From Corynebacterium riegelii (GTDB lineage: Bacteria > Actinomycetota > Actinomycetes > Mycobacteriales > Mycobacteriaceae), in the NCBI RefSeq assembly GCF_016728505.1, contig NZ_CP068159.1:496001-560000 (forward strand): 64,000 nt of DNA. Reading direction: 5' to 3'. This document shows positions 1 through 64,000 of this stretch, piece after piece (position 1 is the first letter of the stretch; every line of letters begins with the position of its first letter). Under the pieces are notes generated by a model. It was not told the origin of the DNA. It did no database searches and was given only the letters and a program-made list of their open reading frames with translations. Made by a program: the position numbers and the translations under genes.

Positions 1-11
1 CATAGTGACCT

Positions 12-1187
12 ATGAGAAAAGGCACCCCTGAATACAGGCGCGCGACAGTGGCCATGCTCTTTGTGGGCTTGGCCATTTTTTCGTCTCTGTACCTGACTCA
101 GGCGCTGCTTCCCATCCTCACCCGCGAGCTGCACACCACGCCATCAACCGCCGCGTGGACTGTCTCCGCCGCAACGGGTGCGTTGGCACTGTGCGTTGTG
201 CCGGCGTCCATCCTGAGCGAGAAGTTTGGCCGCGGACGGGTCATGACCGTCTCCGCCGTCACCGCCACCGCGCTGGGGTTTTCCGTGGCCCTGTCACAAA
301 ACATCGAGCAGATGATCGTGCTGCGCGCACTCCAAGGCATGCTGCTGGCAGGCACACCTGCGGTGGCCATGGCGTGGCTGTCCGAAGAGCTTGACCAGCG
401 CGACCTGCCCGGAGCGATGGGCCTCTACATCGCCGGCAACACCATCGGCGGGCTCATGGGACGCCTCATCCCCTCCTTTGTGCTGGAAGTAGCCTCGTGG
501 CGTTGGGCCCTTGCCGCCACCGCCACCATCAGCCTCTCGCTGGCACTTGCCGCCTGGTGGCTATTGCCTGAGCAGCGCAACTTCCACGCCAAGACAAGCA
601 TCCGGCCGGGTGCGGAGTTCCGCGCGATTGCAGGCCACCTGACCAACCCGCGCATTGTGGCACTGGCCAGCACGGCCTTTTTAGGCATGGGCGTATTTGT
701 GTCCATGTACAACTTCTTCGGCTTCCGCGCCATCAATGACTTTGGTCTGCCGCCGTCGCTAGCCGGCCTGACCTTCCTGTTGTACTTGTCCGGCACATGG
801 TCAAGCGCCAGGGCCGGCACGTTTGTGGGTCGCTTCGGCCGGGGTCGTGTGGTTGCTGCCGGTGCTGCCATGATGCTGGTCGGCGCCCTGATCGGTGCAA
901 GCGCAAACCTGTGGATCACGTTGATCGGCCTGCTGATCTTCACCGCCAGCTTCTTCGCTATGCACTCCACGGCAACCGGCTGGGTGGGCCAGATCGCTGA
1001 GCGCGACCGTGCGGAAGCCTCCAGTCTGTACGTGTTCTCCTACTACATGGGCTCTTCAATCCTCGGCGCGGCAACGGGTCGCGCGTTTGAGGCGCTACCG
1101 TGGGCAGGCTTCATGGGCGTGCTAGCCCTGCTGCTGGCGGTACTGACGGCGATTGCGGTGTGGTTGGCGCTGCGGGAGCGCCGCTAA
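12..1187 (+). CDS. MFS efflux transporter (DHA1, AraJ/YnfM-like)
   Basis: Predicted 12-helix proton-coupled exporter of the inner membrane; the substrate cannot be read from sequence. The 391-residue product has alternating hydrophobic segments throughout. The loop-2/3 motif-A-like stretch SEKFGRGRV (about residues 69-77) is echoed in the second half as GRFGRGRV (about 273-280), the internal duplication expected of MFS carriers. Length is normal for the family. The ATG at 12 is the first start available; only 11 bases of upstream sequence are in the window, so promoter and neighbours on the left are unseen. It converges on the minus-strand nuclease gene, 13 bp away. Family call is firm, drug specificity is inference. 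Confidence 0.85.
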   Translation: MRKGTPEYRRATVAMLFVGLAIFSSLYLTQALLPILTRELHTTPSTAAWTVSAATGALALCVVPASILSEKFGRGRVMTVSAVTATALGFSVALSQNIEQMIVLRALQGMLLAGTPAVAMAWLSEELDQRDLPGAMGLYIAGNTIGGLMGRLIPSFVLEVASWRWALAATATISLSLALAAWWLLPEQRNFHAKTSIRPGAEFRAIAGHLTNPRIVALASTAFLGMGVFVSMYNFFGFRAINDFGLPPSLAGLTFLLYLSGTWSSARAGTFVGRFGRGRVVAAGAAMMLVGALIGASANLWITLIGLLIFTASFFAMHSTATGWVGQIAERDRAEASSLYVFSYYMGSSILGAATGRAFEALPWAGFMGVLALLLAVLTAIAVWLALRERR

Positions 1188-1200
1188 CCGCGCACCTGGC

Positions 1201-2703
1201 CTATTTCATCTGATCAATGAGCGGCACGCCCGGCGCGCCGCTAGTTAAGAAGTCACGCACGGCGCGGGTGGCGCGGCAGTCGTCCTCGTTGTAGCGCAGC
1301 AGCATGTCGCGGGCGGCCTGGTTTCCAAGGCGCGCTGCGCGCCGTAAAGCAATGGAGCGCTCGCCGTCCACGTCCTCGTCTTCCCAGGTGTACCCGGCTG
1401 CCGGGGCGAGCACTTTCAGGCCCAGCCCGTCGGTTCCCACCAGGTGTTTGCGTGCGTAGGCGAACACGTCGACCCACTCATCGCTGCTCAGAAACGCCGC
1501 GACCTCTGCTGCATCCACGGAGCCGAACCGCTTCGCTGAGCTGCGCATCCAGTAGTTCTCGCCTCCCGCGGCAAAGCAGTATGCCCGGAAGGTTTTGCCC
1601 GCAGAGCTTGCTGCTTGTTTGCGCTGACGCAACCACCCCCAAAACTGCCCAAAGTTTCGCTCCTCCGCCGCCGAATCAGCACCGCCAACCTCGTCCCACG
1701 TGACAAAGGAGTAGTAGCGCTGCCCATCAAAGGCGCCCCACAGGTAGGCACCTTGGTCCAGGTAGGCCTCCATGTCGATATCAATCTCCACATCAGCACG
1801 CGGGATGGTGATCTCGCCGGGGCGGCGAAGCAGCGGAATGTCCTTACGCCAGGCGCGGGCGATGGCGGAGGGTTCGCCCACGTTGGCGTCGATTAGCATC
1901 TGCACCGTGGTGATCCCCTCATCGCGCAACACGTCGCCGCGGCCGCCGGGAAGAACCAGCGAAATATCGTCCAGCTCCTCCAGGCGCGGGCGGCACAACT
2001 CCCAGAACCGGCAGGTCGCGCACTGTTTCAAGCGCTTCGGCTCAGCGGGGATCGGGGCAGTGAGCGCCTCAATCAGTGGCGGGATGAACCGCTCCACATC
2101 CCCGATGTAGGCGCGTGTGCGGTCCTGGCCAATCACGCCACCGCGGCCGGTGGCCTTGCCGTAATCGCGCAACAGCATCTCCGCGATGGCCAGGCGGTAG
2201 CCGTCCACGGTGTGGTGGCGCGGCTTCGCCGGCACCTCAAGCGGTGCGGACAACCCAAGCCGGCCAACCGGGATCATCGCCATACGCGAGGTCTCATGCG
2301 CACGCGCCACCCGGTGATTCGAGATGATCACCGGCAGGTAATCGTGGCCGTCGCGCACCAGCACGTCCACGTCCGCAACCACGCGCACGCCCTCAATCTG
2401 GCCCGTCAACCTAGCGTTTGTAATCACGTGTGCGCCGGCGCGTATCGCAGCGATCGTGTGCGCTGCCTGCTCGTCGTCCCCATCCGCCGGGTCCACATCA
2501 ACCCGGATGAACAGCTTCCTGCGGCCATCACCCACCGCACGCTTGGTGGGAAGTGCGTTGAGAACAAGGGCGCGTGCGGCGTCTATACGCGGCTGGCGCT
2601 CCAGCGACTCCGGCAACGGCGGGATATTCGGGTGCACCGCGCGCTGGTGGAGCCTATAGCGGCAACCCACCAGATCATTCGCACGCACTTGGGCCGGGAA
2701 CAT
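1201..2703 (-). CDS. TM0106-family RecB-like nuclease (Cas4-type N-part, RNase H-like C-part)
   Basis: Predicted 500-residue DNA-processing nuclease. Four cysteines placed like the Fe-S cluster of Cas4/AddB nucleases are visible: Cys14, then Cys228, Cys231 and Cys237 (motif CATCRFWELC). The C-terminus carries RYNEDDCRAT (about residues 470-480), matching the RNase-H-like half of TM0106/YprB-type proteins. The RecB-core region reads VADVDVLV followed by LPVIISNHR, so the usual D/E-x-K end of the nuclease motif is not obvious; catalytic activity may be altered. I placed the start at ATG 2703 because the reading frame upstream of it runs antisense through the next gene and is Cys/Phe/Ser-rich shadow sequence. 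Cellular role is unknown. Confidence 0.75.
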   Translation of the reverse strand: MFPAQVRANDLVGCRYRLHQRAVHPNIPPLPESLERQPRIDAARALVLNALPTKRAVGDGRRKLFIRVDVDPADGDDEQAAHTIAAIRAGAHVITNARLTGQIEGVRVVADVDVLVRDGHDYLPVIISNHRVARAHETSRMAMIPVGRLGLSAPLEVPAKPRHHTVDGYRLAIAEMLLRDYGKATGRGGVIGQDRTRAYIGDVERFIPPLIEALTAPIPAEPKRLKQCATCRFWELCRPRLEELDDISLVLPGGRGDVLRDEGITTVQMLIDANVGEPSAIARAWRKDIPLLRRPGEITIPRADVEIDIDMEAYLDQGAYLWGAFDGQRYYSFVTWDEVGGADSAAEERNFGQFWGWLRQRKQAASSAGKTFRAYCFAAGGENYWMRSSAKRFGSVDAAEVAAFLSSDEWVDVFAYARKHLVGTDGLGLKVLAPAAGYTWEDEDVDGERSIALRRAARLGNQAARDMLLRYNEDDCRATRAVRDFLTSGAPGVPLIDQMK

Positions 2704-2770
2704 CACAATGCCCCAAATGCTACCCGTCGCGCGCGCCGTACATGGACCGTACATGGGTAAGGTGGACGCC

Positions 2771-3157
2771 ATGGGAATTCTCAAGTCCATCCGCAAGAAC
2801 AGCAAAAAGCAGCTGAAGAAGGTTGAAGCGGAAGTAAAAAAGGCCGAGGCAACCGCCCGCAAGTACTCCCGCGACGAGGCCAAGGCTGACCTGCGCATCG
2901 CACAACTGCTGGACAAGGCAGAAAAGCGCCTGCTTAAGGAAGAGCAGAAGGGGCTGAAGCGCAAGCGCAAGCACGAAAAGGACCTGGCCAAGGCGCACCT
3001 GAAGCGTATCGACGAAGCCGGCCTGACCAAGAAGAAAGCCAAAAACCTCGCCGGCGCACTGCGCGTTCTGGTTCCGGTGCTGCTGCCGCTGATCTACAAG
3101 GGTCTGACCGCTTACCAGCAGCGCGAACTGGACAACCGCGCCGCCAGCCAGCGCTAG
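2771..3157 (+). CDS. DUF6474-like Lys-rich coiled-coil protein
   Basis: A 128-residue protein of unknown function. Residues 1-90 are extremely rich in Lys, Glu and Ala and read as a continuous charged helix or coiled coil. Residues about 95-118 form a hydrophobic stretch (LRVLVPVLLPLIYKGL) that could be a membrane anchor. This layout matches a family (DUF6474) conserved in mycolic-acid actinobacteria. ATG 2771 is preferred over the in-frame ATGs at 2708 and 2753 because AAGG lies about 8 bases before it. It is divergent from the nuclease gene, with 67 bp between the starts, and its stop abuts the convergent response regulator. Confidence 0.7.
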   Translation: MGILKSIRKNSKKQLKKVEAEVKKAEATARKYSRDEAKADLRIAQLLDKAEKRLLKEEQKGLKRKRKHEKDLAKAHLKRIDEAGLTKKKAKNLAGALRVLVPVLLPLIYKGLTAYQQRELDNRAASQR

Positions 3158-3160
3158 AAC

Positions 3161-3832
3161 CTACAGCACGCCCATCTCGCGGGCGGACGCCACCGCGGAG
3201 GTGCGGGAGCGCACACCCAACTTGTCGTAGATATGCACAAGGTGGCTTTTCACCGTGGCCTCCGACAACATGAGCTCCGCGCCGATCTCGCGGTTGGATG
3301 AGCCGGCGGCCACCAGCTGCAGTACCTCCAGCTCACGCGGGGTGAGTGAGGAGCGCGGGGTGCGCTCACGCGTAGCCAGCTTGTCGCGCACGGTTGGTGA
3401 CATCGGCACCGCCTCACCGGCGGCGCCATCCGCAACGCTTTCATCCATGCCCGCCACGGATCGGACGGCGGCGAGGAGTTCTTCCGGCGGGGCGTCTTTC
3501 AGCATGTAGCCCACCGCACCGGCCTCGATGGCGCCGAGGATGTCAGCGTCCGTGTCGTAATTGGTCACCACCAGCACCTTTGGCGGGTTGGTCATGGAGC
3601 TGCGGATGGCGGCGGTGGCTTGCGCCCCCGTCATCACGCGGGTGCCCTGGGGGCCAGCGCCGAAACGCAGGTCCATCAGGATTACGTCAATGCCCCCGGC
3701 CTGAGCCGTGGCAATTGCGCCTTCCGCGGTGGCTACCTCACCAACCACCATGATGTCGTCTGCCTGCTCCAACACAGAGCGCAGGCCAAGGCGCACAATC
3801 TCATGATCATCAGCCAGTAACACGCGAATCAT
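3161..3832 (-). CDS. NarL/FixJ-family response regulator
   Basis: The 223-residue DNA-binding response regulator is the partner of the histidine kinase encoded immediately upstream (17 bp gap, same strand). The receiver domain covers residues 1-120, with the acidic pair ADD at 7-9, phospho-acceptor Asp54 in LMDLRFG, and the conserved Lys in LKDAPPEE. A LuxR-type helix-turn-helix occupies the C-terminus: LTPRELEVLQL, then SNREIGAEL and ATVKSHLVHIYDKLGV. Regulon unknown; the divergent lipoprotein gene beyond the kinase is the nearest candidate target. Confidence 0.9.
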   Translation of the reverse strand: MIRVLLADDHEIVRLGLRSVLEQADDIMVVGEVATAEGAIATAQAGGIDVILMDLRFGAGPQGTRVMTGAQATAAIRSSMTNPPKVLVVTNYDTDADILGAIEAGAVGYMLKDAPPEELLAAVRSVAGMDESVADGAAGEAVPMSPTVRDKLATRERTPRSSLTPRELEVLQLVAAGSSNREIGAELMLSEATVKSHLVHIYDKLGVRSRTSAVASAREMGVL

Positions 3833-3849
3833 GCCATCATCCTAACTGT

Positions 3850-5085
3850 CTAGTCCGAACTATCTACAGCACCGTCCACAGGCACCGCCACGGAGATTGC
3901 CGTCGGCCCGCCCGGCGCGGACTCAATGGTCAGCTCCCCGCCAAGCTCCGCGGCGCGCGAACGCATCGCATCCAACCCCAGGTGGCCAAGACCTGCGGGT
4001 TTGCCGGCTTGCGCTGCAACGTCAAAGCCCACGCCGTTATCCACAACGTCCAGGCGGATCTCCTCAGGCTCGTGCGTAAGTGTTACCCGCACGCGGCTCG
4101 CCCCCGAATGCTGCACGGCATTCGACACCGCGCCTTGGGCGATGCGCAGCAGCCCAGCCTCCACACGCATGGGCAGTTTCTGCGGCTCACCGTGGGTTTC
4201 CACCTGGATATCCATGTCGCTGGCATGCGCAAAGTCCGCGGCAATCCGCTCCAGAGCTTCGCTTATCGACGCTTCGCGCAACCCCGCCGGCGTCAACGCC
4301 GCAATCATCGCGCGAGTCTCCGCCAAGTTGTTAGACGCCGCCCGGCGTGCCGCCTCCATCCGGCGCAGCGGCTGTTCAAGCTCTTCTTCAGCCACGTCAA
4401 GGTTGCCCAAGTCCCGCTCGGCGGCGTGCAGCAACATTTGGATAGAGGACAAGTTCTGCGCCACCGTGTCATGAATCTCGTGCGCCAAGCGTTCGCGCTC
4501 CTGCGCCACACCTGCTTCGCGTTCGGACTCGGCGAGTTGTTCGCGGGTGGACAGTAGCTCGTCGATAAGCAGAAGCCTCTCGCGGCTCACCCTGCCGATG
4601 GTGGTGAATGCATAGTTGATTGCCACCACCACAACGGCGGACAGGGCCGGGCCCATAATGCCGCCGAGGGTGAGCCCGGTGGGGATCTGGAAGATGATGG
4701 CAATGGCCAGGTCAATGGCCACAAACAGCAAACCCCGCCAATCATTAAACGCACGCAGGGAAACAAAGAACAGCAGAAACACCCAGTAGATGGCCACCGG
4801 CGAGATGGTCATGTCTGAAATCCACACCGCCGTGACCGCACTGAGCCACACCAGCTTGCCCAACGTGCCCCACCGCGGCATCTCCACCATGCCGTAGAAC
4901 AACAGGAACGAAAACGCGGTGACCAGCACAATGTGCAGCAACGCCTCATTCAGCGGCATCCGAGCAAGCGCGAGCAGGGACACCAGCACCAAACTCACAG
5001 CCAAGACGGTCACGCCGGAGTCAATAGCTTTGTTGTCTGGGATGTCTGCGGGGTCCCGCTCCAACATCACTAGTCTGGAGCTCAT
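3850..5085 (-). CDS. Sensor histidine kinase (HisKA_3 type)
   Basis: A 411-residue membrane kinase that should phosphorylate the adjacent NarL-type regulator. About five or six hydrophobic segments lie in residues 22-160. The HisKA_3 dimerisation domain has phospho-acceptor His205 in AHEIHD, and the HATPase_c domain has DNGVGFD and the glycine-rich GLGHLGL box. The start at ATG 5085 is preferred over the extended frame and over ATG 5067: a -10-like TAGTCT sits exactly 7 bases upstream on the minus strand, consistent with a leaderless mRNA, while no Shine-Dalgarno precedes either ATG. With this start the codon overlaps the lipoprotein start on the other strand (CATG at 5083-5086). Signal unknown. 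Confidence 0.88.
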   Translation of the reverse strand: MSSRLVMLERDPADIPDNKAIDSGVTVLAVSLVLVSLLALARMPLNEALLHIVLVTAFSFLLFYGMVEMPRWGTLGKLVWLSAVTAVWISDMTISPVAIYWVFLLFFVSLRAFNDWRGLLFVAIDLAIAIIFQIPTGLTLGGIMGPALSAVVVVAINYAFTTIGRVSRERLLLIDELLSTREQLAESEREAGVAQERERLAHEIHDTVAQNLSSIQMLLHAAERDLGNLDVAEEELEQPLRRMEAARRAASNNLAETRAMIAALTPAGLREASISEALERIAADFAHASDMDIQVETHGEPQKLPMRVEAGLLRIAQGAVSNAVQHSGASRVRVTLTHEPEEIRLDVVDNGVGFDVAAQAGKPAGLGHLGLDAMRSRAAELGGELTIESAPGGPTAISVAVPVDGAVDSSD

Positions 5086-5098
5086 GCGTTTGAGACTA
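5071..5098. promoter_or_regulatory. Face-to-face leaderless promoters of kinase and lipoprotein genes
   Basis: On the plus strand TAGTCT (5071-5076) is followed by 7 bases and ATG 5084. On the minus strand TAGTCT (5098-5093) is followed by 7 bases and ATG 5085. Each -10 box therefore lies inside the coding sequence driven by the other promoter. Spacing fits leaderless transcription, which is common in corynebacteria. No convincing -35 was seen. This is inference from spacing only. Confidence 0.45.
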
Positions 5099-5668
5099 CC
5101 CACCCTGCTCCTGTGCGCGGCCCTGGCGGGGTGCGCGGGCGCATCGGACAACCCCGGTGCGCCGGGTGCTTCGGACAACACCGACGCACCGGAAGGAGCT
5201 GAAGCCGCTGAGGCCCCCGCCGGCGACGGCCTGCCGTTAGACGCACTGCCGGGCACAGACCGCAACGGCTGGGTCGACTGCCCCTACCTGGACACGCAAT
5301 GGGTGGCAGACACCAACGGCCAACGCGTCACAGGCGTAGGCATCGACGAACGCTTCAACCCACCCGCCTGCCAATACTGGTCCTATCCTCCAGAGCCGCA
5401 ACTGACCGTGTTTGTGCGCCACATGCCCAGCCCACCAGAAGCGATGGCAGTAGTGGACTGGGCCATGCCTATCGACACCACCGCGCCGGCCGACCAGCCC
5501 GAAGGGTGGAACGGCGGACGCCACGGCGGCGGCGACGTCCCCGGCCGCCTCGGCGCCGGCTACGCGGTAGCGCACGGCGACACGGCCGTGGTGGTGTTTA
5601 CCAACCAAAACGAATCCGTTAAAGCACAGCTTGTTGCGGAGCAAGTTATCGCTAACCTAGGACTGTGA
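5084..5668 (+). CDS. DUF2020-family lipoprotein
   Basis: A 194-residue exported lipoprotein. The N-terminus is a short type II signal peptide with lipobox LAGC, so Cys17 would be lipidated after SPase II cleavage. An Ala/Pro/Glu-rich linker (about 18-50) tethers a C-terminal domain (about 55-194), with CPYLDTQWV, YWSYPPEPQ and a C-terminal VAEQVIANLGL, which resembles DUF2020, a family known mainly from corynebacteria and without assigned function. The start gives a perfect signal peptide, whereas the longer frame from 4919 would bury it. The stop overlaps the next start as GTGA, suggesting co-translation with the NUDIX-LOG gene. It is divergent from the two-component system. Confidence 0.8.
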   Translation: MRLRLPTLLLCAALAGCAGASDNPGAPGASDNTDAPEGAEAAEAPAGDGLPLDALPGTDRNGWVDCPYLDTQWVADTNGQRVTGVGIDERFNPPACQYWSYPPEPQLTVFVRHMPSPPEAMAVVDWAMPIDTTAPADQPEGWNGGRHGGGDVPGRLGAGYAVAHGDTAVVVFTNQNESVKAQLVAEQVIANLGL

Positions 5669-6657
5669 CTCAACCAGGGACCCAACCAGAAATCCGCGTC
5701 GCCGCCGTAGTGATCCGCAACCCCCAGGGCGCGGTGCTGTGCGTGCGCAAAAAGTCCAGCCCCCGCTTCCAACTACCGGGCGGCAAGCTTGAGGCCGGCG
5801 AATCGCCGCTGGACGCGGCCCTGCGCGAAACGTTAGAAGAGATCGGTCTCAACCTGGATCGGCACCAACTTGGGCTCCTCGGCCAGTTTTCTGCCGAGGC
5901 ATCCAACGAGCCCGGCCACACGGTGACCTCGACCGTGTTCGCCGCCCCAGCCGACGTGCTGGAGCGGGTGGGCGCCCAGCCGCAGCCGGCCGCTGAAATC
6001 GCTGAGGTGGACTGGATCCACCCGGCGGATACCGCTGGTTATGAGCTTGCTCCGCTGCTTGCCACCCGTATCTTCCCGGCGCTTCGCCCACGCGCGCTCA
6101 AGGCGGTCGCCGTCTTCGCCGGCGCTCGCGACGCCACCGACCCCGCCACGAGCGAACTTGCCTACGCGCTCGGCCAGGCACTTGCCAAGGCCGGCATCAC
6201 CCTGGTCTACGGCGGCTCCAAGCTGGGCCTTATGGGCCAGGTCGCCTCCGGCGCGCATGACGCGGGCGGTCGCACCCACGGCGTGCTCACCACACACCTG
6301 GCCAACTATGAGCTGAAGTATGACGAGCTAGATGAACTTGAACTGGTTGGCACCATGGCGGAGCGTAAAATCCGCATGAGCGAGCTTGCGGACGGCATCA
6401 TCGCACTCCCCGGCGGCGTGGGCACGCTTGATGAGCTCTTTGATGCCTGGACGTCCCAACAACTCGGCCTCAACCCCATCCCCATCGGGCTGCTGGGCTC
6501 CGAGTTCTGGCGCCCGCTTACCACCATGGTGGATCATATGGTTGCCCAGGGCTTCGTGCGGGCTACGGACCGGGAGCATTTACTGCTTGACGACGCCCCC
6601 GCCAGCCTCCTCACCCGCTTCCAAACCTGGATTCCGCCAGTACCCCGCTGGATCTAA
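5665..6657 (+). CDS. NUDIX hydrolase fused to LOG-family (TIGR00730) phosphoribohydrolase-like domain
   Basis: A 330-residue two-domain protein. Residues 8-140 are a NUDIX hydrolase with an intact box: Gly40, Glu46, Arg54-Glu55, Glu58-Glu59 and Gly61 follow G-x5-E-x7-RE-x2-EE-x-G. Residues 145-330 are a LOG/TIGR00730 Rossmann domain with the nucleotide loop YGGSKLGLMG (182-191), the ERK pair at 233-235, and PGGVGTLDE at 249-257. LOG enzymes release the base from nucleoside 5'-monophosphates; NUDIX enzymes hydrolyse nucleoside diphosphate derivatives. Together they suggest nucleotide sanitation, which is inference. Start is GTG 5665, overlapping the preceding stop (GTGA). Both domains look catalytically complete. 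Confidence 0.88.
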   Translation: MTQPGTQPEIRVAAVVIRNPQGAVLCVRKKSSPRFQLPGGKLEAGESPLDAALRETLEEIGLNLDRHQLGLLGQFSAEASNEPGHTVTSTVFAAPADVLERVGAQPQPAAEIAEVDWIHPADTAGYELAPLLATRIFPALRPRALKAVAVFAGARDATDPATSELAYALGQALAKAGITLVYGGSKLGLMGQVASGAHDAGGRTHGVLTTHLANYELKYDELDELELVGTMAERKIRMSELADGIIALPGGVGTLDELFDAWTSQQLGLNPIPIGLLGSEFWRPLTTMVDHMVAQGFVRATDREHLLLDDAPASLLTRFQTWIPPVPRWI

Positions 6658-6676
6658 ACAGCGCTTAAACAGCGAC

Positions 6677-6829
6677 TTAAACAGCGACGTCGTTGTACGG
6701 CATGAATGAGGACACCCAGGGAAACACCACGTTCATAAGCAGCAGGAACACCGCCACCAGAATCACGATGGTGATCAGCCATTTCACCGGCGGGGTACCG
6801 GGCAGTTTGTTCCACAGGTATGAGTACAT
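6677..6829 (-). CDS. Small membrane protein downstream of sortase
   Basis: A 50-residue open frame starting MYSYLWNKLPGTPPVKWLI and ending MPYNDVAV. A single transmembrane segment (about residues 16-38, WLITIVILVAVFLLLMNVV) is flanked by a Lys-containing N-terminus and a short hydrophilic tail, so N-in orientation is likely. It lies 27 bp downstream of the class E sortase on the same strand, and operon membership is likely. The clean codon structure and a well-formed membrane helix argue that it is real although short. Function unknown; a sortase accessory role is only suggested by position. Confidence 0.65.
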   Translation of the reverse strand: MYSYLWNKLPGTPPVKWLITIVILVAVFLLLMNVVFPWVSSFMPYNDVAV

Positions 6830-6856
6830 GTCCTAGGGCCTTCCGTTAGCTTTGCG

Positions 6857-7753
6857 TCATCTTTCAGTCATGGCGGCGGGCAGCGCACCCTCGCCGTCTG
6901 GGGTTTTCGGCACCGCCTCCGTCTTCACCGCGTGGATGATCATGCGCTCCTTGTTGGAGAACTGCGGGTGGCACGTGGTCAGCGTCAAGATGGACTCCAT
7001 GCCCGGCATAACTTCCGTCGACGGGGTTTCCGGCATGGGGTTGACCACGTTGATGTCGTTCGGCAGCGTGATGTGCCGTCCAAGCACTGAGGCATAGTCG
7101 CCGGTTGCTATGCGTTCGTTGAGGTCGGGTGGGAGGCACGTGGACGTCGATAAGCGACGAAGCTCCGCATCCCCCTCCATCGGCAGCACCCGGTAGGTGA
7201 CCCACTGAGTCTGGGTCTCAACCACAATTGCGTCGCAGGCATTGAGCTGGCCCAAGTCATTGAACGGCGCGCCTTTGCCCACGCGGTGGCCGGCCACGGC
7301 GAAGTTGCCGGGCTCACCAGGCATCTGCGTGCCGGGGTAGCGGCCAGGGCCGGCGAGCAGCGCTGTCGGGTCCACACCCTCAATGATGGCGAAGCGGTAA
7401 TCCGGGCCAAAGGAGGGAATGTACATGCGGGCAAAGGCGTCACCCTCCGCAGGCGCGTGGACGGAGCGGGGGTTAACCCAGTTTTCCTCCCATACCTCTT
7501 CAAGCCGTGACTGCGCCTCATTCTGCATCTTGCCGGAGGCGATGTTGGTCCAAAACGACTCATAGAACGCAAAGAGCAACAGCACCGCGCCAATGGTCAG
7601 CAGCACCTCACCAATAATCTGGCCAGGGGTGACGCGCGCAGGTTTGCGTGCCTTGTTACCGGAGTTCTTCCCCAGGTTCTCGCTCAAGTTCTCACCCGGC
7701 CAAAACGGTTGGGGTGCCCCGCCCATTGCCGCTCCCGTGGTTGCCGATTGCAT
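6857..7753 (-). CDS. Class E sortase
   Basis: A 298-residue membrane-anchored transpeptidase that should attach surface proteins to the cell wall. One N-terminal transmembrane helix (about 46-64) is followed by the sortase beta-barrel. The catalytic residues are visible as His156 in AGHR, Cys261 in TLTTCHPQ and Arg270 in NKERMII. The TLTTCHPQFSNKER signature is typical of class E enzymes, which in Streptomyces are known to accept LAxTG signals; the surface protein at 40446-43592 ends in LASTG. Start at ATG 7753, 6 bases after a minus-strand TAATGT, suggests a leaderless mRNA. It is divergent from the yidC-like gene with only 18 bp between start codons. Confidence 0.9.
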   Translation of the reverse strand: MQSATTGAAMGGAPQPFWPGENLSENLGKNSGNKARKPARVTPGQIIGEVLLTIGAVLLLFAFYESFWTNIASGKMQNEAQSRLEEVWEENWVNPRSVHAPAEGDAFARMYIPSFGPDYRFAIIEGVDPTALLAGPGRYPGTQMPGEPGNFAVAGHRVGKGAPFNDLGQLNACDAIVVETQTQWVTYRVLPMEGDAELRRLSTSTCLPPDLNERIATGDYASVLGRHITLPNDINVVNPMPETPSTEVMPGMESILTLTTCHPQFSNKERMIIHAVKTEAVPKTPDGEGALPAAMTER

Positions 7754-7757
7754 GGCC

Positions 7758-7765
7758 TAACATTA
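7758..7765. promoter_or_regulatory. Overlapping divergent -10 boxes (srtE-like / yidC-like)
   Basis: Plus-strand TAACAT (7758-7763) is 8 bases before ATG 7772, and minus-strand TAATGT (7765-7760) is 6 bases before ATG 7753. The two -10 boxes share four base pairs. Only 18 bp separate the start codons, so both messages would be leaderless and polymerase binding would be mutually exclusive. Confidence 0.45.
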
Positions 7766-7771
7766 ACGCAC

Positions 7772-8896
7772 ATGCTGGAAATGCTCGTGTACCCGGTGTC
7801 TGCCGTGATGAAGTTCTGGCACTGGCTGCTGGCCGGATTGCTTGGCGCGGACTCCAACGCCGCCTGGGTTGCCTCGGTGTTTCTGCTAGTGATCTCCGTA
7901 CGCTCGCTGATTTTGCCGTTTGCGTGGCAGACAATTGCCAGCACGCGGCGCGCCTTCCTCATGCGTGCACACTTGGAGGAGGTGCAGCGCAAGTACGGCG
8001 AGTCCACCGATGTGGAGGACCTGCGTGCGGAGCAAGACGCGCGCAAGCAGATCCAAAAAGACCACGGCTATAACCCGCTCGCCGGGTGTGTGCCGGTGTT
8101 TGTCCAGGTGCCGGTGTTTCTTGGCCTGTATCGGCTGCTGCAGTGGATGTCCGTTCCGGATGCGTCCGCGGGCCGTAAGATCGGCGTGCTTTCAGACGCG
8201 GAAATCGCCTCCTTCCGCGACACCACCTTCTTCCACGTGCCCTTGTCTGCCTATGTGTCTATGGATGAGGCACAGTTCGCCTTCCTTGGCACCACCCAAG
8301 AGGCCACGCTGAAGGTGGCGTTGCCGTTTGTCATCATGGCCGCGGTGTTTACCTCCGGAAACCTGCTGATCAACCAGGCACGCAACCGCACGATGTTGGA
8401 GTGGGCGAACACCTTCACGCGCCGCAGCTACTACTTTTTGTACTGGTTCGTGCCGTTCGTCGCCGTGATGCTGCTGCTCTCCGGCTTGACTGGCCCGGTG
8501 CCGATCGCGCTGCTGATGTACTGGGTGGGCAACAACCTGTTCACCACCGTGCAGACGGTCGCGCTGTGGGCGTTGGCCGTTCGCACAATGCCGGCCTCCG
8601 ACATTCACTTTGAGGCCCAGGCCGCGGCGCGTGAGAAGTACCGCACGCAGCGCGCCGAGGTCAAGGAGCATAAGTCTGCTTTATTGCGCCTCCGCGCATC
8701 CACCCTCACCACCCCCACCCAAGCCGGCCGCATCCACCGCGAAATTCGCGACGCTAAACGGGCGCGCAAGCAAGAAAAACGCGAGGAGAAACAGCGGAAG
8801 AAAACGCTGGAGAGCGAGCGCTCAGCGGCCAGGCGCGAACTTGCGCTGCTGCGTAAGAAGGAACGCGAAGAGCAAAAAGCCAGCGAGCAGGACTAG
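7772..8896 (+). CDS. YidC/Oxa1-family membrane protein insertase (paralogue)
   Basis: A 374-residue inner-membrane insertase that helps fold membrane proteins with or without SecYEG. Five hydrophobic segments match the YidC core, including the conserved positively charged residue of the hydrophilic groove in SVRSLILPF (TM1) and the amphipathic cytosolic hairpin that follows (EEVQRKYGES...RKQIQKDHGYNPLAGC). The C-terminal 90 residues form a highly basic Lys/Arg/Glu tail, common in ribosome-binding YidC versions. No lipobox is present, so this is probably a second paralogue rather than the housekeeping copy linked to rnpA. ATG 7772 was chosen over the upstream extension because of the -10 box 8 bases before it. 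The stop overlaps the convergent tetR stop by 4 bp (CTAG). Confidence 0.82.
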   Translation: MLEMLVYPVSAVMKFWHWLLAGLLGADSNAAWVASVFLLVISVRSLILPFAWQTIASTRRAFLMRAHLEEVQRKYGESTDVEDLRAEQDARKQIQKDHGYNPLAGCVPVFVQVPVFLGLYRLLQWMSVPDASAGRKIGVLSDAEIASFRDTTFFHVPLSAYVSMDEAQFAFLGTTQEATLKVALPFVIMAAVFTSGNLLINQARNRTMLEWANTFTRRSYYFLYWFVPFVAVMLLLSGLTGPVPIALLMYWVGNNLFTTVQTVALWALAVRTMPASDIHFEAQAAAREKYRTQRAEVKEHKSALLRLRASTLTTPTQAGRIHREIRDAKRARKQEKREEKQRKKTLESERSAARRELALLRKKEREEQKASEQD

Positions 8897-9525
8897 ATCG
8901 AGTAGTCCGCAGGCGGCGCGCCGAGTTCGTTCTTGGCCAGTTCGCGGGCCTTCTCCAATGGGGTCACGCTCTGGGTGAACCTTGCCCCCGCCAAGCCACC
9001 GTCTAAGTAGATCAGCAGTTCATCTGCTTGCGCAGCAGAGTCGTAGCCGTTCTTCTCCGTGAGCAAGCGAGTGAGCGTGGAGTGCATCCAACGCCTGTGG
9101 TCCAGGCTGGTTTCCACAATGCGCTTCTCGGATTCTGTCTCCGGGCGCGGGTATTCCGTTGCCGCGTTGAAGAAGGGTGAGCCGCGGAAGTTCTTCTCCG
9201 GCTCCTCATCAATCGCCATGTCAAAAAAGACAAGGATTTTTCCATCCAGGTCCGCCGCCTGGTCGGCGCGTTCCTGCCAGCGCTGGCGGTACTGCTCATC
9301 CATGCGCTCAAGGTACGCAACCACCAGGTTGTCCTTGGAGCCGAGCAGGGAGTACAGGGAGGCTTTGGCCACGTCTGCTTCGCGCAGCACGCGGTCGATG
9401 CCGATGACGCGGATGCCTTCCTCGTTGAAAAGCTTCGTCGCCGCATCTAGAAGGCGCTGCCTCGGGCTCGGCCGATTACGACGCCGCGGGGCAGGCTTCT
9501 TCTTTGCCGCGTCTGAGGATGCCAC
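8893..9525 (-). CDS. TetR-family transcriptional regulator
   Basis: A 210-residue repressor-type protein. The N-terminal helix-turn-helix domain (about residues 22-70) contains RLLDAATKLFNEEG, VLREADVAKASLYSLLGSKDNL and VAYL in the standard TetR arrangement; the remaining helices form a ligand-binding domain. Ligand unknown. Start is GTG 9525, preceded by GGGAG six bases upstream. An imperfect palindrome around ACCGGT lies in its promoter region. No divergent target gene is adjacent; the next gene upstream is on the same strand, so autoregulation is the only target suggested by context. Confidence 0.85.
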   Translation of the reverse strand: MASSDAAKKKPAPRRRNRPSPRQRLLDAATKLFNEEGIRVIGIDRVLREADVAKASLYSLLGSKDNLVVAYLERMDEQYRQRWQERADQAADLDGKILVFFDMAIDEEPEKNFRGSPFFNAATEYPRPETESEKRIVETSLDHRRWMHSTLTRLLTEKNGYDSAAQADELLIYLDGGLAGARFTQSVTPLEKARELAKNELGAPPADYSI

Positions 9526-9540
9526 CTACGTCTCCCTTTC

Positions 9541-9566
9541 ATATAGACAAACCGGTACGTTCATAC
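9541..9566. promoter_or_regulatory. Possible TetR operator
   Basis: An imperfect inverted repeat centred on ACCGGT sits just upstream of the tetR-like gene: TATAGACAAACC on the left pairs partly with GGTACGTTCATA on the right. Position and symmetry suggest autoregulation; the match is imperfect. Confidence 0.3.
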
Positions 9567-9606
9567 TACCCCGGGTGGCAAATCGCGCAATGGGCGCCAA
9601 CAAATA

Positions 9607-9646
9607 AATTCCCCCGAGCTACTTTTTCAAGCAGCCCGGGGGAATT
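9607..9646 (-). terminator. Hairpin terminator downstream of GlsB/YeaQ gene
   Basis: The arms AATTCCCCCGAGCT (9607-9620) and AGCCCGGGGGAATT (9633-9646) pair with one mismatch around a 12-base loop. It lies 31 bp past the stop at 9677. The minus-strand T-tract is short, so termination may be imperfect. Confidence 0.55.
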
Positions 9647-9676
9647 CCTAAATAGGTGAAGCGCTATTTCTTGTGG

Positions 9677-9946
9677 CTATTTCTTGTGGCCGGAAACCTT
9701 ATTCACAATCCACAGCAACACCACCGCACCCAACAGGCAGGTGAGGAAGCTAAAGATAGAGCCTCGGTCCGAGACCTGGATACCAGCCAGGGTAAGCAGC
9801 CAGCCGCCGATCAGGCCGCCGACAATACCAACGAGGATGTTCAAACCAATGCCCATCTGGGCATCACGGTTTTGAATCCTCGAGGCTACCCAGCCGGCCA
9901 AGCCGCCGATAATAATCCAGCCAAGAAATCCAAGAGTGGGGGTCAT
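9677..9946 (-). CDS. GlsB/YeaQ/YmgE-family stress membrane protein
   Basis: An 89-residue protein of three hydrophobic helices, with the family signature GWIIIGGLAGWVASRI near the N-terminus, GIGLNILVGIVGGLIGGW in the middle and a final helix ending IVNKVSGHKK. Members are known as general-stress or transglycosylase-associated small membrane proteins of unclear mechanism. ATG 9946 follows AAAGGA at about ten bases. The stop region is duplicated: CTATTTCTTGTGG occurs twice in tandem at 9663-9688, so the HKK-stop codons are followed by a copy of themselves. The neighbouring gene upstream encodes a universal stress protein, fitting a stress theme. Confidence 0.85.
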   Translation of the reverse strand: MTPTLGFLGWIIIGGLAGWVASRIQNRDAQMGIGLNILVGIVGGLIGGWLLTLAGIQVSDRGSIFSFLTCLLGAVVLLWIVNKVSGHKK

Positions 9947-10009
9947 AGTTTTGAGGTCCTTTCACAGATAAACGTTGTGTTTACTTTTCCAGGACCCCAT
10001 TATGCCCTT

Positions 10010-10918
10010 CTATGCGTTATATCGCACGACCATCATCGGGCACGGCGCCGACTGCAGCAGCGCACGCGAGGTGGAACCAAGCAGCATTCCCTTGAAGCCA
10101 CCGCGTCCGTGCGAGCCCGTGACCAGCAGCTGCGCGTTCTCTGCGGCTTCCGTCAGGGCACGTACTGGGCGGTCGCGGGTGATCACGCGCTTGACTTCAA
10201 CGTCCGGGAACTTTTCGCCAACTTCACGCAGATAGTTGTCCAAAAGCTCCGCCTGCTCGTCGTGAACCTCCTGCCAACGGTCCTCTGTAATGGCGAAGCC
10301 AGCACCCGGGGCCGGCACGTGTGTATCAATCCACGTGTGCACCGCAACAAGCTCCGCACCGCGGGCCTGCGCCTCTTCAAACGCAACCTCAGCGGCACGT
10401 TGGGAGACTTCAGAGCCGTCAATACCAACAACAACCGGGCCGTACTTGTTCGCCTCGGTCACCGCGTTATCTTCACGCACCACCACAACTGGGCAGTATG
10501 CGTGGGAGACCACAGCACCGGAGACGGAACCAAGCATCACGCCAGACAGGCCGCCGAGGCCACGCGAGCCCATGGCGATCATGCCGGCTTCACGAGACAT
10601 CTCCAACAGCATGTCAATCGGCGAGCTTTCCGCCACAGCATGACCAATGCGCAACTCAGGCGCAACCTCAAGTGCGAGCGCACGAGCGTCATCGATCTTC
10701 TGCATGGTTTCACGCTGCAGGTCATCATAAAGCTCCTGCGGCGGGACCATGCCCTCTGCGTACAGGAACCGCGGCATGGTGTAGCTGGACGCAAGGCGCA
10801 GCGCCACATTGCGCTTGGCCGCCGCGTTAGCTGCCCAACGAACTGCGTTGTTTGATGCCGGGCTGCCGTCTACTGCAACAACAATGTCGGTGCCGCGTAC
10901 TTCTTCTTCCTCGGACAT
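10010..10918 (-). CDS. Tandem universal stress protein (UspA family)
   Basis: A 302-residue cytosolic protein of two UspA domains. Domain 1 (about 8-155) starts TDIVVAVDGSPAS and ends with GSRGLGGLSGVMLGSVS; domain 2 (about 163-300) starts PVVVGIDGSE and ends with GSHGRGGFKGMLLGSTS. Both halves keep the G-x2-G-x9-G-S/T ATP-binding signature, so both should bind nucleotide. ATG 10918 gives the natural N-terminus MSEEEE. It is a stand-alone gene upstream of the YeaQ-type gene (63 bp gap) and may share stress regulation with it. Confidence 0.9.
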   Translation of the reverse strand: MSEEEEVRGTDIVVAVDGSPASNNAVRWAANAAAKRNVALRLASSYTMPRFLYAEGMVPPQELYDDLQRETMQKIDDARALALEVAPELRIGHAVAESSPIDMLLEMSREAGMIAMGSRGLGGLSGVMLGSVSGAVVSHAYCPVVVVREDNAVTEANKYGPVVVGIDGSEVSQRAAEVAFEEAQARGAELVAVHTWIDTHVPAPGAGFAITEDRWQEVHDEQAELLDNYLREVGEKFPDVEVKRVITRDRPVRALTEAAENAQLLVTGSHGRGGFKGMLLGSTSRALLQSAPCPMMVVRYNA

Positions 10919-10956
10919 GATCCGATCCTTTCCCTCTCTACGCTGTTACTTCCAGC

Positions 10957-11103
10957 TTACTTCGGCAGCTCCACGGGGTGCGCGGGTTCCGCGTTGGCCG
11001 GGTAGAACAGGTCATAGAGTGCCGCGAGGATGTCGGCGATGCCTTTGCCCACACCTTCGCGGAAGAATGCCAGTACTGGTTCAAGTATTGCTGCTAGATC
11101 CAT
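10957..11103 (-). CDS. Hypothetical 48-residue protein
   Basis: A short frame MDLAAILEPVLAFFREGVG..., 48 residues, ending AEPAHPVELPK. Residues 3-34 form a strongly amphipathic or hydrophobic helix, followed by a Pro-rich tail. The size and helical character recall the small mycomembrane-channel peptides (PorA/PorH type) of corynebacteria, but I see no clear sequence match and do not assign that function. It lies 38 bp beyond the usp gene start and its start is divergent from the rluA-type gene with 20 bp between start codons. The sensible composition and ATG start support expression, but the case rests on little evidence. Confidence 0.5.
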   Translation of the reverse strand: MDLAAILEPVLAFFREGVGKGIADILAALYDLFYPANAEPAHPVELPK

Positions 11104-11123
11104 GGCCGATAATGTACTACAAC

Positions 11124-12083
11124 ATGGCACGCGCGAAACGGAGAACTGAACCCCCGTTGCCTCCTCAGGGCGGCTTGGGGGCTTCGCGCGCCCGCGTCCC
11201 CGAGGGCCCGGGGGTGCGCGCGATTGATTTTGTGTGGCATTTGGTTTCCACCCAGCGCCACCGTCACCCGGAGGATGACTTTTCTGCTGTTGAGGAGCGC
11301 TTTCGGGAAGGTTTGGTGGTGCGTAGTGGCGCAACTGCAATTAGCCCCGATGAGTGGCTGACCCCTGGCACTGACGTCTTTTTCTATCGACGTCCCGCCC
11401 CCGAAACCCCCGTGCCCTACGAAATCCGAACGGTTTTTGAGGACGACACCATCCTGGTTGTGGACAAGCCGCCCTTCTTAGCGACGATGCCCCGCGCCTC
11501 CCACATCACCGAAACCGCCACCGTGCGCCTTCGCCGCGCCACGGGCAATGAGGAACTCACTCCAGCTCACCGGCTGGATCGCGGCACGTCGGGGCTTTTG
11601 CTTTTTACTAAACGACGCCACGCCCGCGGCCCCTACCAAGAACTCTTCGCCCGCCGCGAAGTAGACAAAATGTATGAGGCGATCGCACCCTATGTGGATG
11701 TAGCGGCACCCACCGAGTGGTCACACCACCTGGTGAAGGTTGCCGGCGAGCCAGCTGGTTCCATCGTTGACGAACTTGAGCCGAACTCACATACTGAGGT
11801 TGCTTCGGTGACCCGGCTTGGAGCTTCTGAGGAGCGGGAGCTGCAGCGGCTGTACGGGGTGGATGCGCCGCTTGCCCGCTACGTGCTACACCCGATTACT
11901 GGGCGCACACACCAGCTCCGACTGCAAATGATGGCAGAAGCCGCCCCCATTCTTGGCGACACCATCTACCCCACCCTCCTCCCAGCCGACGCCGAAGACT
12001 TCTCCACCCCAATGCTCCTGCGCTGCACGGGACTTGCCTTCATTGATCCCCTAACCGGCGAGCCTCGCTCCTTCAGCGTGTAG
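11124..12083 (+). CDS. RluA-family pseudouridine synthase
   Basis: A 319-residue RNA-modifying enzyme that converts uridine to pseudouridine in rRNA or tRNA. The catalytic motif is AHRLDRGTSGLLLFTK with Asp152, preceded by DDTILVVDKPPFLATMP (about 107-123), the usual entry to the fold. GRTHQLRLQM near residue 268 is the third conserved motif. The basic N-terminal tail (MARAKRRTEP) is typical of actinobacterial members. ATG 11124 is preferred over the long upstream frame, which reads antisense through the usp gene. The precise target uridine cannot be predicted. Confidence 0.87.
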   Translation: MARAKRRTEPPLPPQGGLGASRARVPEGPGVRAIDFVWHLVSTQRHRHPEDDFSAVEERFREGLVVRSGATAISPDEWLTPGTDVFFYRRPAPETPVPYEIRTVFEDDTILVVDKPPFLATMPRASHITETATVRLRRATGNEELTPAHRLDRGTSGLLLFTKRRHARGPYQELFARREVDKMYEAIAPYVDVAAPTEWSHHLVKVAGEPAGSIVDELEPNSHTEVASVTRLGASEERELQRLYGVDAPLARYVLHPITGRTHQLRLQMMAEAAPILGDTIYPTLLPADAEDFSTPMLLRCTGLAFIDPLTGEPRSFSV

Positions 12084-12268
12084 GTCTCGGGGCCAGCTTC
12101 CCTACCGACTCTCCCGGGTGACACTCCCCGGGCAACCGATTCGCTGCTAGTCGTTATCTGCTAGTCGATACGTTGTTTCCGGCCGTGTGTGTACACATTC
12201 GACCTGGGGTTTTGTGGGTGTCTTTTCGTTATCGTCTAGCAGGATTCGGGGGGGCACAAACACACAAA

Positions 12269-12308
12269 AAGCAGCCCGTCTACCACGTGTGTGGCAGGCG
12301 GGCTGCTT
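12269..12308 (-). terminator. rRNA operon terminator
   Basis: A strong hairpin has arms AAGCAGCCCG (12269-12278) and CGGGCTGCTT (12299-12308). On the minus strand it is followed by TTTTTGTGTGTTTG. It lies about 25 bp past the 5S gene and is the natural end of the rRNA operon. Confidence 0.85.
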
Positions 12309-12330
12309 GATCATGTTTTGAAGTTGTTGG

Positions 12331-12449
12331 GTCGGCGGTAACCTACTCTCCCACACCCTCCCGAGTGCAGTACCATCAGCGCGGGCAGGCTTAGCTTCCG
12401 GGTTCGGAATGGGACCGGGCGTTTCCCTGCCGCTATCAACCACCGACAC
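12331..12449 (-). rRNA. rrf: 5S ribosomal RNA
   Basis: About 119 nt on the minus strand reading GTGTCGGTGGTTGATAGCGG at the 5' end, with the conserved CCATTCCGAACCCGGAAG loop and GGGAGAGTAGG near the 3' end, which pairs with the 5' end. Boundaries are accurate to a few bases. It is the last gene of the operon. Confidence 0.92.
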
Positions 12450-12572
12450 ACTTATAGGGCCAATGCTTGGCGTTCCACTACCTGTTATGTACAAGGGGTG
12501 GTGTGTCAGATACCGGAAAGTGGACGCGACAGTCACTGTTACATTCAGTGTTTGTGTTGTGTTGTTGTTTGT

Positions 12573-17577
<5,005 letters not shown>

Positions 17578-17866
17578 TTTCAGCAGAAACAGGCCGTGAA
17601 AAGCCCAATACCTAACCAAAAACAAACCAACCAACACAACACAACACAACACCTGCATCATGTCAGCCTGGCTTAAAAAATCCTTGAATTACTATCCGTT
17701 TCTTGACCATCCGACGAGGAAAAACACCAAGAAACAACATTTTCAGCAAAACATCACCATGTGACGCACCGAAACAGACAATGCCACCATCCAAGATTCA
17801 TGACACCACCAACCGGCACACACCACAACACGTGGCACACACAACAACATTCCACAAACAAAATGC

Positions 17867-17898
17867 ATTGGCACACTATCGAGTTCTCAAACAACACA
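17867..17898 (-). promoter_or_regulatory. rRNA antitermination (nut / boxA) region
   Basis: The minus strand reads TGTTGTTTGAGAACTCGATA followed by GTGTGCC about 300 bases upstream of the 16S gene. This block is the conserved rrn leader element of actinobacteria recognised by NusB/S10 antitermination factors. Confidence 0.7.
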
Positions 17899-18034
17899 CG
17901 CACACCCATCAACCCACCACAACAGTGAGCATCAAAAGAAGCGGAGTCCCAGCGATCGTTTTCCTGCCCGCCACACAAACCAGAGAACCAATCTGCTCTC
18001 CAGCGGGGCGTTGTCGGTCTCGCTGACTGGAACT

Positions 18035-18063
18035 AAGTTACACACACCCACAACACAACACAA
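18035..18063 (-). promoter_or_regulatory. Probable rrn promoter
   Basis: On the minus strand TTGTGT (18063-18058) and TAACTT (18040-18035) are separated by 17 bases, a good housekeeping sigma-A spacing. It lies about 460 bp upstream of the 16S gene and upstream of the antitermination box. Other promoters may exist further upstream, near 18090-18125. The 17578-18129 stretch holds only this leader and promoter region and no gene. Confidence 0.5.
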
Positions 18064-18129
18064 ATCCGCAGGTCAGATGCTGCTTTCTTGATCGCATAAC
18101 CTAACGTTTAATGCCCAGTTTGCACGTTC

Positions 18130-19146
18130 TTAGTTCGCGCCCACTACGGCAGAGAATCGCTCGCTGCGTGGGGCGAGTGAAACGCGGCCTGTGAGGTACA
18201 ACCCCATGGACACCAGCGCGACCACCAGCACCACGCCGCCCAATCCGATCACCGCCATACCCTCTTCAGCGATAGCTCCTTGATCCACAACATCCAGCAT
18301 CAGCCGGGTTGGGAAGAAGAAGATGAAGGGCACGACCATCGCGAAGAACTCGGAGCTCGGCATGATCGCGTGGGACGCCAAACAAACGAAGGCGGTGATC
18401 GCGGTGGTGGTGAGGATTGGGGTTAGCGGGGCGTCGATAAGCAAGGAAATGCTCCCGGCAACCAGGCCGAAAACGGCGCTCGTGCCCAACGACACCAACA
18501 CCACCTGGCCCGCCCATACTTTTCTGGTTAAGCCCAGACCACGGGCGGTCGCGGGCAGGAGGCCGGCCTCCTGGAAGAGTGCAAACCAGAGCGCGATGAC
18601 GGGTGCGGCGGCGACGAGCTCACGCATCGTCTCGTTGCCTATATACCCGCCCAGCGGATACAGCAGGCCAACAAGTGCGCCGGCACCTGCGGCCCACAGA
18701 AGCGGGCGCGCCCAAAACAGGCTGAGCGTGAGTGAATTTCCCCAAACGCGAAGGCCAGCACCGCGCTGATTTCGCGCCCTCGGCTCGCCGTTTGGCAGTG
18801 CGTTTTCAAAAAAGGCGACAACAGTGAGTATCCCGAGGCCGGCACCGAGGATCCCTATTGCGTCCTGACGCGAGATGAGCGCCGACACCACTGTTAGCAA
18901 CACCGCCGGAACCGCGCCGAACATAAACGTGCGACGTGCCTGCTGGCGTGTTAGCCCGAATGCCTGCACGAAATCCCCATCAGGCAAAAACACCAACCAC
19001 CAAATCACCGCGGCGATCACCGGCTGGGTGAGCGCAACCAGTTGACTGTCTGTGATGTTGAGGAAAAATGTGCCAAAAATCGGCAGCATCACGAAAAACC
19101 GCCACCATGGGCCAGCCTTGAACTGATGCCAGAAGAGCCTGAACAT
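18130..19146 (-). CDS. ABC transporter permease of GntR-linked system
   Basis: A 338-residue integral membrane protein with about 10-12 hydrophobic segments spread over the full length, starting MFRLFWHQFKAGPWWRFFVM. It has no recognisable enzymatic motif. Its gene starts directly after the stop of the ABC ATPase gene and is third in the gntR-ATPase-permease operon, so it should be the membrane partner of that ATPase. Such YtrA-type operons are usually linked to cell-envelope or antibiotic stress, which is an inference from family context. The substrate is unknown. Confidence 0.75.
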   Translation of the reverse strand: MFRLFWHQFKAGPWWRFFVMLPIFGTFFLNITDSQLVALTQPVIAAVIWWLVFLPDGDFVQAFGLTRQQARRTFMFGAVPAVLLTVVSALISRQDAIGILGAGLGILTVVAFFENALPNGEPRARNQRGAGLRVWGNSLTLSLFWARPLLWAAGAGALVGLLYPLGGYIGNETMRELVAAAPVIALWFALFQEAGLLPATARGLGLTRKVWAGQVVLVSLGTSAVFGLVAGSISLLIDAPLTPILTTTAITAFVCLASHAIMPSSEFFAMVVPFIFFFPTRLMLDVVDQGAIAEEGMAVIGLGGVVLVVALVSMGLYLTGRVSLAPRSERFSAVVGAN

Positions 19147-19926
19147 TTAGCTCGCCTCCAAGTGGGTTGCAATCAGGTCATCAAAACCAGCCACGCGCGT
19201 GCGGGTACCGGCTGGCGCGGGCTCCCCAAAAGGAATCAGCGTCCGCGTCTCACCGAGAACCACCTGGTAAGCATCAGCATCCTCGGGGGTGAGGTGCGCG
19301 GCAATGCGCCCGTCGCGCCCCAAGATCAGGGCGGAGTCAAGAATGCGAGCGGCGTCCTCAATATGGTGGGTTGCCATGATGATGGTCCGGCCGGAGTCGG
19401 CCTGCTCGAGCAAATGGCGGTAAAACACCTGCGTGTTGTGGGTGTCTAGGCCGACGTATGGCTCGTCTAAAAGCAGCAGCGGCGCCGCCGAGGCCAACCC
19501 CACCACAATGCCCGTCATCGCGCGCTGCCCGCGCGAGAGGTTGCCGTAGCGCTCCCGCAGCGTCCCCTCAAGGCCGAAATCTTCCACCAGCTCATCGGCA
19601 AGCCGCTGGTCCCACCCCGAGTACCGCAGTGCGGCCGCCGCCAACACGTCTCGCAGCCTCCACGTCGACGGGTACTCCACATCGACACCCGTCAGCGCAG
19701 TCCGGTCCATCACCTTGGGGTTGTCATAGGGCTTTTGCTTATCGACGCCCACGTCACCCCCACCCGACCTCAACTGCCCCGCAATCACGCTCAGTAGGGT
19801 CGATTTGCCCACACCATTGCGGCCGAGCAGGCCATGGATACCGGGGCCTAAGTCAAAATCAACGCCATTGAGCACCACCTTTTTGCCAAAGGAGCGCTGA
19901 AGATTTCGTGCGGTAACCCTTGTCAT
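19147..19926 (-). CDS. ABC transporter ATP-binding protein
   Basis: A 259-residue ATPase. Walker A is GRNGVGKST (35-43), the signature motif is LSRGQ (about residue 130), Walker B is LLLLDEP (about 147-153), and the switch histidine lies in MATHHIEDA. The start ATGA overlaps the stop of the gntR gene by 4 bp, and the permease gene follows without a gap. The signature is LSRGQ rather than LSGGQ, a common variant. It should energise the adjacent permease. Confidence 0.9.
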   Translation of the reverse strand: MTRVTARNLQRSFGKKVVLNGVDFDLGPGIHGLLGRNGVGKSTLLSVIAGQLRSGGGDVGVDKQKPYDNPKVMDRTALTGVDVEYPSTWRLRDVLAAAALRYSGWDQRLADELVEDFGLEGTLRERYGNLSRGQRAMTGIVVGLASAAPLLLLDEPYVGLDTHNTQVFYRHLLEQADSGRTIIMATHHIEDAARILDSALILGRDGRIAAHLTPEDADAYQVVLGETRTLIPFGEPAPAGTRTRVAGFDDLIATHLEAS

Positions 19927-20297
19927 TGATACATGCCTCTACTTTCTGCAACACGGTCAATCAGGTCGTGCAGGTCGGTGCGGGAGTAGCCCAGGCGAAC
20001 CGCCTCATCAATCAGCGGGGCAATGAACTCGCCAGCAAAGACGTCGCGGCGCAGCTGGATGATGCGCGCGCGGGCACCCTCGTTGACAAACATGCCGAGG
20101 CCGCGGCGCTTGTGGAGCACGTCAGCGTCCACAAGCAAGGAGAGCCCCTTACGAGCCGTGGCCGGGTTGATCTCATGGAACTGGGCGAGCTGGTTTGTTG
20201 AAGGGGCTTGGGCGCCGGGCTGCAACGAGCCATCCACAATCAAGTCCTCCACAAAGCGCGCCACTTGCACAAAGAGCGGCTCACTCTCCGAATTCAT
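19923..20297 (-). CDS. GntR-family regulator, YtrA subfamily
   Basis: A 124-residue regulator with an N-terminal winged helix (about residues 5-75: LFVQVARFVEDLIVDGSL, APSTNQLAQFHEINPATARKGLSLL, and the wing RRGLGMFV) and a short dimerising C-terminus, the compact form typical of the YtrA subfamily. GGAGG five bases before ATG 20297 supports the start. It is the first gene of an operon with an ABC ATPase (4-bp overlap) and a permease. A perfect 22-bp palindrome lies 24 bp upstream and is the obvious operator, implying autoregulation of the whole operon. Confidence 0.9.
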   Translation of the reverse strand: MNSESEPLFVQVARFVEDLIVDGSLQPGAQAPSTNQLAQFHEINPATARKGLSLLVDADVLHKRRGLGMFVNEGARARIIQLRRDVFAGEFIAPLIDEAVRLGYSRTDLHDLIDRVAESRGMYQ

Positions 20298-20320
20298 GCG
20301 ACCCTCCGCCGGGGTAGTTG

Positions 20321-20342
20321 GTTAGTTACTGCAGTAACTAAC
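20321..20342. promoter_or_regulatory. Palindromic operator for the GntR/YtrA regulator
   Basis: A perfect inverted repeat: GTTAGTTACTG (20321-20331) followed by its exact reverse complement CAGTAACTAAC (20332-20342). It sits 24 bp upstream of the gntR start and 105 bp upstream of the divergent NYN gene. A related half-site, GTTAGTAAC, lies at 20415-20423, closer to the NYN gene, which might therefore be co-regulated. Confidence 0.75.
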
Positions 20343-20447
20343 TATCTAACAGTTTTTCGCCCAAGGCGCAAGCATGAAACAACATTTTCAGGCAGACTGG
20401 TGGGGCAATTCATAGTTAGTAACGAAAAGAATCGGAATTTAGGAGCC

Positions 20448-21716
20448 ATGCTTGAACGCACACTGGTGTTCGTCGACACGTCTTACCTGCTTGCGAGCTT
20501 TTACAACTCGTGGGAAATCGGCGCCCGCGCACAGTTAGAAATCGACCTCCCCGAGGTAGTAGCAACCCTCGGGACCATGATCACCCAACAACTCAACCAA
20601 CCCGTCCACCGCCAATACTGGTACGACGGCATCCCCGACTCTGGGCCACACCGCTACCAACGGTCCCTGCGCTCCTGCGCCGGCGTGCAACTGCGCACCG
20701 GCCAACTCATCGAATGGGGCGAACGCCGCACCCAAAAAGGCGTGGACACCCGCCTCGTCGCAGACCTAGTACTCAACGCCACGCGCGAACAGTTCAGCGA
20801 CTTCGTGCTCGTGTCTGGCGACGCTGACATGATCCCCGGCGTCCAAGAAGCCAGCGACATGGGCGTCCGCGTCCACCTCTACGGCTTCGGCTGGGACTCC
20901 ATGTCCTCTGCCCTGCGCCACGCCTGCGACACCACCACCATCATCGACCCCCGCGAGGACTTCGCCGACTCCATGCAGCTGCAAGTCCTCGAAGGCCCGC
21001 TCCCCCCATGCATCAGGGAGCGCCCGCTTAACGACGCTGAACCGGTCGACCAAGACAACGGCCCCACCCCAGTGCCCGGCCTGGGCCCCGACCCGCTGCG
21101 TGCGCCGGACGAGGAAGAGGCGGCGCCTGAGCCTTCGCCGGCGATCGTCGCCGAGGCAGCCCGCAGGCAGGCCGAGCAGGATGAGCCGGCACAGACTGAG
21201 CCAGCACAGGCCGAGCCGGCACAAGCCGAGTGCGCGGATGACTCCGAGCGCGCCACGGATTGCGACGACGAGCCAACCGAAGCCGAAGTCGAAGCCATCA
21301 ACCAGGCCAACAAGCCTGGCAACCAGACTTTGAGCAACCCAGAGGCCTCCGACGTGCCGACGCCGGCCCCAAAGCCCACGCCGAAGCCGTCCATGATGGC
21401 GCCGCGCCGGAAGCTGCGCTCGCGCTACGTACCGCTCCCGGAGGAAGTCTGGTCCTCCGCAGGCTTCCAAACCCCCTACGACGTGGGCCAACAGTACGCG
21501 GCGTGGTGGTTCGAAAACGCCGCCACCATGGAGCAGCGCGACAAGGCACACATGCTCTCCGGCGGTGGTCTGCCGCCCGAGATCGATCGCCCGCTGCTGC
21601 AGTTCGCGTGCGAGACGCTGCACGAATACACGCTGAGTGAAACCCAGCGCGTGAATCTTCGCGACGGTTTCCATTCCGGCATCCGCGGCGTCCTCATCAA
21701 CATCCGCCGCGACTAG
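20448..21716 (+). CDS. NYN/LabA-like domain protein (DUF88)
   Basis: A 422-residue protein with an N-terminal PIN-like NYN domain (about 1-170). Acidic residues expected for metal-dependent RNase activity are visible in FVDTSYL (Asp9), KGVDTRLVADL and VLVSGDADMIPGVQEA. Residues about 185-320 are a low-complexity Pro/Ala/Glu linker with repeats of EPAQA/TEPAQ. A conserved-looking C-terminal domain (about 325-422) begins RSRYVPLPEEVW and ends RDGFHSGIRGVLINIRRD. NYN proteins are generally RNA nucleases, but the target here is unknown. ATG 20448 with AGGAG just upstream is chosen; the longer frame would cross the operator. Divergent from the gntR operon. Confidence 0.8.
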   Translation: MLERTLVFVDTSYLLASFYNSWEIGARAQLEIDLPEVVATLGTMITQQLNQPVHRQYWYDGIPDSGPHRYQRSLRSCAGVQLRTGQLIEWGERRTQKGVDTRLVADLVLNATREQFSDFVLVSGDADMIPGVQEASDMGVRVHLYGFGWDSMSSALRHACDTTTIIDPREDFADSMQLQVLEGPLPPCIRERPLNDAEPVDQDNGPTPVPGLGPDPLRAPDEEEAAPEPSPAIVAEAARRQAEQDEPAQTEPAQAEPAQAECADDSERATDCDDEPTEAEVEAINQANKPGNQTLSNPEASDVPTPAPKPTPKPSMMAPRRKLRSRYVPLPEEVWSSAGFQTPYDVGQQYAAWWFENAATMEQRDKAHMLSGGGLPPEIDRPLLQFACETLHEYTLSETQRVNLRDGFHSGIRGVLINIRRD

Positions 21717-21754
21717 CCGCGAATAGCCGCGGCTAGAAAAGCCGTGAATAGCAA

Positions 21755-21794
21755 AAGCGCCGCGGGTGGGTTTTCGTGCCCACCCGCGGCGCTT
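21755..21794. terminator. Bidirectional terminator between NYN and pspA genes
   Basis: A 16-bp perfect stem, AAGCGCCGCGGGTGGG (21755-21770) and its reverse complement at 21779-21794, encloses an 8-base loop. It is followed on the plus strand by TGTAATTTTT, and on the minus strand by the pyrimidine-rich TTGC. It lies between two convergent genes and can serve both. Confidence 0.8.
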
Positions 21795-21833
21795 GTAATT
21801 TTTAGCGGTTAACTTTGGCGCCTAGTTCTTGAC

Positions 21834-22697
21834 CTAGTTCTTGTCGGGGTCGGCGCTGAGGTACGCCTCCGCGTCGGACACGTCGGCGTCTGCCACGTCG
21901 GCGTCCTCCGGCGCCTCGATAGCCTCCGGCGCTGCGTTCCCGGAAGCGCCCTCGGAACCGGAGCCGGCCTCAAGCTCGCCCGCCATGGACGCGCGGATCT
22001 GCTCCAAACGGCTCGACGCCGCCAGATCAGTGCCGGCGGACTCGATCTCCGCCATGCGGTCCGTCATCGAATCCTTCGCCAACTCCTGCGCACCCAGCGC
22101 GTTGGCGTAGCGGCGCTCGATCTTGTCGCGCACGCCGTCGAGGGTGGGAACGCTATCGTCCGCACCGAACTGCTGCATGGAGTCCATCGTCTTGGCGGTT
22201 TGCTCCTGCATCTTCGCCTGGTTCAACTGGCTCTCCAGCTGCGACACCTGCGCCAGCTGCTCCTGGAGGCGCGCCTCCGACTGCTTCTGGTGCGCCTGCG
22301 CCTCACGTGCCGCCTGCTCAGCAGAGGCGTACGCCTGCTTCGTCTGCTCAAGCTCCTGCTCCACAGACACAAGCTGGGACGCCAAGACCTCCGCAGTCGC
22401 ATTGAACTGCTGCGCCTTCTCCGCGTCACCAGCACCCGTGGCCTTATCAGCCGCCTGAAGTGCCGTACGCGTCTTCGCCTGCAAGTCCTCCTGCGACTTA
22501 ATCAGACGCTCCAGCTTCATCTGCAGCTGGTTGCGGTTGCCAATAATCGACGCAGCCTGCTGCGAAATCTCCTGATGGTTCTTCTTCGCCTGTGCAACCG
22601 CCTGCTGAATCTGAACCCGAGGATCTGCATTTTCGTCGATCTTCGAGTCAAACGATTGCATCATGTACTTCCAACCCTTGGTAAATGGGTTAGCCAT
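21834..22697 (-). CDS. PspA/IM30-family protein
   Basis: A 287-residue coiled-coil protein that binds the inner leaflet of the membrane and protects it under envelope stress. The N-terminus MANPFTKGWKYMMQSFDSKI matches the amphipathic helix of the family. Residues about 30-200 are Gln/Ala/Glu-rich helical sequence (ADPRVQIQQAVAQAKKNHQE and onward). An acidic Ala-rich tail (about 235-287) is typical of actinobacterial members. ATG 22697 is preferred over GTG 22706 because GAAAGG lies eight bases upstream of it. The leader contains one copy of the GTCGATAAGC word (22712-22721). Confidence 0.85.
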   Translation of the reverse strand: MANPFTKGWKYMMQSFDSKIDENADPRVQIQQAVAQAKKNHQEISQQAASIIGNRNQLQMKLERLIKSQEDLQAKTRTALQAADKATGAGDAEKAQQFNATAEVLASQLVSVEQELEQTKQAYASAEQAAREAQAHQKQSEARLQEQLAQVSQLESQLNQAKMQEQTAKTMDSMQQFGADDSVPTLDGVRDKIERRYANALGAQELAKDSMTDRMAEIESAGTDLAASSRLEQIRASMAGELEAGSGSEGASGNAAPEAIEAPEDADVADADVSDAEAYLSADPDKN

Positions 22698-22748
22698 GGG
22701 GGACACCTTTCGTCGATAAGCAAGAATGCCCCACCAAGTGTACGGAAA

Positions 22749-23114
22749 CTACTCGCCCGCCTGCTGCTGCTCAATCTGGCGACGGACCTCATCCATATCC
22801 AAAGCGTTGACCTGATCCACCAGGTCAGCAAAGGCAGCCTCCGGCAGCGCACCCGCATTACGGAACACCAAAATGCCGTCGCGGAACGCCATCAACGTCG
22901 GGATTGCCTGGATCTCAAGCGCCGCCGCAAGCCCCTGATTCGCCTCCGTATCCAGCTTGGCAAAAGTCACATCCGGATGAGCCTCCGAAACCTTCTCATA
23001 CACCGGCGCAAACTGGCGGCACGGTCCGCACCAGGACGCCCAAGCATCAACGAAAACGGTGCCTTCGCTAACAGTGGCCTCAAACGTGTCCTCGGTTACA
23101 TCGATCGTGCTCAT
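22749..23114 (-). CDS. trxA: Thioredoxin
   Basis: A 121-residue cytosolic thiol-disulfide reductase. The active site is WCGPC with Cys29 and Cys32 in DAWASWCGPCRQF. The cis-proline loop is present in IQAIPTLMAFRDG. A C-terminal helical extension (MDEVRRQIEQQQAGE) is slightly longer than in minimal thioredoxins. It would be kept reduced by thioredoxin reductase encoded elsewhere. The gene is divergent from the copper genes and 51 bp upstream of pspA on the same strand; linkage of redox, membrane and copper stress functions is suggested by position only. Confidence 0.93.
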   Translation of the reverse strand: MSTIDVTEDTFEATVSEGTVFVDAWASWCGPCRQFAPVYEKVSEAHPDVTFAKLDTEANQGLAAALEIQAIPTLMAFRDGILVFRNAGALPEAAFADLVDQVNALDMDEVRRQIEQQQAGE

Positions 23115-23216
23115 TACATACTCCTTCGCATTGGTTTGTTAAGGTGCCAACTACTTCAACCGTATCAACGTGCCCGAGATTCCCAGCCGGGCATAACCTG
23201 GGGAAAGTACAAAATA

Positions 23217-23420
23217 ATGACCAAAAATTACAGCATTTCCGGCCCGTCGACTGAAGCTGCGGTGGACTCGCTTGTTGATGAGGTGCAGCTTGTACGCGGC
23301 ATCCACACCGTAGACGTTGACCTGGAAAACGGCCGCCTGACCGTCAGCGGTGAGGACTTCTCCGGCGAGGAGATTCTGCAGGCAATTGCCACAGCTGGCT
23401 ATACGCTTACAAATGAGTAG
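23217..23420 (+). CDS. HMA-like domain protein lacking the metal-binding cysteines
   Basis: A 67-residue ferredoxin-like HMA fold similar to the CopZ encoded nine bases downstream, beginning MTKNYSISGPSTEAAVDSL where CopZ has MATKNYKVEGMTCGHCELSV. The C-terminal halves match closely (FSGEEILQAIATAGYTLTNE against FDDAAIASAVKEAGYKLV). The CxxC motif is replaced by PSTEA, so it should not bind Cu(I) through that site. ATG 23217 is the first ATG in this frame after the divergent thioredoxin start. It is probably first in an operon with copZ and copA. It could be a decayed duplicate or a regulatory partner; the intact frame favours function. Confidence 0.7.
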   Translation: MTKNYSISGPSTEAAVDSLVDEVQLVRGIHTVDVDLENGRLTVSGEDFSGEEILQAIATAGYTLTNE

Positions 23421-23429
23421 GCTGGCGCC

Positions 23430-23630
23430 ATGGCTACAAAAAATTACAAGGTAGAAGGCATGACCTGCGGCCACTGCGAGTTGAGCGTGCAGGAGGAAAT
23501 CGCTGAGATCGCCGGCGTGACCGCGGTAAAGGCGGACCACGTCAGTGGTGCCGTGACGGTTGAGGGCGACGGATTCGATGATGCGGCCATTGCCTCCGCG
23601 GTCAAAGAGGCCGGCTACAAACTGGTTTAA
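23430..23630 (+). CDS. copZ: Copper chaperone CopZ
   Basis: A 66-residue HMA-domain chaperone that binds Cu(I) in the cytosol and passes it to the P-type ATPase. The site is GMTCGHC, with Cys13 and Cys16, and the conserved EAGY lies near the C-terminus. The gene is nine bases after the cysteine-less paralogue and its stop is followed three bases later by the copA start, a tight operon. I did not find a convincing CsoR-type operator upstream. Confidence 0.92.
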   Translation: MATKNYKVEGMTCGHCELSVQEEIAEIAGVTAVKADHVSGAVTVEGDGFDDAAIASAVKEAGYKLV

Positions 23631-23633
23631 CCG

Positions 23634-25769
23634 ATGACGCACATCGAGCTTGGCGTCACGGGCATGACGTGTACGTCCTGCTCGTCGCGCGTGCAGCGCA
23701 AGTTGAACAAACTCGACGGCGTGGAGGCTGCGGTGAATTACTCCACCGAGACCGCCACGATTGATTATGACCCGTCAAAGGTTGAAGTTGAGCAGCTGCT
23801 CTCCACGGTCCGCGGCGCAGGCTATGACGCCTTCGTGGTCCAGGACAAGGAGCCCCTGCTTGACGACGCAGCCAGCGCCCCCACCACCGACCCCCTCCTC
23901 ACCACCACCGTGTGGTCTGCGATTGTGTCGCTGCCGGTGATGCTGGTCTCCATGATCCCGGCGATGCAGTTTGCGAACTGGCAGTGGGCGGCGTTTGCTG
24001 CGACGACGTTGGTGTACTTCAGCGCCGGCAGCGTGTTCCACCGCGCCACGTTGACCAACCTGCGCCACGGCACGTTCACCATGGACACCCTGATCACGCT
24101 GGGCACGACCGCGGCGTACGGATGGTCGATCTGGGCGCTGTTCTTTGACGGCAGCGACCACATTTATCTGGAAACGGTGTGCGTTGTCATCACGTTTCTG
24201 CTGCTGGGGCGTTGGTTTGAACACCGCGCCAAGGGGCGCAGTTCCGAAGCGTTGCGCAACCTGTTGGACATGGGGGCCAAGGACGCCGCCGTGCTTCGAG
24301 ACGGTGTGGAGGTCCGCATCCCCATCGGCGAGCTGCGCGTCGGCGATCACTTCGTGGTGCGGCCCGGCGAGAAGGTAGCTACGGATGGCCGCGTGGTCAG
24401 CGGCAGCTCCGCTATTGACGCCTCATTGTTGACCGGCGAATCCGTGCCCGTTGAAATCACCGAAGGCGACACCGTTACCGGCGCAACGCTGAACACTTCC
24501 GGCCGCCTAGTGGTGGAAGCCACCCGCGTGGGTGAAAACACCACGCTTGCGCAGATGGCGCAGCTGGTCAAGGACGCCCAATCCTCCCAAGCACCCGTGC
24601 AGCGGTTGGTGGACAAGATCTCCCAGGTGTTCGTGCCTGTGGTCATGGTGGTGGCACTGCTTGCGCTGGTTGGCCACCTGATCGCCGGCCAAGGCGTGAC
24701 ACAGGCGTTTACCGCGGCGGTTGCCGTGCTGATCATCGCGTGCCCGTGTGCGCTCGGGTTGGCCACCCCCACCGCCATCCTGGTGGGCACCGGCCGCGGC
24801 GCGGAGCTCGGCCTTTTGATCAAGGGGCCGGAGGCGCTCGAATCCACGGGCAATGTGGACACCATCGTGCTGGACAAGACCGGCACCGTAACCTCTGGCG
24901 AAATGCAGGTCACCGGGGTGTACCCGGCGCGTGGGTGGGATGAAGATGAGGTGTGGGTGTTGGCGGGGGGCGTCGAGAAGCAAAGCGAGCACCCGATTGC
25001 CCAAGCCATCGCCGCAGGTACCCAACCTGCCGAGGCCACCGACTTCCTGGCTGAGCCGGGCATTGGGGCCTCTGCGCGTATCAACGGCCACCGCATCCAC
25101 GTCGGCCGCCCCACCCAGGAGCTTGGCGAACTGGCTGCCGCATTCGACGCCGCTGAAGCCGAGGGCGCGACCGCCGTTGCCGTGGAGCGCGACGGCAAGG
25201 CGATCGGCGTGATCGCAGTGCGCGACACCGTGCGCGCTGAATCCGCGGCCGCCGTGGCTGAACTCAAACGCATGGGGCTGACCCCACACCTAGTCACCGG
25301 CGACAACGCCGGCGCGGCTGAAGCCGTGGCGCGCGAAGTGGGCATCGAGGAAGTCACCGCGGGCGTGCTGCCTGCGGACAAGGTGGACGTGGTGCGCGGG
25401 TTGCAGTCGGAAGGCAAACGCGTGGCCATGGTTGGCGACGGCGTCAACGACGCCGCAGCCCTCGCCACCGCCGACCTTGGCATGGCCATGGGCGCGGGTT
25501 CTGACGTGGCCATCGAGGCCTCCGACATCACGCTCATGCACGACTCTCTGGGATCCGCCGTAGACGCCATCCACCTGGCACGACGCACCCTGCGCACCAT
25601 CAAAGGCAACCTGTTCTGGGCGTTCGCCTACAACGTGCTGCTGATCCCCGTGGCGGCGCTTGGGTGGCTGGATCCGATGCTGGCGGGCATCGCCATGGCG
25701 TTCTCTTCCGTGTTTGTTGTATCTAATTCACTACGGTTGAAGGGCTTTAAGGCACAATTTGGCGGGTGA
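23634..25769 (+). CDS. copA: Cu(I)-exporting P1B-type ATPase
   Basis: A 711-residue copper efflux pump of the inner membrane. One N-terminal HMA domain has GMTCTSC (Cys13, Cys16). Eight membrane helices are interrupted by the actuator domain with TGES at 267-270, the transport site CPC at 370-372, phosphorylated Asp414 in DKTGT, SEHP at 451-454, and the hinge [10 protein letters not shown]. All residues needed for Cu(I) transport are present. It follows copZ by three bases, and its stop overlaps the next start as GTGA (25766-25769), indicating coupled translation with the MFS gene. Confidence 0.95.
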
Positions 25770-27064
25770 GCGAACTAACACGCACCCAACGCCTTGACCG
25801 CCTGCCCGTAACACCGAAGCACAAGCGCCTGCTGTTTGGCTCCGGCATCGGCTGGGCCCTTGACGCCATGGACATCGGCCTGGTGTCCTTCATCATTGCC
25901 GCGCTTGCCGTGCACTGGGACTTGGATAAATCCACGACGTCGTGGATTGCGTCGGTGGGGTTCATCGGCATGGCGGTGGGTGCGTCGCTGGCGGGCCTGT
26001 TGGCCGACAAGATCGGCCGCCGTCAGGTGTTCGCCGCGACGCTGCTGCTATATGGGCTGGCCACGGGCGCTTCGGCGTTGGTTACCTCCGTGGGGGCGTT
26101 GATGGTGCTGCGCTTCATCGTGGGCCTTGGCCTGGGCGGTGAGTTGCCGGTGGCGTCGACGCTGGTCAGTGAGTTCTCTCCAAGGCGTGTGCGCGGGCGC
26201 ATGGTGGTGATCCTGGAGGCGTTTTGGGCGCTGGGTTGGATCATGGCGGCGCTGATTGGCACATTTGTGGTGGCTGGCAGCGACAACGGGTGGCGCTACG
26301 GCCTGGCGCTTGGCGCGCTACCGGCGTTGTACGCGCTGTACGTGCGCCTTGGGCTGCCGGAGTCGGTGCGCTTTTTGGAGTCCAAGGGCCGCCACGAAGA
26401 GGCCGAGGCCATCGTGCGCTCCTTCGAGGCCCAGGCCAGCCATGTGGAGCCGGTGGTTGAGGAGGTTGCGCAGCCCATCGAGGGAGGCATTTGGGGCCCT
26501 GCTTTACGACGCCGCACCGCCGCCTTCTGGACCGTCTGGTTCTGCGTCTCACTCGCCTATTATGGGGCGTTCATCTGGATCCCGTCCTTGCTGGTGGAAC
26601 AGGGCTTCACCCTGGTGCGCTCCTTTGCGTTCACGCTGATTATCACGCTTGCACAGCTGCCCGGGTACGCGGCGGCGGCGTGGTTGATTGAGGTGTGGGG
26701 CCGCCGCGTGACGCTGTCTGCTTTCTTGGCGGGGTCTGCCGTCTCGGCGTTGCTGTACGGGTTGGCCAGCGCCGAGTGGCAGATCATTGCCGCGGGTTGC
26801 CTGTTGTCCTTTTTCAACCTGGGCGCGTGGGGAGCGCTCTACGCCATCGGCCCGGAGCTCTACCCCACCGAGATCCGCGCTACCGGCACCGGCGCCGGTG
26901 CTGCCTTCGGACGCGTCGGCTCCATCATCGCGCCACTTTTGGTGCCGCCGGTGCTTGCCTTCGGCGGCCAGATCGCCGTCTTCGGGGTCTTCGCAGTGGC
27001 GTTCGGGGTTGCGTGCGCGGCAGCTTTTTCGCTGCCCGAGCAAAAAGGCCAACCGCTGATCTAG
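25766..27064 (+). CDS. MFS transporter (NiaP/aromatic-acid symporter-like)
   Basis: A 432-residue, 12-helix carrier. Helix 1 carries [14 protein letters not shown], the D-x2-D motif of aromatic-acid and niacin symporters of the NiaP type. Loop 2/3 has [13 protein letters not shown], a strong motif A, and [10 protein letters not shown] marks the second half. Subfamily match to NiaP-like importers is moderate, so the substrate (nicotinate or aromatic acid) is only a suggestion. It is translationally coupled to copA by a GTGA overlap, but nothing in the sequence suggests copper transport. Confidence 0.8.
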
Positions 27065-27087
27065 CCGCTCAGTCTCTTGCGATGCAG

Positions 27088-27158
27088 CGATTCCCAAATC
27101 ACTGCATTCCGAGATCTATTTCCCCAAGATGTGACACGTGCTCGGGAAATTACTGCAC
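27088..27158 (-). repeat. Dispersed ~70-bp intergenic repeat, copy 1
   Basis: Read on the minus strand it begins GTGCAGTAATTTCCCGAGCA, contains CACGTG, and ends GGAATGCAGTGATTTGGGAA. It aligns along its length with copies at 28202-28273 and 40373-40444. GCAGTAATT-type words open and close each copy. It overlaps the last codons of the DUF559-like gene and lies in inverted orientation to copy 2 on the other side of that gene. Confidence 0.7.
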
Positions 27159-28148
27159 TGACCCACCGCTCGCCTGGAACAATCGATCCAGCTGCCCGTA
27201 CATCTGCGGCAGCGTTTCATCTGAATACCGCAGCGGCGTCCACCCCTGAAGCGTCACCTCCAAGTTAATCGACGCATCTTTGTTTCGCTGCGTCTTGTCC
27301 CAGTGATGCGCCCCGTCATACATAAGCCCAACCGTCAGTCGCCGCTTCATGTCAATGAGGACAAGGTCAAAGGTGGTAACAATCCGACCCTCCGTCCAGA
27401 TCGTTACCTGTTCTTCCAGCAAAAGCCCATGTTTATCCGCCAAGAACTGGGCGATCAACCTCATCTCTGATTCTTTGGGAGAATCTGCAAAACCAGATGA
27501 CGCGCCAATCACTGAACTGAGCCACAGCATGTCAATGTGTTGCTGTCCAGCTGCGAGGACTTTGGTGGGGTCGACGTGGAGGTGGCGGCGTGTGGCGTCG
27601 ATAAGCTGAACTGCCCTGGTGAACGCATCATCCTTTCCGGGGGCACTGACCACGGGCCATCTGGATGTGCCTCTTCTTACTAACTTCAGCGCCTGCATCG
27701 TGGCAAGCGCGGGAGACGCCACCTGGACACGGGTCCCTCGGCAGCGCGCCAGCCACACATCAGGGCCAGGAATGGAGCCGCGTCTTACACCTGGCTGCAA
27801 AAGTGAGGCACGCTGGGCGCGTGAAAAACCATCAGCTAGAAACGTAATATCGCATCCCTCCACCAAAAACGGGAGACCATAAAGAGCCAAAGCGCCAAAG
27901 CCGGTAAGCACAAAATTTGGATGTGCAAGAGCATGCGCGGCGGCACGTAGCCGCGCAGGCGCCAGATACTGGATGCGCTGCGGATTGCAAGCGGCTACGT
28001 GTGTGGCCAAAGCCGGCGACAGCAGCTCATGGTTAGACACCCAGTAATGGGGGCTCAGCTGAAAGAGTCCAGGGCGCGAAGGGTCAACATTGTTTACAAG
28101 GGCGTTCGCGGCAGGTATGTCCATCCCGCGGTGAGGCTTTTCATTCAT
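27150..28148 (-). CDS. DUF559-like PD-(D/E)XK nuclease-domain protein
   Basis: A 332-residue protein of uncertain role. The N-terminal part contains PHYWVSNHELLSPALATHV and FVLTGFGALALYGLP, resembling the AbiEi-type winged-helix region seen ahead of DUF559 domains in actinobacteria. The C-terminal part (about 245-325) has TFDLVLIDMKRRLTVGLMYDG and HHWDKTQRNKDASINLEV, compatible with a Vsr/DUF559 endonuclease-like fold, with D/E and K residues in the right order. This is pattern-based, without search support. The gene is bracketed by inverted copies of a ~70-bp repeat, which may mean it moved as a unit or that the repeats serve its expression. Confidence 0.55.
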   Translation of the reverse strand: MNEKPHRGMDIPAANALVNNVDPSRPGLFQLSPHYWVSNHELLSPALATHVAACNPQRIQYLAPARLRAAAHALAHPNFVLTGFGALALYGLPFLVEGCDITFLADGFSRAQRASLLQPGVRRGSIPGPDVWLARCRGTRVQVASPALATMQALKLVRRGTSRWPVVSAPGKDDAFTRAVQLIDATRRHLHVDPTKVLAAGQQHIDMLWLSSVIGASSGFADSPKESEMRLIAQFLADKHGLLLEEQVTIWTEGRIVTTFDLVLIDMKRRLTVGLMYDGAHHWDKTQRNKDASINLEVTLQGWTPLRYSDETLPQMYGQLDRLFQASGGSVQ

Positions 28149-28201
28149 ACCTCTTTAGACTGCGTGCAGCCGGGCTCGGTTCCCTCCCCGCGTGAAATGC
28201 G

Positions 28202-28273
28202 ATGCAGTAATTCCGGGAGCACGTGTTGCCACTAGGGGTTTTACACCGCGGAATGCACCAATTTCGGGATTAG
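28202..28273 (+). repeat. Dispersed ~70-bp intergenic repeat, copy 2
   Basis: It begins ATGCAGTAATTCCGGGAGCA, contains CACGTG and ends GGAATGCACCAATTTCGGGA. It is the forward-oriented partner of copy 1 and sits between the start of the DUF559-like gene and the end of dnaB. No coding potential is seen in it. Confidence 0.72.
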
Positions 28274-28302
28274 CGCGGTGTTTTCCGCAAAATTTGCGGG
28301 GC

Positions 28303-29796
28303 TTAGCCGTGGGCCATGTTGACAAAGCGCGAGTAGTGCAGCTGGTGCGCCACCGGGATCGTGTCAATCGGGCCGCCGCGGTGCTTGGCAACGATGATGT
28401 CGGCTTCGCCGGCGCGCTCGTCGTCACGATCCTGCGAATCCGGGCGGTACAGCAGGAACACCATGTCGGCGTCCTGCTCAAGCGAGCCCGACTCACGAAG
28501 GTCTGCAAGCTGCGGCTTCTTGTCCGTACGCGACTCCGGGCCACGGTTCAGCTGCGAAATCGCGATCACGGGGACCTCCAGCTCCTTGGCCAGCAGCTTC
28601 AGGTGACGGGAGAACTCCGAGACCTCCTGCTGACGCGACTCCACCTTCTTGCCAGAGCTCATCAGCTGCAGGTAGTCCAGCACCACAAGGTCCAGGCCGT
28701 GCTGACGCTTCAGCGCGCGGGCTTTGGAGCGGATTTCCATCATGGTGAGGTTTGGGGAGTCGTCGATAAACAGCGGGGCGTCCTGGATCTCGGTGAGGCG
28801 CTTGGTCAACTTCTCCCAGTCGCGCTCCTCCATCTGGCCCGAGCGCATCGACGACAACTTGATCTCCGTCTCCGCCGACAACAAACGCATAATGATCTCG
28901 GAGGCGCTCATCTCCAGGGAGAAGATCACGCTGGTCTTGTTGTGGTGAATCGAGCACGAACGCATGAAATCCAGCGCCAGTGTGGACTTACCCACGCCCG
29001 GGCGCGCCGCGATGATCACCATCTGGCCGGCGTGCAGGCCGTTGGTCAGGTTGTCCAGGTCGATGAAACCGGTGGGCACGCCCTGGTCGAGGGCGCCGCC
29101 GGCGGCGATTTGCGTGAGTTCGTCGATAGTAGGCTTCAGCAGCTCGGATAGCGCGCGGTAGTCCTGGCCGGCGTCGTTGCGAGTGATGGCGAAGACTTCC
29201 TGCTGCGCGCGGTCTACAAGCGCCTCAACCTCCATGCCTTCCTCGCCTTCGTACCCAAGCTGGGCCACGTGCGTGCCGGCGTTGACCAGCTGGCGGAGGA
29301 TGGACTTCTCCTCCACGATGTTGGCGTAATACAGGGCGTTGGCCGCCGTCGGCACCTCAGAGATCAACGTGTGCAGATACGGCGCACCACCGACGCGCTC
29401 CAGCTGGTTGAAGCGGTCTAGGCGCCCGGCGACGATCAGGACGTCGATCTCGCTGGCGTCCGAGTACAGATCCACAATCGCGTTGAAGATCAACTGGTTG
29501 GCCGGGAAATAGAAGTCATCCGAACGCAGCTTGTCCACCACGTCAATGACCACGTCCTGGTTCAGCAGCATCGCACCGAGCACGGAGCGTTCCGCGCGCT
29601 CATCATGCGGCGGGGTGCGGTACTCGGAGTTCTGCCAATGCTGCCTGCCGCGCTCGTAGCGCGAAGACCCCCTCCGCGGCTGGTAGCCCGACGATGACCC
29701 CGCGTCATCCGAGAAGTCCGAGAAGTCCGGCGGCACGTCATCCGCAGGCTCTGGCGGCAAGACGTAGTCGTCTTCAAAACTGTTGTTGGCGGCCAC
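28303..29796 (-). CDS. dnaB: Replicative DNA helicase DnaB
   Basis: A 497-residue hexameric helicase that unwinds DNA at the replication fork and recruits primase. The N-terminal primase-interacting domain (about 60-165) starts ERSVLGAMLLNQDVVIDVV. The RecA-like motor has Walker A ARPGVGKST, Walker B LDLVVLDYLQLM, and the sensor region EVPVIAISQLNRGPE. The first 55 residues are an acidic, Ser/Pro-rich actinobacterial extension. No intein is present. The start is GTG 29796. The 345-bp region upstream is packed with DnaA boxes, suggesting DnaA control. It follows rplI in the general rpsF-ssb-rplI-dnaB neighbourhood but is separated from it here by three genes. Confidence 0.95.
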   Translation of the reverse strand: MAANNSFEDDYVLPPEPADDVPPDFSDFSDDAGSSSGYQPRRGSSRYERGRQHWQNSEYRTPPHDERAERSVLGAMLLNQDVVIDVVDKLRSDDFYFPANQLIFNAIVDLYSDASEIDVLIVAGRLDRFNQLERVGGAPYLHTLISEVPTAANALYYANIVEEKSILRQLVNAGTHVAQLGYEGEEGMEVEALVDRAQQEVFAITRNDAGQDYRALSELLKPTIDELTQIAAGGALDQGVPTGFIDLDNLTNGLHAGQMVIIAARPGVGKSTLALDFMRSCSIHHNKTSVIFSLEMSASEIIMRLLSAETEIKLSSMRSGQMEERDWEKLTKRLTEIQDAPLFIDDSPNLTMMEIRSKARALKRQHGLDLVVLDYLQLMSSGKKVESRQQEVSEFSRHLKLLAKELEVPVIAISQLNRGPESRTDKKPQLADLRESGSLEQDADMVFLLYRPDSQDRDDERAGEADIIVAKHRGGPIDTIPVAHQLHYSRFVNMAHG

Positions 29797-29840
29797 GATG
29801 ATCCCCTTTCACTGTGTGTAAAACACTACCCCACGCAGAG

Positions 29841-30121
29841 TTATCCACAGGCCCTGTGGACAATTGCGCAAAACCAGTGCGAGTTGTCCACAGCCACCCC
29901 GCCGGCCCTGTGGAATTCTTGTGGAATCACGCCGCAAACGCACAGCAACCCATCACATCAACGCAGCTCAAGCTATATACATGCAAAACCGCACCGGAGC
30001 GAACAAACGGGGGATAACTCCCCTGACCACGAGGTTTGACAAGCCCATTTTTGGCACTCAACACAGCGACACGCCGCCTGCGCTGGCATTCTTATGCGCT
30101 ACTTATCCACAATTGTTCACA
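29841..30121. promoter_or_regulatory. DnaA-box cluster upstream of dnaB
   Basis: Boxes seen: TTATCCACA (29841-29849), TGTGGACAA = reverse TTGTCCACA (29855-29863), TTGTCCACA (29884-29892), weak TGTGGAATT (29909-29917), TTATCCACA (30103-30111) and TTGTTCACA (30113-30121). Two are perfect consensus boxes and two match the TTGTCCACA form common in actinobacteria. A+T-richer sequence (CAAGCTATATACATGCAAAA) lies between the clusters. The 345-bp gap holds no gene. Likely roles are DnaA regulation of dnaB or DnaA titration. Confidence 0.72.
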
Positions 30122-30141
30122 GGGGTGGCGCGGGGGTGGAA

Positions 30142-30816
30142 TCACTCTTCGTGCGCGGCCCAGTCGGCCATGTACTCCGCAATGCCGTGCGGGTCAGCCA
30201 GAAAGTCGCGCATGGCCCGAAACGCCATCGTCTCCTCCACGGCCACGCCGCGGGTCATGCCGTGCTCGCCCACCTCCACAATCTCCGCGCCAGGCACACC
30301 CAGCAGGATTGGCGAGTGCGCCACCATCACCACCTGCGTATCTGGGCGTCCCAAAGCATGCAGCTGCGCGAGTAACGCCATTTGGGAGATGGCGGAGAGG
30401 CCCGATTCGGGCTCATCAAGCAGGTAGAGCGCGTTCGGCTGCATCCGGGACGTCACCTCCAGCACGGACTCCCCGTGCGAGCGCCCGCCAAACTCCGTGA
30501 TCGCCGTGTGCGTCTCCCCGCGCAAAAAGTACCCGGCAACCTTCGCCCGCGGCCCAGTGGCAAGCGTCAGCGCCCCAAACATCGGGTCATGAGCCCCAGG
30601 CTTATCGACGCCCCACGCCCCACCCTCAACCGCAAACCCCCACGCCCTGGCGACCCCCTCCAACAGCGTGGATTTGCCCACCCCGTTGCCGCCGGTAAAC
30701 ACCGTGATTGGCCGACGGAAGTCGAAGCCGAACTCCGCCACGTGCGCAATCGCGGGCGTGTCTAGGGCCCACGCGGGAGCCTTCGTGGCGTCGATGGAGA
30801 TGCGGGTGATAAACAT
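30142..30816 (-). CDS. AAA/ABC-type ATPase, SMC-like small family (copy 1)
   Basis: A 224-residue stand-alone ATPase. Walker A is GGNGVGKST, the ABC-like region contains FLRGETHT and SHGES, Walker B is LYLLDEPESGLS, and the switch histidine is in VMVAHSP. There is no membrane domain or transporter partner beside it. It resembles the next gene (30837-31526) throughout, so the pair arose by tandem duplication. Proteins of this form in actinobacteria are annotated only as AAA-family ATPases. ATG 30816 is preferred over the TTG one codon earlier. Function unknown. Confidence 0.75.
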   Translation of the reverse strand: MFITRISIDATKAPAWALDTPAIAHVAEFGFDFRRPITVFTGGNGVGKSTLLEGVARAWGFAVEGGAWGVDKPGAHDPMFGALTLATGPRAKVAGYFLRGETHTAITEFGGRSHGESVLEVTSRMQPNALYLLDEPESGLSAISQMALLAQLHALGRPDTQVVMVAHSPILLGVPGAEIVEVGEHGMTRGVAVEETMAFRAMRDFLADPHGIAEYMADWAAHEE

Positions 30817-30836
30817 CAACTACAAAGACTAGAGCC

Positions 30837-31526
30837 TCACTCGGGGCTTGTGAGGTAGGCGGCGGTGCCAGCAGGGTCGTTGATGAATTCGCGGGTGGCG
30901 GTGAGGGGCTCGCAGGCGTCGAAAAGCAAAGGCTCCAAGGTGGGAACCTCAAGGATGCGGGCCTCCGGGATGGCCAGCAGCACCGGCGAGTGGGTGGCCA
31001 TGAGGATTTGGGCGCCGCGGCGGGCCAGGACGGTGAGGCGGCCGAGGAGTTCGAGTTGGGAGAAGACGGACAGGCCATCTTCGGGCTCATCAAGAATGAT
31101 CAGCGTTTCGGGGCCGAGGCGGGTGCGCGCGAGGTCCATGATGCCCTCGCCGTGGCTGCGCAGTGGAAGGCCCACCAGCGCGTCGTCGGGGCCGAGGCTG
31201 GCGTGGTAGTTGGCCAGGGTGAGGTAGGTTTCGCCGCGGAGGAAGTAGACGTCGCGAGGGTTTTTGCGGCGCGTCAGTGTCAGGGCCTCGTGCAAAAGCG
31301 AGTGGTCGGCCGCCTCGAAGCGTGCGTTCCTGGAACCGCCCGCCGCGTTCGCGCCGGCTGCAATCGCAATCGCTTCGATGAGCGTGGACTTGCCCGCACC
31401 GTTGTCGCCAGTCAGGATGGTCACCTGCGCCAGCTCCAGCGGCCGTTGGGCGAGCTGGCGCACCACGGGAAGGCCAGCGGCGTAGCCCACCACCGGGGCG
31501 TCAATGCGAACGCGGGTAACAAACAT
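30837..31526 (-). CDS. AAA/ABC-type ATPase, SMC-like small family (copy 2)
   Basis: A 229-residue paralogue of the adjacent ATPase. It shares the opening MFVTRVRIDAP (MFITRISIDAT in copy 1), Walker A GDNGAGKST, FLRGETYLT, SHGEG, Walker B LIILDEPEDGLS and MATHSP. ATG 31526 aligns with the start of copy 1, and the longer frame upstream is rejected. The 20-bp gap and common orientation indicate an operon. The unusual clamp-like arrangement without partner domains suggests regulation of another factor, but that is speculation. Confidence 0.75.
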   Translation of the reverse strand: MFVTRVRIDAPVVGYAAGLPVVRQLAQRPLELAQVTILTGDNGAGKSTLIEAIAIAAGANAAGGSRNARFEAADHSLLHEALTLTRRKNPRDVYFLRGETYLTLANYHASLGPDDALVGLPLRSHGEGIMDLARTRLGPETLIILDEPEDGLSVFSQLELLGRLTVLARRGAQILMATHSPVLLAIPEARILEVPTLEPLLFDACEPLTATREFINDPAGTAAYLTSPE

Positions 31527-31542
31527 AGCGTCAGTTGCAGCG

Positions 31543-32313
31543 CTAGTGCAGGCCCGCCGGCAGCGGCACCGCCGCATCAACCGCCAACAAGAACCCGTAC
31601 GCCGTACCGGAAGCGATGCCGATGATGTTCACGCTGCCATCCGGATTCAGCGTGTACACCGGCGCGCCTGAGTCACCCTGCCACGCCAAGATCGCCACCG
31701 CGATCTCACCCGTATCCGGGTTCACGTTGAGCACGCGCCCGCAGGTGCGGGAGGTACGCCCGCCGTCTTTGCACACCACGTCCCACTGCTTGACGCTGGT
31801 CACCGGCTGCCTTGAAACAACCGCACGGTTCGGGTGCACGCGCTGCGCGAACTGGCTCACCGCGTGATTCGCACCAAAAAACGGCAAGTCAACATAGCCG
31901 CCGCGCACCACGGAAGCGTTCACCGCGTCCCCCGGCAGGCGGAACCACGCCACGTCCGTCAACGCACCGCCCAGGGTGTTATCGCCCTCGTATGTATAGC
32001 CAGAGTCACGAAGGTCCGAGAGCAACGTGCGCCCATCCACCGCGTATACCGCCACCGGACGCGCCCCACCAATCGGCGCCAAACAATGCCCCGCCGTCAC
32101 CCCATACAGCGCCCCACCACGCTGCGCCACCGAATTCAACGTGCAACCATAACGCGCACCGTTCGAGTACTGGATGCGGATCACGTCACCCGGGTGCACC
32201 ACCACCGCGGCAGACGCCGCCGGCGCCGCTAGCAAGGAAGCCACTAACAAGGAAAGAGCCATAACAACAGCGACAACAGCGCCCGAAACGGCACGCGCAG
32301 CACGAAACACCAT
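31543..32313 (-). CDS. Secreted trypsin-like serine protease (S1 family)
   Basis: A 256-residue exported protease. The signal peptide (about 1-36) ends in PAASA. The catalytic triad is visible as His in GVTAGHCLA, Asp in TDVAWFRLP and Ser in WQGDSGAPVY. Paired cysteines occur around TAGHC and in VVCKDGGRTSRTCGRVLN, suggesting disulfides. ATG 32313 is favoured because a minus-strand TAGAAT (32326-32321) lies seven bases before it, consistent with a leaderless mRNA; ATG 32322 is the alternative. No pro-domain is evident. Substrate unknown. Confidence 0.85.
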   Translation of the reverse strand: MVFRAARAVSGAVVAVVMALSLLVASLLAAPAASAAVVVHPGDVIRIQYSNGARYGCTLNSVAQRGGALYGVTAGHCLAPIGGARPVAVYAVDGRTLLSDLRDSGYTYEGDNTLGGALTDVAWFRLPGDAVNASVVRGGYVDLPFFGANHAVSQFAQRVHPNRAVVSRQPVTSVKQWDVVCKDGGRTSRTCGRVLNVNPDTGEIAVAILAWQGDSGAPVYTLNPDGSVNIIGIASGTAYGFLLAVDAAVPLPAGLH

Positions 32314-32348
32314 GCTGGTCATTCTAACCAGCGCCCAGGCACGAAAAA

Positions 32349-32385
32349 GCCGCGGGGCCCGCTCCTCACAAGCGGGCCCCGCGGC
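32349..32385 (-). terminator. Terminator of rpsF-ssb-rplI operon
   Basis: A 15-bp perfect stem, GCCGCGGGGCCCGCT (32349-32363) with its complement at 32371-32385, is followed on the minus strand by TTTTTCG. It lies 60 bp beyond the rplI stop. Confidence 0.85.
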
Positions 32386-32444
32386 CAAAATGCTGTTGTC
32401 GTGGATTGCGTTATGGGTGGTTCACGCAATCGTCGTCAAGCAAA

Positions 32445-32897
32445 CTATGCTCCAACGACCTCGAAGTTAATCTTGCCTTCCACATCGTCGTGGAGAGCAA
32501 CCTTCACCTGGAAACCGCCGGTCTTCTTCACAAGACCCTTCGGCACGGTGATGCGACGCTTGTCCAGCGACGGGCCACCAGCAGCCTTCACCGCATCAGC
32601 GATGTCAGCCGGGGTGACGGAGCCGAACAGCTTACCGTTCTCAGCGGTGCGCACGGCAACCTTCACGCCGGTCAGCTGGTCCAGCTGGTCACGCAGCTCC
32701 TTTGCGTGCTCCAGGTCGCGCACCTGGCGGTCAGCCTGGGCACGCTTGATGTCTGCAATCTGCTTCTCCGCGCCGCGGGTAGCCGGGATGGCCAGGCCGC
32801 GCGGCAGCAGGAGGTTACGGCCGTATCCGTCCTTGACCTCGACGATATCGCCGGGCTCACCAAGGTTCTCAACGGCAGCGGTGAGGATCAGTTTCAT
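32445..32897 (-). CDS. rplI: 50S ribosomal protein L9
   Basis: A 150-residue 23S-binding protein bridging domains of the large subunit. The N-terminal domain MKLILTAAVENLGEPGDIVE, with GYGRNLLLPRGLAIPAT, is the family signature, followed by the long connecting helix (about 42-75) and the C-terminal domain ending HDDVEGKINFEVVGA. Length is normal. It is the last gene of the rpsF-ssb-rplI operon; rpsR, which sits between ssb and rplI in mycobacteria, is absent here. Confidence 0.96.
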   Translation of the reverse strand: MKLILTAAVENLGEPGDIVEVKDGYGRNLLLPRGLAIPATRGAEKQIADIKRAQADRQVRDLEHAKELRDQLDQLTGVKVAVRTAENGKLFGSVTPADIADAVKAAGGPSLDKRRITVPKGLVKKTGGFQVKVALHDDVEGKINFEVVGA

Positions 32898-32959
32898 GAA
32901 TCCTAACCTTCCTTCTGGTTGAAAAGTTTGAGTGTGGTTTTCGTAAAAAAGAAGCGTGT

Positions 32960-33532
32960 TTAGAACGGTGGCTCATCATCCATACCGCCGAACGAGTCGG
33001 ACGACGGTGCGGAGTTCCACGGGTCATTCGCAGGCTGCTGCTGTTGCTGTTGCTGCGGCTGCTGCGAAAACTGTTGCGGCTGGGACTGCCCGAACCCGCC
33101 CTGGTTTTGTGCCGGGGCTTGCTGGTTCTGACGCTGGCCACCAAAGTTTCCGTTCCCGCCCTCACGCGTGGTCCGGGCAATCTTGGCGGTGGCGTACCTC
33201 AGGGACGGTCCAACCTCATCGACCTCGACCTCGAAGACAGTGCGGTTCTCACCCTCGCGGGTTTGGTAGGAGCGCTGCTTCAGGCGGCCCGTCACAATGA
33301 CGCGCATGCCTTTGGTCAGGGTTTCGGCGACGTTCTCTGCCATTTGGCGCCAGCAGTTGCAGGTTAGAAACAGTGCATCGCCGTCTTCGAACTGGTTCGT
33401 CTCTCGGTTGTATGTCCGCGGGGTGGACGCGATGCGGAAGCTTGCTACGGCTGCTCCGCTGGGGATGAACCGCAGCTCTGGGTCTGCAACGAGGTTGCCT
33501 ACAACGGTGATTTGAGTATCGCCTTGAGCCAT
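32960..33532 (-). CDS. ssb: Single-stranded DNA-binding protein
   Basis: A 190-residue protein that coats single-stranded DNA and recruits repair and replication proteins. The OB-fold (about 1-115) starts [20 protein letters not shown] and includes [19 protein letters not shown] Gly/Gln-rich linker with a polyglutamine run follows (about 125-170). The acidic protein-interaction tip is the intact DDEPPF at the C-terminus. ATG 33532 is the proper start; the longer frame overlaps rpsF. Second gene of the operon, 17 bp after rpsF. Confidence 0.96.
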
Positions 33533-33549
33533 GTCCGTTTCCTTTGCTC

Positions 33550-33837
33550 TTACTTGTCTGTACGCAGCACCTTGGTGCGCAGGACGTTCTCGTTCAGGCT
33601 CAGAACGCGGTCGAGCTCTGCGACGGTGTCGGACTCGCACTCGAGGTTGAGCACCGCGTAGATGCCTTCTTCCTTCTTGTTGATCGGGTATGCAAGGCGC
33701 TGCTTGCCCCACACATCAACCTTTTCCACCTTGCCGCCATCCTTGCGGACGTTCTCGAGGAACTTGTCCAGGGACGGGGCGACGGTGCGCTCATCCTGCT
33801 GCGGATCGAGGATGATCATTACTTCGTAGTGACGCAC
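33550..33837 (-). CDS. rpsF: 30S ribosomal protein S6
   Basis: A 95-residue small-subunit protein. The N-terminus [15 protein letters not shown] and [20 protein letters not shown] are the family hallmarks. I chose GTG 33837, giving MRHYEVM, because that matches S6 N-termini and a strong AGGAGG lies upstream at about eleven bases. The ATGs at 33849 and 33846 would overlap or crowd that ribosome site. First gene of the rpsF-ssb-rplI operon. Confidence 0.93.
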
Positions 33838-33997
33838 GGACCTCATCACCTCCTATGGTCTTTGTTTTCTTCGGCCATCACCCTTGTGGCGATGGCAGGA
33901 GGGTCGCTTGGCGTCAAGCAACCTTGCTAGGGTACCCCAGATTCGGGGGTCCGCCAAAAGGGGCTTTTTGCTTATCGACGCCTCCCTGCCCTCACGG

Positions 33998-34192
33998 TCA
34001 TCCGCCGGGGTTCGGGGCTGCGCCGAAGACGGCGAGGGTAACAGGGATGACGGTCATGAAAAGAAACGCTGCGATGCCCAGGGTGATGGCGAGGGTGGTG
34101 CGTTTTTGCGTCGTGAAGTAAAAGGCTCCAAGGAACAGGATGAAGGCCACCGCGATGGACACAATGCCGGCGATAGTTGTGGCGTTAAGCAT
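33998..34192 (-). CDS. Small two-helix membrane protein
   Basis: A 64-residue protein with two hydrophobic helices (about 6-27 and 34-55) joined by a basic loop TTQKRTT, ending FGAAPNPGG. It overlaps the end of the GT87 gene by 8 bp (34185-34192) on the same strand, so it is co-transcribed and probably translationally coupled. Function is unknown; an accessory role for the membrane glycosyltransferase is inferred from coupling only. Confidence 0.65.
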   Translation of the reverse strand: MLNATTIAGIVSIAVAFILFLGAFYFTTQKRTTLAITLGIAAFLFMTVIPVTLAVFGAAPNPGG

Positions 34193-35639
34193 GGGCGGGC
34201 TCCTGCCAGTCGGTGGGGCGGGTAAGCAGCGGGTCGTGGCCGTTGTGTGCCTGGGCGACGATGTCGGGGCGGCGGCCGAAGAGTTGCTGGACAACCAGAA
34301 CCATGATGGTGACGATGAGCGCGTCACGGCAGATGATCACGATGTCGAGCACTTCGCCCGGCAGGCCCAGGTTGTCGGTGCCAAGCATGTGCCACATCAG
34401 TACCGGCCAGACCATCATGTCCACCGTCATCCACGTCAGAAGCAGTTTCCAGTGCGGCAGCGCGAGCACCGCCGGGACGATGAGCCAGATGGAGTACTGG
34501 GGGCTCCACACCTTGTTAAACAGCAGGAAGAAGCCAACGATGAGGCAGAGCAGCTCCGCCACGCGCGGCTCCTTCGGCGCCTTGAGTCCCATGATCAGCA
34601 CGGCCAGGCAGCCGGCGGCAAACAGGACGAATGTGACGGTGTTGAGGATGACGGGTGCGCCCTCGCCGGAGTCGAAACCCGACCAGCCGAAGGTGCGCGA
34701 GATCACCGCGTAGATGGTGGTCCACTCCCAGCCGCGGTCCGTGTTGAGGCGGTTGAACTCGCCCCAGGCGTCCGCGTTGCGCAGGTAGACGGGCACGTTG
34801 ATCACAAGCCAGGTAACCACGGTGGCGGCGAGCATCTTGAAAAACGGCACGAGGTTGCGCTTGCGAATGGCGATGGTCAGGTACGCGCCCAACACAAACA
34901 GTGGCCAAAGTTTGAACGAGGTGCCGGCGCCGATCAGGATTCCGGCCAGCCACCACTTCTTGTTGCGCGCCGCCAGAAGGGCTGCGACCAGGAAGAAGAT
35001 GGACGGGATGTCCCAGTTGGTAAACGCGTGCATGATCAAAAGCGGAGAGCCGACCACAAGCAGGGTGTCCCAGATGCGGTTGCCGGCAAGTTCCGCCACC
35101 ATGCGGGCGGTGCAGATCCAAATGATGGACAAAAACAGCACCGTCATCCAGAAGTACCAACCCACCTCTGGCAAAAACCTGCTGGCCACGAAGTAGGTGT
35201 TGCGGGAGATAAACGCGGTGAACTGTTGGAACAGGCCAGCCAACACCGGGTATTCCATGTAGCGCGTCAGGCCGTCTTCAACCCAGGAGTAGTCATAGAC
35301 AAAGCCGGGCTGGTCTAGGCCGCGGGCGCCGTAGAGCGGGACGATGTCGTTGTAGCAAAAGGAGGTGAACTGGCGGTTGCCGTCCCAGTTCAGTTGCATC
35401 ACGCCGTCATCATCCGGCTTGCCTAAAGAGCAGTTCGCCTTGGACAGCCCACCTAACGTAAGGAACACGTAGGCGAGGGCGAAGATGGCGCGCAGCGGCG
35501 TCCAAAAGCGGGCGCGGCCGATTTGCGCGTAGCGGCCCATCGGCCCGCCAAGGTAGTCCACCCAACCTTTGGCCAGCGGCTCTGTACGCCCGGGCTGGAC
35601 GCGGTGCTTAGGATCCGGCCAGGTCTGGGTCGCGGTCAT
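34185..35639 (-). CDS. GT87-family polyprenyl-phosphate-dependent mannosyltransferase-like protein (DUF2029)
   Basis: A 484-residue membrane glycosyltransferase with about ten hydrophobic segments. The large first periplasmic loop with acidic residues (CSLGKPDDDGV, YDYSWVEDGLTRYMEYPVL) fits GT-C enzymes using lipid-linked mannose donors. The position next to ponA and upstream of rpsF is conserved in mycolic-acid bacteria (Rv0051-type genes). A cell-envelope glycan such as lipomannan or a glycoprotein is a likely product, but the acceptor cannot be read. It starts 9 bp after the ponA stop, in the same operon. Confidence 0.8.
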   Translation of the reverse strand: MTATQTWPDPKHRVQPGRTEPLAKGWVDYLGGPMGRYAQIGRARFWTPLRAIFALAYVFLTLGGLSKANCSLGKPDDDGVMQLNWDGNRQFTSFCYNDIVPLYGARGLDQPGFVYDYSWVEDGLTRYMEYPVLAGLFQQFTAFISRNTYFVASRFLPEVGWYFWMTVLFLSIIWICTARMVAELAGNRIWDTLLVVGSPLLIMHAFTNWDIPSIFFLVAALLAARNKKWWLAGILIGAGTSFKLWPLFVLGAYLTIAIRKRNLVPFFKMLAATVVTWLVINVPVYLRNADAWGEFNRLNTDRGWEWTTIYAVISRTFGWSGFDSGEGAPVILNTVTFVLFAAGCLAVLIMGLKAPKEPRVAELLCLIVGFFLLFNKVWSPQYSIWLIVPAVLALPHWKLLLTWMTVDMMVWPVLMWHMLGTDNLGLPGEVLDIVIICRDALIVTIMVLVVQQLFGRRPDIVAQAHNGHDPLLTRPTDWQEPAHA

Positions 35640-35648
35640 CGTGCTCCT

Positions 35649-37814
35649 TTATTGGAAGATGCTGTTGAGGTTGTCCAATGCGTCACTAATCGCGTCGCTA
35701 ATCGGCGGCGGGGGCGGCATCGGTGCCGGGGCGGGAACTGGTGCCGGCGCCGGTACCGGTTCACCTGGTGCAGGTGCCGCCGGGTCCTCCGCCGGGTCAG
35801 CTTCCTCAGACGGTGGCGTGGTGGTTGGCGTGTAGTAGTAGCTCGCGTCTCGGCCACCCAGGTTGGTGCCGCCGGAGTACGGCTTGACACCCCAGTAGAC
35901 CGGGCTGGCGGTTGGGAAGGCCTCGAACTCTTCGTTCTGCAGCGCCTCATCCAGCACGCCCTTCCAGATCCTGGTTGGTGTGTTGGAGCCGAACATGTTG
36001 CCGCCCCACTCGTTGAAGATGGCGGTTGTGTTGTCCGCGGTGCCAACCCACACAGCCACGGACAGTTGCGGGGTGCCGCCGACCATCCAGGCGTCCTTGT
36101 TCAAGCCGGTGTTGCCCAGCTGTGCGGTGCCGGTCTTGGCTGCGGCGGGGCGTCCGCCGGCGAGGGTGGCGTTGGAGTAGCCGACCACGGACTGCATCGC
36201 GTCAATGGTGTTGTCCGCAACCTGCTCTGCTACTCGACGCTCTGCGTACGTCTGATCCACCTCATAGAGCACCTCACCGTTGCCGTCCACAATCTTCTGC
36301 ACAAAGTGGGCCGGGTGGTACACGCCGCGCTCCAAAAGCGTGCCTACTGCCGACGCCATATCCAACACCCGCGACTGGTACTGACCCAGCACAATGCCTT
36401 CATACGGCTGGCCACCGTTTTCACGCAGGGTCACCGGAATACCCGGGATGGAACGGGCAACGCCCAAGGCGTGCGCCATGTCAGCGGTGTCCTGCGTGGT
36501 GTTGTCCAGGTCATCCTGGATACGCAGGTACGCGGTGTTGGAGGAGGTACGCGTGGCTTCCTTGGCGGTGATCACGCCGCCGCCACCGCCGTCCCAGTTG
36601 GTCACCTGGATGCCGCCGGGCAGCATCACCGGGGAGGAGTCAAAGGTATCCGTCAGCTTGATGCCCTGCTGCAGCGCAGAGGCAAGCGTGAAGATCTTGA
36701 ACGTGGAGCCGGTCTGCAGACCAGCGTTGGCGTAGTCCCAACCGTTCGGCTCATCGCCGCCGTAGTAGCCCACCACGCCGCCGGTGGAAGGATCAATAGC
36801 CACCACGCCCGTGCGCGCGTCTTCCTGCAGGTTAGCAAGGTTGTTGCGCGCAACGCGTTCCACGATCTCCTGCGTCCTCGGGTCAATGGTGGTGGTGATC
36901 TGCAGACCGCGGTTGGTCAGGTCATCTTCCGTAATGCCCAGGGACTCCAGCTCCGTGATCACCTGGTTCTTGATCAGGCCGTTCGGGCCGGTGGCCTCGG
37001 TGTATGGGGAGTAGGAGGCTGGGTCGCGCGTCTCCGGGTACTGCGCCGCGGCGCGCTCCTCTGGCGTGATCGCACCGGTTTCCACCATGCCGTCCATGAC
37101 GTAGTTCCAGCGCGCGTTTGCGCCGTCCGGGTTGGTCCACGGATCCAGCTGGGACGGCAGCTGGATGGAGGCAGCCAGCACGGCGCCTTCCTCCAGCGTC
37201 AGCTCGCTGGCCGGCTTGCCAAAGAACGCGTTTGCCGCAGCCTGGATGCCGTAGGCGTTGCGCCCGAAGTAGACAGTGTTGAGGTACGCGTTGAGGATCT
37301 CCTCCTTGCTCCAAGAGTTGGTCATCTTCACGGAGTAGACCAGCTCACGAGCCTTGCGCTCATAGGAGTGTTCGTTGCCCACAATCGCGTTCTTCACGTA
37401 CTGCTGGGTGATGGTGGAGCCACCGCCAGCGCCAACGTTGCCGGTGATCTGACCGATCGCGGCACGGGCGAAGCCGGTAAAGGAGAAGCCGGAGTTCTCC
37501 CAGAAGTCACGGTCCTCTGCTGCGAGGACGGCGTTTTGGACGTGCACCGGCACGCTATCAAGCGGGATTTGCACACGGTTGCCGTCCGGCGGCACCACGC
37601 GGGCAAGCTCCGTTGCGCCATCACTGAAATAGATGTTGGAGATCTGCGCTGTTTCAATCTCGCCCGGCTCCGGAATGCGGGCTTCGGCATATTTGATGCC
37701 AAACCACGTTGCCGGGATTGCAGCCAACAGCACAAGAAACAGCAGTAGCGCTAGGAGCCATTGCCCCCAGCGCGTCTTGGGTTTCTTCGCCTTCTTCTCC
37801 ACGTTCTCTGCCAC
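35649..37814 (-). CDS. ponA: Bifunctional class A penicillin-binding protein
   Basis: A 721-residue peptidoglycan synthase. A basic N-terminus is followed by one transmembrane helix (about 18-44). The glycosyltransferase domain has EDRDFWENSGFS and GGSTITQQYVKN with RKARELVYSVKM. The transpeptidase has Ser in GSTFKIF, SSN in RTSSNTA, and KTGTA. A Pro/Ala/Glu-rich tail (about 640-721) is typical of actinobacterial PonA. I chose GTG 37814 (MAENVEKKAKK) because the longer frame crosses the upstream intergenic DNA. First gene of the ponA-GT87-small membrane protein set. Confidence 0.94.
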   Translation of the reverse strand: MAENVEKKAKKPKTRWGQWLLALLLFLVLLAAIPATWFGIKYAEARIPEPGEIETAQISNIYFSDGATELARVVPPDGNRVQIPLDSVPVHVQNAVLAAEDRDFWENSGFSFTGFARAAIGQITGNVGAGGGSTITQQYVKNAIVGNEHSYERKARELVYSVKMTNSWSKEEILNAYLNTVYFGRNAYGIQAAANAFFGKPASELTLEEGAVLAASIQLPSQLDPWTNPDGANARWNYVMDGMVETGAITPEERAAAQYPETRDPASYSPYTEATGPNGLIKNQVITELESLGITEDDLTNRGLQITTTIDPRTQEIVERVARNNLANLQEDARTGVVAIDPSTGGVVGYYGGDEPNGWDYANAGLQTGSTFKIFTLASALQQGIKLTDTFDSSPVMLPGGIQVTNWDGGGGGVITAKEATRTSSNTAYLRIQDDLDNTTQDTADMAHALGVARSIPGIPVTLRENGGQPYEGIVLGQYQSRVLDMASAVGTLLERGVYHPAHFVQKIVDGNGEVLYEVDQTYAERRVAEQVADNTIDAMQSVVGYSNATLAGGRPAAAKTGTAQLGNTGLNKDAWMVGGTPQLSVAVWVGTADNTTAIFNEWGGNMFGSNTPTRIWKGVLDEALQNEEFEAFPTASPVYWGVKPYSGGTNLGGRDASYYYTPTTTPPSEEADPAEDPAAPAPGEPVPAPAPVPAPAPMPPPPPISDAISDALDNLNSIFQ

Positions 37815-37825
37815 AAAATGACACA

Positions 37826-38170
37826 CTACCTTGGCAGCTGCGCTGTAACCTCTTTGAGCAGGAAGTTCCACTTACAAGATTCGCAGACCTCTACAAGATG
37901 CACAGTAATTGGGCCCACTTCCTCCACCAGACGGGCAATCTCGGCCTCATCTCTTGCGGTGCCGCTGCGCCGGCCCAGGTTGTCCCCGTAAACCCAGCGG
38001 ACATAACGCAGGGCATCTTGCTTACAGACGGGGCATGCCACCTGTGCCTCAAACCCATGAAAACGTGCGGCTGTGATCAGGAGGTGGTCGGCGTCCAGGT
38101 AGGCGTCGGCAAGCAAAAGCCCCTGATGCAGATCCCTGAGTGTGGTGCGGCGCTGCCACCCGTGCGACAA
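37826..38170 (-). CDS. DUF5318 zinc-ribbon-like protein
   Basis: A protein of about 114 residues of unknown function, conserved in mycolic-acid actinobacteria near ponA. Two CxxC pairs are visible: CPVC and CESC, suggesting a zinc ribbon, with RYVRWVYGDNLGRRSGTARDE between them. The start is unresolved. Family N-termini suggest translation from about IVYTNELSHGW, but that codon is ATT and the next GTT; the nearest standard start is TTG 38170. The ATG at 38260 would overlap the divergent marR start and is unlikely. It lies 11 bp upstream of ponA and may be in its operon. Confidence 0.72.
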   Translation of the reverse strand: MSHGWQRRTTLRDLHQGLLLADAYLDADHLLITAARFHGFEAQVACPVCKQDALRYVRWVYGDNLGRRSGTARDEAEIARLVEEVGPITVHLVEVCESCKWNFLLKEVTAQLPR

Positions 38171-38245
38171 CTCGTTTGTGTAAACAATTTTTTTGCGTGT
38201 ACCATCGTCGGAAAACTTTAGATTTTTCAACCTTTGGGAACCTCC

Positions 38246-38716
38246 ATGTCCAACGAACAAGACGCTCTAGAGCTAGCCCGCCGCGTGCGCCCAGCCATGA
38301 CAAAGCTCTACGTTAGCTACTTCCGCACCGCCGAGCACTCAGAGCTGACCGGCCCGCAGCTGTCCATCATGACCCGGATCGCCGAGCACGGACCGAGCCG
38401 CATTAGCCAGCTTGCCGACGCCGAGGGCGTGCGCATGCCAACCGCCTCCAACACCATCAACCAGCTAGAAAAACGAGGCCTGGTCCAGCGCACCCGCGCC
38501 GTGGAAGACCGCCGCGGCGTCAGCGTCGAACTCACCGAGCTGGGCATGCAAGAGCTCAAGCGTGTGGGCGAAGAGCGTACCCAGTCCCTCGCCGAGATGA
38601 TCAGCACGCTGGATGAGAACCACCTCAAGCTGATCGAACAGGCCGCAGACGCCATCAACGCCCTGGCAGAAACCTACGCCGAGGCATCTTCTAAAAGGGA
38701 CCTGGAGCACAGCTAA
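38246..38716 (+). CDS. MarR-family transcriptional regulator
   Basis: A 156-residue winged-helix dimer. The DNA-binding core contains GPQLSIMTRIAEHGPSRIS, DAEGVRMPTASNTINQLEKRGLVQR and the wing AVEDRRGVSVELTELG. A long C-terminal helix completes the dimer interface. No cysteine of the OhrR type is present, so the ligand is unclear. ATG 38246 is used, and the upstream region lacks a Shine-Dalgarno. It is followed 11 bp later by a Usp-like gene, a possible target, and is divergent from DUF5318. Confidence 0.88.
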   Translation: MSNEQDALELARRVRPAMTKLYVSYFRTAEHSELTGPQLSIMTRIAEHGPSRISQLADAEGVRMPTASNTINQLEKRGLVQRTRAVEDRRGVSVELTELGMQELKRVGEERTQSLAEMISTLDENHLKLIEQAADAINALAETYAEASSKRDLEHS

Positions 38717-38727
38717 AGTAGTAACCG

Positions 38728-39696
38728 ATGGTTGCTCGCTCATTTACCAAAGAACTAGCGGAACTCCCCGCTGACGGGAAGCCGCTACGCGTTGTCGTGG
38801 GGTGGGACGCGCAAAACACCGAAGCCATCGAATTCGCCGCATGGCTCGGCCGCTCACTGCCAGTCAAGGTCAAAGTGCTCTCCGCCGTTGAAGGCACCTG
38901 GAAAAAACCCTTGCCCGGCAAGAAATACAAGCGCTGGTTCCGCGACCGCGCCCAAGAGTTTGAACTGCAAGCCAAACGCGTACTCAAAGCGCACATTCCG
39001 CGCGATCAGTGGGCAAAAGACTTCGCCGAGCTGGCAGAACGCACCGATGTTGCTGGGTCGCTATATTCATGCGCTGCGGATTTCTCAGCGGACATGATTG
39101 TGTTGGGCTCGCGCGTGAAAACGCAAAAAAGCAGATTCCGGCCCTCCTCTACTGCAGACGAGCTGATGCACTCCTCCCCCGTCCCCCTCGGGCTCGCGCC
39201 GCGTGGGGTGAAGCTGTCGCGCAAAGGCATCACGCGCATTACGTACGCGCTTATCGAGTCCTCAAAATCCGCACAACCACGCGACGAAGGCCGCTTCTCC
39301 GGCCTGCCCTACGCCGCAACCCTCGCCTGCGTCCTGGGTGTGCCGCTGCGCATCATCGCCTTTTCACCCCAGGAGCAAACCGACGACCTCTCTCTGGCCG
39401 CCGAGTGGAACGAATCCACCCTCGGGCTTTTGGATCGGGCGCGCGACCAGGCGTACGGTGTGGCGTCTGCAATGGGGCCGACCTGCGCCGACAACTTTGA
39501 CGTCCACGCTTTTGTAGCCAGCGGCAAAGGTTGGAAGCGCTCCATCGACTCCGTGAAATGGAAAAAGGGCGACCTACTGTGCATGGGATCGCAGCCTTCC
39601 GACCAGCTCAAGCGCGTGTTTGTTGGCTCTCGCGAAGGCGAGTTCATCCGGTTTGCGCCCGTGCCAGTGATCATCCACCCACGAGGAGTGAAGTAG
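38728..39696 (+). CDS. Divergent tandem universal stress protein
   Basis: A 322-residue protein of two Usp-like domains (about 18-155 and 165-320). Each half ends with a degenerate version of the nucleotide motif: LGSRVKTQKSRFRPSSTADE and MGSQPSDQLKRVFVGSREGE, which lack the regular G-x2-G-x9-G spacing. Strands such as LRVVVGWDAQNTEA mark the start of domain 1. ATP binding may be lost. It is second in a marR-usp-membrane gene operon with 11-bp and 3-bp gaps. Function unknown. Confidence 0.75.
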   Translation: MVARSFTKELAELPADGKPLRVVVGWDAQNTEAIEFAAWLGRSLPVKVKVLSAVEGTWKKPLPGKKYKRWFRDRAQEFELQAKRVLKAHIPRDQWAKDFAELAERTDVAGSLYSCAADFSADMIVLGSRVKTQKSRFRPSSTADELMHSSPVPLGLAPRGVKLSRKGITRITYALIESSKSAQPRDEGRFSGLPYAATLACVLGVPLRIIAFSPQEQTDDLSLAAEWNESTLGLLDRARDQAYGVASAMGPTCADNFDVHAFVASGKGWKRSIDSVKWKKGDLLCMGSQPSDQLKRVFVGSREGEFIRFAPVPVIIHPRGVK

Positions 39697-39699
39697 CCA

Positions 39700-40200
39700 A
39701 TGAATATGGACAAGGGCAGAGATCAAGGCTGGGATCACCCGGAAAATGACCTACACGGCGGCCAAGACCGCTTCTCCCGCGTACGCCCAGCCCCGCGCGA
39801 CTTTGATGAGCTAGCCGACGAGCCGGACCCGCTGGAAGTGGCGCGGCGCAACAGCGCGTCTACCCGCCAAGCACTCTGGTACGCGCTGACAACCGTGGGC
39901 GTCACACTTGGGTTCGCGCTTTTGCTGGGTCTGGTTGGGCGGGTCGCCGGCGGGCCACTATGCGATGCCGGCGAAGCCACCTGGCTGTGCAGCCAAAGCT
40001 GGCGCACCTGGTGGGCAGTGCTCACCTCCATCCCGCCCGTTGCAATGCTGCTCGGCTGCGCCGTAATCATGGTGCGCAAACTCAACCGCTACGAACGCTG
40101 GATGCCGTGGATGGGCGTCTTCTGGCTACCGCTGGTGCCATTCACCATGGTCTGGCTGATCATCACCGTTGGCATGCTGGCCCGGGATTTCGCCGGGTAG
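39700..40200 (+). CDS. Three-helix membrane protein
   Basis: A 166-residue protein with a charged cytoplasmic N-terminus (about 1-55) and three predicted transmembrane helices (about 60-82, 104-126 and 136-160). The loop after helix 1 has two cysteines (GGPLCDAGEATWLCSQSW) that could form an exported disulfide. It starts three bases after the usp-like stop, in the same operon. ATG 39700 is used; ATG 39706 is an alternative. No family is recognised. Confidence 0.65.
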   Translation: MNMDKGRDQGWDHPENDLHGGQDRFSRVRPAPRDFDELADEPDPLEVARRNSASTRQALWYALTTVGVTLGFALLLGLVGRVAGGPLCDAGEATWLCSQSWRTWWAVLTSIPPVAMLLGCAVIMVRKLNRYERWMPWMGVFWLPLVPFTMVWLIITVGMLARDFAG

Positions 40201-40372
40201 GTTTTTGGGGGTTTGGGGTTGGTTTTTTGGGGGCTTTGGTAGTGGCTCCGCCCGGGGCGCGGGCCCGCTGAAAAATCTGACCTCGCTAATTTGTTCGAAG
40301 CGCTATGGCCTGGGCCTTTGCTGAGGAGCCCCGGGCGCCTCGTCACATTTGTCAGGGAGGTCAGCAGCGCTA
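40201..40372. other. Intergenic region with G/T-rich run
   Basis: The plus strand at 40201-40235 has several G-runs separated by T-runs (GTTTTTGGGGGTTTGGGG, then TTTTTTGGGGG). Three runs of four or more G plus a GG could allow a G-quadruplex. The GC-rich stretch CCCGGGGCGCGGGCCCG follows at 40251. No gene or clear terminator stem was found. Confidence 0.4.
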
Positions 40373-40444
40373 CCGTAGCAATTCCGGGAGCACGTGCCAC
40401 CACCTGGGCGTTTAGGGGCCAGAATGCAGTAATTCGGAAATTAC
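40373..40444 (+). repeat. Dispersed ~70-bp intergenic repeat, copy 3
   Basis: It begins CCGTAGCAATTCCGGGAGCA, contains CACGTG, and ends GAATGCAGTAATTCGGAAAT. It is colinear with copies 1 and 2. It abuts the stop codon of the surface protein gene, between two convergent genes, and could act there as a terminator or RNA processing element. Confidence 0.72.
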
Positions 40445-40445
40445 T

Positions 40446-43400
40446 TCATCGACGACGCCGTGTGATGAGCGCTCCGCCGGCCATGAGACACAGCATCGCA
40501 ATGGCTACGGGAAGCATGACGCTCGCACCGGTTGAAGCGAGGCTGCCACCGCTACCGCCACCGCCCACTGACGCTGCCTGCGCAGTTATGGACTGGGTGG
40601 TTGCCGACTGTGCACTTGTGCGCTGGGTTGTCGTGGACTGGGTTGTTGACCTGGTTGTTGTGGGCTTGGTGGTTGTGGACTGGGTGGATGTCTTGGGGGT
40701 TGTTGAGGATGTTGTTGGCTGGGTTGGCTGGGTTGGCTTGGTTGTGCCCGACGGGGAAGGCGAAGGCACTGGGGAACTGGGCACTGGGGAGCTGGGCGCT
40801 GGGGAGCCCGGCGCGGGCTCAGGCTCAGTAGTGGCGTTGCCGACCAGGTATGTGATTGTGGACCACTCGGTGACGGCTTTGCCCTGCGGATCAACCGCAC
40901 GCATGTCCATGGTGTACGTGCCGGGTTTGGTGAACACCCAGTCGGCATGGATGTGGAAGGGGCCCTCGCTCACGCCGGAAATGGTGTGCGTTCCGGTGGA
41001 GCTGGCCAGTGTGCGTTCCGGAACCCCGAGGGAGGGAATGTGCCCGGCCCACCATGCGCCGCCCTTCGGGGTGGAGCGTGGGCGGACTTCCACATTGACG
41101 CCGGCTGGGTACTGCTCGGCGACTCGGAACGTATCCCAGCCAGGCCAGATACTGTCACGGTCCTGCATGAGTGGGAGGTGGTAAATGCTCGCACCACGCT
41201 CAACGATGCCGGTAAAGGAAAGCGCATCCGCAATAGAGTCGGTAGCTGTCACCTTGCGGTTGTCCTTCACGCGCAGGACCACGGTTTCGGGGACGTGGTG
41301 TTGGTCGTCTTCGTTGATGAGGAGGTGCGGGGTGGCGTCGATAAGCTTGGGCCCAAAATCGATGTGACCTGTGGTGATCTCCTTGATGGTGTCCGGCTTG
41401 GCATCGGGGGCGACGACAAAACGCAGCACTTCCTGCTGGGATGGCGTGCCACCCTTCTCCGCAACCCACACGCCGATCTCGTACGTGCCCGGTTTTCTGA
41501 ACGCCCACGAAACATGCATGTGCTCCGGGCCTTCAGTGGTGTACGCGCGGGTGGAATCGCTGCCGGCCAGGCGGTCTTGCGGGGAGGTTTGGTTGCCGCG
41601 GAACGCGATCCACTTGCCGCCCTCCGGCGCGCTGAGCGGAGTGAAGGTGAACGTGTAATCCTTCTTCGTTTGCGCGTATGCGTGCTCACTGCTCAGTCCG
41701 GGCCAAACCACGCCTGACCGTTGGGTTTCCGGGAGGATGTAGGCAGTGGCGCCTTTCTCGGCGAAACCCTCGATGCTCTCGGGCAGGGTCGTGCTCACCT
41801 GGGAGGGGACGGTGAAGTAGACGTCGTTGGGACGTCGCCACACGGCGCCGCGCTGGTGGAGGTTCGTCTCATCCTTGATGCGCAGGTGGAGCACGTCGTT
41901 GTCGTAGTACGGCGCGATGTCAACGTGCCCGGAGCTCAAGTTCAGGGCCTGGCCCTCGGAGGGGACAGGCTCGGAGGGGACCGACGGCGCAGACTCGGAA
42001 GGAGCGGGCTCCGAGGGCGCAGTAGGAGCGGACGGCACAGGCTCGGACGGCTCCGTTGGCTGCGAGGAAGGCACCTCGCTCTCCCCGCCCCCACCGCTGA
42101 GGCGCACTGTCGTTCCCGGGATCGGGGCGTACGCATCGGTGTGGGGAACGCTGACAAGGGCGGCGTCCGCAGCGTTAGACCGAGACTCCGGGATGAGGCG
42201 GAGGAGGAGTTGGTAGTTGGGGCGTTGGCAGCCGTCGATAAGCTGCTTGCTCTTCCTGCTGTCTGGGGCGGAGGTGAAGTCGACCTCGCAGTCGGCGATG
42301 GCGTCGCGCGGCATGGTGGTCAGTGGGCCGTTATCCATTCTGTAGAAACCGCCGGTGACGCGCAGTGTTGTGCGGGGGTCGGCGGGTTCGACGGTGATGT
42401 CGATGTTGCGCATGTCTTCGCCGTAGACCGCGGAGGTGCTCACGGTGACATCGGGGCTGGTGAGCGTCAGGGGGTCAGTGTCGAACGCCGGGATGGGCTC
42501 CATGCTTGGCGACGGCAAAACCCCCGCACCGTCCCTAGTCGCAGTTTTGGCGTCGCCGGTGCGGAAGCGCAGCGGTGCAGACGCCCAGCGTGGCGTGGGC
42601 GAAGATGTGCTGGGAAGGTAGACGGCTTGGAGGTCGGAGGTGTCGTCGCCGAGCATCTCATCCCACGTGGCGGTGCCGCCGGTAACTTCGCGCTCGGCGA
42701 GGTAGAAGCCGTTGATGAAGAACTGGACGTGGCCGGTGTCGTTGGGGTTGCCGGTGTCAAAAGTCAGCGTGCTCAGCACGCCTTGCTCCGCGCCTTTCGT
42801 CGACGCGATGGAAGGCGCAATGCTGAATGTCGGGGTGCCGGTGCCGATGCTCGGCGCGGCATTATACGCTGCAACGATGTCCGTGATCGTGCGCTGGGCA
42901 GGATCCGTGCCGCCTACCTGCCAGGTCAGCGCTTGGGGCGCGGAGTGGATAAAAGAACCGTCCTTCATCCGCGCGGTTGCCCGGTAGGTGACTTGGTAGA
43001 GGCCGGGGCGTGTGAACGTCGTGGAGTTGTGAGTGTGGGTGCCGGCGTTGACCCAGGTTGAGCGGAATCCCGGGTCATGGGAGGACCACAGGCGCGTTAG
43101 CGGATAGGTCTCATCGCTGTAGTTGAACAGCTCCATCTTGCCCGGGCCGGAAAAACCAACGATTTCCATGTTGAAGGACTCCGCCCGGAATTGATCCGTG
43201 GGCAGATCCGCAGCCGCACCGAAGCCGGCCCAGATGGGCATGGTGTTTTTGGGGAAGCCGTGGGCGGGTCCTCCGAAGTACATGAGGTGGCCCGGTTCGA
43301 CGCCGAGGAAGCTAAAGCGTGGGTCATCGGGAACCCGCCAGGCGTAGGCGCCAAGCCCGCCATCGGTGCGCCCGCGGCTGACCCAGTTCACGGTGTTTTC

Positions 43401-43592
43401 AATTGGGACGAGCCCGGCGCTGTTGGACATGAGCCGGAAGTTGCCGTCCTCCCACACCGCGTGGGGAGAATCCACGTGCGTTTGTGTGCGCACTATTTTG
43501 CCGTCGGTGGTTGCGGACTCGGCGAGGGCCAGAGGCGCGCCGATGAACAAGAGGGTCAGAGTGGCGACAAGCGCCGGGAAACGTGTGCGCAA
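40446..43592 (-). CDS. Choice-of-anchor-M surface protein with LASTG sorting signal
   Basis: A 1048-residue exported wall protein. The signal peptide ends near LALAES (about residue 24). At least three related domains have the actinobacterial surface-anchored repeat pattern: an opening G-HVDI or G-HIDFGP, later H-x-H-x-W (HMHVSWAFRKPGTYEI, HIHADWVFTKPGTYTM). Ser/Pro/Glu and Thr/Ser/Pro linkers separate them. The C-terminus has LASTG, a hydrophobic span and RRRR. Histidine-rich repeats of this kind are known beside zinc or manganese ABC importers, and a Zur-box-like palindrome precedes the gene, so zinc capture is a fair inference. Start is TTG 43592 with GGGAG about nine bases upstream. No transporter genes are adjacent. 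Confidence 0.82.
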   Translation of the reverse strand: MRTRFPALVATLTLLFIGAPLALAESATTDGKIVRTQTHVDSPHAVWEDGNFRLMSNSAGLVPIENTVNWVSRGRTDGGLGAYAWRVPDDPRFSFLGVEPGHLMYFGGPAHGFPKNTMPIWAGFGAAADLPTDQFRAESFNMEIVGFSGPGKMELFNYSDETYPLTRLWSSHDPGFRSTWVNAGTHTHNSTTFTRPGLYQVTYRATARMKDGSFIHSAPQALTWQVGGTDPAQRTITDIVAAYNAAPSIGTGTPTFSIAPSIASTKGAEQGVLSTLTFDTGNPNDTGHVQFFINGFYLAEREVTGGTATWDEMLGDDTSDLQAVYLPSTSSPTPRWASAPLRFRTGDAKTATRDGAGVLPSPSMEPIPAFDTDPLTLTSPDVTVSTSAVYGEDMRNIDITVEPADPRTTLRVTGGFYRMDNGPLTTMPRDAIADCEVDFTSAPDSRKSKQLIDGCQRPNYQLLLRLIPESRSNAADAALVSVPHTDAYAPIPGTTVRLSGGGGESEVPSSQPTEPSEPVPSAPTAPSEPAPSESAPSVPSEPVPSEGQALNLSSGHVDIAPYYDNDVLHLRIKDETNLHQRGAVWRRPNDVYFTVPSQVSTTLPESIEGFAEKGATAYILPETQRSGVVWPGLSSEHAYAQTKKDYTFTFTPLSAPEGGKWIAFRGNQTSPQDRLAGSDSTRAYTTEGPEHMHVSWAFRKPGTYEIGVWVAEKGGTPSQQEVLRFVVAPDAKPDTIKEITTGHIDFGPKLIDATPHLLINEDDQHHVPETVVLRVKDNRKVTATDSIADALSFTGIVERGASIYHLPLMQDRDSIWPGWDTFRVAEQYPAGVNVEVRPRSTPKGGAWWAGHIPSLGVPERTLASSTGTHTISGVSEGPFHIHADWVFTKPGTYTMDMRAVDPQGKAVTEWSTITYLVGNATTEPEPAPGSPAPSSPVPSSPVPSPSPSGTTKPTQPTQPTTSSTTPKTSTQSTTTKPTTTRSTTQSTTTQRTSAQSATTQSITAQAASVGGGGSGGSLASTGASVMLPVAIAMLCLMAGGALITRRRR

Positions 43593-43612
43593 CAGGATGC
43601 TCTCCCGAAGTT

Positions 43613-43631
43613 AATGAAAATGACTTTCATT
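43613..43631. promoter_or_regulatory. Zur-box-like palindrome
   Basis: AATGAAAATGACTTTCATT has 7-bp arms AATGAAA and TTTCATT around ATGAC. It resembles the TGAAAATGATTTTCA type of Zur operator described for corynebacteria. It lies 20 bp upstream of the surface protein gene. Confidence 0.65.
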
Positions 43632-43834
43632 TACCTTAATTACGTCCCCACGGAAGGGCAATAGCAGGGTCTACCTTTGCCAAATTTGACGTGGCACTAA
43701 TGTTGCGCGGGGCTATCTAGTAACACCGTGGCGACTATCCAGTAACGCAATGGTGAGTATCGAGTAACACTTTGGGGGAGGATTTTTCTGACCGTGCGAC
43801 AAAAGGGCATGCGGCTTATCAGAGGAGTCCGATC

Positions 43835-44310
43835 GTGACTGATTATCGGGCCGTGATGGATCTAGTTTTGCAAGGCTGGTCTGTCCGCCAAATCTGTTCG
43901 ACTGTGCGATGTTCACACACCACAGTCCAAAAAGCTCGCCACACAATGGTGAAGCGACGCACCAGATCACAACTCATGCACAACTTGCCGGCATCACTGA
44001 TGAAGAAATGGCTACGTGGTTTGTTGATGGTCGTAGTGTTGCTCAAGGTGACTTCGTGCCGATTGACTTTGAAGCGGTTGTCAAGGCGCGCACCGGGCGA
44101 AACAAAGTGACCCTCCAAGTCTTGGGGGGCGATACACCACCCAACCAGCTCACCCAGGTCAGCGTTACTACAGCTACGAGCGATTCCGTCAGCTTGTTGC
44201 CGAACACGTCGATGCCACAGGTCTTAGCGCACGCATTACGCACGCCCCTGCCCACACCATGCAAGTCGACTGGGCGGGACATGACAGCCATTTTTCCCAT
44301 CGGTTCAGCC
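43835..44310 (+). pseudogene. istA (IS21 transposase) 5' fragment, frameshifted
   Basis: It begins at GTG 43835 with VTDYRAVMDLVLQGWSVRQI, the IstA N-terminal helix-turn-helix, then continues in two other frames: GITDEEMATWFVDGRSVAQG with DFVPIDFEAVVKARTGRNK, then HAPAHTMQVDWAGHDSHF, containing the conserved MQVDWAG of the catalytic domain. At least two frameshifts and loss of the C-terminal half make it inactive. The junction with plasmid-like sequence is near 44310. Confidence 0.75.
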
Positions 44311-45177
44311 TGTGACCGTTTTATACCGGCGATTCCCCGACTGCGTATCGGTGGTATCAGCAGCATCACCGCGTGTTTCGGTTGGGCGATCTTCTTGCAG
44401 GAGTCCTACAGCAGGCCTAAGCAGAAGTTTTCTAGTGGCCGTGAGCTGATCAACGCGGTTAAAACACGTCGTGAGGACGCGCAGCGCTTTAAAGAGCTGT
44501 CGCAGGGCGTAGAAGCCGAACTAGCAGGAACGTTAGATCAGTATGACCCGGATCTGATCCAGGGCGTGCGGGTGCTGTGGGTGCGCGAGGGACGTGCAGC
44601 ACGCGATGAGACGGCGTTTCGTCATGCGCTTAAAGCCGGGCACCGCTTGCGTCAGGCTGGTCAGCGTATGACTGATGCCGCGATCATTGACACGTATGAG
44701 CAGGGCTATCGTGTGGCTCAAGAAGTCGGTGCGGACGGGCGCAAGAATGAACTACCGCCGATGAAAGACCGGCAGACTATGGCTAGGCGTGTGCGTGAGT
44801 ATGTCACGACCTCTAAGAGTGAGTCTTATGGCTCGTCAGCGCCCTCTGAGCGGGCTACACTGAGCGTAAGGCATTGTCCACTATGGGGCGTAAGGGCGGT
44901 AAAAAGGCCGATGAGCGCTGGAAAGGCCGAGACAGTGACTAACGCCCAAGCTGAACTGAAGAAACTAGAAACAGCTAATAAGCGTCGGAGAACGAACGCA
45001 ACAGGCGATAAGTTCACTATCGCAGGCTGGTTTATGAAAGCCAACGCAGAGACCGGGGAGTGACCTTCAATTCCAGAGGCAATGCAAGAGTTCAATGTTT
45101 CTCGAAAGACCGTGCAAAGAGCTTTGAGAAATGGCGGTATTCAGCTTTCTCGAGGTCGGCGTAAAACTTCTAATTAA
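44310..45177 (+). pseudogene. C-terminal remnant of a corynebacterial plasmid Rep protein
   Basis: Across three frames the sequence reads AYRWYQQHHRVFRLGDLL, then SSGRELINAVKTRREDAQRF onward to LWVREGRAARDETAFRHALK, then TERKALSTMGRKGGKKADER, and finally EAMQEFNVSRKTVQRALRNG, a helix-turn-helix end. This order resembles the C-terminal part of replication initiators of corynebacterial plasmids (pCG1-type) as I remember them. It has at least two frameshifts and an in-frame stop at 45061. The identity is inferred; a protein search would settle it. It suggests that a plasmid integrated here. Confidence 0.55.
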
Positions 45178-45399
45178 ATAGGTCAAGCCGTAGGCAATAT
45201 ACGGTTCCCGTGCGGTAGCACTAGGTGGTTGGTTTTTTAAGCATGGATCTAAGGATGTGACTGTTACCATCAGGTGTTTGTTCGGGAGGGGATGAGAAGA
45301 TCCTGGTTGGGTGCAGGTGTGTTCGTTACACTGCAGATTTAGTTTGTTTTGAAGCGTCCTGGGTTTAGTTCCTACCTCTGCTAAGGAAGGATTGGCACT

Positions 45400-45720
45400 A
45401 TGCCCAGAAAGTATTCCGTCGAATTCAGGCAGAAGGCGGTTCATCAAGTCGTTGAGATGATTCGTTTGGAGTCTTGCTCACTGCAACGTGCCTACACCGA
45501 GGTCGGCGAGCTCCTTGGAGTATCTCACCACACGTTGCGGGCTTGGTACCGTGACAGTGCTTCAGTACGCGATGATTCTGACGCTTCAGGCGGCGAGACC
45601 ATGGAAGAAGAACTCAAGCGTCTGCGCCGCGAAAACCGTGAGCTAAAACGAGCAAACGGGATTCTTAAGACTGCTTCGGCTTTTTTCGCAGCGGAACTCG
45701 ACCGACCCACGACCAAATGA
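45400..45720 (+). CDS. IS3-family transposase OrfA
   Basis: A 106-residue DNA-binding half of the IS3 transposase. A helix-turn-helix (KYSVEFRQKAVHQVVEM ... LGVSHHTLRAWY) is followed by a leucine-zipper-type helix (EELKRLRRENRELKRANGIL). The stop overlaps the orfB start by 4 bp (ATGA at 45717-45720), consistent with translational coupling or programmed frameshifting to make OrfAB. The frame is intact. Confidence 0.9.
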   Translation: MPRKYSVEFRQKAVHQVVEMIRLESCSLQRAYTEVGELLGVSHHTLRAWYRDSASVRDDSDASGGETMEEELKRLRRENRELKRANGILKTASAFFAAELDRPTTK

Positions 45721-46626
45721 TCGCCTACATCGACGCGCACAAAGATCAGTTTGGGGTCGAGGCCATCTGCCGTGTTTTGAAACAGGCAGATCGTGGATTC
45801 ATCACTTCTCGCGGCTACCGTAAAGCCACTACTCGTGTCCCGAGTGCGAGAGCGTTAAGCGATAGTCTGCTTATCCCAGAGATTCAACGCGTGCATGCGG
45901 AAAACTTCTCGGTCTATGGCATCCGCAAGATGTGGCACGCGATGAACCGTGAAGGCTTTCATATCGGCCGAGATAAGACTGCACGTTTGATGAAGCTTGC
46001 AGGTGTTTCTGGTCGACGACGTGGACGAATCCCGATAACTACGATCAGTGCGAAGACACCGGATCATCGCCCGGACTTGGTCGAGCGAAACTTTCGTGCA
46101 ACAGCACCTGGACGGCTTTGGGTGGCCGACATTACCTACGTTCGCACCCTGTCAGGGTTTGCATACACAGCGTTTGTCACTGACGTCTACAGCCGCAAAA
46201 TAGTCGGTGTTGCCACACGCTCTACGATGCGTACCGATGCGCTGCCGATGGAGGCTTTGGAACATGCTTTAACAACTGCTGGTCGAATCCATGGCGATCA
46301 GCTGGTACAACAACAGTGATCGAGGAAGTCAGTACGTGTCGTTGAAATACTCCGCCGCTTTAGCTGAAGCCGGAATCCGGCCGAGTGTTGGCACCGTTGG
46401 CGATTCCTATGACAACGCGCTGGCGGAGACGGTCAACGGTCTCTACAAAGCTGAACTTATCCATGCGCACGGCCCGTGGACGTCGGTCGGCGAAGTCGAG
46501 CTTGCCACCTTGCGATGGGTGCATTGGTGGAACACCAAGCGCCTTCACGAAGCCTTGGACTATGCCACCCCGCAGGAAGTAGAAATCGAGTATTATTTCA
46601 CCGAGCCCATCAACACCGGGCCATAA
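45717..46626 (+). pseudogene. IS3-family transposase OrfB, frameshifted
   Basis: The first part (to 46319) includes ENFSVYGIRKMWHAMNREG and the first catalytic Asp in LWVADITYV. The frame ends at GDQLVQQQ. The rest resumes in another frame from about 46312 with the second Asp in NSDRGSQYVS and the Glu in NALAETVNGLYKAELI. One extra base in the CAACAACAG run (about 46309-46317) breaks the DDE domain where LVHHSDRGS is expected. A programmed shift is unlikely at this position, so the copy is probably inactive. Confidence 0.8.
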
Positions 46627-46698
46627 AAGAAGCGGAACCAAACCCAGGACGCTTCAGTTTTGCGAATAGTGACTCACACAACTTCAATATAAGGAGAA

Positions 46699-47463
46699 AT
46701 GTTGCTACAAGGTCAGAAGTCGATTTCCCTGCAGAAACTCTTTGCATCATTTGTCGCGGTCATTTGTGCGCTGTTTTTCGTAGAAATACCATCTGCAAAC
46801 GCCGAGGAACTTATCAATACCCAATCCATTGATCTTCCTGATGACGTTAGGCAGCATCTTGCTGATGACGTCGAAAAGCAGGAGGTGCTCCGAATCGCAT
46901 TCCCAGGAACTTCGGAACCTGGACTCTCATCTTCTCGCTCTTCTACCGGCTTTTTTAATTTGAATAGTGAAGACCCTCTTTTGGTTGACCCCGAAAACTA
47001 CATTGTAGAAAAGCGTAGTAATGATGTCTTTATCGCTTACAGCGCTGTTAAAGAGGGTGAAGAGAATGTAACTCTCGACATCCGTTCTATCAACCTCACA
47101 ACAGGAACCGTGGAAGAGACTCAGCAGTACTATTTTTCTCCGAATGATGTTACAGGGGAAATGGACGCTAAGGTGGTTGCCGAAGGTGAGACACTTTGGG
47201 AAGGTGCAGTTGATCAGTCCGGAAATATTACCCGTACCCAGTACGAGCAGCCTAGTCTTCAATATGGCACTGCTTATGATGCTTGCATTCGCTCTGTCGA
47301 TTCCTTGTGTGCTGTCGGTGGTAGCACCGGGGGGGCGATCGCCTGTGCGCTTCTAGGAATTACCGGTATTGGAGGTATTGCTTGCGCTGGTGTCGTCGGG
47401 CTTATCGCTATGTTTGGTTGTAATGGTGCCAAAGAGCGCGTTTGCGGGGGTGCAAGGCGTTAA
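46699..47463 (+). CDS. Secreted precursor with halocin-C8-like bacteriocin domain
   Basis: A 254-residue exported precursor. A signal peptide covers about 1-35, ending PSANA. A middle domain (about 36-190) is acidic and beta-rich in appearance. The C-terminal ~60 residues contain six cysteines (196, 204, 216, 229, 241, 249) in a Gly/Ala-rich hydrophobic context with CALLGIT at 216-222. The spacing Cys204-x11-Cys216 followed by LLGIT is the pattern of the archaeal peptide halocin C8 as I recall it, whose precursor also has a long N-terminal part that acts in immunity. AAGGAG precedes the ATG closely. The gene is clearly A+T-richer than the flanks and lies inside a mobile island. Bacteriocin function is inference. 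Confidence 0.65.
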   Translation: MLLQGQKSISLQKLFASFVAVICALFFVEIPSANAEELINTQSIDLPDDVRQHLADDVEKQEVLRIAFPGTSEPGLSSSRSSTGFFNLNSEDPLLVDPENYIVEKRSNDVFIAYSAVKEGEENVTLDIRSINLTTGTVEETQQYYFSPNDVTGEMDAKVVAEGETLWEGAVDQSGNITRTQYEQPSLQYGTAYDACIRSVDSLCAVGGSTGGAIACALLGITGIGGIACAGVVGLIAMFGCNGAKERVCGGARR

Positions 47464-47518
47464 GAGTCCTTGGTGGTGATTTAAGCATTGCAGATGTCAT
47501 GGAGGTAAGGAAGCCACT

Positions 47519-47842
47519 ATGAAAGTTTGGCAAACAGCAACGGTCTCACTGCTTTTTGGAGTATTTCTCTACTTCGTAACTTTGGGAGAATTATGGTTTG
47601 CACTCATCCCTGTTCTTCTGCTGGTCTCGTTTATGATCGTGTCCAGGATTCCTTTCAAAGCATCGTCCAAGGCAGAAAGGGCTTCAATCCTCATGATTGC
47701 CGTTCCTTTTCTATTAATCTGGTTAGCGTATTTTAGTCCAGAAGACCTCTTTTACGCTGCGTTGCTAGGTATAGCTAGTGCAGTTCTTCTTTTTGTTCTT
47801 CTTTTTCTTCATGAGAAGAGGTCTATTCAAAACAGTGATTAA
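47519..47842 (+). CDS. Small membrane protein, candidate immunity factor
   Basis: A 107-residue protein with four hydrophobic segments (about 7-22, 25-42, 53-70 and 74-95) and a charged tail HEKRSIQNSD. GGAGGTAAGGA precedes ATG 47519. It lies 55 bp downstream of the halocin-like precursor, on the same strand and with the same low G+C, so the two are probably one transfer unit. Small membrane proteins of this shape often protect producers of bacteriocins; here that is a positional inference. No family is recognised. Confidence 0.6.
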   Translation: MKVWQTATVSLLFGVFLYFVTLGELWFALIPVLLLVSFMIVSRIPFKASSKAERASILMIAVPFLLIWLAYFSPEDLFYAALLGIASAVLLFVLLFLHEKRSIQNSD

Positions 47843-47886
47843 GCAAATGATTTGTGCTATCTCTAGCTTTTACTTGAGCTGTTTGA

Positions 47887-48141
47887 GCAGATGTACTGGT
47901 GCTTGATGACTTTCTAACAACGCCGATCGAAGCTGCAACAGCACACCAGCTGCTCAACATTCTTGCTGAGCGCGAACACCGGGGATCAACGATTGTGACT
48001 TCTCAGTTCACACTCGATGAGTGGTAAAAATCCATCCCCGATGCTGTCATCGCTGAGTCGATCCTCAACCGACTTGTCGTTGGCGCTGAGATCATCACGT
48101 TGGAAGGACCGAACATGCGCCTAGAGACCAACACCCAGTAG
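47887..48141 (+). pseudogene. istB (IS21 ATPase helper) 3' fragment
   Basis: The frame DVLVLDDFLTTPIEAATAHQ, then LLNILAEREHRGSTIVTSQF and SIPDAVIAESILNRLVVGAE, is the C-terminal half of IstB, including its Walker B LVLDDF and the STIVTSQ sensor. TAA at 48025-48027 interrupts it and the 5' half with Walker A is missing. It is the right-hand remnant of the split IS21 element. Confidence 0.75.
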
Positions 48142-48252
48142 CTGACCCTGGTCCACGCCCGAGTGTTACTCGAAACTCACCCGGGCGATACCGGTTACTC
48201 ACCACGGCGTTACTAAACCCGTGGTCCTAACAGCACTAAGGGAAAGCGGAAA

Positions 48253-48388
48253 GAATTCAGAGCGGCACCCCGAATCCTGAATTTGTTTCCCAAAATCGGA
48301 CAAAGAATTCAGTTTCCCCAGGTCGCTGAACACCCCTAATGGAAAGAATTCAGGATTTCTCCCAAGGTACTGAATTATTTCTGAATTC
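48253..48388. repeat. Cluster of GAATTCAG / CTGAATTC motifs
   Basis: GAATTCAG occurs at 48253-48260, 48305-48312 and 48346-48353. The reverse form CTGAATT(C) occurs at 48277-48283, 48370-48376 and 48381-48388. Most are preceded or followed by GGAAA or TTTCCC, giving several possible hairpins. The cluster fills the space between the IS21 right end and the trhO stop. Possible roles are termination or protein binding. Confidence 0.5.
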
Positions 48389-49283
48389 ATTCCCCGGACA
48401 CTGACGCCCCCACGCACTCCCCACACACCGGATTGCCCTCACGGCACGCCGCGCATGAGAGGTACTGGTGGCGGCACTCGGGCTCGTTGGCGCAGTTGTA
48501 GAAGTCATTGGTGGCTTCGCCGCAGTGCACGCAGTGGCCGAGCTGGACAAAATTCGGGTCGCCCGGCGCGCCGAACTCGGTGTGCATGCGCTTGTCAAAG
48601 ACGTACAGCGAGCCTTCCCAAAGGCCCTGGTTGCCGTACTTTTCGCCGTAGCGGACGATGCCGCCGTCGATTTGGTAGACCTCTTCAAACCCGCGGTTTT
48701 TCATCAGGGGCGTTAACACTTCGCAGCGGATGCCGCCGGTGCAGTAGGCGATGACGGGTTTGTCCTTCATCCAGTCATACTTGCCGCTTTCCAGCTCACG
48801 GATGAAGTCATGGGTGGTTTCCACATCGGGCACGACCGCGTTTTTGAACTTGCCAATCTCGGCTTCGCGGGCGTTGCGGCCGTCAAAGAACACCACGTCC
48901 GGGTTGTTCGCCACCAGCTCATTGACCTGCTCAGGGGTCAGGTGCGTGCCGCCGCCGATCACACCCTTGTCATCCACCTGCAGCTCATCGGGCGCGCCGA
49001 AGGCCACGATCTCCTCGCGAGCCTTCACGCTGAGTTTGGGAAAGTCCGCGGCGGAGCCTTCGGACCATTTGAACTCAATGCCGCGGAAGTATTCCTTGGT
49101 TTTGCGGGCGTAGGCCTTGCACGCGTCAATGTCGCCGCCGACGGTGCCGTTGATGCCGTGTTTGGAAATGAGGATCCTGCCGGTCAGCCCGAGGCCTTCG
49201 CACAGGTCACGCTGCCAGAGGCGTACCGCCTCAGGGTCTGCAATCGGCTGGAACTTGTAGTACAGCAGGATCTTTCCGGTCAT
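48387..49283 (-). CDS. trhO: tRNA uridine 5-hydroxylase, rhodanese family (TrhO/YceA)
   Basis: A 298-residue rhodanese-domain enzyme. TrhO proteins use O2 to hydroxylate the wobble uridine on the way to 5-methoxyuridine in tRNA. The N-terminal ferredoxin-like domain starts [20 protein letters not shown]. The rhodanese domain (about 115-215) has [13 protein letters not shown] and the active loop [12 protein letters not shown]. The C-terminus has cysteine pairs ([19 protein letters not shown]) that look zinc-binding. The family assignment is clear from domain order and length. Confidence 0.88.
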
Positions 49284-49331
49284 GCCCGAAAGTCTAGGCC
49301 AGAGGTATAGGCCCGTACCTAACGCAGGTAC

Positions 49332-50825
49332 CTAACGCTTGTGGTAAAGCGCCTTCTTCCAGTACTGCGGCTCCGAGGTCACCAGCACCCCGAGGGAGCG
49401 GAAGATCCCTTCGTCGACGGAGCCGAGGATGGTGGTGGTGTGGGCGTCGCAACCCTGCAGGTACTTCAGGTGCTCCAACGCCACAGCCGCCTGCGGGTCG
49501 GTGGACGCGGACACAGACAGCGCGATCAGCACCTCATCGGTGTGCAGGCGCGGGTTGACGGAGCCCAAGTGGCGCGTCTTCAACGACTGGATCGGCTCGA
49601 TTGCCTCAGGCGCAAGCAGGTGGACGTCATCCGGAATCCCCGCCAAAGACTTCAGCGCGTTGAGCAGCACCGCAGCCGAGGGCCCCAGCAGGTCCGAGGT
49701 TTTGCCGGTGACAATCTCACCGCTCGGCAGCTCCAGCGCCGCACCCGGGCTGCCGGTCGCCTCAGCAATCTCAAGCGCCGGGCCCACCACCACACGATCC
49801 GCCGTGGTCACGTTCGCCTTGCGCATCACGTTGAGTACGCGGTCGGAGACGGTGGAGTCTTCATCGTTGCGTCGTTCAGCAACAAGCGCATGGTAGTAAC
49901 GCCGAATGATCTCCTGCTCAGAGGCGTGGCGGCACGCGGCGTCGTCACTCATGCACAGCCCAGCCATGTTCACGCCCATGTCAGTCGGGGACTTGTAGGG
50001 CTCCGTCCCCGTCGCCTCCTTCAGCAGGGTGCGCAACAGCGGGAAGACCTCAATGTCACGGTTGTAGCTGGTGGCCTGCTTGCCGTACGCGTCCAGGTGG
50101 TACTGGTCAATCACGTTGATGTCATCCAGGTCCGCCGTAGCCGCCTCATAGGCCAGGTTCACCGGGTGGGACAGCGGCAGGTTCCAGATCGGGAACGTCT
50201 CAAACTTGGCGTAACCAGCGTTAATGCCGCGCTTGTGCTCGTGGTACACCTGGCTCAAACACGTGGCCAGCTTGCCGGAGCCCGGACCCGGCGCGGTCAT
50301 CACAATCAGATCCCGCGACGTCTCCACGTACTCGTTGCGGCCAAAGCCTTGATCACTGACCACTACGGCGGTGTCGTTCGGATACCCGCTAATAGTGAAA
50401 TGGCGCGACACCTTCAACCCCAGGCGCTCCAGGCGCGAAATGAACGCCTCCACATGCTGGTTGTGGCCCTCCAGCTGCGTCACCACGACATTTTCGGCGA
50501 GGAAGCCGCGGTTCCGGAAAACGTCGATAAGCCGAAGCACCTCGTCCTCATAGGTGATGCCGAGGTCGGCGCGGACCTTTTGACGCACAACATCGCCCGC
50601 GTTGAAGCAGACGACAATCTCCACCTCATCTTTGATGCGGTCCAGCATGGCGATCTTGTTATCCGGGGTAAACCCAGGCAGCACGCGCGACGCATGATGG
50701 TCATCGAAGAGCTTGCCGCCCATCTCCAGGTAGAGCTTGCCGCCGATTTCTTCACGACGAGCACTAATGTGCTCCGACTGCAGCTGGATGTACTTCTCGC
50801 GGTCAAAACCCACTGTGTACGGCAT
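49332..50825 (-). CDS. DUF1846 family protein
   Basis: A 497-residue protein of the DUF1846 family, starting [20 protein letters not shown], with [20 protein letters not shown] and [20 protein letters not shown], which resembles a phosphate-binding loop. Members are widespread in Gram-positive bacteria and structurally known, but their biochemical role is not settled. ATG 50825 is chosen because the longer frame reads antisense into nnr. It is divergent from nnr with 37 bp between start codons. Confidence 0.88.
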
Positions 50826-50862
50826 GCGCGCAATCCTACCGCGCCAACTACGCTTACACCGC

Positions 50863-52494
50863 ATGGAGCACTTCACCTGGACAGTTGCGCAAATCCTTGA
50901 GGCGGAGCGGCGGCTGCGCGCCCACACTGAGGACCCGGAGGCGATGATGCGGGCGGCAGCTGATGCGGTGGCGGAGGCGGCGTCGGTGATGCTCGCGCCG
51001 CGCGAGCCCGTGGTCATCCTCGCAGGTCCCGGCGGCAATGGCGGCGATGGGCTCTATGCCGGCGCGACGCTTGCCGCCGGCGGCCACCCGGTTGATGCGC
51101 TGCTCACCGCCGGTCGCGCGCACCAGCCGGCCCTCGATGCGTTTGTTGCCGCCGGCGGCCGGGTCATCTCTGCGCTGGACAGGCCGTGGGAGTACAGCCT
51201 GCTTATCGACGCAATAACCGGCCTCTCCGCCCGCCCCGGCCTCGACGAGTCCCTGCGCCCACTTGTGGAAGACGTCGCTGAACTACCCACGCTTGCCGTA
51301 GACCTGCCGTCCGGCGTGGAGGCGGACACCGGCTTGGCGGGTGAGCTGCACATCACCGCGGATGCCACCATTACCTTCGGCGGTTGGCGGCGCGCCCACG
51401 TCCTCCACCACGCCTGCGGCACCCAACTGCTTGCCGACATTCACCTTGGCCAGCACAGTCTTGCACTGGAGCTTGAGGCGATGTCCGACGACGGCGAGCT
51501 CGGCGACACCATGATGTTGTTCGCCTCCCGCGCCGTGTCAGGTGAGCCCTTGCCGGAAGCGTTCCCTGACGAGTTCGCTGTGTTGGAACCCTTCGACGTC
51601 GCCCCCATCACGCCCGGCCCGTCTTCGGACAAGTACACCGGCGGCGTTGTCGGCATTGTCGCAGGCAGCGCGGAGTTCCCGGGCGCGGCGGTGTTGAGTT
51701 GCCTCGGCGCCGTCAACGCCACCCCAGGCATGGTCCGCTACGTGGGCACGCAAGCGGCCGAGGTCGTGCGCGCGATGCCGGAGGTCGTCGCCGTCGAGCG
51801 CCTCGAAGACTGCGGCCGCGTCCAGGCCTGGGTCTTCGGCCCCGGCAGCACCTCCGAAGCCGACCTGCGCTGGCTGCTCGCCCGCCCGGAGCCTTTGCTT
51901 ATCGACGCCACCGGCACCACCCTCCTCGCCTCCTCCCCCACCCTGCGCGATCTCCTTGTTTCACGCTCCGCCCCGACGGTGCTCACGCCGCATGATGGCG
52001 AGTTCGCCCGCCTCCACGACGCGGTCTTCGCCGGCGCGGCCGGTGCTTCGGCCGGCCCTGGCACTGCCGCTAGTGCCGCCGGCGCGGGTGCCTCGCGCCT
52101 TGAGGAAACCCTCGCGCTGGCGAAAGCGCTGCGCTGCACGGTCGTGCGCAAAGGCCGCGTCACGATCATCGCGGACCACACCGCCGCCGGCCCCTCCACC
52201 GGCCCTGCGACTGGCACCACAGGCTGGGACTACGCGTACGCGGTTGACGCCGGCCACTCCTGGGCGGCCACGCCTGGCTCCGGCGACGTGCTCAGCGGCC
52301 TGATGGGCGCGCGCCTTGCGCTCGCCGCAGCCGAGGCCCCGCTCGACATTCCCGCCGACGAGGTCGCCGCACAGTCCGTGGTTGTCCACGCGGTTGCCGC
52401 AAGTCTTGCCGCTCGCACGCCATATGGGAACGCGACGGCCCCGGCGAGCCGCATCGCAACGTTCGTGCGCGACGCCACCGCCTGCCTCACCTAG
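50863..52494 (+). CDS. nnr: Bifunctional NAD(P)H-hydrate epimerase / dehydratase
   Basis: A 543-residue metabolite-repair enzyme. The N-terminal YjeF_N domain (about 1-210) epimerises damaged NAD(P)H hydrates and has [14 protein letters not shown] and [10 protein letters not shown]. The C-terminal ribokinase-like domain (about 245-543) performs ADP- or ATP-dependent dehydration and has [10 protein letters not shown] and the catalytic GSGDVLSG. An Ala/Gly linker (about 395-410, [15 protein letters not shown]) is an insertion within the second domain. Two copies of the GTCGATAAGC word lie in this gene, both encoding LID-A/D-type tetrapeptides. Confidence 0.93.
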
Positions 52495-52551
52495 CCCAAC
52501 ACCCAGCCCGACACACCCTGCCCGACACACCCAGCCCGACCGCCGTTCTGG

Positions 52552-52684
52552 GGATAGGTGCTTTCGCCAAGGCTCGCACTTTTTGTGAGTAGATGCTCGG
52601 TCAGAGGGTCGGGTTTTAGAAACTTAAGGCTGTGACCGAGCATCTATTCACTTTTTTGCAGAGGCTCGGCGGAAGCACCTATCC
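52552..52684. repeat. Long imperfect inverted repeat (52-bp arms)
   Basis: The left arm 52552-52603 begins GGATAGGTGCTTTCGCCAAG and ends AGATGCTCGGTCA. The right arm 52633-52684 read in reverse begins GGATAGGTGCTTCCGCCGAG and ends AGATGCTCGGTCA. About four of five bases agree, and the outer 12 and inner 13 are perfect. The loop is about 29 bases. The structure lies between nnr and etfB, in a gap of 322 bp without genes, and would fold into a very long RNA or DNA hairpin. Confidence 0.8.
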
Positions 52685-52816
52685 GCACCCTGCCCAGCGC
52701 ACCAGCGCCACTCCTACCCGCACTGACTTCCTGCAGGTGGCGGTGAAGCACTACGGTTAGGGGAGCATAAGCTAGAGCAACACCTAACAACACCGAAGCC
52801 AGGAGTAACAGAAGCG

Positions 52817-53587
52817 ATGCGCATCGCAGTGCTATTTAAAGAGGTGCCGGACACGTACGGCGAACGCGAACTGAATTTAGAGACGGGTTTGGCTGTTCGC
52901 ACTGGTGACAACGTTGCGGACGAGGCGGTGGAGCGCGCCGTGGAGGCCGCGCTGACTATCGCTGAGGCCACCGGTGGTGAGGTGGAGTTGTTGTCGGTGG
53001 CGCCGGCGTCGGCAGACGCGAGCATTAGGAAAGGCATCGCGATGGGCGCCGAAAACGCCCACATTGTTAGCGACGACTCCCTGATCGGCGCGGACTTTAC
53101 GCTGACGGCGGAGGTGTTGGCGGCGTTGGTGCGTCGTGAAGAATATGACCTTGTGGTAGCCGGAAACGTGTCCAGTGACGGTGCGGGCGGCGTGATCCCG
53201 ACCATGGTGGCGGAGCTGCTGGATTGGCCGGCGCTGACCAACCTGACAAAGGTGGAGGTCGCCGGCTCCACGGTCACCGCGACGCGCGCGAGCGACGGCG
53301 CCACGATGGAACTTTCCGCCGAGCTGCCCGCCGTGATTTCGGTGACGGACGCGTTTCCGGACGCGCGCTTCCCCAACTTCAAGGGCCTGATGGCCGCGAA
53401 GAAAAAGGAACTGGACACGCTGACGTTGGCGGATCTGGGGATTGACGCGAATGATTTCGCCCCGGCGCGCGCGATTGTTGTTGAGGCGAGCCAGCGTCCG
53501 CCGCGTGAGGCGGGCACGCTGATTCATGACGACGGCACCGCCGCCACCCAAATCGCCGACTTCCTGGCCGAGAAGAAGTTCATCTAA
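52817..53587 (+). CDS. etfB: Electron transfer flavoprotein, beta subunit
   Basis: A 256-residue AMP-binding subunit of the soluble heterodimer that carries electrons from acyl-CoA and related dehydrogenases. The N-terminus MRIAVLFKEVPDTYGERELN, the stretch DLVVAGNVSSDGAGGVIPTM and the recognition region FPNFKGLMAAKKKELDTL are family features. AGGAG lies about ten bases before ATG 52817. The gene is followed 12 bp later by etfA in the same operon. Confidence 0.95.
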   Translation: MRIAVLFKEVPDTYGERELNLETGLAVRTGDNVADEAVERAVEAALTIAEATGGEVELLSVAPASADASIRKGIAMGAENAHIVSDDSLIGADFTLTAEVLAALVRREEYDLVVAGNVSSDGAGGVIPTMVAELLDWPALTNLTKVEVAGSTVTATRASDGATMELSAELPAVISVTDAFPDARFPNFKGLMAAKKKELDTLTLADLGIDANDFAPARAIVVEASQRPPREAGTLIHDDGTAATQIADFLAEKKFI

Positions 53588-53599
53588 AGGAGACGCACC

Positions 53600-54550
53600 A
53601 TGACAGACGCTATGACACAGCCAGTTCTTGTTGTTATTGACTCCCTTGAGACAGCTGCGGAGCTTCTTGGCGCGGCAAGTGGGATCGGCACGCCGGTCGC
53701 GCTGACCGCCAGTGAGGAGATCGCCGGCCAGCTGGGGGAGCTTGGCGCGGCGAAGGTGCTGGTCGCGAGCCTGCCGGAGGACGTGTTGAGCATCCCGCTT
53801 GCCGACGCCACCGTAGCCGCCATCACCGCCACCAACCCAGCAGCGATCCTCTTTGCCAACAACGTGGAGGGCCGCGACGCCGCCGCGCGCGTGGCAGTGC
53901 GTGAGAAGCGCGCCCTGCTTTCAGACGTCACGTCTATCCGCCGCGACGACCAAGGCGTGATCACCGACCACTCCGTCTTCGGCGGCAACTACCTCACCGT
54001 TGGCGCGGCGACGCATAGTGCGCCGGTGGTGACGGTGCGTCAGGGGGGCGTCGAAAAGCAAGCAAAGCCCCAGGCAGCCGAGGTGGAGACGCTGGAGGTT
54101 GAGCTGACCGGCAGGCGTGCGGCGACGGTGGTGTCGCGCACCGCGGTGACCGACGAGTCGGCGCGACCGCCGCTGCGCACCGCGGACCGCGTGGTCACCG
54201 GTGGTGCGGCGACGGGTTCGGCCGAGCAGTTCGAGGAGCTCGTCGGCGGGCTGGCGGATGCGCTGGGTGCCGCGGTTGGTGCGACGCGTGTGGCCGTGGA
54301 CAACGGGTACATCTCCAACGATCACCAGGTTGGCCAGACCGGTGTGCTGGTGTCGCCGCAGCTTTACATCGCGCTTGGCGTTTCCGGCGCGATCCAGCAC
54401 CTGGTGGGCATGCAGACCGCGGACACGATTGTGGCTGTGAATACGGATGCGGATTCGCCGATTTTTGAGGTCGCGGATTTCGGCGTCGTCGGCGACATCT
54501 TTGAGGTTGTGCCGCAGCTCATCGCCGCAATCAACGAACGTAAGGCGTAG
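53600..54550 (+). CDS. etfA: Electron transfer flavoprotein, alpha subunit
   Basis: A 316-residue FAD-binding subunit. The C-terminal FAD domain has AVDNGYISNDHQVGQTG, LYIALGVSGAIQHLVGMQ, IVAVNTDADSPIFEVADFG and VVGDIFEVVPQLIAAI, all typical. AAGGAG precedes ATG 53600 (53587-53592). The partner is the upstream etfB. A membrane cytochrome-b-like gene follows two bases after its stop and may be the electron acceptor or partner in this organism, which is inference. Confidence 0.95.
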   Translation: MTDAMTQPVLVVIDSLETAAELLGAASGIGTPVALTASEEIAGQLGELGAAKVLVASLPEDVLSIPLADATVAAITATNPAAILFANNVEGRDAAARVAVREKRALLSDVTSIRRDDQGVITDHSVFGGNYLTVGAATHSAPVVTVRQGGVEKQAKPQAAEVETLEVELTGRRAATVVSRTAVTDESARPPLRTADRVVTGGAATGSAEQFEELVGGLADALGAAVGATRVAVDNGYISNDHQVGQTGVLVSPQLYIALGVSGAIQHLVGMQTADTIVAVNTDADSPIFEVADFGVVGDIFEVVPQLIAAINERKA

Positions 54551-54552
54551 CC

Positions 54553-56109
54553 GTGAGCATTTCTTTACGACGCGGCCTGCCCCGTGTTGCGGGCGGCGAA
54601 CCCTGGCCACCCGCCGACGCCGTCGGGCCGGCGCTCCCCGAGCCTGCCGTCGAGCCTGCGGTTGCTGGCGCTTCGGTTGCTGGCGCTTCGGTTGCTGGCG
54701 CTTCGGTTGCTGGCGCTTCGGTTGCTGGTGTTGGTGACGTTGGTGCTGCTGGCGTTTCAGCTGGCGTGGCCACGATGAACGTTGCCTTGCGCCGCGGACT
54801 CCCGCGTGTCGCCGGTGGTCCCGCGTGGCCAGAGGCTGATTCCGCCCAGGTCCCCGTGCGCACGTACCGCGAAAACGCTCTTGCGCCCGCTGCCGCGCTG
54901 GCCGAAACTGCCGCGGAACCGGCTGTCGCGACTGAGGCCGTGGCGCTGCGCCGCGGGCTTCCGCGCGTTGCCGGTGGTCCCGCGTGGCCGGATGTCGACA
55001 CCGCCCAGGTCCCAGTCCGCGAATACGCCGCAACACCAGTCGCGGAACCGGCACTGGAAGCCGCTGCGGAACCGGTTGCAAAGCCCGCTGCGGAACCGGC
55101 TGCAGAGCCAGTTGCGGAGACGCAGCCAGCGCCAGCTGCAGCAACCCCGGCAGCCGCAGCTGCACCAGCCGCCGCTCCCAAGTCGGCAGCCGCAGCTGCA
55201 CCAGCTGCGCCCAAGAAGCTTGGGTGGCTGTGGTGGCTGGTTGGCGCTGTTGTGCTTGGCGTGGTGGCCGTTGTCGTTGCTCGAATGGTGTTGGGTACGG
55301 GGTGGGGGCAGGGGTTCGTCGATAAGCATCCTGGCACTCAGCCGCTTCCAGACGACGCACCCGTCGGCTTCCCGGCCTGGCTGAGCTGGGCGCACTTCTT
55401 CAACATGTTCCTGATGGTGCTGATCGTGCGCACCGGGCTGCAGGTGCGCAACGAACGCAAACCCGAAGGATACTGGGCGCCGAGGTGGGCGCCGAGCAAG
55501 AAAATCAGCCTCACGCTGTGGCTACACCAAGCGCTCGACGTGCTGTGGGTGATCAACGGGCTGGTGTTCTACATCCTGCTGTTCGCCACCGGGCATTGGG
55601 TGCGGATTGTGCCCACAAGCTGGGACGTGTTCCCGAACGCGGTGTCCGCCGGGCTGCAATACCTGTCGCTGGACTGGCCGCTGGAAAACGGCTGGGTCCA
55701 CTACAACGCGCTGCAGGAGCTGGCGTACTTTGCCACCGTGTTCATCGCGTCGCCGTTGGCCATCCTGTCGGGCCTGCGTATGAGCAGCTTCTGGTCCGAA
55801 AAGTGGACGCGTGCGGGCAAGGTTTTGACGGCGCCGCTGGCGCGCAAGATCCACTTCCCCGTGATGATTTACTTCCTGGTGTTCATCGTGGTGCATGTGG
55901 GCCTGGTGCTGGCCACCGGGTTCCGACGCAACATGGCCGGCATGTTCGCCGGCCGCGGCAGCGTCGACCCCTCCGCCTACGCCACCGACTGGACCGGCGT
56001 GTGGGTGTTCCTCGGCGCAGTCGTTGTGATTGCCCTGGCGTGGTTCCTGGCAAAGCCGCGGTTTGTGGCGCCCGTCGCGGGGGCGACCGGCAAGGTCAGC
56101 AGCCGCTAG
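54553..56109 (+). CDS. Cytochrome-b561-like membrane protein with RRGLPRVAGG repeats
   Basis: A 518-residue protein. The N-terminal 220 residues are Ala/Pro/Glu-rich and contain three near-identical peptides LRRGLPRVAGG followed by x-x-W-P (about 5-18, 79-92, 134-147) and four tandem VAGAS units. A first helix (about 224-246) is followed by a four-helix, histidine-bearing membrane domain (TLWLHQALDVLWVINGLVFY, HYNALQELAYFATVFI, RKIHFPVMIYFLVFIVVHVG) resembling b-type cytochromes. It is directly behind etfA, suggesting electron delivery between ETF and the membrane. GTG 54553 is the start. The stop overlaps the convergent gene by 4 bp. Confidence 0.72.
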   Translation: MSISLRRGLPRVAGGEPWPPADAVGPALPEPAVEPAVAGASVAGASVAGASVAGASVAGVGDVGAAGVSAGVATMNVALRRGLPRVAGGPAWPEADSAQVPVRTYRENALAPAAALAETAAEPAVATEAVALRRGLPRVAGGPAWPDVDTAQVPVREYAATPVAEPALEAAAEPVAKPAAEPAAEPVAETQPAPAAATPAAAAAPAAAPKSAAAAAPAAPKKLGWLWWLVGAVVLGVVAVVVARMVLGTGWGQGFVDKHPGTQPLPDDAPVGFPAWLSWAHFFNMFLMVLIVRTGLQVRNERKPEGYWAPRWAPSKKISLTLWLHQALDVLWVINGLVFYILLFATGHWVRIVPTSWDVFPNAVSAGLQYLSLDWPLENGWVHYNALQELAYFATVFIASPLAILSGLRMSSFWSEKWTRAGKVLTAPLARKIHFPVMIYFLVFIVVHVGLVLATGFRRNMAGMFAGRGSVDPSAYATDWTGVWVFLGAVVVIALAWFLAKPRFVAPVAGATGKVSSR

Positions 56110-56873
56110 CTTTTGCGGCTTTGGCGGCTTTTGCGGTTGGCCAGCCAGGTCATCCCCGCCCACACCAACGGGATGCCCGGCGCGACCACCAGCAGATAAT
56201 ACGGCCACGGGCCGAACAGGTTCAGCAGGCTCCAGCCGCGCGGGTGGCGCGCCACAAACATGTAGTTGCCGCCCGTGATCTTGTTCATCACCTGCGCAAA
56301 CCCCGCCCACGCGAACGTGATGGCGGTAACGATGCGCCAGTCTTTCCAGGACGGCCGGTAGCCAAACGCGAACGTTAATACGGTTGGCACCACCAGCGCC
56401 GCCGTGTGGAAAAACCAGTACGCAAACTCCTGCAGCCCCGGGTAGCGCTGCACGTATGCCATGTCCGGCGTGAGCAGCGCCATTGGATTGAGCAGGAATC
56501 CCCAGTAGAAGGAGAGGGCTTGGGGCAGGGGGGCGTCGGTAAGCAGAGCGATCGGTGTGACCACCCGCAGGGCGTCAGTGACATGGAACGGCGCCGTCTC
56601 ATCCCACACAATGCGATCCGGGTGCAAAACCCACAGGTAGTACGCGGTAACGCAGATACCCAGGACCGCCCCGGCGACCTTGCGCGCCGCCTTGCGCTTG
56701 TTGCGCGGCAGCCTCCGCGCCGCCACAACCAGCACCCCACACAACACAATCACAAACACGAGCACGCCTGCGTGACGACGATCAAACTGCCCAATATTCC
56801 CATACGTCTCCCCATTCCGGGACGTCCAATCCGGCGGCGTATACGGAATGGTCGGCGGCAGCAGGGGCGGCAT
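56106..56873 (-). CDS. TIGR02206-family (YwaF-like) membrane protein
   Basis: A 255-residue protein with about seven hydrophobic helices, including FYWGFLLNPMALLTPDMAYV and MNKITGGNYMFVARHPRGWS, characteristic of the TIGR02206/YwaF family of unknown function. The start is placed at ATG 56873, where family-like sequence begins (PTIPYTPPDWTSRNGETYGN). The frame remains open to 57245 with Ala/His and His/Thr repeats encoded by microsatellite-like DNA; a longer protein cannot be excluded. It converges with the cytochrome-b-like gene and overlaps it by 4 bp. Confidence 0.78.
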   Translation of the reverse strand: MPPLLPPTIPYTPPDWTSRNGETYGNIGQFDRRHAGVLVFVIVLCGVLVVAARRLPRNKRKAARKVAGAVLGICVTAYYLWVLHPDRIVWDETAPFHVTDALRVVTPIALLTDAPLPQALSFYWGFLLNPMALLTPDMAYVQRYPGLQEFAYWFFHTAALVVPTVLTFAFGYRPSWKDWRIVTAITFAWAGFAQVMNKITGGNYMFVARHPRGWSLLNLFGPWPYYLLVVAPGIPLVWAGMTWLANRKSRQSRKS

Positions 56874-56879
56874 CGCGCG

Positions 56880-57180
56880 TCGCGCTTCGCGGGCGTTGTG
56901 CGCCTCGTGCGCTTTGTGCGCTTGGGCGTTGTGCGCCTCGTGCGCTTGGGCGTGTCGCGCTTGGTGCGCCTGGGCGTTTGTCCCTGCGTGTGGCGGTGGG
57001 TTTGAGCCGGTGTTTGGGCCCGGGTTTGGTGTTGCGTCTGGCACAAGGCGTGATCGTAGCCGACTCGCCGCCGCTCCCCCGCCCTGACGTCGCTTGTTGC
57101 ATGTTTGCGTGTGCGTTTGCGTGTGCGTGTGCGTGTGCCTGCGCATGCTTGCGAGCGCGCGCCTGCGAGCGCGTCCAACT
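56880..57180. repeat. Low-complexity GTGCGC / GTGTGCGT repeats
   Basis: 56880-56990 consists of degenerate repeats of GCGCTTGGGCGTTGTGCGCC type. 57108-57150 is a run of TTGCGTGTGCGT units followed by GCGAGCGCGCGCCTGCGAGC. Unit number is likely to vary among strains. The minus-strand reading gives Ala/His- and His/Thr-rich peptide in frame with the YwaF-like gene. Confidence 0.65.
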
Positions 57181-57200
57181 TGGCCTCGTGTGCGCGCCAT

Positions 57201-57985
57201 CGGATAAACCCCGTACACAACACTACGGATAGATACCCAAAACACGGTCTATCCGTACTCTTCCGTTCGGGGTTTAGGTCCGGAGAGGTCCGGAGCGAGC
57301 CGGAGCACGGCCAGAGCAACCCGGTGCACGGCCAGAGCAACCCGGTGCACGGCCAGGGCGGGTCAGAACGGGGTACCGCGTGCTCGGCAAAAGGCCTCAG
57401 GGCAACCCATGCACGCCCTCCAACCTAAAACCCGTCTACCCCACCCCGTTTAGACCCCTAAAACAGCTCGAAAACGGGGTCCTGTAAACGGGGTTTACGC
57501 TCAGAACCAACCCGGAGCACGGTCGAAGCACGCCTGTTCGGATAAACCCCGAACACAACACTACGGATAGATACCCAAAACACGGTCTATCCGTACTCTT
57601 CCGTTCGGGGTTTAGGTCCGGAGCGAGCCGGAGCACGGCCAGAGCAACCCGGTGCACGGCCAGGGCGGGTCAGAACGGGGTACCGCGTGCTCGGCAAAAG
57701 GCCTCGGGGCAACCCATGCGCGCCCTCCAAGCCAAAACCCGTCTACCCCACCCCGTTTAGACCCCTAAAACGGCACGAAAACGGGGTCCTGTAAACGGGG
57801 TTTACGCTCAGAACCAACCCGGAGCACGGCCGAAGCACGCCTGTTCGGATAAACCCCGTACACAACACTACGGATAGATACCCAAAACACGGTCTATCCG
57901 TACTCTTCCGTTCGGGGTTTAGGTCCGGAGAGGTCCGGAGCGAGCCGGAGCACGGCCAGAGCAACCCGGTGCACGGCCGAAACGC
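57201..57985. repeat. Tandem 338/307-bp repeat array with nested hairpins
   Basis: Units begin CGGATAAACCCCG at 57201, 57539 and 57846; periods are 338 and 307 bp, and the third unit is partial. The 31-bp difference is one extra GAGGTCCGGA (10) plus one extra 21-bp AACCCGGTGCACGGCCAGAG unit. Each unit starts with a nested palindrome: TAAACCCCG...CGGGGTTTA (57205-57213 / 57268-57276) outside and ACGGATAGA...TCTATCCGT (57225-57233 / 57248-57256) inside. Units also carry GTTTAGACCCC...GGGGTTTACG-type complements. The 57246-58100 gap has no supported gene. Confidence 0.85.
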
Positions 57986-58100
57986 GGCCAGGGCGGGCCA
58001 GGGCGGGGCGGCGCGGGAACAGGCTGGCGTCGGCACGCAGGCCCCCGCAGTTCAGTGACGCAGTTCGGCCGCATCACGCGAAGGCGCGTATGGTGCAAGC

Positions 58101-59300
58101 GTGCAAAATCCCACACCAAAACCCATACCAAAACCCACACCAAAACAAGCACCAAAGTCCCAGATGCAGATCGTGCCGCTGATGGCGATGAGCTTCGCGG
58201 CGTTTGTGTACGTCACGTATGAGATGTTTGCGATTGGGTTGATCTCCCCAATGGCGGTTGACCTGGGCGTGACGGAGGGCCAGATCGGCCTGCTTATGAC
58301 GGTGTACGCGGGTTTGGTTGCCGTGGTGACTATCCCGTTGATGCATTACACGCGGCGGATGAACCGTAGGCCGTTGTTTATTGCCACGCTGGCGTTTTTG
58401 CTCACGGGCATTGTGTTGCAGGCGATCGCTACGAGTTATCCCATGTTGGTGGTTGGTCGTGTGACGGCGGCGTTTACGCATGGGTTGTTTTGGTCGTTGG
58501 TCAACCCGATGGCGGCGAGGTTGGCGCCGGCGGGTCAGATGGGTAAGGCGGTGGCGGCGGTGTCGTTTGGCTCGACGATGTCGACGGTGCTGGGCGCTCC
58601 CCTGACCACCGCGGTTGGCCACGCGATTGGGTGGCGCAACGCCACGTGGTTGCTTGGTGTTGGCGCGATTGTGGCGTTTCTGCTGCTGCTCAAGACGCTG
58701 CCGAGCATGCCAGCGAAGCCCCCGGTCAAGACCGCGAATGTGCAGAAGACGAGGTCCGCGTTGCCGTCGTTGGTGTTTTATCTGACGTTTTCGGTCACGG
58801 CGCTGTTTGCCACGTTTACGTATCTGGCGTTGTTGTTGCAGGATACGGCTGGTGAGCGGTGGGTCGCGCCGGGCTTGGCGCTCTATGGCGTGGTGGGCAT
58901 TATCTTTGTGGTGGTTGCGGGCCGCCGGGTGGATGCCCGCATGATCCGGCTTAACGGCTTTGATGCACTTTTCTTAATGACGTCCGCGTTCACCGGCCTT
59001 CTCGCCCTCCAGCAACAAAGCGGCGTGCTGATGTTTGTGGCGGTTGCGTTGCTGGGCATGTCTTCAGGCACATTGCCGACGGCAGCGACCACGATCTTCA
59101 TGCACGCCGGCAAGGGCAACCAGGACATGGCTAGTTCTATTTACGTGGTCACGTTCCAGGTGGGTATCGCCGCCGGTTCCGCGCTCGGTGCGGCCAGTGT
59201 GGATGCCGGGTACCTCAGCGGCACGTTGTTGATCACGCTCATACTCGGCGCGGCGGCGCTGGTGACGTTGGTCGGGTTCTCGCGCCCGCGCCTGCGCTAA
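58101..59300 (+). CDS. MFS transporter (DHA1, AraJ/YdhP-like)
   Basis: A 399-residue exporter with 12 predicted helices. FVYVTYEMFAIGLISPMAVD in helix 1 and PLMHYTRRMNRRPLFI as motif A fit the DHA1 sugar or drug efflux group. A proline-rich N-terminal tail (PTPKPIPKPTPKQAPK) precedes helix 1. The start is GTG 58101; ATG 58164 (MQIVPLMAM) would remove the tail and is possible. It converges with the ABC ATPase gene with a 4-bp overlap. The substrate is unknown. Confidence 0.82.
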   Translation: MQNPTPKPIPKPTPKQAPKSQMQIVPLMAMSFAAFVYVTYEMFAIGLISPMAVDLGVTEGQIGLLMTVYAGLVAVVTIPLMHYTRRMNRRPLFIATLAFLLTGIVLQAIATSYPMLVVGRVTAAFTHGLFWSLVNPMAARLAPAGQMGKAVAAVSFGSTMSTVLGAPLTTAVGHAIGWRNATWLLGVGAIVAFLLLLKTLPSMPAKPPVKTANVQKTRSALPSLVFYLTFSVTALFATFTYLALLLQDTAGERWVAPGLALYGVVGIIFVVVAGRRVDARMIRLNGFDALFLMTSAFTGLLALQQQSGVLMFVAVALLGMSSGTLPTAATTIFMHAGKGNQDMASSIYVVTFQVGIAAGSALGAASVDAGYLSGTLLITLILGAAALVTLVGFSRPRLR

Positions 59301-59962
59301 ACCAGCACGGATTCGCGGGCGCTGAGGCGCTGGACGTGGCCGTCGCGGACTTCGTACACGGCGTCATCCGGGGTGATCATGGACCGGTTGTGGGTGACAA
59401 AGCCGCAGGCCACGCCGGTATCGGCTACCAGCGATCGGAGGAGAGACACGATTTCTTCGGTGCGGGTGGAGTCGAGGGCGGCGGTTGGTTCGTCGGCAAG
59501 AATGAGCGAGGGCTCCCCCATCAACGCGCGTGCGATGCCGACGCGTTGGCGCTGGCCGCCGGAGAGTTGCTGCATTTTGCGGTCGCCGAGCCCGTCCAAA
59601 CCGACTTTGGTGAGGAGTTCGTCGGCGCGGTCTTTGCGTGGTTTGATGCCGCGCATGTGGTCGGTGATCAGCAGCTGGTCGCGTACGTTGAGCGCCCCGA
59701 TGAGGTTCGCCTGTTGGAAGATCATGCCGATCCTTGTGAGGCGGGTGTGGTTGGTGACGGGGGTGGCGTCGATAAGAATGCTGCCGCTGTCGGGGGTGAT
59801 CAGGCCGGCGGCGGCGGAGAGCAGGGTGGATTTGCCGGAGCCGGATTCGCCGACGATGAAGGTGATTTCGCCGTCGCGGGCGGTGAAGGTGGCGTTGTCT
59901 AGGGCGGTGATGGTGTCTTGGCCGTCTTTGAAGGTGACGGTGACGTTTTCCATGGTGAGCAT
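59297..59962 (-). CDS. ABC transporter ATP-binding protein (LolD/MacB-type)
   Basis: A 221-residue ATPase. Walker A is GESGSGKST, the signature is LSGGQRQRVGIARAL, Walker B is LILADEPTAALDS, and the switch residue lies in FVTHNRS. Size and sequence fit the MacB/LolD class that powers FtsX-like permeases by mechanotransmission rather than substrate translocation. The start follows the permease stop without a gap on the same strand. The divergent two-component system is a plausible regulator, as in antibiotic-sensing units. Confidence 0.92.
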   Translation of the reverse strand: MLTMENVTVTFKDGQDTITALDNATFTARDGEITFIVGESGSGKSTLLSAAAGLITPDSGSILIDATPVTNHTRLTRIGMIFQQANLIGALNVRDQLLITDHMRGIKPRKDRADELLTKVGLDGLGDRKMQQLSGGQRQRVGIARALMGEPSLILADEPTAALDSTRTEEIVSLLRSLVADTGVACGFVTHNRSMITPDDAVYEVRDGHVQRLSARESVLV

Positions 59963-60934
59963 TTAGGCGATACCTCCGAGTGCAAGCTGGGGTTGGACGT
60001 TGGTGATGGAGCGGGTGGCTATCAGGGCGCCGACCATGCCGAGGGCGAAGATGCCAAGTGGTGGGCCGACGGTGGTCAGGGTGGTCAGGGTGAATGGGAC
60101 GGTGCCGGAGGCGAGTGCGCCAAGCGCGAGTGCGATGCCGGTGCCTAGGATGACGCCGAAGCCGAGGAGGATTGCGGACTGGCCGAGGGCGTCTTTACGC
60201 AGGTAGGCGTTGGAGCCGCCGATGGCTTTGAGGATGGCTAGGTCGCGGGTGCGCTGCATGGTCCACACGGTGAGGAACGCGACGATGACCAGTGCGGCGA
60301 TGGCGTAGAGGAACCCTTGGATCATGAGCAGGGAGCCTTGTTCGGAGCCGTAGGCGGGCAGCCCGGCGAAGGATTCGCGCAGGCTCAGCCCGCTGTCGTC
60401 GGCGGCGAGGAGCACGGTACCGTCGGCGTCGGTGTGCATGGCGGTTTGCCAGATTTCGGTTGGCACCCACAGTACGGGTGAGTGGGCAAATTCCAGGGGG
60501 CTAGTTAGCTTATCGACGCCCACCTGCTGCCCACCCACCCGCACAACCTCACCCGCGGCGAGGTCGAGGGAGGTCGACGCGATGGCGCCGTCGCCGAGGG
60601 TTTCGCCGCCGGGAAGCGTGGTGCCTTTGGGCAGGGCGAGGATGGCTACGGCGTCTTCGGTGCCATCGGCGCGCGTGAGCAGCGTCTGTGCGGTGCCGAG
60701 CGGCGTTGCGCCTGCTTCGGCGTCGACGCGGGAGGTGGTAAATGATGGGTCCTCGTTGTCTTGGAACACCACGGATTGCGGGTTGAGCGCCTCAAGCGCG
60801 GAGGTGTTTTGTTTGCCAAGGCCCGCGGTGAGTCCGGTGAGCATGACCACCAGGAGGGTGATCAGCGCGACGGTGCCGGCGATCAGCCCGAAACGCCCGC
60901 GGGCGTTTGTGATTTCTCTTAAAGCTAGGAACAT
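59963..60934 (-). CDS. FtsX-like ABC permease
   Basis: A 323-residue permease of the MacB/FtsX class: one N-terminal helix (about 18-38), a large extracytoplasmic domain (about 40-205), and three C-terminal helices (about 210-315). The linker after helix 2 has MQRTRDLAILKAIGGSNAYL, the FtsX-family cytoplasmic motif. It forms a pair with the following ATPase. It is divergent from the kinase-regulator genes with a 90-bp intergenic region holding a palindrome. Confidence 0.9.
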   Translation of the reverse strand: MFLALREITNARGRFGLIAGTVALITLLVVMLTGLTAGLGKQNTSALEALNPQSVVFQDNEDPSFTTSRVDAEAGATPLGTAQTLLTRADGTEDAVAILALPKGTTLPGGETLGDGAIASTSLDLAAGEVVRVGGQQVGVDKLTSPLEFAHSPVLWVPTEIWQTAMHTDADGTVLLAADDSGLSLRESFAGLPAYGSEQGSLLMIQGFLYAIAALVIVAFLTVWTMQRTRDLAILKAIGGSNAYLRKDALGQSAILLGFGVILGTGIALALGALASGTVPFTLTTLTTVGPPLGIFALGMVGALIATRSITNVQPQLALGGIA

Positions 60935-60995
60935 GGCCCCTATTGTGCGTGTGACCTGGGGATTTCCACATCGGGCGGGCGGTTGAAATCTGCCT

Positions 60996-61016
60996 CAACC
61001 GTTCGGTTGATAGGTT
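60996..61016 (+). promoter_or_regulatory. Palindrome and -10 of second two-component operon
   Basis: CAACCGTTCGGTTG (60996-61009) is a perfect 14-bp inverted repeat. TAGGTT (61011-61016) follows and is eight bases before GTG 61025, consistent with a leaderless mRNA. The palindrome would overlap the polymerase site and is a candidate response regulator operator for the kinase-regulator operon and perhaps the divergent ABC operon. Confidence 0.5.
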
Positions 61017-61024
61017 GGTGCGTT

Positions 61025-62122
61025 GTGAAGACCACCAACCACATTTTGGTCCTGTTGAGCGTGAGCCTGCATGTGCTCACGGCTGTGTTGCTTGGCGTTG
61101 GCCTGTTAAGCGCGGGCCAAGCAGGCGCACTGAGCCCGGTGACGTTGGTGCTGGTGGCGGCGTTTTCCCTGGTGTATTTGGCGGGCACGGTGTGGAAGCA
61201 CCAGGGCCGTGAGGTGTCTCAAGCGGCGGCGTACGCGTGGCTGGCGCTGATCGTTGCGTTGTGGGCGGCGCTTGGGGTGCGCACGAGTGCGTTTGTGTGG
61301 TTGGAGTTTCCGCTGGTGATTTTGGCGCCGCTGCTTTTGCCCACTGGGTTTGGCTTGGGCGTGGCGGCGATGCTGCTTGCGGCAACGCTTGCGCGCACGG
61401 TGCCGGACGCGGGTTGGGCGGGCTTTATCGGCCCAACCATTGGCACGTTGCTGGCGGTGTTCATTGTGTACGCCTACCAGGCGCTTCGCCAGGAAACGGA
61501 AATGTATAAGGCGCTTGAACATGCCGCGGGTGTGGCCGAGGAGCGGGCGCGGCTTTCGCGCGAGGTGCACGACACGATGGCGCAGGGCTTGAGCTCTATC
61601 GTGTTGCTCGGCCGGGCGTTGGATAAGCAGCTGGGTGATAACGAGGAGGCACGCGCCACCTTGGATACGATTCGGGCGACTGCCTCGGAAAACCTGGCGG
61701 CGGCGCGGCGGTTTGTTGCGGTCAACGCTCCCCCGGCAGCTCCCCTGCCCACGCGCCTTCATGAGCTTGCCGCAAGCGCCGAGGAGCGCCAGCGCGCGCT
61801 GGGCCGTACCCTTCGCGTGCAGGTCAACGCGGATACGGACGTGCCAGAGCCGGCGGCCAGTGTGATTGAGCGCGTGGTGCGCGAGGGTGTGAGCAACATT
61901 GAGCGCCACTCGCACGCGGATCTGGCGGTGATCACTGTAGATGTCTCTGGGGACGGCTCTGGCCGTGTGGCTACGGTGGACGTGTATGACAACGGTGATG
62001 GCATCATCGGCGAGGAAGGCTTTGGCATCAAGGGCCTGCGTGCTCGTTTGGCTGAGGTCGGTGGCACGTTGACTATCGACGGCTCCGTGCTCGCCGCCAG
62101 CGTCCCAGTGGAGGAACAATGA
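61025..62122 (+). CDS. Sensor histidine kinase (HisKA_3 type)
   Basis: A 365-residue kinase with six hydrophobic segments in residues 5-150 and no large extracytoplasmic sensor, typical of kinases that sense membrane or transporter state. HisKA_3 has REVHDTMAQGLSSIVLL with the phospho-acceptor His, and HATPase_c has NIERHSHA and DNGDGIIGEEGFGIKGL. Start is GTG 61025, eight bases after a -10-like TAGGTT. The stop overlaps the response regulator start as ATGA. Its divergent neighbour is the FtsX/ABC pair. Confidence 0.9.
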   Translation: MKTTNHILVLLSVSLHVLTAVLLGVGLLSAGQAGALSPVTLVLVAAFSLVYLAGTVWKHQGREVSQAAAYAWLALIVALWAALGVRTSAFVWLEFPLVILAPLLLPTGFGLGVAAMLLAATLARTVPDAGWAGFIGPTIGTLLAVFIVYAYQALRQETEMYKALEHAAGVAEERARLSREVHDTMAQGLSSIVLLGRALDKQLGDNEEARATLDTIRATASENLAAARRFVAVNAPPAAPLPTRLHELAASAEERQRALGRTLRVQVNADTDVPEPAASVIERVVREGVSNIERHSHADLAVITVDVSGDGSGRVATVDVYDNGDGIIGEEGFGIKGLRARLAEVGGTLTIDGSVLAASVPVEEQ

Positions 62123-62718
62123 TCAGGATCATGCTTATAGACGACCATCCGGTCGTCCGCGCCGGCTTACGCGCCGTACTGAATTCTTTTGGTGACGTTG
62201 AGGTGGTCGCCGAGGCTGACAACGGCGACGCCGATGTCCCGGACGATGTGGACGTGGTGGTCACGGACATCCAGATGCCGGGCTCAAGCGGCATCGACCT
62301 GACCAGGCGGTTGACCAAGGCGGGCGGTCCCCCGGTGCTGATCCTGACTACGTATGACACGCAGTCTGACGTGGTGGCCGCCATGGAGGCCGGTGCCTTG
62401 GGCTACCTGCTGAAAGACGCTCCCGAGGAGGACCTCCACGACGCCGTGCTCAAAGCCGCCCGGCGCGAACGCGTGCTCTCACCCCAGGCGGCGGGCGTGC
62501 TGGCGGATCGCGTGATGAACCCGAACGAGGCGTTGTCCGCGCGCGAGATTGAGATCCTCCAGGCGCTGAAAACGGGGGCGTCCAACAGGCAGATCGCGGA
62601 TACCCTGTTCATCTCGCTGGCCACGGTGAAGACGCACCTGATCCACATCTACGAAAAGCTCGGGGTGGATAACCGCACCGCGGCGGTGCAGCAGGCCCAG
62701 GACCGCAGGATTATCTAG
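62119..62718 (+). CDS. NarL/FixJ-family response regulator
   Basis: A 199-residue regulator cognate to the kinase with which it overlaps by 4 bp. The receiver has acidic residues in LIDDHPVVRAG, phospho-acceptor Asp in VVTDIQMPG, and Lys in LKDAPEED. The LuxR-type helix-turn-helix is ALSAREIEILQALKTG, SNRQIADTLFISLATVKTHL and IYEKLGVDNRTAAV. It likely controls the divergent ABC/FtsX operon and its own promoter through the 14-bp palindrome, which is inference. Confidence 0.92.
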   Translation: MIRIMLIDDHPVVRAGLRAVLNSFGDVEVVAEADNGDADVPDDVDVVVTDIQMPGSSGIDLTRRLTKAGGPPVLILTTYDTQSDVVAAMEAGALGYLLKDAPEEDLHDAVLKAARRERVLSPQAAGVLADRVMNPNEALSAREIEILQALKTGASNRQIADTLFISLATVKTHLIHIYEKLGVDNRTAAVQQAQDRRII

Positions 62719-62734
62719 CGCTGACCAGCGCTAG

Positions 62735-63907
62735 TTATTTAGCGCGGGTGAGCACCTGCATACCCGCAAACGCCGCGCCCGCGCACACCAGAGACACCAC
62801 CGACATGGTCAGCGCATGGTTGGAGCCCAGGCCGACCAGTGCTGGGACCACGCCCGCGATCAAAAACTGCGCAAAGCCCATCGCGCCGCTGCCGGCACCC
62901 GCGCCGATCGCGCGGATCTCCTCCACCGCAAGCGCCGCCGCGTTTGCGGAGATGAACCCGGACATCATGGCCAAAATGGCAAGACAGGCCACCACGGGGA
63001 CCAAAGTTGGGCCGGTCAGGGAGAGGATGATGAGGATGAGGGTCACGCAGGCGTCGATAAGCAAGGCGCAGACCAGCAACTTCCTGGGGGCAACTGAGCG
63101 AACCACGCGCATGTTGAAGGCGTTGGAGATGGGAAACAGCAGCGCGATCGCACCGAAGGTGAACGCGTAGGCGGTGGGTGATTGACCCAGCTGCACCTGC
63201 AGGACCAGGGGTGAGCCGGAGATGTAGGCGAAGAGCGCGCCGAAGCCGAGCGATCCGGCCAGCATGTAGCCGACAAACACCGGGTGCTGCAGGCAGCGCC
63301 AAATGCGCGAGGCCAGGCCGCTGAGCGCACCCGGAGAGCGCTTCTCCACAGGCAGGGTTTCCGGTATACGTAGTGCCACAACCAGCTGCAACAGGTTCAC
63401 ACCCGCCAGCACCCAGAACACGCCGCGCCACCCCACCGTAGGAATCAGCAGCCCACCGATCGCGGGTGCAAACGCCGGCATAAAGCCGGAGAGCGCCTGC
63501 AGGGCGGAAAACGCGCGGGCCGCCGCCACGCCGTGCACTATATCCGGCACCACGGCGCGCGACACCACAATCACACACCCGCCTGCCAGGCCCTGGAGGA
63601 AGCGCGCCGCGATCAGCGTTGCAATGGTCGGCGCGAGCGCACAGGCCACCGACGTGAGGAAGAAAATGACACTGGCAATGATCAGGGGGCGCTTGCGTCC
63701 GGTGCCGTCTGAAATTGCGCCGAACAGCAGGTTGCCCACCGCCATGCCAATCATGAAGGCGGAGATGGTCAGCTGGACCGCGCCGGGGGTAGTGCCCAGT
63801 TCCTGCTGTAGTTGCGGCAGGCCGGGCAGGTACATGTCAATAGACAGCGGGCCGGCGGACGAGAAGATCGCCAGCGTAAGCATGAGTCCTGCTGAAAGTT
63901 GGTGCAC
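62735..63907 (-). CDS. MFS multidrug transporter (Bcr/CflA family)
   Basis: A 390-residue 12-helix exporter. SIDMYLPGLPQL at the end of helix 1 and GAISDGTGRKRPLII as motif A identify the Bcr/CflA group of drug-proton antiporters, and SRAVVPDIVHG (motif C region) supports it. GTG 63907 is chosen because a minus-strand TATGGT lies six bases upstream, consistent with leaderless transcription; GTG 63934 and ATG 63883 are alternatives. The specific drug cannot be predicted. Confidence 0.85.
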   Translation of the reverse strand: MHQLSAGLMLTLAIFSSAGPLSIDMYLPGLPQLQQELGTTPGAVQLTISAFMIGMAVGNLLFGAISDGTGRKRPLIIASVIFFLTSVACALAPTIATLIAARFLQGLAGGCVIVVSRAVVPDIVHGVAAARAFSALQALSGFMPAFAPAIGGLLIPTVGWRGVFWVLAGVNLLQLVVALRIPETLPVEKRSPGALSGLASRIWRCLQHPVFVGYMLAGSLGFGALFAYISGSPLVLQVQLGQSPTAYAFTFGAIALLFPISNAFNMRVVRSVAPRKLLVCALLIDACVTLILIILSLTGPTLVPVVACLAILAMMSGFISANAAALAVEEIRAIGAGAGSGAMGFAQFLIAGVVPALVGLGSNHALTMSVVSLVCAGAAFAGMQVLTRAK

Positions 63908-63912
63908 GCAGG

Positions 63913-63919
63913 TACCATA
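63913..63919. promoter_or_regulatory. Overlapping divergent -10 boxes
   Basis: Plus-strand TACCAT (63913-63918) is seven bases before ATG 63926, and minus-strand TATGGT (63919-63914) is six bases before GTG 63907. The boxes overlap by five base pairs, so the two leaderless promoters would compete. Confidence 0.4.
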
Positions 63920-63925
63920 CAGCAC

Positions 63926-64000
63926 ATGGTGCACACTCAGGGAAGCCTCATCGGGGCATGGGATTTCGCAGCTACGGGTCGCCTGGCGCCAAAGCCGGGG
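63926..64000 (+). CDS. Partial CDS running off the window
   Basis: ATG 63926 opens a frame of 25 codons without a stop, reading MVHTQGSLIGAWDFAATGRL to the window edge. A -10-like TACCAT lies seven bases upstream. The frame is divergent from the Bcr/CflA gene. Too little is visible to name a family. It may be a real gene whose body lies outside the window. Confidence 0.4.
   Translation, partial: MVHTQGSLIGAWDFAATGRLAPKPG

Follow-up and report, generated by a model that had tools for sequence, protein, structure and literature searches.

The window analysed here is a stretch of 64,000 nucleotides corresponding to positions 496001-560000 (G000:C1) of a 2.52-Mb Corynebacterium riegelii genome. 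In it, an intact gene for a halocin C8-like domain-containing protein (called the toxin gene below) is followed on the same strand by an ORF for a small membrane protein (its partner), and insertion sequence material lies on both sides of the pair (Table 1). The precursor has a probable Sec signal peptide that would be cut at about ANA/EE, a long pro-region and a C-terminal domain with cysteines at positions 196, 204, 216, 229, 241 and 249, residues 36-195 being free of cysteine. An earlier note on this DNA had pointed out a precursor of 254 residues, a six-cysteine C-terminal domain and the pattern C-x11-C-x-LLGIT, all of which were found (the pattern runs from C204 to C216), and the small membrane protein that it placed after the precursor is a real ORF. 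No twin arginine was seen by eye in the N-terminal 35 residues, so the precursor does not display the Tat export feature of ProC8.

Table 1 Features of the cassette and its borders, in window coordinates
Feature	Position	Strand	Remarks
IS3-family element	45350-46656	+	23-nt terminal inverted repeats, GTTT on both sides; right end lies 42 nt upstream of the start codon of the precursor
Precursor gene, halocin C8-like domain-containing protein, 254 aa	46699-47463	+	Intact ORF, TIGR04449 match
Probable signal peptide, residues 1-35, ending in ANA	46699-46803	+	By eye from the translation
Pro-region, residues 36-189, without Cys	46804-47265	+	Low-confidence model; alignable in part with relatives
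Six-Cys domain at the C-terminus (residues 190-254), presumably the mature peptide	47266-47460	+	TIGR04449, shuffle test, Cys mirror, hairpin model
Seven-G run within the peptide domain	47329-47335	+	Second, damaged copy has six G
Small membrane protein, 107 aa, proposed immunity protein	47519-47842	+	Starts 55 nt past the toxin stop; homologues open beside damaged toxins
IstB (IS21) remnant just past the cassette	47899-48024	+	Pfam IstB_IS21, 25.4 bits

GC content is 0.481 in the toxin gene and 0.407 in its partner ORF, lower than the 0.613 of the whole window. This low GC fits a transfer of the cassette, as does the insertion sequence debris, in which the second transposase frame of the IS3-family element is broken into two parts; the recent acquisition suggested in the earlier note is one possible form of such a transfer. 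No defined mobile island, as that note had it, was found around the gene, the surroundings being insertion sequence debris. A gene for a 1048-aa probable surface protein (window 40446-43592, minus strand), with weak PKD and Y_Y_Y matches below the cut-off, adjoins this debris.

A halocin C8-like domain at the C-terminus of a secreted bacterial precursor, which the earlier note had suggested, was confirmed by the profile search that it proposed against TIGR04449-type families. The precursor reaches 30.5 bits with TIGR04449 (NCBIfam; curated cut-off 24), residues 194-251 being aligned to model positions 2-65 of 69, and the window locus gives 35 bits in a six-frame search. With a profile made only from the domains of six relatives the window domain scores 31.8 bits, which none of 2000 shuffles reached in each scheme (all residues shuffled, Cys fixed, or Cys and Gly fixed; the best score in the last and strictest of these was 29.5). 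The score above the cut-off and the shuffle result together indicate that the resemblance is real. NF040679 matches the domain region with 27.3 bits, far below its 200-bit whole-protein cut-off and hence without membership in that family, and TIGR04450 (cut-off 27 bits) is absent for the window protein even at E 10, although HMMER filters may hide weak matches. Pfam and PADLOC gave no match for the precursor, and the best PHROGs match has E = 0.16. The pro-region can be aligned in part between relatives, and strands are predicted over residues 84-181 in a whole-precursor model (mean pLDDT 43.6) that is too poor for a fold search. The alignment of the relatives shows no constant Lys or Arg preceding the domain, which a trypsin-like protease would favour for cleavage.

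The cysteines of these domains are spaced as mirror images. Eight cysteines with the spacing 8-8-4-[14]-4-8-8 are present in the genomes G110, G043, G064, G200, G017 and G698, and G939 has 8-8-4-[12]-4-8-8. The spacing in the window and G078 is 8-12-[13]-12-8, i.e. without Cys 3 and 6, and that of the staphylococcal copy L064 is 8-8-[22]-8-8, without Cys 4 and 5. Every loss of cysteines thus takes out one mirror pair, and the symmetry is seen in all ten domains measured (chance of an exact mirror with eight randomly placed cysteines 1.1e-4, the related sequences being taken as one observation). The spacing suggests a helical hairpin with nested disulfides, in which the pairs 1-8, 2-7, 3-6 and 4-5 would be formed across the two arms. 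An AlphaFold2 model of the domain, made from three sequences, has helices at residues 2-30, 40-50 and 52-60 around a loop (mean pLDDT 75.3, pTM 0.55). The structure prediction proposed in the earlier note therefore points to a helical hairpin at moderate confidence. Fold searches with it against PDB and viral folds returned nothing significant, and the lone PDB match, to the NKR-5-3B peptide at E 9, was rejected as evidence. The mirror-symmetric spacing looks new.

Halocin C8-like domains are sparsely distributed in the genus. The precursor search matched 10 of 242 Corynebacterium genomes, the own genome included, and TIGR04449 likewise gave matches in 10/242 at E <= 0.01, seven of them over the cut-off. 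Two matches below the cut-off, in G131 and G011, were rejected as chance after inspection, and the profile misses G197 and G123. In total, 11 loci occur in 10 genomes of the genus, five of type A (the window, a second copy in the same genome, G078, G197 and G134) and six of type B (G110, G043, G064, G200, G017 and G123). Further loci are found in G698 and G939, which belong to the same order, in the viral-collection contig L064 and in three staphylococcal plasmids; the stretch 3855-7371 of L064 is 90-92% identical to staphylococcal phages among the 8 of 37 matches listed. In wider samples, TIGR04449 matched 1/396 genomes of the phylum, namely that of the window, NF040679 matched 4/397 of the order, two of them outside the genus, and alignment A5 matched 3/394 of the class, where the third match, a frame of 35 codons containing a stop (E 0.0017), was put down to chance on the basis of its listing row. 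The class sample gave no new locus and hence no independent test set for the rule that a partner follows the toxin. Neither the whole window protein nor the whole Staphylococcus protein matched any plasmid, and neither the Staphylococcus protein nor its domain matched any phage; a domain-only plasmid search at loose E gave remnants in 15 staphylococcal records, of which one was inspected, and a Streptomyces plasmid match was rejected as sitting within a PLP-enzyme gene. The scans of viral contigs returned L064 only, and the genome contig scan returned one locus, L063.

The window gene belongs to a kind already known, with TIGR04450 and NF040679 as existing NCBIfam families. The first of these, Gpos_C8_like, covers Gram-positive C8-like precursors and G043 lies over its cut-off (29.3 vs 27), but these loci do not point to the fusion of immunity protein and bacteriocin that it proposes. 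In NF040679, whose short name, halocin_of_epi, we take to mean S. epidermidis, L064 has full membership (370.8 bits, cut-off 200), whereas the window has another pro-region and a 107-aa partner rather than a 25-aa microprotein. What is shared with TIGR04449 is a Cys-rich domain that ends an exported precursor, the signal peptide being recognised here by eye; the window differs in that it is bacterial, has six mirror-spaced cysteines and has a membrane-protein gene next to it, the comparison with archaeal members being drawn from the profile and from published descriptions. According to two papers, the HalC8 precursor releases a C-terminal fragment by a protease left unidentified (PMC12893001), and ProC8 is exported by the Tat pathway and matures into the immunity protein HalI and halocin C8 (PMC11509114). 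As in those descriptions (PMC12893001, PMC11509114), the window precursor would be exported and longer than its peptide, which forms the C-terminal part, but HalI is cut from the same Tat-exported precursor, whereas immunity in the window seemingly belongs to a separate membrane protein. Among the papers listed by a literature search that did not extend to bioRxiv and most subscription journals, none deals, to judge by its title or the opening of its abstract, with halocin C8-like loci of Corynebacterium or staphylococci. Halocin-C8 has a single mention in an Exiguobacterium profundum genome paper, in a table that lists peptide names and their counts (PMC8851196). The view that such a locus is not well described in the genus fits these searchable papers, although curated NCBI families for Gram-positive halocin C8-like proteins exist.

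The 107-aa partner is probably a four-helix membrane protein. The toxin stop is followed at all 14 loci, after at most about 110 nt, by the start of an ORF on the same strand, which has 25-141 codons and encodes a strongly hydrophobic stretch. Under fixed criteria (ORF of 25-130 aa, ATG within 110 nt, hydropathy of at least 2.0), set after the loci had been seen, such an ORF follows 14/14 toxin genes vs 10/161 control genes, the controls being other genes of at least 200 codons (Fisher 1e-14, or 4e-11 with 10 lineages counted, as the loci share ancestry). The partner was read as 102-126 aa in the five type A loci and as 52 and 56 aa in G698 and G939, respectively, and type B and L064, i.e. 7 of the 13 other loci, have a single-helix microprotein of 25-36 aa. 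Three invariant columns are common to seven members of the 107-aa family, taken from toxin loci and elsewhere. Among four microproteins of Corynebacterium and Staphylococcus, five of the six pairs beat all 5000 shuffles and one score was reached once; the 107-aa proteins are not established as homologues of the microproteins. With the 107-aa partner as query, all matches in Pfam, NCBIfam and PHROGs are far below cut-off or have E > 0.4 and PADLOC has none, and all NCBIfam matches of the other partners scanned are far below cut-off (best E 0.0046). A partner search in the genus hit 65/242 genomes, mostly at E 0.0003-0.01 and to frames of about 500 codons, and these were not counted as homologues. 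The ORF is missing from the gene table of three staphylococcal plasmid records, the PLSDB table being self-described as incomplete. The constant downstream membrane ORF looks new as well.

Decay has affected the two genes differently. A damaged toxin is found at 6 of the 11 loci in Corynebacterium (second own copy, G078, G197, G134, G017 and G123), the pro-region being broken or missing together with the peptide, and each of these six has kept an open partner. The 107-aa protein also has homologues with no recognisable toxin next to them (e.g. G217, G064 contig 44 and G197 contig 7); some homologues have themselves decayed (a frameshift in G024, a TGA in the extra copy of G017) or probably so (G051 seems to be without helix 1 and G065 is without an ATG start). 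In the three staphylococcal plasmids that were read, the partner ORF is likewise open beside toxin remnants. About the last seven toxin codons are left in those of S. agnetis and S. simulans, where nothing of the pro-region was seen and an intact 25-aa ORF follows, identical in the two and hence counted as one observation; a 55-aa hydrophobic ORF follows the remnant in the S. epidermidis plasmid L066. Compared with L064, 6 of 10 sense-codon base changes in the orphan 25-aa ORF are silent, the expected fraction being 0.164 (P = 0.002). Another S. simulans plasmid record has a listing match to microprotein residues 9-25 only. Loss of the toxin with retention of the partner is the usual signature of immunity genes, and we read the downstream ORF as probably encoding an immunity protein that would protect the producer.

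The second cassette of the same genome (G000:C1 about 1163053-1164068; L062 5718-7068) is 98% identical to the window copy over 683 nt. Its first 167 toxin codons are gone, and six G in place of seven break the frame; slippage at the seven-G run could switch the peptide off. Between the two copies, the partner has 1 change in 324 nt vs 9 substitutions and a frame-breaking deletion in 264 nt of the toxin, although the low divergence of the partner includes silent sites, so that gene conversion could explain it. The second copy also has about 330 nt between the partner and the IstB remnant that are absent from the window, and an ORF that starts in this extra stretch matches the N-terminus of a trypsin-like G043 protease (E 1.6e-9). 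An intact secreted trypsin-like gene lies directly downstream of the type B toxin and microprotein of G200 (L018 6021-6659, minus strand; PF00089, 28.7 bits), and the S1 protease beside the G043 toxin was judged by eye only. The three cassette-side S1 sequences do not align convincingly with one another. With 4-10 S1 matches per genome in the 10 genomes examined, S1 sequences next to 3 of 11 cassettes are expected by chance at 1e-7, a value that assumes a neighbourhood of 700 nt. Because the recognition of remnants was loose, and since only the G200 gene is intact, the S1 protease stays a lead; intact or as a remnant beside two or three cassettes, it may be a candidate maturation protease. Other neighbours were also noticed. 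In L066, a small gene annotated as stage II sporulation protein M converges on the toxin remnant and a YiiX/YebB-like NlpC/P60 hydrolase is carried as well (features at 3717-3962 and 7085-7834), and by eye an NlpC-like sequence lies beside the G043 toxin, for which Pfam gave nothing significant.

We propose, with a probability of roughly 0.7, that the locus is a two-gene bacteriocin cassette made up of a secreted hairpin peptide precursor and a membrane immunity protein, in which we infer killing, processing and immunity from sequence. The first gene would yield a secreted precursor with a signal peptide, a Cys-free pro-region and a C-terminal peptide of 60 residues. This peptide would form a helical hairpin closed by the nested disulfides C196-C249, C204-C241 and C216-C229 (the eight-Cys relatives have another mirror pair, the third, which has been lost here) and, once released by proteolysis outside the cell, would target the membranes of related Gram-positive species. 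The second product, whether the 107-aa protein of the window or the single-helix microprotein of other loci, would confer immunity in the membrane of the producer.

The earlier note had placed immunity in the N-terminal part of the precursor, as reported for halocin C8, which would leave the downstream protein to do something else. The maturation of ProC8 into HalI and halocin C8 speaks for such an arrangement (PMC11509114), as do the NCBI name of TIGR04450 ('putative immunity/bacteriocin fusion bifunctional protein'), over whose cut-off G043 lies, and the alignability of the pro-region between relatives. However, the pro-region decays with the peptide in the damaged copies where the downstream membrane ORF stays open, it was not seen in the two plasmids of staphylococci that carry the 25-aa ORF as an orphan, and TIGR04450 is not listed for the window protein at E 10; the retention of the partner where the toxin is lost speaks against immunity residing in the pro-region, and we consider this arrangement quite improbable. 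The same retention argues against a role that is needed only with the toxin. A second peptide or an export or redox helper, acting as partner for activity, secretion or folding, would agree with an ORF directly downstream on the same strand at 14/14 loci and with the hairpin and T-run seen by eye after the microprotein in the phage-type Staphylococcus copy L064, features that suit the two-gene cassette as well, but should decay with the toxin, whereas the partner stays open even where the toxin is almost gone. Such a role hence seems unlikely.

It is unlikely to a similar degree that the domain is a secreted peptide of non-antagonist role or that the window gene is a silent remnant. Also for the proposed cassette, the position of the IS3 element 42 nt upstream makes expression of the window copy doubtful: the element may separate the gene from its own promoter and leave this copy weakly expressed or silent. 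A simple consensus scan found no sigma-70-type site on the plus strand between 46500 and 47950, and no terminator-like site was found in that interval; the missing promoter site and the damage to 6 of 11 copies in the genus would also suit such a remnant. Against this stand the intact 254-codon frame, the curated kinship with the halocin domain and the pattern in which the toxin decays and the partner stays.

For the wider group, we lean, with less assurance than for the two-gene bacteriocin cassette itself, towards a bipartite system common to Corynebacterium, other members of the Mycobacteriales and staphylococci. It would combine a disulfide-laddered hairpin with a dedicated immunity protein of down to 25 residues that annotation is prone to miss, the orphan resistance gene persisting on plasmids and chromosomes, and an S1 maturation protease may adjoin two or three of the loci. 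Should immunity indeed lie in the downstream ORF, the bacterial branch would have solved self-protection differently from halocin C8 and very compactly. Orphan resistance among genera living together on skin would then be accounted for, and mirror cysteines followed by a downstream membrane ORF would serve as a search rule for more such peptides.
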